Shown: piece after piece, positions 1-36,779 of the stretch
Layout of the letters: every line of letters begins with the position of its first letter
How positions within the stretch are numbered: the first letter of the stretch is position 1
Assembly (NCBI GenBank): GCA_025352065.1
Contig: JANXUC010000173.1
Location: 1 to 36,779, forward strand
DNA length: 36,779 bases
Direction of reading: 5' to 3'
Source of the DNA: Acidobacteriaceae bacterium
GTDB taxonomy: Bacteria > Acidobacteriota > Terriglobia > Terriglobales > Acidobacteriaceae
Position numbers and translations under genes: made by a program
Notes under the pieces: generated by a model
What the model saw: the letters and a program-made list of their open reading frames with translations, nothing else
What the model was told of the DNA's origin: nothing
The model's database searches: none

Positions 1-2580
1 CATGCAACCGATTTGTTGTTCTGCATGCCAATTACAAAGTGCTTAAGCGGTGCGGATCAGCCCAAGCTTGATGATCGTGCCGCATTGGGGCGGCTGTATC
101 CGGTGACGCCGCAGAATCAGGGGAACTTCCCCGGCAAGACCTTGTTCTCAGCGACGACGGCTCGTATTCACGGCACTGTGTACTTCCCAGGCAGCGGCGT
201 ATCACCGGGGCAGGGCATGCAGGGCGTGAACATTGTGGCGCGCTGGATTGACCCTCGGACCCTGCAGCCGTCGCGAACGTTTGTAGCAACGTCAGTCTCC
301 GGATTTCTGTATCGCGGCAACGCTGGGAACTCGATCACGGGCCCCCTTGATGCGACTGGGACGCCGTTCAACCAATGGGGCTCCGACGATCCTACCTGGC
401 AAGGCTTCTTCGACCTGGCAGGTTTGGAATTCCCGGACGGCAGCATCAACACCAGCTACGAGATAACGGTGGAGACGGTGGACCCCCTGTTGTCGTCAAC
501 GGTTGGGCCGTATGCTCCGCTGCAGGTGAATCCATCCGGCGCGTGGGTTCCGGTGGTTGTACCAGTAAGCCTGGGAGGAGATGCGCTGCAAGACCTTGTG
601 ATGGCAGGTGCGGCAGTACAGACTCTTAGCAGGCTTGATTCGCAGGATTATCTGAATCCGGCAGCTGTTCCGCGCGGCGAATGGGTGAGCGAATTCAACC
701 TGGCTGACAGCACAAACTACTACTGGATCTCGGCGCAGGCCAATCGGACTCTGTCCGTTGAGGTGGAAGCGGTCGACGAAAACGGGAATGCAACGGAGAA
801 CAAGGCTCAACCGGTGATTGGTATGTGGTCCATGGCCGCTCCTCCGGGTACACCACCACCGGCATTGACGCCGAGCCCATTTAACGCGGGAACCTATGCC
901 GAGACTCGACTGGACGCGCAACTATTTCAAAGCACCAGCTACCGCATTGGCGTGACCGACTGGCGCGGAGATGGCCGTCCCGACTACGAGCACCACCTGC
1001 GGGTGCTGTACGGAGACTTTGTGACCCCAGACCGCATCAGTGTGGCTGGTAGCGAGGCTGTACGGGTGCAGGGACTGGGCTTCCGTCCGGGGATGGTAGG
1101 TGTTGTGGGGAGTGTCGCGGCACCGATTGTGAACTTTACCGCGAACCAGGTGCTGCTGTTAACGCCTGCCTTGGCGGATGGGCTACAGACGGTGGTGGTT
1201 ACCGATCCGACAACTGGCGGATTCACCACACTGACAGACGCGATTACGGCAGGCGCGGGGGCTACGGATGCAATCCTCCTGCTTCCTGTGCCGAACCCTG
1301 CTATCCCGGTGGGGGGCACAACGCCGAACGCTTTGCAGTTTCTGATCGTGCAGGTGGATGGGACAACACCAGTCCCGGGAGCGACCGTGGCTTTGAGCAC
1401 GACAAACGGACTCACGCTGGAGGCTTGCGGCGGGGCAAGCGGATGTTCCGTAGTTAGCGACGGGAGCGGACGCGTGGTGACCAACGCGAGCGTGACTTTA
1501 GTGGGTCCAGGACTGGTGACCGCGCAGCTGGCGCCAGCCAGCTATTCAAACCCCTCCACGGTAGTCACTACAGTGACAGGGACGGCAACCTCGCTCGACA
1601 TTGCGGCCGTAGGGCAGATTGTCGAGGTGGAGCAAGGCGCTACGCTGAGCGTGCCGCTGATGGCCCGCGTGCTCAACAACGGGAACCCTTTACCCGGGCG
1701 CCAGATCAATTTCCAGGTGGCCGTAGGCCGGGGTGTGCTCAACGCCGCCTCCGTAACGACGGACGCAAACGGCAACGCCACCAATGCGCTGGCCTTCACA
1801 CGAGTTGCAGTCGATGTTCAGGTAACTGCATGCGTGGCACCCCTGAACGCGCCATGCAAAACATTTTCCGTGGGGGTGGTGCCGATCGCGGCGCTACGAA
1901 TTGAGGCCGTCAGTGGACTGCAGCAAACTACCACCGAAGGACAGATACCGCAGCCTGTGATTGTTCGGATTACCGATGGAGCTTTTCCACCGAATCCGGT
2001 ATTTGGGGCGAATGCAACGTTTCAAAGCGTGCTCTCCCGAGGCGGCGATGACGGCCATACGATTATTGTCGACGGTGAAGTGGTCTACCAGCCATCCGAC
2101 CCTGCGATACTGGGGGCAGCGAAGGCGCTTCTGACCTCCGACATCCATGGCATGGCACAGTTGGCTCCCTGGGCGTCTCAGATTCGGGCGGGCGAGGCTG
2201 TTGGAGGATTTGTATCGGCCGATTCAGGGGCACAGATCGTGTTTTCTTTGCAGGTACTGCCGCAAATAGTCGGCGGTGGATTGCCGGGAAGGTCAAGGCG
2301 GAACGGGAAGCCAGCGGGATATTCTTCCCCTTTGTCGAGTTTCCAGAACGTTGGCGGAGCGGGGTTCGTCTTTTCGGAGCTTATTGTGGATGCCAAGGCC
2401 GATCCGGCGATCGAACCGGCGGCCAGCGCGGTAAGCGACCGGCTTGCTACTCCGGCATTCCCGGAACCTGTTGACGACGTGGCGCCAGCAAAGCCGGATG
2501 CGGTTTCTCCCGCCGGAAAGAGGCCCTCGGGAACCAGCTGCTCCCAGTGTGCTGCGAAAGCTTGTTCGCTGCTTGAGTGA
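1..2580 (+). CDS. Large secreted protein with Ig-like repeats, 3' part only
   Basis: The reading frame is open from base 1, so the true start lies outside the window; 859 residues are visible. The first ~37 residues, ending in LDDRAALGRLYP, resemble the end of a matrixin-like metalloprotease domain; this is inferred because the HExxH motif would lie upstream. Next comes a carboxypeptidase-regulatory-like beta segment (from ARIHGTVYFPG), then an IPT/TIG-like domain around residues 343-410 (SVAGSEAVRVQGLGFRPGM), then two or three bacterial Ig-like (Big_1 type) segments to about residue 760. The tail is rich in Pro, Ala and Asp and ends with a small Cys cluster (CSQCAAKAC). It is probably exported and acts at the cell surface or outside; substrate unknown. 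It converges with the S9 peptidase gene downstream. Confidence 0.8.
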   Translation, partial: HATDLLFCMPITKCLSGADQPKLDDRAALGRLYPVTPQNQGNFPGKTLFSATTARIHGTVYFPGSGVSPGQGMQGVNIVARWIDPRTLQPSRTFVATSVSGFLYRGNAGNSITGPLDATGTPFNQWGSDDPTWQGFFDLAGLEFPDGSINTSYEITVETVDPLLSSTVGPYAPLQVNPSGAWVPVVVPVSLGGDALQDLVMAGAAVQTLSRLDSQDYLNPAAVPRGEWVSEFNLADSTNYYWISAQANRTLSVEVEAVDENGNATENKAQPVIGMWSMAAPPGTPPPALTPSPFNAGTYAETRLDAQLFQSTSYRIGVTDWRGDGRPDYEHHLRVLYGDFVTPDRISVAGSEAVRVQGLGFRPGMVGVVGSVAAPIVNFTANQVLLLTPALADGLQTVVVTDPTTGGFTTLTDAITAGAGATDAILLLPVPNPAIPVGGTTPNALQFLIVQVDGTTPVPGATVALSTTNGLTLEACGGASGCSVVSDGSGRVVTNASVTLVGPGLVTAQLAPASYSNPSTVVTTVTGTATSLDIAAVGQIVEVEQGATLSVPLMARVLNNGNPLPGRQINFQVAVGRGVLNAASVTTDANGNATNALAFTRVAVDVQVTACVAPLNAPCKTFSVGVVPIAALRIEAVSGLQQTTTEGQIPQPVIVRITDGAFPPNPVFGANATFQSVLSRGGDDGHTIIVDGEVVYQPSDPAILGAAKALLTSDIHGMAQLAPWASQIRAGEAVGGFVSADSGAQIVFSLQVLPQIVGGGLPGRSRRNGKPAGYSSPLSSFQNVGGAGFVFSELIVDAKADPAIEPAASAVSDRLATPAFPEPVDDVAPAKPDAVSPAGKRPSGTSCSQCAAKACSLLE

Positions 2581-2622
2581 GTGTGGTGGGACGAGAGTGA
2601 TTGTATTGGGACAACTAAGAGC

Positions 2623-2642
2623 GGCGAGCAGGAATGCTCGCC
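2623..2642. repeat. Palindromic repeat, copy 1 (8-bp stem, GGAA loop)
   Basis: The sequence GGCGAGCAGGAATGCTCGCC is a perfect 8-bp inverted repeat around a GGAA loop, followed by CTACA. An identical 20-mer with the same CTACA flank lies at 35734-35753. It sits between two convergent genes and could end transcription, but no T-run follows. A REP-like dispersed element is the best reading. Confidence 0.7.
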
Positions 2643-2722
2643 CTACAAGGGCTTGGGGAGGGCTCGACTGAGCGAACTCCGCGCAACACGGGCATTGCCC
2701 TACCGTAAGCTTGAGTGAGGCG

Positions 2723-3523
2723 CTACTTCTTGTTTTTGGCCGAATCTCCTATCCACTGGTCGACCCAGTCGTTGACTGTTTTGTACCAGAGCTGGCTGTT
2801 CTGCGGCTTTAATACCCAGTGACCTTCGTCGGGGAAATAAAGCATCTTCGAAGGCACGTTCATGCGCTGCAGGGTTGTGAAAAGCTGGAAGCCTTCGGAA
2901 ACGTCGAGGCGGTAGTCTTTCTGGCCGTGGACGACGAGCGTTGGAGTCTTGAAGTTCTTTGCAAAGAGATGAGGCGACCATTTTGTATACATCTCGCGAT
3001 TGGTGTAGGGAGTGCCTTTGAATTCCCAATCGTTGAACCACTGCTCTTCGGTGGTGCCCCAGGCGGAGTCGGTGTTGAACATGCCGTCGTGCGAGACGAG
3101 GCACTTGAAGCGATTGGTGTGACCGAGAATCCAGTTGATCATGTAACCGCCGTAGCTGGCGCCGAGGGCGCACTCGCGGTCTTTGTCGATAAACGGGAAA
3201 TGCTGTTCGGCGTAGTCGAGACCCTTCATGATGTCTTCGTAGGCGCGGCCACCCCAGTCGCCGTTGATGTCGTCGATAAACTTCTGTCCGTAGCCGGTCG
3301 AGCCGCGCGGGTTGACTTGCAGGACGACATAGCCGTTAGCAGCGAACAGTTCGGCGTTCCAGCGGTAGGACCAGTCGTCTCCCCAAGCGCCTTGCGGGCC
3401 GCCGTGGATTAGGAGCTTCACGGGGTATTTCTTCTGAGGATCGAAGTTGGGTGGCTTGATTAGGAAGCCTTGGACTTTAGCTTTTTCCGCGCCTTCGAAC
3501 CAGAAGGTTTCTAGCGGGGACAT
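2723..3523 (-). CDS. S9 family peptidase, C-terminal catalytic part (frameshifted gene)
   Basis: This 266-residue frame holds the alpha/beta-hydrolase domain of a prolyl-oligopeptidase/acylaminoacyl-peptidase (S9) enzyme. The nucleophile serine is in GASYGGYM, the aspartate in GQKDYRLD and the histidine in DEGHW, so the catalytic triad is intact. HGGPQGAWGDDWSYRWN supplies the usual oxyanion-side HGGP motif. The frame is open upstream of its first ATG to 3589 and there encodes ALTHLNDALLSQVE, which is typical propeller-to-hydrolase linker. The N-terminal propeller lies just upstream in another frame, ending at 3526. The two parts are therefore one gene broken by a frameshift, not an independent gene. 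The TAGAAATG junction could permit weak reinitiation. Confidence 0.75.
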   Translation of the reverse strand: MSPLETFWFEGAEKAKVQGFLIKPPNFDPQKKYPVKLLIHGGPQGAWGDDWSYRWNAELFAANGYVVLQVNPRGSTGYGQKFIDDINGDWGGRAYEDIMKGLDYAEQHFPFIDKDRECALGASYGGYMINWILGHTNRFKCLVSHDGMFNTDSAWGTTEEQWFNDWEFKGTPYTNREMYTKWSPHLFAKNFKTPTLVVHGQKDYRLDVSEGFQLFTTLQRMNVPSKMLYFPDEGHWVLKPQNSQLWYKTVNDWVDQWIGDSAKNKK

Positions 3524-3525
3524 TT

Positions 3526-4932
3526 CTACCTGGGAGAGGAGGGCATCGTTGAGGTGGGTGAGGGCTTTTCTATGAATGTGTCGCAGCGGTCAACCGTGTA
3601 GCCGTTCTGATCTCTGAACCCATGGTCAACGGGGCAATTGGATCTGCCGCTAAAGGTGGTTCCATATATCTCATTTGGGGACGTCAGCGACATTCGTGTA
3701 AATAACAGCCTGCCGTCATTTGGAACCACGCTTAGATCGTCGTTATATCCCCCAACCATCACCCTAGGCTTTTTGTCGTCGACCCCAATCATGTAAACCG
3801 GCGCTTCCCCGAAGTTGTCGCCGGAAAAAAGCACCGCTGGTGAATCCAAATTCCACGCAATCGTACCGATCCAACGATCAAAATCCTCCGTCAGGTTCTT
3901 TTTCTCTCCCGTCTTCCGGTTATACAGCATCAGACGAAATTGATCGCTCTCGTACCCCGGACGCTTCTGGGCGCGGTAGGCGATGTATTTGCCGTCGGAA
4001 GAATAGAGCGGGGTGGAATCGCTGGCGGGGTTGTCGGCGGTGATGTTTTTCGCCGTTTGCGAAGAGCTGACAGGCGAGGCGCCTGTCGCTACGTTGGGTG
4101 TCGTTGCGTTAATCGGGACAATCCAGAGGTCATTGTTGGTGCTGGTGGCTTCGACCTTGTCGTGGTTGGAGGTGTAGCAAAGCTCTTGTCCATCAGGCGC
4201 GATCACGTAGTTGTCCTGGCCGCCTAGACTGAAGACGGGGGAATCGTAGTCACCAGGTGTTAAATCGCGAGGCGTGTTATCCTCAGCAGCGGCATCGGCG
4301 GCAACGACGAAAAGATGGCTGCGCTTGCCTTCTTGATAAGCGTTCCAATGACGGTACAACAGCCGCGTAAAAACCTGCGCCTTTACTTTAGACTTGGCGA
4401 CTTCATCGAGTTTCTTTGCATTGCAGGCTGCGCCTTCCGCAGGCGATCCAACACATTCCGGAAAAACGCTCGACACAAAAACAATATTCTTGCCATCGGG
4501 CGACCAGATGGGGCCGTCGGCTTCAGTGGCGAGCGAGGTGAAGCGGTGGGTTGCCGTCACAGTAGCAGTGGCGCTATCGAAATCGGCGATCCAGACTTGC
4601 TGGCCGCCCCCTTTGGACGACAAAAACAGGAAGCGCTTGCCGTCGGGCGACCAGCGAGGGCGGTCGGCGTCCTGGTCGGCAATGATCTCGCGCGACTCTC
4701 CGCCCGCCGTAGGGACGATCCACACATGCGGCGTTTTCGTATTGGCTTCCAGGCTGACATCAACCACCGAGAAGGCCACCCATTTCCCGTCGGGCGAAGG
4801 CACCGGCTCGGCGACACGCTTGAGCTTCATCATGTCTTCAAACGTGAAGGGATGCTTGCTTTGGGCTTCGAGATGAACCGAAAGGACCACCGGGGCGACA
4901 AAAAGCAGAGCTAGCAGAATGAAACGGCGCAT
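3526..4932 (-). CDS. S9 family peptidase, N-terminal beta-propeller part (frameshifted gene)
   Basis: This 468-residue frame starts with a signal peptide (MRRFILLALLFVAPVVLSV...EAQ) and continues as a WD40/PD40-like beta-propeller with repeated SPDGK, WSPDG and LYSSDGK motifs. That is the substrate-gating half of a secreted S9 peptidase that cleaves peptides. GGAGG lies just before the ATG and supports the start. After NEIYGTT (about 3650) the frame runs through about 40 residues that do not look like the family and then stops. The catalytic half continues from 3589 in another frame. The disruption must lie between roughly 3530 and 3650; an indel, a small insertion or a sequencing error are all possible. 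The gene is divergent from the LolA-like pair. Confidence 0.75.
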   Translation of the reverse strand: MRRFILLALLFVAPVVLSVHLEAQSKHPFTFEDMMKLKRVAEPVPSPDGKWVAFSVVDVSLEANTKTPHVWIVPTAGGESREIIADQDADRPRWSPDGKRFLFLSSKGGGQQVWIADFDSATATVTATHRFTSLATEADGPIWSPDGKNIVFVSSVFPECVGSPAEGAACNAKKLDEVAKSKVKAQVFTRLLYRHWNAYQEGKRSHLFVVAADAAAEDNTPRDLTPGDYDSPVFSLGGQDNYVIAPDGQELCYTSNHDKVEATSTNNDLWIVPINATTPNVATGASPVSSSQTAKNITADNPASDSTPLYSSDGKYIAYRAQKRPGYESDQFRLMLYNRKTGEKKNLTEDFDRWIGTIAWNLDSPAVLFSGDNFGEAPVYMIGVDDKKPRVMVGGYNDDLSVVPNDGRLLFTRMSLTSPNEIYGTTFSGRSNCPVDHGFRDQNGYTVDRCDTFIEKPSPTSTMPSSPR

Positions 4933-4976
4933 AAGGCCTCCACGAACAGGTAAGTGTAGCCGATCCTGGTTGTGGA

Positions 4977-5077
4977 GGCACGGGCGTCCTCGCCGGTGCG
5001 GTCATGGAAAGTCTAGCTCCATGGAGAAACATCGTCCCCGCCCTGCGGGCGTAAGCACGGGCGAGGACGCCCATGCC
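4977..5077. repeat. Pair of inverted REP-like hairpins in a divergent promoter region
   Basis: Two 23-base arms, 4977-4999 and 5055-5077, are reverse complements at 21 of 23 positions, with core GGCGTCCTCGCC in the first and GGCGAGGACGCC in the second. Each arm is also close to a self-hairpin (GCACGGGCG...CGCCGGTGC). The arrangement of two inverted palindromes with a 55-base spacer resembles a BIME-type REP pair. It occupies the region between the divergent S9 peptidase and LolA-like genes, so promoters must flank or overlap it. Confidence 0.65.
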
Positions 5078-5164
5078 TTGATCGGCATCGATAAACCTTT
5101 CCCGCGCAGACTGCATCTACAATACTTAAAGGGAAACCTTTTTCGTGTTAGGACTGCCTTTACT

Positions 5165-6001
5165 ATGAAGAACCTCATCCGACTCGCCACCTTCCTGCTG
5201 CTGCCGTTGCTTGCACTCTCCATCCGCGCTGACCAGTCAGAAGGTCCGCTCGACCCGGCTAAGCCCGTTGGCATTACGCCAGAGGAAGTCATTCAACGCT
5301 TCGCGGCGAAAGAAAAAGAATTCAAGCAGGCACGCGAGCGCTACACCTTTCGCCAGACCGTAAAGGTGCAGGCTATGGACGGCGATACGGTCAAAGGTGA
5401 GTACGCGGAAACTTTCGACGTGTTGGCCGATGACCAAGGCCGCCGCGTCGAGCATGTTGTTTTCGCGCCGCAATCCTCCATTGAGCAAGGCGGGCTCACC
5501 ATCACCAAAGAGGACCTCTCCGACTTGCGCGACCGGCTGCCGTTTGTTCTTACCAGCGATGAAGTTCGCGAGTATGACATTCTCTACATTGGCCAGCAGC
5601 AGCAGGATGAGTTGCATACTTACGTTTTCGATATTGCGCCTAAGCAAATTGAAAAAGGGAAACGGTATTTTCAGGGGCGTATTTGGGTCGACGATCACGA
5701 TTTCCAGATCGTGAAGACCAACGGAAAAACGGTGCCCGACATCCGCAAGAAAAATAAGTATGAGGAAAATCTGTTCCCCGCCTTCACGACCTGGCGCGAG
5801 CAGATTGACGGCAAGTACTGGTTCCCGACCTACACTCTGGCGGACGATACACTGCATTTCTCCGGCGGCGATATCCGGATTCGCGAGATTCTGCGCTACG
5901 AAAACTACAAGCGCTTCGGATCGAATTCACGAATCATTTATGAAGGCGAAGAACTACCCAAGGGCCAAACGCCGCCAGACCCAGATAAGAAACCGCACTA
6001 G
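5165..6001 (+). CDS. Exported LolA-like protein, paralog 1
   Basis: A 278-residue protein with a clear signal peptide (MKNLIRLATFLLLPLLALSIRA) after the ATG at 5165. The frame is open further upstream, but those codons run through the palindromic repeat and precede the signal peptide, so 5165 is preferred. The body resembles the outer-membrane lipoprotein-sorting (LolA/MucB-like) beta fold common in Acidobacteria, with the conserved stretches GRIWVDDHDFQIVK, FTTWREQIDGKYWFPTY and DDTLHF. Such proteins are predicted to sit in the periplasm and may bind lipid or lipoprotein; no enzymatic motif is visible. A close paralog follows 75 bases downstream, so the pair is probably co-transcribed. Fold assignment is by pattern only. 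Confidence 0.8.
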   Translation: MKNLIRLATFLLLPLLALSIRADQSEGPLDPAKPVGITPEEVIQRFAAKEKEFKQARERYTFRQTVKVQAMDGDTVKGEYAETFDVLADDQGRRVEHVVFAPQSSIEQGGLTITKEDLSDLRDRLPFVLTSDEVREYDILYIGQQQQDELHTYVFDIAPKQIEKGKRYFQGRIWVDDHDFQIVKTNGKTVPDIRKKNKYEENLFPAFTTWREQIDGKYWFPTYTLADDTLHFSGGDIRIREILRYENYKRFGSNSRIIYEGEELPKGQTPPDPDKKPH

Positions 6002-6076
6002 CCCAATCGGCCACTACTCTGCCGGGAAGGGCGCTGTCCCTTGCGGTCCCTGGGAGGCGACCTCTAGACTGAGGCC

Positions 6077-6838
6077 ATGATCTCTTTCCGTGTTCCGTTG
6101 CCTTTTGTAGCTTTGTGTGTGCTTCTCGGATGCGTCGCTTTCGCCCAAGACCGCGGCGAGGGGACGTTGGATCCGGCTGTTCCAAAAGACATAACTGCGG
6201 CCCAAATCATTCAGCGCTGTACCGCCAAGGAAACAGAAGTCCAAGCCATCCGCCGAGGCTACACCTTCCGGCAAAACATCAAAGCACACACCATCGATGG
6301 TGACGGCAAGGTCGCGAGCGAATATCAGCAGGTTGCGGACATGCACTACGACGAGAAAACACAGTGGAGCAAGACGGTTGTCTTTGCGCCGCAACCCAGC
6401 TTGCCCATGTCCAAAGAAGATTTGCTCGATCTCGACACGCGGCAGTCTTTTACGATTGGCACCGATGAACTGCGCGAATACAACGTGACTTACGTGGGGC
6501 AACAGCGGCTGGATGAATTGCATTGCTACGCTTTTGATGTCGCTCCCAGACAGATGGAAAAGGGCCGCCGATATTTCCAAGGGCGGATTTGGGTGGACGA
6601 TCACGATTTCCAAATCGTGAAGAACACCGGCAAGTCCGTTCCCGACATCCGCATTCAACACAGGAAACGCGTGGACGAGAATCTATTTCCCAAATTCACG
6701 ACATGGCGCGAACTGATAGACGGGAAATACTGGTTCCCGACCTACTCTTCCGTCGACGACACGCTACACTTCGCCCACGGCGATACGCACATCAAAGAAG
6801 TGTTGAAGTTTACCGGTTACAAGGGGAAAGGGTTGTGA
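6077..6838 (+). CDS. Exported LolA-like protein, paralog 2
   Basis: A 253-residue protein beginning with a signal peptide (MISFRVPLPFVALCVLLGCVAFA); the Gly-Cys in this stretch leaves a lipoprotein signal possible. It is collinear with the upstream gene over its whole length. Shared stretches are GEGTLDPA/SEGPLDPA, YTFRQ, RYFQGRIWVDDHDFQIVK, ENLFP.FTTWRE and DGKYWFPTY. It lacks the C-terminal extension of paralog 1 (EGEELPKGQTPPDPDKKPH). The pair arose by tandem duplication and has diverged, most in the N-terminal half. The role is inferred to be periplasmic lipid or lipoprotein binding. A strong hairpin starts at its stop codon. Confidence 0.8.
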   Translation: MISFRVPLPFVALCVLLGCVAFAQDRGEGTLDPAVPKDITAAQIIQRCTAKETEVQAIRRGYTFRQNIKAHTIDGDGKVASEYQQVADMHYDEKTQWSKTVVFAPQPSLPMSKEDLLDLDTRQSFTIGTDELREYNVTYVGQQRLDELHCYAFDVAPRQMEKGRRYFQGRIWVDDHDFQIVKNTGKSVPDIRIQHRKRVDENLFPKFTTWRELIDGKYWFPTYSSVDDTLHFAHGDTHIKEVLKFTGYKGKGL

Positions 6839-6874
6839 ATTGGACGAATTTGCAACGGCAAATCCGCCCAATTC
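6837..6874. terminator. Long hairpin between convergent genes
   Basis: GAATTGG (6837-6843) pairs with CCAATTC (6868-6874), and inside it ATTTGC (6848-6853) pairs with GCAAAT (6858-6863) around an AACG loop. The two stems are separated by a 4/4 internal loop. It overlaps the stop codon of the LolA-like paralog and lies before the end of the convergent receiver gene. No T-run follows on either strand, so intrinsic termination is uncertain. Confidence 0.5.
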
Positions 6875-6884
6875 CAAAACGCTC

Positions 6885-7361
6885 CTAGCTAGCGACCGTA
6901 AAGGAAGCCCGCTGCCTGGATTGTTTCGAAGTTGATCCGGACAAGCGCGCCGGATTTTCCATTATGTGAACAAATGGAGGCTTTCGGGCGGCTTCCCGAC
7001 CCGTCAGACTCCGCATCAGTTCCACCAATTCGTCGAGAGGCGCGCTCTTCGCGATAGCACCGTCCAGGAAGTTCCGCGCCTCTTCCACCAACGATTCGCA
7101 ATCGGACACGACTACCACGGGCAAGCCGGGTATCCGACGCTTGAGTTCCACCGCTAGTTCGAAACCGCTGATCTCCTTGTCTCGAACCTCAAGATCGTGA
7201 GCGACCAGCACTGCATGGGTTTGTGAGGAGTGAAGAAACTCGAAGGCCGAACTGCTGCTCGTCGCCAGATCCACCGTAAATCCGTGACTGCGCAACAGCG
7301 CCTGATAGAGGACGCCAAAACCGGCGTCACTCTCAACACACAACAAACGAACATGGGTCAT
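6885..7361 (-). CDS. Single-domain response regulator (receiver)
   Basis: A 158-residue protein read from the ATG at 7361 (MTHVRLLCVESDAG); an upstream extension exists but does not look like the family. It has the receiver pattern: acidic pair ESD at 10-12, phospho-acceptor D56 in LVAHDLE, hydroxyl residue in VVVVSD, and lysine in IAKSAP. No DNA-binding or enzymatic output domain follows; the last ~30 residues are a basic, Ser-rich tail. It probably relays phosphate or binds a partner protein. No histidine kinase lies nearby, so its partner is unknown. Three TGTTAC half-sites precede the gene. Confidence 0.75.
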   Translation of the reverse strand: MTHVRLLCVESDAGFGVLYQALLRSHGFTVDLATSSSSAFEFLHSSQTHAVLVAHDLEVRDKEISGFELAVELKRRIPGLPVVVVSDCESLVEEARNFLDGAIAKSAPLDELVELMRSLTGREAARKPPFVHIMENPARLSGSTSKQSRQRASFTVAS

Positions 7362-7397
7362 AGCGGAGGTTGACCTTGTATTTTCTTTCACTGCATT

Positions 7398-7439
7398 TGT
7401 TACTACAAGGTGAAAGAGCAATGTTACTGCCATGTAACA
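7398..7439 (-). promoter_or_regulatory. Possible operator: TGTTAC half-sites upstream of receiver gene
   Basis: TGTTAC at 7422-7427 and GTAACA at 7434-7439 form a perfect 6-6-6 inverted repeat, and another TGTTAC lies at 7398-7403. They lie 37-78 bases upstream of the receiver start codon, a usual place for a repressor or activator site. The binding protein is unknown; this rests on symmetry only. Confidence 0.35.
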
Positions 7440-7681
7440 ATTCATCCATGTGGAAAAAGAAAAGGTTCTTTTGGATACCTCCTTAAAGACGCATTCCCGG
7501 GACGCCGTCTCAAATTCTTACAGACATTATGATCGGATCGAGGGCAATCGAGGGTAAATCATACGCGGGAGATGAGCGGAAATTACCTGTCGCGATCTGT
7601 CTCAACTTGACTTGTGGCTCACAAACCTGGAAAGGCGGCCGCCTTGCTCAAATTGCGATCAAAGTTCAAGCAAGAACCAAA
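7440..7681. other. Intergenic stretch without recognised gene
   Basis: Together with 7362-7439 this makes about 320 bases between the receiver start and the end of the HNH gene. It contains a short direct repeat ATCGAGGG (twice, near 7545-7560) and a 10-base palindrome GGCGGCCGCC (near 7636). I see no credible coding frame, RNA gene or terminator. Confidence 0.5.
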
Positions 7682-8281
7682 TCAATAAAACAGATATTTC
7701 CGCCACTTGTCGTCGGAATGACCCATCATGCGCATGATGTGACGGCTGGTGTGCAAATTGAACGAGCGCGGCTCACGAAACAATTTCATGTTGGCTTCGT
7801 GCGGCAGCTGATTGCCTTTGCGACGATTGCATCCGTGGCAGCAAGCCACCAGATTTTCCCAGGAAGACGCACCACCGCGTGAGCGCGGCAGGACGTGATC
7901 CAGAGTTAAGTCACCCGCCCCGAGAATCGTTCCGCAATATTGGCATGTGTTTCGATCTCGTAACAGAATATTTTTACGCGAGAGCGCTCGCGTCTGGTGT
8001 GGAATTCGGCGATACTCCAGCAGGCGAATCACAGAAGGGATGCGCATGGCCACGCGGGCGGCGTGCATGTAGTTCCCATTCTCTTCTTCAGCGCGCGCTA
8101 CGCCCTTCAGCACAAGAATGATGGCGCGACGCGCCGCACACACGTTGATGGGCTCATAGGAGGCGTTGAGCACCAGAACGGGCGCGTGCAGCGGCATATG
8201 AGGTTCGTGATACACCACCGCCTCGGGATGCGCGTGGCCGCTTCCCTGTGAGCTAATCGAGTTGTTCATTCTCAACGACAT
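7682..8281 (-). CDS. HNH endonuclease family protein
   Basis: A 199-residue protein with an N-terminal segment typical of bacterial HNH proteins ([20 protein letters not shown]) and a C-terminal HNH nuclease domain. CQYCG and CCHGCN give the zinc-binding cysteines, [13 protein letters not shown] carries the catalytic His, and WENLVACC carries the Asn. It should cut DNA with a single metal ion, but the target is unknown. It is a stand-alone chromosomal HNH protein, not part of a visible restriction or phage locus. The ATG at 8281 follows GAGGG at good spacing. It lies 19 bases after comF on the same strand, so co-transcription with comF is likely. Confidence 0.85.
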
Positions 8282-8300
8282 TTTCCCAACCCTCTTGCGA

Positions 8301-9170
8301 TTATGCTGCCGCTTCCACCGCCAGCATTGGATGCAAAACCCGCTCCGCCTTCAACGCACGCGCCACCGTCGCTACGAACACGCTGTGAGCGCCAGCTCGC
8401 AGCAAAACACGAGCACACTCAGAGACCGTTGCGCCAGTCGTAAAAACATCATCCACGAGCAAAATGTCTTTGCCCTTGACCAAGTCGGGCTTCCGCACCT
8501 GAAATGCGCCGCGAATGTTTTTCCTGCGCTGGTGACGGGTAAGGCCCGCTTGCGAAACCGTCTCGCGGTGACGCACGAGCACTCGCGTTTCCAACTCCAA
8601 GTGACGCCAGGCAGCATTTCGCAGAGCGGCACGGGCAATCAATTCGGCCTGATTAAATCCACGCTGGCGCAGCTTGCTTGAATGCAGCGGAACTGGAATA
8701 ACCAGCCAAGAGTCTCCATCGACAGCAGTTGGGTCCGAAACGCGCAGCTTTGCCATCGCAACACCTAACTTCAGGCCGAGAAAATCCGCAGCCGGCATTA
8801 CCCGGTCATACTTCAGCAGGTGGATGGTCGAACGCAACGCGTGCTCAAAAGTCCCATAGGCCACCGCTCGCGCGTAAGGCGGCAAAACGCGATGGCAGAG
8901 TCCGCAGGGGGTTGATCCTGTGATCGCATCCGACGGCGAAAGTGCGGTTGGGCAGAACGAAAAGAGCCGTTCGCCACAAACCGGACAGAGGTCTCCTTCG
9001 ATGGGCGCAACCCAATCGCGGCAGGACTGGCAAACGGGCAACCGGGAAGCCTGAAGAAGAGGCTCGATACAGACGCGGCAGTCAGCCGGAAAGAAAAGAA
9101 AGAAAATACCGTTTACGAACAGGCGCAACCGCGCTGCAACAGTCGGCCATACACCTAAGCGGCCCGACAT
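8301..9170 (-). CDS. comF: ComF family phosphoribosyltransferase-like protein
   Basis: A ComF-type protein with N-terminal CxxC zinc motifs (CRVC, CQSC, CPVC, CGLC) and a C-terminal type I phosphoribosyltransferase fold. The PRPP-binding loop is [14 protein letters not shown]; the YDR and [12 protein letters not shown] segments are also typical. ComF proteins are needed for DNA import during natural transformation in several bacteria; the biochemical activity is unsettled. I chose the ATG at 9170 ([10 protein letters not shown]), giving 289 residues. A GTG at 9266 would add 32 poorly conserved-looking residues and cannot be excluded. It is flanked on the same strand by a zinc-ribbon protein and an HNH nuclease. 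Confidence 0.88.
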
Positions 9171-9317
9171 GGTAGACCGAGTTTCGTCGCTTCTACTGCT
9201 GAAGACGACCTCCTGCTCGCCAGCCCTGCGGCGTGGACTTGCTACCTGTACGAAGTATAGCGGCACCGGTAGCCGCTGCGCAACGCACGAGGTCCGCCCG
9301 AGGGGACTGGCGCCAAA

Positions 9318-9533
9318 TCAGGCAGCAAGCTGGTTGGGAGGCGTCGGCGGCAGCAGTTGCTGCTGCTCCTGTTGCAGCTTGCAGAAGACAGTCACGTACC
9401 GGCGACGAAAACAACGCACACACCGAACCGTTCGCAGCAGAAACAAAGGAAGCAGCCTTCGCTCAAAAATATTGCGCGCTCGAGAAGTATGGGCGTCTGC
9501 GGACCCGCAGTCACTACAGATAAACATGGACAT
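9318..9533 (-). CDS. Small zinc-ribbon protein
   Basis: A 71-residue protein with two CxxC knuckles, C6-C9 (CSDC) and C38-C41 (CVRC), separated by a basic then hydrophobic stretch (RRLLPLFLLRTVRC). This is a small zinc-ribbon layout seen in short Acidobacteria proteins. GAGG lies 8 bases before the ATG at 9533, supporting this start. The C-terminal ~20 residues are Gln- and Pro-rich. It lies upstream of comF on the same strand and could be co-transcribed. Function unknown; a nucleic-acid or protein contact is plausible from the fold. Confidence 0.55.
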   Translation of the reverse strand: MSMFICSDCGSADAHTSRARNIFERRLLPLFLLRTVRCVRCFRRRYVTVFCKLQQEQQQLLPPTPPNQLAA

Positions 9534-9728
9534 AGCAACATCCTCGGCTGGTGGCCAAAACTGGAACTACTTCTTTGATAACACGAGACGGGATGGAAGT
9601 TGCGAGGGAACGAGTTTACGAACCCTGGATAGTATCGGAGTAGTCAACAGGCTTGTAAAAACCGTGTGCCCCATGATAACGTGCGCCTTTTGGCTTAGAA
9701 ACAATTCAGACGCGAGGACTTAGCCCAA

Positions 9729-11780
9729 ATGCCGACAGAAAATGCCCCGAACGGAAATACCGGGACGAAGTTTCGACCCTTCGTCCCGGAGAACATGGAA
9801 ATGAAAGAGTTCACGCTCCGAGCCGTCCTCCTGGGCCTCTTTATGTGCGTGATTCTAGGTGCGGCCAACGCCTACTTGGGGCTCCGGGCAGGTATTACGA
9901 TCGCGGCCACCTATCCGGCAGCGGTTATTTCGATGGCGGTGCTTCGGGCCTGGAAAGGTACGTTGTTGGAAGAAAACATTGCCCGCACCGCTGGCTCGAT
10001 CGGCGAATCTGTGGCAGCGGGCGCGATCTTCACAATTCCTGCATTTCTCATTGCGAAAGCATGGCCTTCGTTCCGGCCCGCCGACGCGTACTGGAAGGCC
10101 ACTGCCCTAATGACTGTCGGCAGTATTCTTGGGGTTCTCTTTGTCTCGCTCGTGCGACGAGTCATGGTGGAAGACCCGGAGCTTCCTTTTCCAGAGTCGG
10201 TGGCGGCCTCCGAAATCCACAAGGCGGGCCAGCGTGGAGCGGAAGCGGCGAAATATCTTTTTTGGAACATAGGCGTCGGCGGCCTAGTTTTCATGTTGGG
10301 CCGTTTCGGCTTGTTCGCGGCCGATCAAGACTTCCACTTTAATGTCGGGAATTTGGGCCGGAGTCAGGTTCGCCTAGGGGCGGTCGGCAGCGACCACATC
10401 GTGGGCGCGGGCGGGATGAGCATGGTCGCAGCACCTAGCGTGAGTCCGGCTTATCTGGGAGTCGGCTATATCATTGGGTTGCGGCTGGCGGCTCTCCAGT
10501 TCGCGGGAGGCGTTCTGGCGTGGGGGCTAATGGTTCCGTTGCTCATGTTTTTCTTAGGCCCACAGCTTCGGGTGTATTTACCCGCCGATACCCCTGAGAA
10601 CTGGGCCGGAATGGCAGCAGCCGTTTGGCGCTATGTTGTGCGCCCAATCGCCGTAGGCGGCATGCTTGTCGGTGCCGCATATACTTTGTTCAAGATGCGG
10701 AATAGCCTGACGGTCGGACTCAAGAAAGCGTTCGCAGATCTGTGGCAGACTCCGGAACAGCAGGCTGGATTAGCCCGCACCGAACGCTACATGAGTTCGA
10801 AGACGGTCTTCGGATTGATTTTCCTGATGTTCATCGCTATGTGCTTTCTTTACGTGCGTCTGTCCGGATTGCTTTGGCCAGCAATCTTGGCTGCCGTCGT
10901 CATGATCATTGTTGGCTTCTTCTTCTCGACCGTCTCCGGAAGCCTGGTAGGCATGATTGGATCTTCCAACAATCCGATTTCCGGGTTAACACTCTCGACG
11001 TTGATTATCGCGGCATTGTTGATGGTGTCTCTGGGCGTTTCAGGAATCTCGGGAGTAACGGCGGTGTTGGGCGTGGCCGCGGTAGTTTGCGTTTCCGCAG
11101 CTGTCGCGGGCGAGTTGCTGCAGGACTTTAAAGTCGGCTACATCCTCGGTGGTACTCCACGAACCATTCAGATTGTGGAACTTATCGCAGTTGTCGTTGC
11201 CAGCCTAGTCATGTACTTCCCTCTTATGCTTTTGCATGAGGCGAACATCAAAGCAGGCGGCATCGGCTTCGGAGATCGGCAACTTCCAGCTCCGCAGGCC
11301 GGACTCATGGCGACACTTGCGCTGGGCATTGTAGGCGGCGATATGCCTTGGCCGCTGGTGGTTGTCGGCATTTTCATGGGCGTGGCGATGATCATGCTCC
11401 AGGTAAAAAGCCCTATGCTTGTAGCCGTCGGGATGTATTTGCCTTTTGAAACCACAGCCGCGATCTTCCTGGGCGGCGTGTTTCGTTCGTTGGGGGATTG
11501 GCTGGCCAAACGCCGCGGATACAATTCCGCTCAGATGGCGCGGGTTGAGAACGCCGGCGTGCTGACTTCTTCGGGCTTGATCGCTGGGGAGGCTGTACTC
11601 GGCTTGCTCTGGGCAGGACTGCAGTTTGCCCCCGCATGGGCACGGCCGCAGATTTTCGCTAACCCATCTTATTTTTTCGGATTGGTCGTGATGGTCGGGT
11701 TGGCGGCGTTGATGATTCGCCTGCCGCTTTCGAGTGCGGGCAGCCCGGATGAACCCGCTCCACCGACTGCGATGATGTAA
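9729..11780 (+). CDS. OPT family oligopeptide transporter
   Basis: A 683-residue polytopic membrane protein of the OPT family, beginning with a short soluble segment containing FRPFVPENMEMKEFTLRAVLLG and then about 14-16 hydrophobic segments. Typical motifs are NAYLGLRAGITIAATYPAAV near the N-terminus, ENIARTAGSIGESVAAGAIFT, and VSGSLVGMIGSSNNPISG in the middle. Bacterial OPT proteins take up oligopeptides or metal chelates, driven by protons; the substrate cannot be read from sequence. GAGGA lies before the ATG at 9729. It is followed by a hairpin repeat and then yggS. With the POT transporter and the peptidases in this window it suggests peptide use. Confidence 0.9.
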   Translation: MPTENAPNGNTGTKFRPFVPENMEMKEFTLRAVLLGLFMCVILGAANAYLGLRAGITIAATYPAAVISMAVLRAWKGTLLEENIARTAGSIGESVAAGAIFTIPAFLIAKAWPSFRPADAYWKATALMTVGSILGVLFVSLVRRVMVEDPELPFPESVAASEIHKAGQRGAEAAKYLFWNIGVGGLVFMLGRFGLFAADQDFHFNVGNLGRSQVRLGAVGSDHIVGAGGMSMVAAPSVSPAYLGVGYIIGLRLAALQFAGGVLAWGLMVPLLMFFLGPQLRVYLPADTPENWAGMAAAVWRYVVRPIAVGGMLVGAAYTLFKMRNSLTVGLKKAFADLWQTPEQQAGLARTERYMSSKTVFGLIFLMFIAMCFLYVRLSGLLWPAILAAVVMIIVGFFFSTVSGSLVGMIGSSNNPISGLTLSTLIIAALLMVSLGVSGISGVTAVLGVAAVVCVSAAVAGELLQDFKVGYILGGTPRTIQIVELIAVVVASLVMYFPLMLLHEANIKAGGIGFGDRQLPAPQAGLMATLALGIVGGDMPWPLVVVGIFMGVAMIMLQVKSPMLVAVGMYLPFETTAAIFLGGVFRSLGDWLAKRRGYNSAQMARVENAGVLTSSGLIAGEAVLGLLWAGLQFAPAWARPQIFANPSYFFGLVVMVGLAALMIRLPLSSAGSPDEPAPPTAMM

Positions 11781-11785
11781 TCTTG

Positions 11786-11849
11786 CACCACGGAGACACT
11801 CCGGCACGGAGAAATCCTAATTGCTCCGCGTTTGGCTATCTCCGTGGTT
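11786..11849 (+). terminator. Hairpin made of CACGGAG-type repeat, followed by T-rich tract
   Basis: ACCACGGAGA (11787-11796) pairs perfectly with TCTCCGTGGT (11839-11848), and CGGAG (11807-11811) pairs with CTCCG (11824-11828). The bases after it are T-rich (TTTTCTTTTGCCTTTTT), so it could end the OPT transcript. The left arm matches a second copy at 30660-30687 at 25 of 28 bases, so this is also a dispersed repeat. It lies only 21 bases before the yggS start. Confidence 0.55.
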
Positions 11850-11869
11850 TTCTTTTGCCTTTTTCAGTT

Positions 11870-12583
11870 ATGTCGATTGCGGAAAATGTTGATGATATCC
11901 GGAAACGAATTGCCGCAGTGGCTGGCCGCGCTGGACGAAGTGCTGACGAAATCGTCCTGATGGGTGTCAGTAAGACATTTCCAGTGGAGTCAATTCGTGA
12001 AGCCTACGCTGCTGGGATTCGCGTGTTTGGCGAGAACCGGGTGCAGGAGTTTTCGGAAAAATCGAACGCGTTATCATCCCGAAGCTCTGACCGACCTGAT
12101 GCTGCATGGCATTTGATTGGACATCTGCAATCCAATAAGGCCGCCAAGGCCGCTGAGCTTTTTCATTCAGTCGATTCGGTGGACTCTTTGAGGCTTGCCG
12201 AGCGATTGGATACTGCAGCGGCGGGTTTGAACAAGAGGCTGGGCGTGCTAATTGAGATCAATATTGGAGGTGAAGCCGCGAAGAGTGGGCTCGCTCCCGA
12301 ATCAATTGAACTGGAACAGTTGCTGCAAGCCGCGCCCCGGTTCGAGCATATCCAGATTCATGGGCTGATGACGATTCCTCCATTCGACGAAAACCCGGAA
12401 GAGACTCGACCGTATTTTCGTAAGCTACGCGAGTTGCGCGATGCTGTCCGGAATCGAAGACTTCCGAGCATGGATTTGGATGTACTTTCAATGGGCATGT
12501 CCCATGATTTCGAGATTGCCATAGAAGAGGGGTCGACCTGCGTGCGCGTGGGCACGAGGATTTTCGGTAGAAGGACAAATTGA
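11870..12583 (+). CDS. yggS: YggS family pyridoxal phosphate homeostasis protein
   Basis: A 237-residue PLP-binding protein of the YggS/PROSC family, which buffers PLP and affects amino- and keto-acid balance in the cytoplasm. The PLP lysine is in MGVSKTFPVE. Other family motifs are GENRVQEF, WHLIGHLQSNKA, VDSVDS, INIGGEAAKSG, GLMTIPP and LSMGMSHDFEIAIEEGS, ending in VRVGTRIFG. The ATG at 11870 (MSIAENVDDIRKRI) was chosen because the frame upstream runs through the hairpin repeat. It heads a unit with a small membrane protein and DUF167/YggU, matching the yggS-yggT-yggU order of other bacteria. Confidence 0.93.
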   Translation: MSIAENVDDIRKRIAAVAGRAGRSADEIVLMGVSKTFPVESIREAYAAGIRVFGENRVQEFSEKSNALSSRSSDRPDAAWHLIGHLQSNKAAKAAELFHSVDSVDSLRLAERLDTAAAGLNKRLGVLIEINIGGEAAKSGLAPESIELEQLLQAAPRFEHIQIHGLMTIPPFDENPEETRPYFRKLRELRDAVRNRRLPSMDLDVLSMGMSHDFEIAIEEGSTCVRVGTRIFGRRTN

Positions 12584-12585
12584 AA

Positions 12586-12928
12586 ATGAAATATGTGGAC
12601 TACTTTTTCGCTTCAACGATCTTGATGGTCGCCGTGCTTTTCATGCTCGTAACTGAAATTTCGCATCCGCGCGGCGCGATTTTGGACGTTCCATTTCTCT
12701 GGCTGCTCGTTGCCATGCTCAATTTTCTGCGACTTCGCAATGAGTACCGGCTCGTAAGTGGCTTGAAAAATTACATGCATTGGAACAAATCTGATAGGCC
12801 TGACCCTAGAGATTGTGCGTCTAAAGTTGTTCGGGAGTTCTGTCCTGCAAAGCTGGGGTCCGTACGCTGTCATCGTAACAGTTGCGATTTTGGGTGAGAC
12901 TATCTTTTCGATAAGACAGAAATCGTGA
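12586..12928 (+). pseudogene. Small membrane protein gene with one-base frameshift in an A5 run
   Basis: The ATG at 12586 opens a frame with two hydrophobic segments (FFASTILMVAVLFMLV and VPFLWLLVAMLNFL). After SGLK the frame turns into non-hydrophobic sequence and stops at 12897. Removing one A from the run at 12766-12770 restores a continuous 113-residue protein: SGLK-ITCIGTNLIGLTLEIV... to AVIVTVAILGETIFSIRQKS, adding further membrane segments. Its TGA (12926-12928) then overlaps the GTG of the next gene as GTGA, the usual sign of translational coupling. This supports the restored frame. It is either a sequencing error or a recent mutation. It occupies the yggT position but does not look like YggT. 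Confidence 0.7.
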
Positions 12929-13224
12929 TTCCGATTCACGACACACCGTTAGGAGCGACCTTTGCCATCAAGGTTCATCCCCGCGCCAAGAGAAATGCCA
13001 TCACAGGCGAACTTGGGGACACGCTGAAAGTTGCCCTGACCGCGCCGCCACTCGACGGACGTGCCAACGAGGGCTGCATTGAATTCTTTGCAAAAACTTT
13101 GAATGTATCCCGCGCGTCCGTTAGTATTGCGGCGGGCCAGAGCAGCCGTAACAAAGTGATTCGTGTGGCCGGACTGTCGTCCCAGGAAGTGCGGACGCGG
13201 TTGGAAGCTCTCCGTCCGGAATAG
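12925..13224 (+). CDS. yggU: DUF167 (YggU) family protein
   Basis: A 99-residue protein of the DUF167/YggU family: FAIKVHPRAKRNAITG, the diagnostic TAPPLDGRANEGCIEFFAK, then GQSSRNKVIRVAGLS. Its biochemical role is unknown; the fold is a small alpha/beta domain. The GTG start at 12925 overlaps the restored stop of the membrane protein gene by GTGA, so translation is probably coupled. Its own stop codon lies inside a dispersed palindromic repeat (13223-13259). Confidence 0.88.
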   Translation: MIPIHDTPLGATFAIKVHPRAKRNAITGELGDTLKVALTAPPLDGRANEGCIEFFAKTLNVSRASVSIAAGQSSRNKVIRVAGLSSQEVRTRLEALRPE

Positions 13225-13259
13225 CAGATTCCTCAGGGCTGAAGCCCTTCGGAATGACA
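13223..13259. repeat. Dispersed repeat AGCAGATTCCTC...CGGAATGACA, copy 1
   Basis: A 37-base element with ends AGCAGATTCCTC and TTCGGAATGACA and an internal hairpin AGGGCTGAAGCCCT. A second copy lies at 29715-29750 in reverse orientation, sharing both ends but with an unrelated middle. It starts within the stop codon of the DUF167 gene. Confidence 0.65.
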
Positions 13260-13328
13260 ATTGAGTAAAGAGTTTGGATAGTTCAAAAAGTCGCGCCTGA
13301 GGTTGGGACAAGACTTCAAAGGATTTCC

Positions 13329-14600
13329 GTGAATATTTCCGAACAATGGCATGAGGTACGGACCGGGTTCGAGCGTCCGTTCTGGGTTGCGAACATCACC
13401 GAGTTGTTCGAGCGGCTCTCTTACTACGCCGCCTTTGCTTCCCTGGCCCGCTATCTGCATGAGACGCTGAATTTTGATATTGAGAAAGCGGCCAGCTTGG
13501 CTGGGCTGTTTGGCGGGCTGGTGTGGTTCCTGGCAGCCTTTGGTGGCACGCTCGCAGACCGGCTCGGCTTTCGACGCGCTCTTTCGCTGGCGTATTTCAT
13601 TCTTAGTTTGTCGTATTTCGTGCTCGGCTCGCTAAAGTCGACGTGGATGGCTCCAGTTCGCAGTGCCGTACCACTGACCCTGTTGGTGACGGTCGTACTC
13701 ATGCTTCCGGCACTCGGGATTGCGTTGGTCAAGCCGAGCATCGTCGGCACTACGGCGCGTGCCTCAAAGGAGAGTGCGCGCTCGATTGGCTATTCCATTT
13801 ACTACACGCTGGTGAACATCGGCGGCGCTTTGGGGCCTTTGGTGGCTTCGTGGGTGCATCAACATTTGGCCGTGGAAAAAGTTTTTCTGGTTGCAGCATT
13901 CAGCGTGTTTTTGATGTTCTTTGCGGTCCTGTTGTTCTTCAAAGAACCGCGCCGCGCGGGTGAAATTCAGGTTGTGAGCCTGGCACAATCCGCACAAAAT
14001 TTCTGGACCGTGGTCACCAACCCACGCTTCATGCTGTTTCTTCTGATCTTTTCCGGCTACTGGATTGTCTACTGGCAGATGTTCATCACGCTGCCGATCT
14101 TCGTGCACAACTACATCAGTTCCACGGCCGACACCGAACTGCTGCTCGTGACTGGACCACTGGTGGTCATCTCGCTCCAACTGGTAGTCAGTTACCTGAC
14201 ACAGAAATTGCCCGCCTTTACTGCGATTATTTTGGGGACACTCATTTCCGGCCTTGCGTGGGTGTTGCTGATTATCGCTCCATCGGTTCCCATGGTTGTT
14301 GCCACGCTCGTCGTGGTTGCGCTTGGCGAAATCATGCAAACCCCGCGCTACTACGAATATGTTTCGCGCCTTGCACCGTCAGGGCAGCAGGGTACCTATA
14401 TGGGCTTTGCGTTCATGCCGCTCGGCATTGGCGCGTTCGTTAGCGGATGGTTTGGCGGCAAGCTGATGCATCATTTTGGAGAAGTTACACACCAGCCCGA
14501 GCGCGTCTGGTGGGCAATTACGGGGGTGGGAGTGGCAACGGCTGCCTTGCTTTGGGTGTACGACAAGACCATTCGAAAGACAGTGGCTTCGAACGTATGA
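13329..14600 (+). CDS. POT/PTR2-type proton-dependent peptide transporter
   Basis: A 423-residue major-facilitator protein with about 12 hydrophobic segments. The N-terminal NITELFERLSYYAAF matches the ExxER-type motif of proton-coupled oligopeptide transporters, where these residues couple proton and peptide. GLFGGLVWFLAAFGGTLADRLGFRRAL is the usual loop 2-3 region with the D-R-x-G-x-R/K signature. The GTG at 13329 is preceded by AAAGGA at 5 bases, so GTG is preferred. It is shorter than classical POT proteins (450-500). The M24 peptidase follows on the same strand, consistent with uptake then cleavage of small peptides. The substrate is inferred. Confidence 0.82.
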   Translation: MNISEQWHEVRTGFERPFWVANITELFERLSYYAAFASLARYLHETLNFDIEKAASLAGLFGGLVWFLAAFGGTLADRLGFRRALSLAYFILSLSYFVLGSLKSTWMAPVRSAVPLTLLVTVVLMLPALGIALVKPSIVGTTARASKESARSIGYSIYYTLVNIGGALGPLVASWVHQHLAVEKVFLVAAFSVFLMFFAVLLFFKEPRRAGEIQVVSLAQSAQNFWTVVTNPRFMLFLLIFSGYWIVYWQMFITLPIFVHNYISSTADTELLLVTGPLVVISLQLVVSYLTQKLPAFTAIILGTLISGLAWVLLIIAPSVPMVVATLVVVALGEIMQTPRYYEYVSRLAPSGQQGTYMGFAFMPLGIGAFVSGWFGGKLMHHFGEVTHQPERVWWAITGVGVATAALLWVYDKTIRKTVASNV

Positions 14601-14663
14601 GGCGCTGAGTTCTGTTTGCATTCACGCAAATCTCAAACCCTCCGTTACAATGAAGAATTGCTT

Positions 14664-15830
14664 ATGAACCTGGCCGCTATCCAGTCCGCGCTACGCGAGC
14701 AAGGCTTTGACGCCTGGCTCTTCGTCGATCATCATCATCGCGATCCAATCTCTTATAGAGTTCTTGGCTTGCCTACGAGCATGATGGTTACTCGGCGATG
14801 GTTCTACCTGATCCCCGCGCAAGGTGAACCTTCTAAGCTGGTGCACAAAATTGAAGCGGGGCATCTTGATTCCCTGCCGGGATCGAAGCGGCAATACGCC
14901 GCGTGGCAGGAATTGGAAGAAAATCTAAAGGCGATGCTGGCACCCTACAAAACGGTTGCCATGCAGTATTCGCCGAACAATCGCGTATTTGTGATTTCAC
15001 TGGTCGACGGCGGGACGACCGAGCTGATTCGCAGTTTTGGAACAACAATCGTCAGCTCGGGCGATCTGGTTGCACAATTTGAAGCCACCTTGACCGACGA
15101 CCAGATTCGTAGCCATTTTGAAGCGCGCGATGGCGTGGACCGTGTGACGGCGGCAGCCTTTCAGGAAATTGGACACCGGGTCCGCAACGGCGGCACGCAC
15201 GAATTTGAAATGCAGCAGTGGATCATGGAAGCTTTTACTCGCGAAGGCTTGAAGACAGAAGACCCGCCGATTGTTGGCGTGAATGCGCATAGCGGCGACC
15301 CGCACTACGAGCCTCGTTCCGACCGCTCTGCTCCTATTCGCGAAGGCGATTGGGTACTGCTCGATATCTGGGCCAAGATGAACAAGCCAGACTCCGTTTA
15401 CTACGACATCACTTGGACGGGGTTTGTTGGCCAGTCCCCGTCCGACAAGCAGCGTGAGGTTTTTAAAGTCGTAACCGGGGCGCGCGACGCTGGAGCGGAG
15501 AAAGTCATTTCATCCGTTGCGGCGGGCAAGCAGCTTTCAGGATGGGAAGTCGACCGAGCGACGCGCGACCACATCAAGAACGCAGGCTTTGGCGAATATT
15601 TTATTCACCGTACGGGCCACTCGATTGCCACTGATATTCACGCAAACGGCGCTAACATGGACGATCTGGAAGTCCACGATGTACGGCGAATTCTGCCGAA
15701 CTCCTGCTTCTCGATCGAGCCAGGCGTTTACCTGCCGGAGTTTGGCATTCGTAGCGAGATTAACGTGCTGGTCCACAAAGGGTCGGCGGAAGTTACGGGA
15801 AGAATTCAACGCGATATTGTTTTGATTTAG
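14664..15830 (+). CDS. M24 family metallopeptidase (Xaa-Pro peptidase-like)
   Basis: A 388-residue protein with an N-terminal creatinase-like domain and a C-terminal pita-bread metallopeptidase domain. The five metal ligands are all present: D234 (LLDIWAK), D248 (YYDITW), H319 (HRTGHSI), E352 (SIEPGVY) and E365 (RSEINV). It likely removes N-terminal residues from Xaa-Pro or similar peptides with a dinuclear metal centre, in the cytoplasm, since no signal peptide is seen. The ATG at 14664 (MNLAAIQSALREQGFDAW) fits the family start; the frame upstream is not conserved-looking. It lies 63 bases after the POT transporter gene. Confidence 0.9.
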   Translation: MNLAAIQSALREQGFDAWLFVDHHHRDPISYRVLGLPTSMMVTRRWFYLIPAQGEPSKLVHKIEAGHLDSLPGSKRQYAAWQELEENLKAMLAPYKTVAMQYSPNNRVFVISLVDGGTTELIRSFGTTIVSSGDLVAQFEATLTDDQIRSHFEARDGVDRVTAAAFQEIGHRVRNGGTHEFEMQQWIMEAFTREGLKTEDPPIVGVNAHSGDPHYEPRSDRSAPIREGDWVLLDIWAKMNKPDSVYYDITWTGFVGQSPSDKQREVFKVVTGARDAGAEKVISSVAAGKQLSGWEVDRATRDHIKNAGFGEYFIHRTGHSIATDIHANGANMDDLEVHDVRRILPNSCFSIEPGVYLPEFGIRSEINVLVHKGSAEVTGRIQRDIVLI

Positions 15831-15869
15831 CAATTTGACTTAGTTAGATGATTGGGTTATGAACTCTTA

Positions 15870-16277
15870 ATGGCGGATTCTTCCAAACAAATAGCAGCAG
15901 AAACTCCATTCACGCCGATGTCGGTGATCGCGCCTGCGGTAGGCTGGCTTGTTCCAGGAGCGGGCCATATCATTCAGGGCCGCTGGGGGCGTGGCGTGTT
16001 ACTGATGGCCTCCATCGTGACGATGTATATGTTGGGAATCGGCATGAAGGGTCACGTGTATAGCCCGAACGGCGGCGACCTGCTCGACATATTGAGTTTT
16101 CTCGGCGACCTGTGCGCGGGTGGGCTCTATATCGTCAGCCGTGCACTCGACTGGAACCCTGGGGCGGTTTCGCAGGCCACTGCGGATTACGGTTCTAAGT
16201 TTATTGTGGTCTCTGGCTTGCTGAACTTCATTTGCGTGGCCGATGCCTATCACATCGCGATCGGCAGAAAGCGATGA
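15870..16277 (+). CDS. Small membrane protein, possibly DUF6677
   Basis: A 135-residue protein starting at 15870 (MADSSKQIAAETPF). It has hydrophobic segments around VIAPAVGWLVPGAGHII, GVLLMASIVTMYMLGIGM, LLDILSFLGDLCAGGLYIV and FIVVSGLLNFICVADAYHIAIG. The WLVPGAGHIIQGRWGRGVLL turn resembles small membrane proteins annotated as DUF6677 in Acidobacteria; this name is from memory and tentative. Function unknown. Its stop overlaps the next start as ATGA, so the two are translated together. Confidence 0.7.
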   Translation: MADSSKQIAAETPFTPMSVIAPAVGWLVPGAGHIIQGRWGRGVLLMASIVTMYMLGIGMKGHVYSPNGGDLLDILSFLGDLCAGGLYIVSRALDWNPGAVSQATADYGSKFIVVSGLLNFICVADAYHIAIGRKR

Positions 16278-16453
16278 CATCGATTTCTCATTTCGGAGCA
16301 GCTGTTCTGTTTGCGTTATTTGCGTCAATCGTGTTTGCCATCACGCAAAAACAGGAAACGCGAGAGATGGTCCGCTATGGCCTGTACTGCTTCGCAATGT
16401 TCGTCGGCGGCGTGATTGTTGCGGGTTGGGCGATGTGGCTGCTGCGTCGATGA
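16274..16453 (+). CDS. Small two-helix membrane protein
   Basis: A 59-residue protein with two hydrophobic segments (HFGAAVLFALFASIVFAI and GLYCFAMFVGGVIVAGWAMWLL) separated by a charged loop (TQKQETREMVRYG). The ATG at 16274 overlaps the preceding stop codon as ATGA, which supports both the start and a shared function with the upstream membrane protein. No family recognised. It converges with the GNAT gene. Confidence 0.65.
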   Translation: MTSISHFGAAVLFALFASIVFAITQKQETREMVRYGLYCFAMFVGGVIVAGWAMWLLRR

Positions 16454-16470
16454 ATTTCTGATACTGTTTT

Positions 16471-17427
16471 TTATCCTTCCCAAACGAACGCATCGAACAT
16501 GTGGCTCGTGGTGAATCCGAGACGCTCGTAAAGATGTACAGCTCCGGTATTGGCCTGGGTTACGGTCAACGTCAATGCGCCGAAGCCGCGTCCGCGGAGT
16601 TGTTCGGCCGAGCGGTGCATGAGCGCATCACCGATTCCATGCGAGCGGTATTCCGGCAGTACGCATACTTGTGTGATGTGACCTACGTCGACTCGAATTT
16701 TGGAACAGAGAATTACTCCCACCGTCATCCGCAGAGCGCGGTTATAGGCGGTAAACGAGGATTCCGGATCGAAGGTTCCGCATCCTGGAAACCGGACAAT
16801 ATTGTGCAAGAACCTCATAGAACCATTGACCGTGCGGTATTGATCGTTGATTTCCGAATCCACGTGACCGCGATACGCGGCCGTGATCAGACTAGCGGTT
16901 GGTTGGTAGTCATTCTCGGACCACGGGTGAATTTCGATTTCTTGGTTGAGCGCTACAGGCGGTTCCAATGTCTGCCCGATATCCATGCGCATGAAGAGCC
17001 GGGGCTGGCAAAGGAAGCCGGCGTCCGTAAATGGTCGGACTACACTGCCGGACTCATGCAGCAGCAATTGCGTTTCGACTCGGTGAACACCGGGCGACTG
17101 TTGCAGCGTCTCGATGGAGTGGATCAGCAGTTTCGTTTCGATTTCCTGCGCGCGCTGCCGTGCTTCGTGCGAACCATCGCCTGGATCGCTAAAGAGGTCG
17201 CCGATAACACCCTTAGAACCCTCATAAACAAAGAAAGCGTAACCCAGAACGCGCCCGCGATCCACCGCTGTATAGCCCGGCAAAATCTTGGAATCGATGT
17301 AACGCAAAACCATTTCCGACGACGCCGCATAATCCCAGGAAAGCAGGCGCGCCCAAACCTCAGCTTCCTGTTCCAGAAGCATGCGGAGATCGGCGGAGGA
17401 GAAATGACGGAGATCGAGAATTTCCAA
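16471..17427 (-). CDS. Tandem GNAT acetyltransferase-like protein
   Basis: About 318 residues with two GNAT-like halves. The N-terminal half (LEILDLRHFSSADLRMLLEQEAEVWARLL..VLGYAFFVYEG) has a degenerate acetyl-CoA site. The C-terminal half has the full pattern: VGHITQVCVLPEYRSHGIGDALMHRSAEQL (acetyl-CoA pyrophosphate loop) and LTVTQANTGAVHLYERLGF. The substrate is unknown. The start is uncertain: I chose TTG at 17427. The frame is open to 17538, but the upstream codons run through imperfect CAGTTG-type repeats (17428-17462) that look intergenic. It follows the glycosyltransferase gene on the same strand. Confidence 0.75.
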   Translation of the reverse strand: MEILDLRHFSSADLRMLLEQEAEVWARLLSWDYAASSEMVLRYIDSKILPGYTAVDRGRVLGYAFFVYEGSKGVIGDLFSDPGDGSHEARQRAQEIETKLLIHSIETLQQSPGVHRVETQLLLHESGSVVRPFTDAGFLCQPRLFMRMDIGQTLEPPVALNQEIEIHPWSENDYQPTASLITAAYRGHVDSEINDQYRTVNGSMRFLHNIVRFPGCGTFDPESSFTAYNRALRMTVGVILCSKIRVDVGHITQVCVLPEYRSHGIGDALMHRSAEQLRGRGFGALTLTVTQANTGAVHLYERLGFTTSHMFDAFVWEG

Positions 17428-17546
17428 GGTCAGTTGCCAGTTGTCTATAGTCAGTTTACTGGCTTTTTGCGGCCTGTTCTCAGCTATCGGCGCTTGGGGC
17501 CAACTGAGTAAACGGCACCCCGTTTTTGCTCTGTGCAACTTACACG

Positions 17547-19193
17547 CTAGCGGGAGGAAACTCGGTAATATTCCAAGTGCTGAGCGGAATTCGAACCAAT
17601 CAGCTTCAGACTCCTGGATCCAATCACCTGACCCAGATCATGCTGGGCGCCTTCTTTTGCAACCAGCAGATGCGCAGCAGCGGGAATTTCGCCGCGGTCG
17701 TAGTTACTTACAGGCTGGTTACGATAGAAGTGGAGACCGTATTCCGTTTGTCGGTTGACCTGAAAAACAGCTACCGGCATGGAAACAGGGGCACCCTTGG
17801 CCAAACTCGCAGCGACCGTGCGCGCGGAGTCTTGCTCATCCAGCGCCGCACCGCCCTGGCGCAGGATCAAGCCAACCGCGAGAACCGCCGGTACCAACGT
17901 GGCGACCCTCAGCAAACCCAGACCGTAGCGACTCCTAAGCGCCAAAAAAATGCCAACGGTAAAAATCATCGCGACGATGCACGCGACCAAGGTCCCAATT
18001 CCCCATGGCAAGCGCTGCACCAAAATAAGGTAGCGAATCACAATAGCCGGAACCACAAGAATCGAAGCGACGAGAGAGTGCAGAAATAGCTGCGTCTTTC
18101 CGACTGGCTCCATGCCGGTGGAATTTGCCGTCCCGGAGCTGGTATGACGGCGTACGAAACTCGCAACCAGCAGCGCACCCGCTGGCAGGGCGGGCAGGAT
18201 GTATCCAGGCAGCTTAGATTGTGAAATCGAAAAGAATAAGATAGGAATCGCCAACCAGAGCAAAAGGAAGACATCGAGACTATCTTCTGATTCAAGAAGG
18301 GTCTTCCCTTCCCCTCTCCAACCGCGAATCGTCTCCACCACAGACGCAATTACAAATACGATCCAGGGGAGGAGGCCCACAAGCGCAACCGGCACGTAAT
18401 ACCAAAAAGGCTGCTGATGTCGATAGAGGTTGGTGCCAAATCTCGCCAAGTTGTGTTCTAGGATGAACACACGAAAGAACCCAGGGTTACGCAATTGCAC
18501 TGCGATAAACCAGGGTAGAGTCACCACCAGAAACGCGACGATTCCGGGCCACCACAAGGTCCCTGCAATTGTTTCTCGGAACCGCTGCCAGCTGCCATGC
18601 GCAGCCGCAAACACCAGCACAATTAACGCAAAGAGCCCTACCCCGACGGGTCCCTTAGCCAAGGTCGCCAACCCCAAAAAGCCATAGCAGGCCAAAAGCC
18701 ACCGCCGTTCCCCACTCTCGCGCCACGCATACCAGGCCAGCATTGCGATGGAAAAGTTTGCGGCCAAAGGCATGTCGGTCGCTGCAGCGCGTGCAAACCC
18801 GATTACCGCAGCCGAGGAAGCCGTCATCAGCGCGCCATCCATTTCCGAGCCACGTCGGAAGCGACGCACAAATAAATAGATCGCGGCAATCATCATAGAC
18901 GCGGAAAAAGCGGATGGGAGCCGAGCCGCCCAATCGCTTACACCGAAGATGGAAAAGGCTGTCATCTCTTCCCAATAGAGCAATACAGGTTTTTCCAACC
19001 AAGGAACATGGCCCAGCGTGGGCGTAATCCAGTCGTGCCGCTCCAGCATTTCTCGAGCTACCTGAGCGTAGCGAGGCTCGTCCGCACCCACCAAACCGAA
19101 CGCGCCAAGTCCATAGAAGAAGAGGAACCCGCAGATTGCTACGAGCACAATTAGATCACTACGGAATTTATGGGGGCCGCTCATCGATTTCAT
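17547..19193 (-). CDS. ArnT/PMT-type membrane glycosyltransferase
   Basis: About 548 residues with a dozen hydrophobic segments. The first periplasmic loop carries GADEPRYAQVAREMLERHDWITPTL..WLEKPVLLYW, the signature of the ArnT/PMT family (GT-C fold) with the acidic ADEPRY motif that binds metal and lipid-linked sugar. Such enzymes transfer a sugar from a polyprenyl-phosphate carrier to lipid A, proteins or other acceptors at the outer side of the inner membrane. The acceptor here is unknown. Start codons at 19193 (ATG, MKSMSGPHKF) or 19208 (TTG) are possible; neither has a clear ribosome site. The frameshifted cupin gene is just upstream. Confidence 0.88.
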   Translation of the reverse strand: MKSMSGPHKFRSDLIVLVAICGFLFFYGLGAFGLVGADEPRYAQVAREMLERHDWITPTLGHVPWLEKPVLLYWEEMTAFSIFGVSDWAARLPSAFSASMMIAAIYLFVRRFRRGSEMDGALMTASSAAVIGFARAAATDMPLAANFSIAMLAWYAWRESGERRWLLACYGFLGLATLAKGPVGVGLFALIVLVFAAAHGSWQRFRETIAGTLWWPGIVAFLVVTLPWFIAVQLRNPGFFRVFILEHNLARFGTNLYRHQQPFWYYVPVALVGLLPWIVFVIASVVETIRGWRGEGKTLLESEDSLDVFLLLWLAIPILFFSISQSKLPGYILPALPAGALLVASFVRRHTSSGTANSTGMEPVGKTQLFLHSLVASILVVPAIVIRYLILVQRLPWGIGTLVACIVAMIFTVGIFLALRSRYGLGLLRVATLVPAVLAVGLILRQGGAALDEQDSARTVAASLAKGAPVSMPVAVFQVNRQTEYGLHFYRNQPVSNYDRGEIPAAAHLLVAKEGAQHDLGQVIGSRSLKLIGSNSAQHLEYYRVSSR

Positions 19194-19215
19194 TCGGCTG
19201 TTCGCCAAGACGAAC

Positions 19216-19595
19216 TCAACATTTTAATTCGATGCGAATCGTATGTGACGGCATGCTTCCCATTCGAACTTCGTGGACGGCGGCCTCGCTCCAAACGGCT
19301 GTGCCAGACGTGCGGTGCATGAGAATCCATTTGCCGTCGGGAAAAATTCGAACCTCGGAGTCAAAATCCGCCAAGAACACAGTGACATTGCGCGAATGTT
19401 TCTGCTTCACTTCGCTCCGCCAGCCGGTATTCTACCCTCGACCACGCGCACGAAAGAGTTCTCAAACATGACTTTGTGCGTGTCCGGCATCAATTTCACA
19501 GGATCAAGATCTTCGTCAGCGAAAGCCGGTCGACCCGCAAAAATGCCGACCGCTAAGCTCTTCAGGACAGTAAGAATTAATTCTCTGCGTTTCAC
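19216..19595 (-). pseudogene. Exported cupin-like protein, frameshifted
   Basis: The first frame (19595 to 19407) encodes a signal peptide (MKRRELILTVLKSLAVGIFAGRPAFA) and the start of a small cupin: PDTHKVMFENSFVRVVEGRIPAGGAK, then stops. The second frame (19410 to 19216) continues the same fold: KHSRNVTVFLADFDSEVRIFPDGK, TAVWSEAAVHEV and IRIELK. Family proteins usually read ...IPPG..MHSHP..VTVFL..., so the two frames are one protein of about 125 residues broken near 19405-19415. The frames overlap as GTGA, so coupled translation of two pieces is conceivable but unlikely. Decay or a base-call error are the likely causes. Confidence 0.65.
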
Positions 19596-19647
19596 AATCC
19601 CTCCTTATTCCAAGCGAAACAGTACTCTACTCAACAACAAGGTAGAG

Positions 19648-19908
19648 CTACGCGGATTCGCGCAGACCGCGCCACAAGGCATACACGCTGATCGCGGTCC
19701 AGACCCCTTCCAGCACGACGAAGCCAAGTTGAAATGGTCGTAAAGCGATATACCCAAGAATACCGGAACCGACGGCATTCAAGATGTTGTAAATCGCACG
19801 GCGGGCGTCCATCCACTTAAACTGGTGGCCCGTATAAGCCACCAGAATGAGCGCCGCCCCCGCAAAAGAAACTGCTTGCCGCAACACTGAGATTTCCATC
19901 GCAGACAT
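19648..19908 (-). CDS. CBU_0592-like small membrane protein
   Basis: About 86 residues with three hydrophobic segments: AVSFAGAALILVAYTGHQF, YNILNAVGSGILGYIAL and LGFVVLEGVWTAISVYALW. The spacing and the VAY..YNILNAVGSG..E.VW..IS.YAL pattern resemble the CBU_0592-like membrane family, whose function is unknown. Start is either 19908 (MSAMEIS) or 19899 (MEIS); neither has a strong ribosome site. Confidence 0.7.
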   Translation of the reverse strand: MSAMEISVLRQAVSFAGAALILVAYTGHQFKWMDARRAIYNILNAVGSGILGYIALRPFQLGFVVLEGVWTAISVYALWRGLRESA

Positions 19909-19947
19909 TGTACGGGATTGAAGCATTCGGAGCCGTGTCGCTCTAGC

Positions 19948-19979
19948 CCACGCCGCAGCCCTTAGCAACCGCGGCGTGG
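19948..19979. terminator. GC-rich hairpin after the S9 peptidase gene
   Basis: CCACGCCGC (19948-19956) pairs with GCGGCGTGG (19971-19979) around a 14-base loop. It lies 10 bases beyond the stop codon of the minus-strand S9 peptidase. No T-run follows on the minus strand, so it may act in 3'-end protection or factor-assisted termination. Confidence 0.4.
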
Positions 19980-19988
19980 CGAGGCGGT

Positions 19989-21944
19989 TTAATAGCTCAA
20001 CAGGTACTGCTGGATGAACATCACAGTGGAATAGAACTCGTAGTCGCGGTTTTTCTTCTTGCCGAAGCCGTGGCCTTCATCCTTCGCCATCAGCCACCAC
20101 ACCGGAGTCTGATTCTGCCTCACGACCTGAACCATTTGCTGCGATTCGCTGGCAGGAACTCGCGGATCGTTCTGCCCGGCAACCACGAACAGCGGCTTGG
20201 TTATGTTCTTGGCTTTGTTGGCAGGCGCAATCTGCTCAAGAAATTCGCGCATTTTAGGATCGCGTTCGTCGCCGTATTCGACGCGCCGCAGATCCTGGCG
20301 ATATCCTGAAGTGTGTTCCAGGAACGTTACGAGATTGGAAGGACCTACAATATCGACCGAGCAACGGATGCGACTGTCATAATTCGTCGCCACTGCCAGG
20401 GTCATGAATCCGCCGTAGCTGCCACCCGTGATCATGACGCGACTGGCATCGAGAACAGGCTGCGTTTGAATCCAGTCCAGTAAAGCATTAATGTCCTTGT
20501 AGGAGCCTTCCCGCAGAAAACCGTTGTCGAGTTTCAGAAATGTCTTGCCGTAGCCACTCGATCCACGCACGTTGGGATAAATGATCGCGATGCCCATTTC
20601 GTTCATGAAGTAATTTTCACGACCAAGGAACTCGGGACGGAACTGCCCTTCAGGGCCCCCGTGGATATCAATGATCACCGGACGTTTGCCCGTAAATTTC
20701 GCGGACGGCTGATACAAAAATGCTGAAATGGAGCGCTGATCCCAGGAATTCCAGTGAATCAATCGCGGTTGAGCGAAGCCTTCCGTGTTCATCCCGCCAG
20801 TCTCGCTAAAAGTCCAGCGTTCCAGCTTCTTCGAGGCCATATCTAAGGAGTACACGTCATAGGACTGCGTGGCGGTGCTCAGTGTGAACGCAAGCTCCCG
20901 GCTGTTCTCGCGCCACTGGACGCCAGAGAGAACGCCGACGGGCAACTTGGGTACGGCTTCTTCTTTGTGAGTCTTCGCATCCAGAACATGCAACGCACTC
21001 ATTCCGTCTTCATTGGATTCCAACGCAATCCAGCGACCATCTTTTGACAGATCGAATTCCTCGACATCCCACTTGAGGTCGGGAGTGAGCACGGTCGTCT
21101 TGCGGCCACCGAGATCCAGGTACAAAAGCTTTTGAAATTCGGAGTTTGCATCTCCGGTCATGTAAACGCCTTTGCCATCCTTGGCAAAGCGCGCGCTGCC
21201 GTAGGCCACGACTTCGGGCCCTGTCTTCGGAGTAAGCAATTCTTTCTTGCCGGATGCTACGTCCACCAGCCACACGTAAGTTTCGTTGGCGGAAATGCCG
21301 TTGATAAGCAGCAATTGCTTTCCATCGGGCGACCAATCGGAAACCTCCCACCCCCCGCCTTCTAACTCCGCCACAATGCGAGCGCTGGCCGGATCGTTCG
21401 CATTCACCACCCACAGGTCTACATCTTTTCCTGTTCTCTTTGTGGAACCAAAAGCGATGCGATCGCCTTGATGAGACCAGTGCGGGCTGGTGTTGCGCGA
21501 TTTACCATCTGTCAACAACGTGATGTTGCCCGTGGCTAGGTCATAGCGATAAATCTGAAAAAATTCAGCGCCGCCAGTATCTTTGGAGAACAGGAAAGAC
21601 TGGCCGGTGGCGGGTTGGTAGTCGGCCTGCGCAACGCGGTCCGGGAAGAAAGTAAGCTGGTTGCGCGCGCCGCCGGGGAACTTCACCAAATGTACTTGGG
21701 AGGTGTCGCCGAAACGCGTGTGAATCAGCATCTCGCGCTTGGTCGGATTCCAACTACCAAAAGCCGCAGTGCGGAATTCGCTGTAGCGACCCACCGCTCC
21801 GACTACGGCAGAGGGAATCTTCGGAATTCCTTCGGTGACCAGATTGTCCGCCGGGGCAATCGCATCGTCCTGCGCGAAGACATTTTGAGCGAAGGCGATG
21901 GATGCCAGCAGGACCAGCGGCAGCAAGATTGAAAATCGTTTCAT
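19989..21944 (-). CDS. S9 family peptidase (prolyl oligopeptidase type), exported
   Basis: A 651-residue protein starting at the ATG 21944, with AAGGAG 8 bases upstream and a signal peptide (MKRFSILLPLVLLASIAFAQNVFA). The N-terminal ~380 residues form a beta-propeller with TolB-like repeats (SPHWSHQGDRIAFGS, SDWSPDGKQLLLI). The C-terminal hydrolase has HGGPEGQF, nucleophile GGSYGGFM, aspartate GQNDPRVPAS and His about 625 (KDEGHGF). The triad is complete. It should cleave short peptides in the periplasm or outside. It is intact, unlike the S9 gene at 2723-4932, and the two are clearly different subfamilies. Confidence 0.92.
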   Translation of the reverse strand: MKRFSILLPLVLLASIAFAQNVFAQDDAIAPADNLVTEGIPKIPSAVVGAVGRYSEFRTAAFGSWNPTKREMLIHTRFGDTSQVHLVKFPGGARNQLTFFPDRVAQADYQPATGQSFLFSKDTGGAEFFQIYRYDLATGNITLLTDGKSRNTSPHWSHQGDRIAFGSTKRTGKDVDLWVVNANDPASARIVAELEGGGWEVSDWSPDGKQLLLINGISANETYVWLVDVASGKKELLTPKTGPEVVAYGSARFAKDGKGVYMTGDANSEFQKLLYLDLGGRKTTVLTPDLKWDVEEFDLSKDGRWIALESNEDGMSALHVLDAKTHKEEAVPKLPVGVLSGVQWRENSRELAFTLSTATQSYDVYSLDMASKKLERWTFSETGGMNTEGFAQPRLIHWNSWDQRSISAFLYQPSAKFTGKRPVIIDIHGGPEGQFRPEFLGRENYFMNEMGIAIIYPNVRGSSGYGKTFLKLDNGFLREGSYKDINALLDWIQTQPVLDASRVMITGGSYGGFMTLAVATNYDSRIRCSVDIVGPSNLVTFLEHTSGYRQDLRRVEYGDERDPKMREFLEQIAPANKAKNITKPLFVVAGQNDPRVPASESQQMVQVVRQNQTPVWWLMAKDEGHGFGKKKNRDYEFYSTVMFIQQYLLSY

Positions 21945-22079
21945 AAACGAACTCCTTAAGGGATAGCAACAGAATATCCGAGGTTCCGCAACGCGACATG
22001 GTAGCAGGCGCACCATCATAAGCGGGAAATTCATGAACGCCAACTGCAACTGGCAAGAACGGCAATTCCAAATCGAAGC

Positions 22080-23051
22080 TTATTGTACCGACGACACCCG
22101 TCGAAGATTGCCAACAATATCCGCAATCGCGTGAGCCAACGGGCCATCCGCCGAGCAGCCGCTGGCGCAGCGATGGCCGCCTCCACCAAACTGTGAGGCG
22201 ACGGTCGTCACATCCACGCGACCTTTGCTGCGCAGGCTCACACGAAAACGTCCGTCGCTGAGCTCGCGGAAAAATGCGGCAACCTCGACGCCATGCACGG
22301 CTAACGCATAGTTCACCAAGCCTTCGCAGTCTTCGTCGAGCGCTCCCACGCGCTCCATCTGGTCGCGCGTGACCCAGATCCACGCAATGTCGCCTTCACG
22401 GTGAAGGTTCGACAGCGCGGCACCCAGCAATCGCATCTTTGCGATTGAATGCGAAAAATAAAGGCTCTGCGCTACCTGCGGCGGAGTCGCTCCCGCCAGT
22501 ACCAACTCACGCGCCAAGGCAAACGTATGTTCGCTGGTTCCCTCAAACATGAACGACCCAGTATCCGCTACCAGCCCCGTATAGAGGCACGTAGCCATCT
22601 CCGGCGAAATAGGAGCCCCACTTTCCCGCGCCAGCCGGTAAACCAACTCGGCCGTAGCACAGGCCTGCGGATCAATCCAGTTCACATGCGCGAACGGACG
22701 TCCGCCAATATGGTGATCGATGTTGATGAGGAACTTGCCTTCGAGCCCCTGCAAGCGCGTCCGCTGTAGACTGTCGCACTCCAGCAAAATCGCGGCATCG
22801 TAGCTGCCATCGACCGAGCCAGCATGAATAATCGACTCGGCAAACGGCAGATTGCGGTAGTTGCGCGGCACGGGATCGTGCAGAACAACCTCGGCCTGCT
22901 TGCCCAGACTGCGCAGAATCTGCTGCGTCGCCAGCGCCGACCCGACTCCGTCGCCATCCGGACGCGCGTGCGACGTGAGCACAAAGCGGTTATGCCGCTG
23001 TATCTGGCTCAGAATCTCGTATAGCGCGCTGGGACTGGGAGTGGCCTGCAC
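22080..23051 (-). CDS. nrnA: DHH family phosphoesterase, NrnA-type
   Basis: A 323-residue DHH/DHHA1 protein. The metal site motifs are SHARPDGDGVGS, ECDS, INIDHHIGG and GLVADTGSF; the C-terminal DHHA1 domain ends with the substrate loop QFGGGGHRCASG. Proteins of this kind degrade nanoRNA (2-5 nt) and dephosphorylate pAp in the cytoplasm. The GTG start at 23051 lies 9 bases after the rbfA stop, so translation is probably coupled. The rbfA-nrnA pairing is common in bacteria and supports the name. A GTG start is inferred. Confidence 0.88.
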   Translation of the reverse strand: MQATPSPSALYEILSQIQRHNRFVLTSHARPDGDGVGSALATQQILRSLGKQAEVVLHDPVPRNYRNLPFAESIIHAGSVDGSYDAAILLECDSLQRTRLQGLEGKFLINIDHHIGGRPFAHVNWIDPQACATAELVYRLARESGAPISPEMATCLYTGLVADTGSFMFEGTSEHTFALARELVLAGATPPQVAQSLYFSHSIAKMRLLGAALSNLHREGDIAWIWVTRDQMERVGALDEDCEGLVNYALAVHGVEVAAFFRELSDGRFRVSLRSKGRVDVTTVASQFGGGGHRCASGCSADGPLAHAIADIVGNLRRVSSVQ

Positions 23052-23060
23052 AACGAGCCT

Positions 23061-23534
23061 CTAATTTTCCTGGGGAGCTTCTTGCGCGATTGCTTGTTCA
23101 ACCGTCGTATGTTCAGCTTTCGCCTGCCCGGCTTTCGTTTGTTTGACTTTCGCCTGTTCAGACTTCGCAGCCTTCTTTTCGCGCTTCTTGTTCCGTTGTA
23201 GCAACTCCTCCACGCGAGCTTCATAGGCGTGCGACTTGTCGATCTGGAAATGCAGTTCTGGACAGCGCCGCAAATGCAGCCGCTCTATCAATTCGTGCCG
23301 AATATAGCCGACCGCCGCCTGCAAACCTTCCCGCGTCTCGTCCGCATCCTGCTCGCTGCCTTCGACGGCAATGTAGATGCGGGCGGACCGTCCATCGGGG
23401 GCGAGGTGCATTTCCGTCACGTTGGCCAGACCGATGCGCGGGTCGGCCAGCTCGCCCTCAATAATGGTCTCAATCTCCTCGCGCAGGAGCTCGGCCATGC
23501 GTTCCCGATGATATTTTTGTGCGCGATTTTCCAC
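23061..23534 (-). CDS. rbfA: 30S ribosome-binding factor RbfA
   Basis: A 157-residue protein with the RbfA KH-like domain in the first ~115 residues: RMAELLREEIETIIEGELADPRIG, VTEMHLAPDGRSARIYIAV, and LRRCPELHFQIDKS. It helps mature the 5' end of 16S rRNA and cold-adapts 30S assembly. The last ~40 residues are a Lys/Ala/Gln-rich low-complexity tail (QAKVKQTKAGQAKAEHTT), which is longer than usual. The start is GTG at 23534. It is about 7.2 kb away from ylxP, although rbfA normally follows infB closely. Confidence 0.92.
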   Translation of the reverse strand: MENRAQKYHRERMAELLREEIETIIEGELADPRIGLANVTEMHLAPDGRSARIYIAVEGSEQDADETREGLQAAVGYIRHELIERLHLRRCPELHFQIDKSHAYEARVEELLQRNKKREKKAAKSEQAKVKQTKAGQAKAEHTTVEQAIAQEAPQEN

Positions 23535-23644
23535 GTCTTTTTCACCCCGGATAAAACTCTATAGGTTAACAGAAAGAGGGCTGGACACGGAGAACCAAAA
23601 GACTGGAACCTGGATTCTGCTTCCCGTACGCTTCCCTCCCCCTC

Positions 23645-23677
23645 TTGACAATATCGCTGGCTGGAGTACTGTTATCG
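23645..23677 (+). promoter_or_regulatory. Possible sigma-70 promoter for the secreted hypothetical
   Basis: A perfect TTGACA lies at 23645-23650. The best -10 match nearby is TGTTAT, four of six matches, after a 19-base spacer, which is long. It is about 105 bases before the ATG at 23780. Only the -35 is convincing. Confidence 0.3.
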
Positions 23678-23779
23678 GACGGGAAGTTGGCTGCATTGCA
23701 TAACAAGGCAAGGTTAGCGCCTCCCCGCCAATCCAACGCATCCGCCTCCCCCCGACCGGATCTGACCATAAGGAGCACT

Positions 23780-24409
23780 ATGTCTCGTTCGAACCTCACT
23801 CTATCCGCCGTCCTGCTGGTCGCTACCATGCTGTCGTCGCTGCCAATGTTTGCAAGCGGAGTTCCAATCCGACGCCCCTCGGACAATGGTGCCGATGGCA
23901 ACGCAAACACCTGGAATCTAGTGGCACGTACGGTACCACGCCTCCTGACGGCTGGCACAAAGAAAGTTACCTTTAGCCGACAAATCGTCTGCCCGAAATT
24001 CGACGTCGAGGATTCGCTGCCGAGTCCTGTCGTCTCCGCGACCGGAACCTGTGATAGTGGGGACTATCTGCACATTTTCCAGTTCACGTCCCCGTCCACC
24101 ACCACGCCGGTGAAAATTACGATCAGTCAACTTGTGAATTTCGCTTCAGCCGGAAACTTTGGCGCCATGGTCTGCGAAGTGAATCCACCAGTGAACACAA
24201 ACACGCTTTGCACTACCGATCCGACAACAGCAAACATCCCAAACTTCACAATCACAAATAGCAGGACTTCCATCACTTTCGTACTCCCGAACATCCCCGC
24301 CTATCCTGCGGGCTCGACCAACCAGGGCCAAGGCCTGACGCTTTATGTAATTACTCATCAAGCAGCTCAAAGCCTGCCGATCCAGCTGCCGACCGTTACG
24401 ATTCAGTAA
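23780..24409 (+). CDS. Secreted protein of unknown function
   Basis: A 209-residue protein with a signal peptide (MSRSNLTLSAVLLVATMLSSLPMFASG) and AAGGAG at good spacing before the ATG at 23780. The mature part is rich in Thr, Ser, Asn and Pro, with beta-type segments (KKVTFSRQIVCPKFDV, HIFQFTSPSTTTPVKITISQL). It has four well-spaced cysteines (CPKF, GTCDSG, MVCEV, LCTTD) that may form disulfides outside the cell. No family is recognised. A strong intrinsic terminator follows at 24442. It is divergent from rbfA and convergent with the Ser/Thr kinase. Confidence 0.7.
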   Translation: MSRSNLTLSAVLLVATMLSSLPMFASGVPIRRPSDNGADGNANTWNLVARTVPRLLTAGTKKVTFSRQIVCPKFDVEDSLPSPVVSATGTCDSGDYLHIFQFTSPSTTTPVKITISQLVNFASAGNFGAMVCEVNPPVNTNTLCTTDPTTANIPNFTITNSRTSITFVLPNIPAYPAGSTNQGQGLTLYVITHQAAQSLPIQLPTVTIQ

Positions 24410-24433
24410 ATGGCAAGAGTCGGCGCTGACGTG

Positions 24434-27400
24434 TCATAAATCAGGCTGACCACCGTCAGCCTGGTTTTTTTGTTCCACAAGAAATGCCGCCGCCTTTCGA
24501 GCGACTAGCACAAATCCTGCCGCCGAAGCGTCGGATTGCAACTGGCGCGCATTTGATCGGGAGGCAGCTACCATTCCTCCTGAACGTTGTGTTTCAGCTC
24601 TCGCGAGACGCGCCAAGAATTGGTAGTTCAAAAGTTTCAAGTCCGTGGCGCGCTTCAAGACAGATTCGAGTTGCCGCAACGATGCTAAGATTTTGCCTTG
24701 TCGAGCCATGAGCCGCGCAGAGGTAATGGCCAGGGCAAGGCGGGATGGTTGCGCCTGCGGGGAGAGTTTGTTGGCCCGCGCGATTTCAGCACCAGCCTCG
24801 GTTAGTTTGTGTTCCGCAATTAGCGACTGCGCAATAAGGTCGCGGGCAGCGGCTTCCTGCTCCGAATCCTTCTCGGCACGAAACTCTTCTGCGGCTTCCG
24901 TCGCCAGGGATCTCGCGTTGCCGGTCTCGTTCTTCTCCAGCGCCAAGCCCGCAAGCGAGGCTTGGCAGTTTGCGATACCGAGCCTTTCTCCCAACTGCGT
25001 TCTGAGCGTTAGAGATTCGACATAGTCTTTTTCCGCCCCTGAAAGATCGCCTTGCGCTAACAACAAGTCTCCTCGCCAGACCAAAGACGAAGCGGTGTCG
25101 CTCTTAAGACCGAGCGCCCTCGACTTCACCAACGATTGATCCAGATAGCTTCGCGCCGCAGTGAGATCACCGCCGTAATAGGCAACCGTTCCCAAATTTG
25201 TCAAAGCGCTCACCACATTTGCCTGAGCGCCGGATTGCGTAGCGGTGCTCAAAGCGCTCTTTAACATTTGCTCTGCACCCGCTAGGTCCGCTTGCGAAAT
25301 GAGGTTCGTAGCAATATTGTTTTGCGTCAGAAGGGCGTCAGCAGTGTCGCCAATCTTTGTGGCCACCGCAAGCGACTCCTGATAGCGCAGGGTAGATTCC
25401 CTCAACGACTGTTGTGAAGCAAGAACATTCCCAATATTGATTAGTGCCCCAGCAACATCCTTCTCCGCCCCAATCTTGCGCGCCAGGCTCAAAGCCTGTT
25501 CGTGCATCGCACGAGCCTCAGTCAGATTGCCTTCGTCCACCGCAACGTTGCCCAAACAAGTCAGGCTCCGAGCCTCTCCACGCAAATCCGCCGCCCCAGC
25601 CAGCGTTTCCTGCGCCTGCTTCCCAACCGCTTTGGCAAGAGCATATTCCCCAAGATTGCGCAACGCCCCGCATTGACTCAACTGCGCTTGTGCCTGCAAG
25701 AACTTCGCCTGCAGGCTTTGGGCTTTATCGCTGGCACGCAACGCGGCTGACTGCATTTTTCGATAGTCGGATAGCGAGTTCTGCGCGCGCACCTCCGCCA
25801 TATCAATACGCGGATCATTCCCCGTAGGCGCGGGAAGCTTTCGCAAGCGTTCGATCGTCGTCAGCGCCGCCTGCCCTGTTCCCGCGCTGACTTGTGCATC
25901 CGCGAAGCGTAGCCCGATTTCCAGGTCGTCCGGGAACACCGTCCACAGCGACTTGTACAACTCCTCCGCCTTATCCCATTCGTGGGTTGACTCTCTATAT
26001 CCCGCCTCAATGCCCAGGCTATCTTTCCTTGGCAAATCTTTGGACAGCTCAAACGCTACCTTCGCCTGCTCCGCCGCTTTCCCGTCGTAGCCAAGCTGGG
26101 CCCAAGCGGAAGCTAGCGCGGAGTGCGCCAAAACGTTTTTCCCATCAATAGCCAAAGCCTGCTGCAAAAGATCGCGCGCCGCCATGGCATCGTAAGTCCG
26201 CAGTTTGGTCAAAGCTTCCGTGTAAAGCTTGGCAGCCTCCGGATTCGCTGGTTGCAGCGCGCGCACAGCCGCTGCGTCCTCCGAAGAGAGTTCTCCCACT
26301 CCGCATTTTTGCCGCAGGTCAGCGCCAATACTCTTCACCAGGTCGAGAAATTTCTCTTCCGGAAAGCTCTTCGAGACGATCCCAACCGAATCCCCAACCG
26401 AAGTATCCTGCACCCGCAAATCAACTCGAATCTCCCCACCAATCTCCAGGTACGAACCCAGCACCACCAGGTTGCTGCCCAATGTCTGGTAGATACGGGT
26501 CAAAGTTTCCTGCGAGAGCGTCTCCGCTGGGGACAGCCCCAAGTCAGCTTGCAACCGAGCCACATTCTCACCGGGGATCGTCCTCAACTTGCCACCTGCG
26601 GAAAGTTCCGTCGTCAGCATCTCCGACAACGCGCCGGAGAGCCATGCGTGCTCGGGCTTTCCAGAAAGATTCCTGAAAGCCAGCACGGCCACCGACCGAC
26701 GCCCTCCCAAAGCCGTGGAAGCAGCCCCCGCAGGCTTGCGGGCTGATGAAAAATTTCCCCGCAAGAAAAATACTCCAAGCGCCATTACAAGCAACAACCC
26801 TGCCCCTGCCCCAATCCACAACTCCCGCCCAAGACGTTCATCCTCCGCAGCATGCCCCGATTTGACTCCACCCGTGGCAGTGCCTCTAGATCGTGTTCCA
26901 GAAGTTGCAGGCAATTCCGCCACCGCCTGCGACCCCGACCGCCCCGCCAGACTCATCCTCTCCAAATCGACCGACATCTCTTTCGCCGACTGGTAGCGAT
27001 AATCCGGATCCTTCTCCAGCGCCTTCAAGACCAGGTTGTCCAGCTGCGCCGGAACCTGCGCGTTCACCTGGCTGGGAACCCCAGGAGGCAGATTCAAAAT
27101 TGCATTGATCATCACCGGAGCATTCGGCTCGGGAAAAGGCCTCTGGCCGGTTGCCAGCTCAAACAGCACCACTCCCGCAGACCACAGATCGCTGCGAAAA
27201 TCCGTCTTCTCTCCCCGCAGTTGCTCCGGAGGCATGTACGGCAACGTACCTGTAATCCCCCGATTCTTCGTGAGCGTAACCGTAAGATCGGAATCGCTAT
27301 TGGCCTTAGGCAGGAGCTGCGCCAGACCGAAATCCAAAATCTTCAACCGCCCATCCGGTGTAAGCCGCAAATTCCCCGGCTTCAAGTCGCGATGAACCAC

Positions 27401-27778
27401 GCCCTGCTCGTGCGCCGCTTGCAACCCTAAACAAAGCTGCGTTCCGAGCGCCGTGACTTCCTTCATCGTCAATGCGCCTCGCGCCAGCTTCGCGTCCAGA
27501 GTAATGCCCGGAATGTATTCGGTGACCAGGAAGTCGATTCCATCCTCATTCCCAATCTCGAAGATGGTCGCTACATTAGGATGGTTCAGCTTGGCGAGGG
27601 AAAGAGCTTCATTCCGAAAACGCCGACGTGCCCCTTCATCAGTCAACAGTCCTGGAGTCAGGACTTTGATCGCAACCGAGCGCTCCAGTTGCTCATCGTG
27701 CGCACGATAGACGATCCCCATCCCTCCGGCACCAATCTGCTCCAGCACGCGATAATGAGAAAGAGTTCGGCCAATCAT
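24434..27778 (-). CDS. Membrane Ser/Thr protein kinase with TolB-like and TPR domains
   Basis: A 1114-residue protein. The N-terminal ~270 residues are a complete Hanks-type kinase: glycine loop QIGAGGMGIVYRA, lysine in VAIKVL, catalytic HRDLKPGN about residue 131, DFG in KILDFGLAQ, and an activation segment. A single membrane helix (GAGAGLLLVMALGVFFL, about residues 320-340) follows. Outside it is a TolB/FlgO-like segment (RRSVAVLAFRNLSGKPEHAWLSGALSEMLTTELS), then many TPR-type helical repeats to the end. This layout is common in Acidobacteria. It presumably senses external or periplasmic proteins and phosphorylates cytoplasmic targets; neither is known. Its 3' end overlaps the terminator of the convergent gene. 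Confidence 0.93.
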   Translation of the reverse strand: MIGRTLSHYRVLEQIGAGGMGIVYRAHDEQLERSVAIKVLTPGLLTDEGARRRFRNEALSLAKLNHPNVATIFEIGNEDGIDFLVTEYIPGITLDAKLARGALTMKEVTALGTQLCLGLQAAHEQGVVHRDLKPGNLRLTPDGRLKILDFGLAQLLPKANSDSDLTVTLTKNRGITGTLPYMPPEQLRGEKTDFRSDLWSAGVVLFELATGQRPFPEPNAPVMINAILNLPPGVPSQVNAQVPAQLDNLVLKALEKDPDYRYQSAKEMSVDLERMSLAGRSGSQAVAELPATSGTRSRGTATGGVKSGHAAEDERLGRELWIGAGAGLLLVMALGVFFLRGNFSSARKPAGAASTALGGRRSVAVLAFRNLSGKPEHAWLSGALSEMLTTELSAGGKLRTIPGENVARLQADLGLSPAETLSQETLTRIYQTLGSNLVVLGSYLEIGGEIRVDLRVQDTSVGDSVGIVSKSFPEEKFLDLVKSIGADLRQKCGVGELSSEDAAAVRALQPANPEAAKLYTEALTKLRTYDAMAARDLLQQALAIDGKNVLAHSALASAWAQLGYDGKAAEQAKVAFELSKDLPRKDSLGIEAGYRESTHEWDKAEELYKSLWTVFPDDLEIGLRFADAQVSAGTGQAALTTIERLRKLPAPTGNDPRIDMAEVRAQNSLSDYRKMQSAALRASDKAQSLQAKFLQAQAQLSQCGALRNLGEYALAKAVGKQAQETLAGAADLRGEARSLTCLGNVAVDEGNLTEARAMHEQALSLARKIGAEKDVAGALINIGNVLASQQSLRESTLRYQESLAVATKIGDTADALLTQNNIATNLISQADLAGAEQMLKSALSTATQSGAQANVVSALTNLGTVAYYGGDLTAARSYLDQSLVKSRALGLKSDTASSLVWRGDLLLAQGDLSGAEKDYVESLTLRTQLGERLGIANCQASLAGLALEKNETGNARSLATEAAEEFRAEKDSEQEAAARDLIAQSLIAEHKLTEAGAEIARANKLSPQAQPSRLALAITSARLMARQGKILASLRQLESVLKRATDLKLLNYQFLARLARAETQRSGGMVAASRSNARQLQSDASAAGFVLVARKAAAFLVEQKNQADGGQPDL
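24442..24471 (+). terminator. Intrinsic terminator overlapping the 3' end of the kinase gene
   Basis: CAGGCTGAC (24442-24450), loop CACC, GTCAGCCTG (24455-24463), then GTTTTTTT: a perfect 9-bp stem with a T-run on the plus strand. It ends the secreted-protein gene. The same bases encode the last ~9 residues of the minus-strand kinase (about QADGGQPDL), so terminator and coding sequence overlap. Confidence 0.85.
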
Positions 27779-27920
27779 GGGGATATTAGGATCGATGATC
27801 GGGAGGATGCCTCGAACCCAGAATTATAGACGCGGATGGCAATAGACCGCGAAAAGATTGGACATCATGCGAGTTGGCTGTCGCGCAACCATACCACCCT
27901 CTGATAGGCTTTTCTACGCC

Positions 27921-29678
27921 ATGCGCCTCCCAAAGAGCTTGCTACTTTTTATCGCCGTTGCCGTCTCCACTAACGCGCAAACCCAAAGCCTGAAGCCCGC
28001 CGCCGACCGCCTCGCCGCGCAAAATGCGCTTTTCGAGGAGCACTACGAAACCGATCTCCGCAGTTTCCCGGAGCGCGCCACTGCGTTTGGCGACTACCGC
28101 TACAATGACCATTTGGCCGAGCACTCGCTCGACGCCATCGCACTGCATCACAAGACTGACGTCGATTTTCTGACGCGGCTGCAGGCGATTCCGACAGCAG
28201 GCTTCTCCGATCAAGACCTGCTCTCGCACGATCTGCTCGTTCGCGTTCTGCAACAACGCATTGCTGATTACGACCTCAAAGAATACGAGATGCCGATCAA
28301 CCAGCAGAACGGCATCCACACCAGCCTCGCAGATCTGCCGCTGGCCGTGCCTTTCGATTCGGTGAAGCATTACGAGGACTACATCGAGCGCCTGCACCAG
28401 ATTCCGCGCGTGCTGAGCCAGACTACCGAAGTTCTTCGCACTGGAATGAAAGACAAGCTCATGCCGGTGCGATTCCTGCTGGAAAAACTTCCTGTCCAGT
28501 GTCAGGGGATCATCGACGCCGATCCGTTTCTGATCCCAACCAGGAAATATCCGCCTAACATCTCGCCGGAAGACCAGAAGCGTCTGACGCAGCAAATCAC
28601 AGACGCCGTCAATACCGACGTTTTGCCTGCCTACAAAACATTCGCGGCATTTCTCAAAACAGAATACGCACCGCAAGGCCGCACGATTCTCGCCATCACT
28701 TCCCTGCCCGACGGCGAGAAGCGCTATCAAAACAACATCTACGCGCGCACCACAATGCACATGACGCCGGATAAAATTCACCAAATTGGTCTCCGCGAAA
28801 TCGACCGCATCCAGGCCGAAATGACCACAATCGCCAAGAAACAGGGCTTCCCTGACCTGGCAGCTTTCCGCGCTTCTCTCAAGACGAACGCGAAGTACAT
28901 TCCAAAATCCGAAGACCAAATCCTCGAAGACTTCCGCCACTACATCTCCCAGATGGAACCCAAACTTCCACAGCTCTTCAATCTGCTTCCCAAATCTCCA
29001 GTCACAGTCGAAGCTATTCCCGCGTTTCAGGCCGCCGCTGCCACGCATTACATGACTGGCACTCCCGACGGCAAGCGCCCGGGCCGCGTCGTCGTCGCCA
29101 CCTCGAATTTCGCGGACCGCTCCTTAGTCGATGACGAAGCTATCGCCTACCACGAAGGCGTCCCCGGACATCACATGCAGCTCTCGGTCCAGCAGCAACT
29201 CACCGGACTGCCTAAGTTCCGCCTCCACGGCCTCGGCTTCAATGCCTACGTTGAAGGCTGGGCTTTGTACTCGGAGCAGCTCGGGAAAGAAGTCGGTTTC
29301 TACCAAGACCCCGTTTCGGATTACGGACGCCTATCCTCTGAGCTATTCCGTGCCGTCCGTCTCGTAGTCGATACAGGAATCCACTCCAAAGGCTGGACGC
29401 GCGATCAAGTCGTAGACTTCATGCGCAAATCCGGCGCAGTCGACGAACCCACCATCCAATCCGAAACCGACCGCTACATCGCATGGCCCGCGCAAGCTCT
29501 GAGTTACAAACTCGGACAACTTAAGTTCCGCGAACTCCGCGAACTCGCTCAAAAAACTCTCGGCTCGCAGTTCGATGTCCGAACCTTTCACGACGAAATG
29601 CTCAACGGCGGAACCCTCCCGCTCGACATGCTTGAGGCAAGGACTGACAAGTGGATCGAAGAGCAAAAGGCTAAATGA
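27921..29678 (+). CDS. DUF885 family zinc metallopeptidase-like protein, exported
   Basis: A 585-residue protein from the ATG at 27921 with a signal peptide (MRLPKSLLLFIAVAVSTNAQ). The zinc site is HEGVPGHH at about residues 411-418 and the downstream glutamate is in YVEGWALYSEQLG, the pattern of DUF885 proteins, which relate to gluzincin peptidases. The C-terminal segments YGRLSSELFRAVRLVVDTGIHSK and WPAQALSYKLGQLKFRELRE are also typical. It probably cleaves peptides in the periplasm. It is divergent from the kinase gene, with 142 bases between the two starts. An alternative start upstream is not supported. Confidence 0.88.
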   Translation: MRLPKSLLLFIAVAVSTNAQTQSLKPAADRLAAQNALFEEHYETDLRSFPERATAFGDYRYNDHLAEHSLDAIALHHKTDVDFLTRLQAIPTAGFSDQDLLSHDLLVRVLQQRIADYDLKEYEMPINQQNGIHTSLADLPLAVPFDSVKHYEDYIERLHQIPRVLSQTTEVLRTGMKDKLMPVRFLLEKLPVQCQGIIDADPFLIPTRKYPPNISPEDQKRLTQQITDAVNTDVLPAYKTFAAFLKTEYAPQGRTILAITSLPDGEKRYQNNIYARTTMHMTPDKIHQIGLREIDRIQAEMTTIAKKQGFPDLAAFRASLKTNAKYIPKSEDQILEDFRHYISQMEPKLPQLFNLLPKSPVTVEAIPAFQAAAATHYMTGTPDGKRPGRVVVATSNFADRSLVDDEAIAYHEGVPGHHMQLSVQQQLTGLPKFRLHGLGFNAYVEGWALYSEQLGKEVGFYQDPVSDYGRLSSELFRAVRLVVDTGIHSKGWTRDQVVDFMRKSGAVDEPTIQSETDRYIAWPAQALSYKLGQLKFRELRELAQKTLGSQFDVRTFHDEMLNGGTLPLDMLEARTDKWIEEQKAK

Positions 29679-29714
29679 TGCGTTTGGTTCGAGTTTGTGA
29701 CAATCTCTAAAATT

Positions 29715-29750
29715 TGTCATTCCGAACAGTTTTATCGTGAGGAATCTGCT
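29715..29750. repeat. Dispersed repeat TGTCATTCCGAA...GAGGAATCTGCT, copy 2
   Basis: A 36-base element whose ends are the reverse complement of those at 13223-13259 (TGTCATTCCGAA and GAGGAATCTGCT). The middle (CAGTTTTATCGT) differs from that copy and does not form its hairpin. It lies between the DUF885 gene and the toxin-antitoxin pair. Confidence 0.6.
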
Positions 29751-29840
29751 CTTTGCGGTGTTTCTGCGCGAGGCGCAGGTCGAAAGCTTCCAACCTAACG
29801 TAAGGTTGCCGCCTCGTACGAAAACGCGTACGCTTGAGTT

Positions 29841-30083
29841 ATGAACAGCCTCAACGCCAGCGAAGCTCGCGAAAAGCTCTATCGACTCCTCGATGAATTG
29901 GCCTCGGCCCACTCGCCAGTTCTAATCACGGGGCCGCGCTCGAATGCCGTCCTGGTGGCTGAGGAAGACTGGAACGCGATCCAGGAGACGCTACATCTGC
30001 TGTCAGTTCCCGGCATGCGCGCGTCGATTCAAGAAGGACTAGCGACTCCGATTGATAAGTGCGCCAAAGAGCCGGGTTGGTAG
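29841..30083 (+). CDS. Phd/YefM-type antitoxin
   Basis: An 80-residue protein with the Phd/YefM N-terminal DNA-binding fold: NSLNASEAREKLYRLLDELASAHSPVLITG, then NAVLVAEEDWNAIQETLHLLSVPGMRASIQEG. The C-terminal part should wrap the toxin. It likely also represses its own promoter. It overlaps the toxin frame by 32 bases, the typical arrangement for this type II module. Confidence 0.85.
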   Translation: MNSLNASEAREKLYRLLDELASAHSPVLITGPRSNAVLVAEEDWNAIQETLHLLSVPGMRASIQEGLATPIDKCAKEPGW

Positions 30084-30357
30084 CCTGCCCGCGCCGCCGT
30101 GGCAAGTCGTCTTCACGAAAGAAGCGCAGAAAGATGCCCGCAAATTAGCCTCGGCAGGGCTGCGACCCACAGCTGAGCGCCTGCGGGAGGTTCTGAAGAA
30201 AAATCCGTTCAAGAATCCTCCACCGTTTGAAAAACTACTGGGCGACTTGAAAGGCGCATACTCCCGCCGGATCAATATTCAGCATCGGCTGGTCTATCAA
30301 GTTCTAAAAGACGAACGCATTGTGAAAGTGCTTCGGATGTGGACGCACTACGAGTAG
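30052..30357 (+). CDS. YoeB-type toxin (mRNA interferase)
   Basis: About 101 residues with the YoeB/RelE pattern: WQVVFTKEAQKDARKLASAGL, LLGDLKGAYSRRINIQHRLVYQV and VLRMWTHYE. The catalytic-type residues, an Arg in RRINIQHRL and the C-terminal His-Tyr pair, are present. YoeB toxins cut mRNA at the ribosome. The only start in the overlap is TTG at 30052, giving a 15-residue N-terminal extension before the usual WxVxFTK start. No ATG or GTG lies between it and that motif in this frame. Confidence 0.82.
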   Translation: MISAPKSRVGSLPAPPWQVVFTKEAQKDARKLASAGLRPTAERLREVLKKNPFKNPPPFEKLLGDLKGAYSRRINIQHRLVYQVLKDERIVKVLRMWTHYE

Positions 30358-30433
30358 ATTTTTCGCAAGCGTGCTAGGGACGGGATGCCAGCAAGCGCCC
30401 CACAGATGATCTTTCCCATTTGACCCTTCCAAC

Positions 30434-30628
30434 TCACGGAAGTGTTGTTGTTACCCAAAAAAATACCGTAGCTACCGATGCGGGAAGGATGGCAAGGATC
30501 AAACGAGGCCGCCCAAGAAAACCGGCCAGCATCCCGAGAATCGGAATCCAAACGCCGACCGTGGTTAGCCTCCACGGAAGGGCGACGAACTTCCCTCGGA
30601 ATTGCGGAGAAAAGCAAAGAAAAATCAT
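30434..30628 (-). CDS. Possible small membrane protein
   Basis: A 64-residue frame with two hydrophobic stretches (LTTVGVWIPILGMLAGFLG and LILAILPASVATVFFWV). The composition is what a small membrane protein would have, but the ribosome site before the ATG at 30628 is weak. It lies in the ~350-base gap between the toxin and ylxP, which holds no other credible gene apart from the repeat at 30660. It could be chance or a decayed gene. Confidence 0.3.
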   Translation of the reverse strand: MIFLCFSPQFRGKFVALPWRLTTVGVWIPILGMLAGFLGRPRLILAILPASVATVFFWVTTTLP

Positions 30629-30659
30629 CCACCGCGAGATGATCCGCCCCGAGGAGCAC

Positions 30660-30687
30660 TTCTCCGTGGCTCAGTGTCTCCGTGGTG
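30660..30687. repeat. CACGGAG-type repeat, copy 2
   Basis: On the minus strand it begins CACCACGGAGACACTGAG and continues CCACGGAGAA. It matches the left arm of the hairpin at 11786-11813 at 25 of 28 bases. Here it is a single arm without the partner that makes a hairpin. It lies 24 bases beyond the stop codon of ylxP. Confidence 0.6.
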
Positions 30688-30710
30688 ACTGAATTACTTA
30701 TCAGGAGCGT

Positions 30711-30998
30711 TCAAATAAATTCCAAATCCGCATCGCTAACCTCAGCCCCATGATTGTTGGCAATCCGGGTGGCTGCACGTTCAACCTTATCCATCAAGCC
30801 TTCAAGGTAGCCGCGAGAGGAAGAAATCGCGACCACTCCAATCGTCGCCTGATTCCACAAAGTGGCAGGTTCCATTTCGGCTACGGAAACATTGAAACTG
30901 GCGCGCAACCGGTCTTTTAGACTGCGCACAACCTGCCGGCGGTCCTTGAGCGATTGCGCAGCTTCAATGCGGAGTTCGAGGGTAAGTAAAGCGAGCAT
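30711..30998 (-). CDS. ylxP: DUF503 (YlxP) family protein
   Basis: A 95-residue protein with the DUF503/YlxP pattern: LLTLELRIEAAQSLKDRRQVVRSLKDRLRASFNVSVAEM then ATIGVVAISS. It is usually encoded between infB and rbfA and is thought to have a role in ribosome maturation; the mechanism is not established. It lies 89 bases downstream of infB on the same strand. The gap contains an AT-rich inverted repeat. Confidence 0.9.
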   Translation of the reverse strand: MLALLTLELRIEAAQSLKDRRQVVRSLKDRLRASFNVSVAEMEPATLWNQATIGVVAISSSRGYLEGLMDKVERAATRIANNHGAEVSDADLEFI

Positions 30999-31004
30999 GT
31001 GGAA

Positions 31005-31081
31005 TGTGTAATTTGGTAATTTGAAAAGTCGCTTGCAGCAACAGCTCTTACATTACAAATTACACATTACCAAATTACACA
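31005..31081. repeat. AT-rich inverted repeat between infB and ylxP
   Basis: TGTGTAATTTGGTAAT (31005-31020) is the exact reverse complement of ATTACCAAATTACACA (31066-31081), 45 bases apart. The right arm is preceded by a direct copy of AAATTACACAT. In the operon transcript it would form a weak AT-rich stem after infB, or it could be a dispersed repeat. Confidence 0.6.
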
Positions 31082-31087
31082 TGCTCT

Positions 31088-33964
31088 TTACGCAATCACT
31101 TCCGCGGCAATCGTCTCGGTCGAGAAGCATTCGATCATGTCCCCAACCTTGATGTCGCCGTAGTTGATGTTGATACCGCACTCGACGCCGCTGCGAACCT
31201 CGCTGGCATCGTCCTTGAAGCGCTTGAGCGAAGCAACCTTGCCCTTGTGGAGCATAGCGGTACCGCGCATCAGCCGCACTTCGCCATCGCGCCGGATCAT
31301 ACCATCGACCACCGAACATCCCGCAATCGTCCCAGCCTTCGGCACGCGGAAGACATTCTTGACTTCGGCGCGACCGAGGTAGGTTTCCTTGTACGTGGGT
31401 TCGAGCAGGCCACTCATGGCGCGCTTAATTTCATCCTGCAACTCGTAAATGATCGAGTGCAGACGGATATCGACTTTTTCCTGATCCGCAAGTTCTTGCG
31501 CCTTGCGTTCCGGCTTGACGTTGAATCCGAGCACCACCGCATTCGCCGCCGAGGCCAGCAAAATATCGCTTTCCGTAATCGCGCCCACGCCGCCGTGAAT
31601 AATCTTCAGGCGAACCTTGTCGGAAGCAATCTTGCCCAACATGTCGCGCAAGACTTCGACCGAGCCCTGCATGTCGCCCTTAAGGATGACCGGCAGTTCC
31701 TTGATGCCAGCGCTCTTGATCTGGTCGGCAAGGCCTTCCAGCGAAACACGGGAACTCTGCGCCAGCGTAGCTTCGCGGAATCTCTGTTCGCGATATTCGG
31801 AAATAGAACGCGCTTTATCTCGGTCCGCCACGACCACAAACTGATCTCCAGCCTGCGGCAAGCTTTCCAATCCAAGAATTTCAACCGGCGTCGAAGGTCC
31901 CGCCGATTCCATCGGATGCCCGCGATCGTCAAACATCGCGCGAACCTTGCCGAATGCGTTACCGACAACAAAATTGTCGGTCGATCGCAACGTGCCGTTT
32001 TGCACCAGCACGGTCGCCACCGGGCCGCGACCGCGATCCAGTTTCGCTTCCAGCACAACGCCGCTCGCCGGACGCGTCGGAACCGCTTTCAGTTCCCTCA
32101 AATCCGCCGTCAGGCAGATCATTTCCATCATCAAATTCAGGTTGGTCTTCTTCTTCGCCGAAACGTCGACGAAAACCGTCGTCCCGCCCCATTCTTCCGG
32201 CATCAGTCCGCGATCCGCCAGCTGCTTCTTCACGCGATCCGGCATGGCATCCGGCTTGTCGATCTTGTTCACGGCCACAATGATCGGCACTTCGGCAGCC
32301 TGTGCATGATCCATGGCTTCAACGGTTTGCGGCATCACACCGTCATCCGCCGCCACCACCAGCACAACAATATCGGTGACTTTGGCACCACGTGCCCGCA
32401 TACGCGTAAAGGCCTGGTGACCCGGCGTATCCAGGAACACAATCTCCCGGTTGAACGCCGGTGAAGCCTCGTCGAGCACCTTAACCTTATATGCACCAAT
32501 ATGTTGCGTGATTCCGCCGGCTTCGCCTTCGGCTACATTGGTGGCGCGAATCGCATCCAGCAGCGTCGTTTTACCGTGATCAACGTGCCCCATGATGGTC
32601 ACAACCGGAGGACGCGTGATCTCCCCAACGTGGGTCTCCTCGCCTTCCGTGGTCGCTTCCATCTCTTTGGCGGCCTGGTCTTCGTAGGACATCACGTTTG
32701 TGTCCGCACCGAAGAAGCGCGCCATTTCGGAGGCCAAGTCGGCTTCTAGAGTCTGGTTGATGGTCGCGAACACGCCCTTGGCTAACAGCCCTGCAATCAA
32801 GTCTTTAGCCCGAATTTCCAGCTTCTCCGCCAAATCCTTGACGCTGGTGCCTTCCGTGATCGTGATGGTCCTCGTGATGGGCATCGGCTCCGTCGGCAGC
32901 GTAAAACGCGGCGGCGGAGTGTAGCCCTTCATGGGCCCTTCTTGAACCTTGGGGATGTAACGCTGTCCCGGACGCCTCGGAGGCGAAGGACGGCCCCCTG
33001 GACGCGTTCCTGGGGGTGCTGCGCCACCCGGCGCAATGCCCATTCCAGGACCGGCAGTGCCCATAGGCCGACTCATCCCCGGAGGACGAGTTCCCGGCGC
33101 GCCGGTGCGCGTAGGATGCATAGGACGGCGTTCGCCCGGACGTAGCGGCGGACGCGCTGCGCCCCCCGGCCCAGTTGGGGCGGGACGACGCTGGAAAATT
33201 GGTTGTCCCGGAACGGGCCGCCCTGGCGCAGGCCGTGGCGCTCCGGCAGGCGCAGCTGCCATCGGAGGCGGCGCTGGAGCCTTGTAGACCGGGCGTGGGC
33301 CCGTCTGCGGCATGATCGTACGCGGCGGTGGAGCCACAAAACGTGGCGGCGCGGCAGCTTCTGGCGGCGGAGCTGGCGGCGCGGCGGCCGCTTCAATATT
33401 CACCGGCGGCTGCACAACCACAACTTCAGGAGTCTTTGCGGCAGGCGCTACCGGCACTTTTGGAGCGGGCACTGTAAACGTAGGCCGCGCACCGGACTGC
33501 GGCGTGATGAATCGCGGCGCTGGAGGAGCGACTGGCGGTGCCGAACGTCCGGCAGTGGGCGCGGCGGGAGACGCAATGACTGGCGCTGAGGCGGCAGGCG
33601 CTGGAGCTTTCGCCACCGGCTTCAGTTCGGCGGCAGCTGGAGCCACGGGGCGCGGCGGAACTGCTTCCGGCGCACCCTGTTTCTGGATCAGAGCTTTGAG
33701 AACGTCGCCGGGCCGGGAAATGTTCGAGAGGTCGATCTTGGTCTTGATCCCGTCACTCTCGGAGCGTGCAGCGGATTTGGAAGATGCGCCGTTGCCTTCG
33801 CCCTGCTTCTTAAAATGGGCGCGTACCTTCACAGCCTCGTCGGCTTCGAGGGAGCTGGAATGCGTCTTCTTCTCGGTGATCCCCACTGTTACAAGTGAGT
33901 CCACGATCGCCTTGCTCTTTACTTCCAGCTCTCTAGCCAGATCGTTAATTCGAATCTTACTCAT
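31088..33964 (-). CDS. infB: Translation initiation factor IF-2
   Basis: A 958-residue IF-2. It has an IF2_N domain (residues 1-50, [21 protein letters not shown]), then a Pro/Ala-rich linker of about 270 residues, a second IF2_N domain ([23 protein letters not shown]), and the GTPase core starting near residue 458. G1 is [13 protein letters not shown]2 [11 protein letters not shown]3 DTPGHQAF, G4 NKID and G5 SAKKK. The C-terminal domains bind fMet-tRNA. It places the initiator tRNA on the 30S subunit in a GTP-dependent way. It lies 85 bases after nusA, with no ylxR between. Confidence 0.97.
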
Positions 33965-34049
33965 CCGCCTCTACATTCCTCCGGTGTCCGCTTAGATCCT
34001 CATCGCAACCTCACGGGTTCCCGAAATTCCAACTTGAGAAAACATACAG

Positions 34050-35678
34050 CTACGCCTTGGTTCCTGGTTCTTCTTCCGCAACTGGTTCTTCTTTAGCGAC
34101 GCCTTTTTCTGCAGTTCCGTCGTGCTCCGCGCCTTCATGGTTCGTGACTTCATGGTTCGTGACTTCATGGGGCGTGACTTCATGGGGCGTTTCCGGAACT
34201 TGAGCTTCAGTCGCCTGCAACGCATCGGCTTCCGCCGCCAAATCCACGCCTGCAACGGATTCATCCCCTGCATCTTCCGATTCAGAAACTGAAGTCTGGG
34301 GATTTTCCGCCGCTTCTTGCACTTCCGTGCTGTCGGCCGCACCGGAACCAGCTTCGGCGTCCGTCGGATATTCCGCCGCAGCAACCTCTGCCGCCGCAGC
34401 ATCCAGACTGAGGAAGTAATTATTCACCGCGAGGCTGATTTTTTCCACCGTTTTCGGCCCAATGCCTTCAATGGCTTCGAGTTGCTCCGGCGTCATATCC
34501 GCCAGCGCTTCCACGGTAGTCACGCCCGCCGCATTTAGCTTCTCGACGAGACCCTCGCCAATGCCTTCTACCTTATCCAGCGAGGTGGTGGTCTGCGGCG
34601 CGAACGCAGACATTTGCTGCTCGACTTCCTGACGCTTTTCTTCTTCGCTCTTGATGTCGATCTTCCAGCCCAGCAGCTTGGCGGCGAGGCGAACATTCTG
34701 CCCCTTCTTGCCAATTGCGAGCGAAAGCTGGCTGTCGTCGACAACCACTTCCAGGTGCTTACCCGCTGAATCCACGATAGTTACGCGGCTGACCTTCGCG
34801 GGCTGCAAAGCCTTTTCCGCGAATGTGACCGAGTCTTCGTGGTACTCGATAATGTCAATCTTTTCGCCGCGCAGTTCGCGAATGATCGACTGCACACGCA
34901 TGCCCTTCATGCCCACGCATGCGCCAACCGCATCCACATCTTTGTCTTTCGACAACACGGCAATCTTGGTGCGTTCGCCGGCTTCGCGAGCGATGGCGCG
35001 GATGACAACCGTGCCGTCGTAAATTTCAGGGACTTCCGTCTGAAACAGATGCTGCACCAGTTCCGGCGCGGCGCGTGAGACTACAACCTGCGGCCCTTTC
35101 GAAGCCTTTTCTACGCGCGTAATGATCACGCGAACGCGCTCGCCCACGGCGAACGATTCCAGGCGTGACTGTTCTTTACGAGGCATGCGCGCTTCGCCTT
35201 TACCGATATCAAAAATGATGTCTGGCCCTTCAATGCGCTTCACGCTGGCGTTGACCACTTCGTTCACGCGGCCAATGAATTCGTTGTAAACGGTATCGCG
35301 TTCCGCTTCGCGAACCTTCTGGAAAATCACCTGCTTGGCCAACTGCGCGGCAATGCGTCCGAGAATGCCTTCGGTGACTTTTGGAATGTGCAGCTCGCCA
35401 CCGACTTCAGCGTTGGCGTCCAGCTTTTTGGCGTCGTCAAGCGCAATCTGCAAATTGGGATCTTCAATCTGCGCGCGAGATTCCACCACCGACTTCACCG
35501 CAAACGCATGAATCTTGCCTGTATCTTTGTCCAAGCTGGCGCGCAGGTTCTCCTGCGATTTGTAGTATTTGCGCGTGGCGACGACGATGGCGTCTTCCAC
35601 GGCGCTGACCACAATTTGCGGATCAATCCCTTTTTCGCGGCTGATTGCGTCGATCGTGTTGTAAAGCTCGCTGGCCAT
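34050..35678 (-). CDS. nusA: Transcription factor NusA
   Basis: A 542-residue NusA: N-terminal RNA-polymerase-binding domain (MASELYNTIDAISREKGID), S1 domain (about FAVGERVRVIITRVEKASKG), two KH domains (GACVGMKGMRVQSIIRELRGEKIDII and LAIGKKGQNVRLAAKLLGW), then a helix-hairpin-helix domain (GIGEGLVEKLNAAGV and GIGPKTVEKI). It controls pausing, termination and antitermination. The C-terminal ~110 residues are acidic, Glu/Ala-rich and contain an HEVT repeat (see 34136-34190), unlike most NusA proteins. It lies between rimP and infB on the same strand. Confidence 0.97.
   Translation of the reverse strand: MASELYNTIDAISREKGIDPQIVVSAVEDAIVVATRKYYKSQENLRASLDKDTGKIHAFAVKSVVESRAQIEDPNLQIALDDAKKLDANAEVGGELHIPKVTEGILGRIAAQLAKQVIFQKVREAERDTVYNEFIGRVNEVVNASVKRIEGPDIIFDIGKGEARMPRKEQSRLESFAVGERVRVIITRVEKASKGPQVVVSRAAPELVQHLFQTEVPEIYDGTVVIRAIAREAGERTKIAVLSKDKDVDAVGACVGMKGMRVQSIIRELRGEKIDIIEYHEDSVTFAEKALQPAKVSRVTIVDSAGKHLEVVVDDSQLSLAIGKKGQNVRLAAKLLGWKIDIKSEEEKRQEVEQQMSAFAPQTTTSLDKVEGIGEGLVEKLNAAGVTTVEALADMTPEQLEAIEGIGPKTVEKISLAVNNYFLSLDAAAAEVAAAEYPTDAEAGSGAADSTEVQEAAENPQTSVSESEDAGDESVAGVDLAAEADALQATEAQVPETPHEVTPHEVTNHEVTNHEGAEHDGTAEKGVAKEEPVAEEEPGTKA
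34136..34190 (-). repeat. 15-base tandem repeat inside the nusA 3' end
   Basis: About 3.7 copies of a 15-base unit, plus strand CATGG(TTC/GGC)GTGACTT. In the NusA frame each copy gives five residues (T-P/N-H-E-V), so the tail reads PHEVTPHEVTNHEVTNHE. The two middle bases vary in pairs. The unit is a multiple of three and keeps the frame. Confidence 0.85.
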
Positions 35679-35733
35679 GACTGCTTTCCAAAAGCAAAAG
35701 TGACAATGTATTTCTGTAACACCATCTAAAACC

Positions 35734-35753
35734 GGCGAGCAGGAATGCTCGCC
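35734..35753. repeat. Palindromic repeat, copy 2 (identical to 2623-2642)
   Basis: The same 20-mer GGCGAGCAGGAATGCTCGCC with the same CTACA flank lies here, in the 86-base gap between rimP and nusA. In the operon transcript it forms a stable hairpin between the two cistrons and could adjust relative expression of rimP and nusA. Confidence 0.7.
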
Positions 35754-35764
35754 CTACACGATCC

Positions 35765-36268
35765 CTAAATCTCTGGCACCAAATTCGCCTTCTCTACGTT
35801 CGTCAGCAGAATTTCTACTGGCGTCGCGTCGGGCGCGGCGACTTTCGGCTTCTTCTCGCGCCCGCGGTCGGCTGTATTCACCGTCAACCGTCCGTCGGCA
35901 AAACTTGTCAGACGACCTTCAAAATGACGGTTGCCGTGTACCGGCTCAAACGTCATCACCTTCACCAAGCGGCCCATAAATCGTTCGTAATCAGCAGCTT
36001 TGTACAGCTTGCGATCCATGCCCGGAGACGACACCTCCAGCATGTACGAATTGCCCGGCACCACGTCTTCGACATCCAAAATCGCGCTAACTTCGCGGCT
36101 GATGTGGGCGCAGTCTTCGTGCGTCACCTTGCCCGCCGGATTGTCCAGGAAGATGCGCAGCAATCGGCTCTTGCCTCCGCCGCGATACTCCACCTCCAGA
36201 ACCTCCAGCGAGTAACCGGCAGCCACACGCTCGGCGATTCCGCGCACCGTCTCTAAATCTAAAGTCAT
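35765..36268 (-). CDS. rimP: Ribosome maturation factor RimP
   Basis: A 167-residue protein with RimP domains: N-terminal alpha/beta part (MTLDLETVRGIAERVAAGYSLEVLEVEY...LLRIFLDNPAGKVTHEDCAHISREVSAILD) and the motif YMLEVSSPGMDRKL, then a C-terminal SH3-like barrel (VKVMTFEP..FEGRLTSFADG). It assists 30S assembly. The ATG at 36268 is preferred because upstream residues do not look like the family. It is the first gene of the operon with nusA, infB and ylxP. Confidence 0.93.
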   Translation of the reverse strand: MTLDLETVRGIAERVAAGYSLEVLEVEYRGGGKSRLLRIFLDNPAGKVTHEDCAHISREVSAILDVEDVVPGNSYMLEVSSPGMDRKLYKAADYERFMGRLVKVMTFEPVHGNRHFEGRLTSFADGRLTVNTADRGREKKPKVAAPDATPVEILLTNVEKANLVPEI

Positions 36269-36500
36269 GCAAGTAAAGGGGTTTAACGAAAAGTACGCTT
36301 GGAGAAACAAAAATGTGGGCTTGCGCCCACTGGTGTGTTTCGCCAAATGCTCGTTACTACACAACAGTCCCAGTCACAAATATACGCCGGGGTCGGCGTA
36401 AAGGCAAACCGGGGGTGGAGACACGTCGAAAACTAAAAAAACAACTTCTTCAGGTTCAGAAGCAGGTGCCGCACGTAAAGTTTGAGGTGGTCCAAAAGCG
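36269..36500. other. Leader region upstream of rimP, no gene recognised
   Basis: Apart from the candidate terminator at 36305-36330 I see no coding frame with family features. The only open frame of note (36313-36561, plus) has a basic, random-looking product and runs through two hairpins. The operon promoter probably lies here or further upstream. Confidence 0.4.
36305..36330 (-). terminator. Possible leader terminator upstream of rimP
   Basis: On the minus strand GTGGGC-GCAA-GCCCAC is a perfect 6-bp stem with a GNRA loop followed by ATTTTTGTTT. It ends 37 bases before the rimP start codon. It could end an upstream gene or act as an attenuator in the leader of the rimP-nusA operon. A 6-bp stem is short. 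Confidence 0.5.
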
Positions 36501-36529
36501 AAAGGGCTCCGTTTTGTGCGGAGCCCTTT
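36501..36529. terminator. Strong 11-bp hairpin upstream of the rimP operon
   Basis: AAAGGGCTCCG (36501-36511) pairs perfectly with CGGAGCCCTTT (36519-36529) around a TTTTGTG loop. On the minus strand the stem is followed by CGCTTTTGG, and on the plus strand by GCAGG. It fits a terminator, more likely for a minus-strand gene upstream of this window's edge, but the T-run is short. Confidence 0.55.
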
Positions 36530-36617
36530 GCAGGAAGACCAAATTTAAGGACAGCCCCTAGAGCCGACGCGCTTGAAGCGCGCTTACGATACCCCATGAA
36601 AGGGCGTCGCGGTTTAT

Positions 36618-36731
36618 CTAGGATTTACCTATCCAAATATGATGATAGCGCACGGCGGTACGTCCGCCTAGAACGTACTTGTAATCCCTTTGCTTACCAT
36701 AGTTTGACGGACATTCCAGAAAAGAACGCAT
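36618..36731 (-). CDS. Doubtful 37-residue ORF near the window end
   Basis: A 37-residue frame (MRSFLECPSNYGKQRDYKYV then LGGRTAVRYHHIWIGKS). It has no recognised family. It sits next to a CCAGGTT-type hairpin and could be part of a repeat unit or the end of a decayed gene. No ribosome site was seen. I list it because the composition looks more protein-like than chance. Confidence 0.2.
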   Translation of the reverse strand: MRSFLECPSNYGKQRDYKYVLGGRTAVRYHHIWIGKS

Positions 36732-36736
36732 GGTGC

Positions 36737-36773
36737 CCCAGGTTCGCGTGCGTTCTTTGCACGATAACCTGGG
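36737..36773. repeat. CCCAGGTT...AACCTGGG hairpin at the window edge
   Basis: CCCAGGTT (36737-36744) pairs with AACCTGGG (36766-36773), and inside it CGTGC pairs with GCACG around GTTCTTT. It is a strong compound palindrome. No second copy was found in this window, so its repeat status is inferred from form only. Confidence 0.5.
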
Positions 36774-36779
36774 TGGAGG

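Follow-up and report, generated by a model that had tools for sequence, protein, structure and literature searches.

An accessory gene for a predicted small membrane protein between yggS and yggU in part of the Acidobacteriaceae, frame-broken in one assembly

The yggS operon is very widespread and poorly understood. In one member of the Acidobacteriaceae (assembly GCA_025352065.1, contig JANXUC010000173.1, positions 1-36,779 of the forward strand; this whole 36,779-nt stretch is called the window in what follows) a reading frame between yggS and yggU loses its register part of the way along. Is there a gene here, what interrupted it, and how closely does it belong with its two neighbors? Our overall reading, to which we assign a probability of roughly three in four, is that the frame, called gene X below, is an accessory small membrane gene of the yggS-yggU operon, carrying a one-base frame break that is either recent or mis-assembled. 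Annotating the frame as written yields a false protein of 103-105 residues and misses an unnamed membrane family.

The frame break and an intact homologue

All genes of the locus lie on the plus strand. Upstream is an OPT oligopeptide transporter gene (9729..11780; Pfam PF03169, E 2.9e-86), followed by yggS of the PLP-binding YggS/PROSC family (11870..12583; PF01168, with TIGR00044 at 11873-12574), whose start was picked from the sequence as the ATG at 11870. Gene X starts at ATG 12586, 2 nt after the yggS stop (TGA 12581-12583), and AAGGA stands at 12571-12575, 10 nt 5′ of this ATG. Downstream are yggU (DUF167; 12925..13224; PF02594, E 7.9e-25), an MFS transporter gene with POT/PTR2 similarity (13329..14600; PF07690, E 2e-36; PF00854, E 3.1e-7) and an M24 metallopeptidase gene (14616..15830; PF00557), the last of these also found downstream in many relatives. 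The cluster from OPT through yggS, X, yggU and the POT-like MFS gene to the M24 peptidase (9729-15830) is kept together in many relatives, and it suggests a theme of peptide uptake and cleavage around yggS.

Codons 1-61 of X (12586..12768) match intact homologues in the frame as written. From a run of five A's at 12766-12770 this frame is out of register, and it is closed by a TGA at 12895-12897, giving 105 amino acids from TTG 12580 or 103 from ATG 12586. The shifted frame is open from 12770 to a TGA at 12926-12928, which lies within a GTGA shared with the yggU start (GTG 12925), and translation across the break gives 113 residues. Inspection of the sequence bore out the first-pass annotation on the exact position of the run, on the 113-residue product of a frame shift there, and on its end at the overlap with yggU.

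Scanning the through-reading against 84,980 species genomes yielded one confirmed relative, L003, on a 4.2-kb contig (PMBA01000260.1) of an Acidobacteriaceae metagenome-assembled genome. Its X is one open frame that aligns with that of the window without a gap (68/113 identical, 60%, E 1e-49), its gene order is the same (yggS-X-yggU-MFS) and it has no A run at the point of the break. The lack of any homologue of the restored tail had been named beforehand as grounds for abandoning the proposal; the 52-residue tail alone matches L003 (27/52 identical, 52%, E 2e-20), whereas the tail read without the shift gives no alignment at E≤100. Because L003 is a single open frame, gap-free across 113 residues, the break is more than chance: the through-reading is a genuine protein family, and it is confirmed that X is frame-broken at the A run, its frame being interrupted where those of homologues are open, as in a pseudogene.

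Mutation, assembly error or programmed shift

Relaxed constraint past the break, the other mark of a pseudogene, was not seen. Beyond this point, comparison of the window with L003 and with a further relative, L025, gave pN/pS values of 0.33 and 0.31, and comparison of these two intact relatives with each other gave 0.35. Few codons are compared (segments of 60 and 52), and synonymous change in the tail has reached saturation (pS 0.79-0.93), which leaves room for a moderately old break. Because the tail is constrained like that of the intact pair, the break would have arisen either very recently, by mutation of a gene that can be dispensed with, or in the assembly. We consider these two about equally probable, each a little short of even odds.

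If the assembly or sequencing is at fault, the gene is intact in the organism and the extra A is an error of homopolymer length. The undiminished constraint on the tail fits this account, as do the fragmentation of the genome into 183 contigs and a second split gene in the window. The latter encodes an S9 prolyl-oligopeptidase-type protein (2723-4932, minus strand) and is divided into two ORFs, a PD40 part and a Peptidase_S9 part, with its frame change also at a short A run; the gene is unbroken in the relatives L104 and L105, and a 769-residue open frame is found in a relative. What speaks against such a fault is that breaks seem uncommon elsewhere in the genome. A first screen for frame breaks flagged 38/112, but antisense shadow ORFs in the reference set distorted it, and it was replaced by one that kept the best-scoring non-overlapping gene place. 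The redone screen flagged 13/113 gene places, of which 7/23 were in the window, X among them, and 6/90 came from another 80 stretches of this genome; it is a coarse screen that missed the S9 break, found separately. Five of the six places outside the window, all but L183, were inspected: L154 and L168 are apparently natural ends, and L164 and L207, which lack a Pfam match, may be shadows. The only clear break on inspection was L176 (G000:C29, 2562-3714), an S8 subtilase gene that is apparently broken at several places.

The account of a real and very recent loss-of-function mutation, by slippage in the A run of a dispensable gene, draws on the distribution of X: because X is absent from many relatives, its loss is tolerated. 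The end of the operon may also decay easily, since yggU is frame-broken in three other X carriers (G340, locus L025; G276, L032; G226, L036), unless those breaks are errors too. Against it, the tail shows no relaxation so far. In another locus, L029, yggU is interrupted by unknown bases.

A third explanation, that a programmed frameshift or transcript slippage is part of the normal expression of X, is very improbable. The break does fall within an A run and the downstream frame is constrained, but the shift would have to be +1, and five A's are a short run for slippage. Moreover, among the profile matches only that of the window is split across two reading frames, and the intact L003 has no frame change at that point; with both the run and the split missing from intact relatives, such a shift is unlikely.

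An accessory gene of the yggS-yggU junction

The first-pass annotation suggested X as an unnamed partner of YggS and YggU and asked whether it always lies between their genes. A two-row profile was searched against 398 genomes of the family and matched 18, two of which (G352 and G404) were short, partial and chance-like (E 0.006-0.0096); they were absent from the second search and were dropped. That search, with a 17-row profile at E≤0.001 against the same 398 genomes, found X relatives in 31, counting the window's own. The yggS, yggU, OPT, MFS and M24 genes were placed by tblastn in the fetched surroundings of the matches. X lies between yggS and yggU in 20 of the 31 genomes, that of the window included (G000, G012, G020, G029, G061, G146, G175, G184, G226, G268, G276, G290, G309, G315, G317, G335, G340, G345, G357 and G402), and the overlap of its stop with the yggU start recurs in relatives. 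In three more it stands beside one of the two genes: yggS-X-MFS in G387, where yggU was not found, OPT-X-yggS in G201 and yggU-X-MFS in G136. For the remaining eight (G369, G135, G411, G318, G254, G210, G142 and G106) neither yggS nor yggU was found in the fetched stretch, the contig being short on one side of the match in G135 and G210.

The junction was also approached from its flanking genes. Within the class, yggS and yggU were mapped in 80 genomes (58 from the family), a set chosen to contain the X carriers, and the distance between the two profile matches was recounted in 29 family genomes (those among G000-G034 in which the two genes share a contig). In 22/29 the gap is 35-172 nt, so that the genes are directly adjacent with no room for a gene the size of X; in 4/29 X is present (gaps of 376-473 nt) and in 3/29 there is other content (505, 1604 and 3284 nt). 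Such content takes several forms: G021 (L087) has an unrelated 157-residue protein with no Pfam match, G004 (L089) a gene block encoded on the other strand, and G028 other DNA.

On a 39-row yggS tree, 9 changes account for where X is present, whereas shuffled labels need 13.2 on average (8/500 shuffles were as low); with 22 inner branches left open, 9 is a rough number. Two labels are weak: L106 was scored as empty with a contig that ends just past yggS, and L103 as having none on a stretch without yggU. Because fewer changes are needed than with shuffled labels, X has in part been passed on by descent, with more than one gain or loss along the way. One well-supported pair, G027 (empty) and G317 (with X), places a gain or loss within a single genus.

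X is, then, an accessory gene that some Acidobacteriaceae carry in their yggS-yggU operon. An obligate partnership with YggS and YggU is not indicated, because only 20 of the 31 genomes with a match have it between both genes and 22 of 29 junctions are empty, and any functional tie is weakened further because eight of the 31 matches lie away from both genes in the fetched stretch. The first-pass annotation described the break correctly and rightly set X apart from YggT (below); on the partnership it went beyond the evidence. We infer that X is a dispensable auxiliary membrane partner near the products of its operon, and not part of the core of YggS/YggU function. Coupled translation of X with yggS and yggU is probable, because it starts 2 nt past the yggS stop and its own stop overlaps the yggU start. 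In G268 (L027) three tandem copies of clearly different subtypes, at oriented positions 5111, 5428 and 5796, lie between yggS and yggU.

Relation to YggT, predicted structure and other operon junctions

In other bacteria YggT is found at this place. PMC6396713 describes it as an integral membrane protein of the osmotic shock response, encoded in a yggS-proH-yggT-yggU operon, and PMC10599003, citing Ito 2009, links it to osmotic adaptation. X resembles YggT/YlmG (PF02325) in being a small protein, putatively integral to the membrane, whose gene directly follows yggS and precedes or lies near yggU/DUF167. It differs in its sequence: PF02325 matched neither the through-reading nor any of 17 X relatives (E≤1), which rules out membership of the YggT family by profile and agrees with the initial impression that the product does not look like YggT. 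Nor did PF02325 match anywhere in the window's whole genome.

YggT was found in 1/80 genomes of the window's class and in 76/199 genomes drawn across the phylum, all 76 of these lying outside that class. In three of five YggT loci examined yggS is just upstream of YggT; the other two gave no match to the window's yggS, and yggU was not found in any of the five 3.2-kb loci. X is directly downstream of yggS in 20 genomes. The idea that X occupies the place of YggT is upheld to this extent: X sits in a slot held by YggT elsewhere in the phylum, and most of the family genomes measured have neither.

It is tempting to suppose that, after the loss of YggT from this lineage, X took over its membrane task in ion or osmotic balance. 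The shared slot after yggS, as seen in three of the five loci, and the rarity of YggT in the class compared with the phylum lend some color to this. However, we find it quite doubtful, given that X does not match PF02325, that the slot holds neither gene in most family genomes measured and that relatives of X also occur in other operons. Were the family truly a replacement for lost YggT, the Acidobacteriaceae yggS operon would be a natural test of what its membrane member is for; if X is only accessory, as we prefer, it adds one modest entry to the list of uncharacterized small membrane proteins.

No Pfam or NCBIfam model scored above its cut-off for X or its relatives. For the closest members the best values for a named family were weak (Pfam E 0.034, NCBIfam E 0.0092, PDB sequence E 0.96), and distant relatives reached NF007868 at E 0.00056 (18.5 bits, cut-off 943) and NF047765, the LIC_13387 family, at E 0.00083 (19 bits, cut-off 33), so that both fall short. 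The similarity of some distant members to the LIC_13387 family is weak and partial, and only 1 of 17 closer members matched it at E≤1 (best 0.28). Among the papers listed by a literature search, nothing on this gene was found.

AlphaFold2 was run on a 26-row alignment of X with the L003 protein first. The model has four helices of membrane length (predicted at 2-26, 35-52, 58-82 and 84-112), with a mean pLDDT of 84.1 and a pTM of 0.73, and on this prediction X would be a small inner-membrane protein of about 105-135 residues forming a four-helix bundle. Without the shift, the product of the window's frame would retain helices 1-2 and lose helices 3-4. In the alignment D5, N46 and R49 are fully conserved, and A9, E104 and S108 almost fully. 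Foldseek gave 0/112 matches in PDB at E≤0.001 for the L003 model. By VIA the best Z was 12.8, in the range usual for helical bundles and with unrelated bundles mixed in the list; the chains listed (Fc epsilon RI beta, KATP SUR, VKOR, TARP) were taken to reflect a common helical bundle and not a specific fold.

Relatives of X also occur at junctions of other operons. The one in G369 (L086:6606-7037, minus strand) is embedded in the complex I operon, flanked by NuoJ (PF00499) and NuoK (PF00420), with NuoH, NuoL and NuoN-type genes around it. In three genomes of one genus (G118, G254 and G318; loci L079, L080 and L124, the last at L124:3976-4293) looser relatives lie between undecaprenyl diphosphate synthase (uppS) and cytidylyltransferase (cdsA-type) genes. 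All 7 of the 7 extra class-level loci fetched have their X relatives away from yggS and yggU. The nuo and uppS/cdsA placements speak against a function of X that is bound only to YggS and YggU.

A broader proposal would place X in an undescribed Acidobacteriota family of small four-helix membrane proteins that nest at junctions of conserved operons (20 genomes at yggS/yggU, one at nuoJ/nuoK and three at uppS/cdsA). At yggS/yggU its members would replace the lost YggT without being homologous to it, assisting adjacent membrane proteins or envelope synthesis, and the tandem copies of G268 would be diverging in role. We consider this whole unlikely. Unnamed four-helix Acidobacteriota proteins (L076, L083 and L125; L079, L080 and L124) are picked up by the X profile and share with X their length, an N-terminal MK..D and an N..R after helix 2, whereas their identity is ~20% and they are not beside yggS or yggU. 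A further looser relative lies near an amino acid permease gene in G438, and others are near unremarkable genes.
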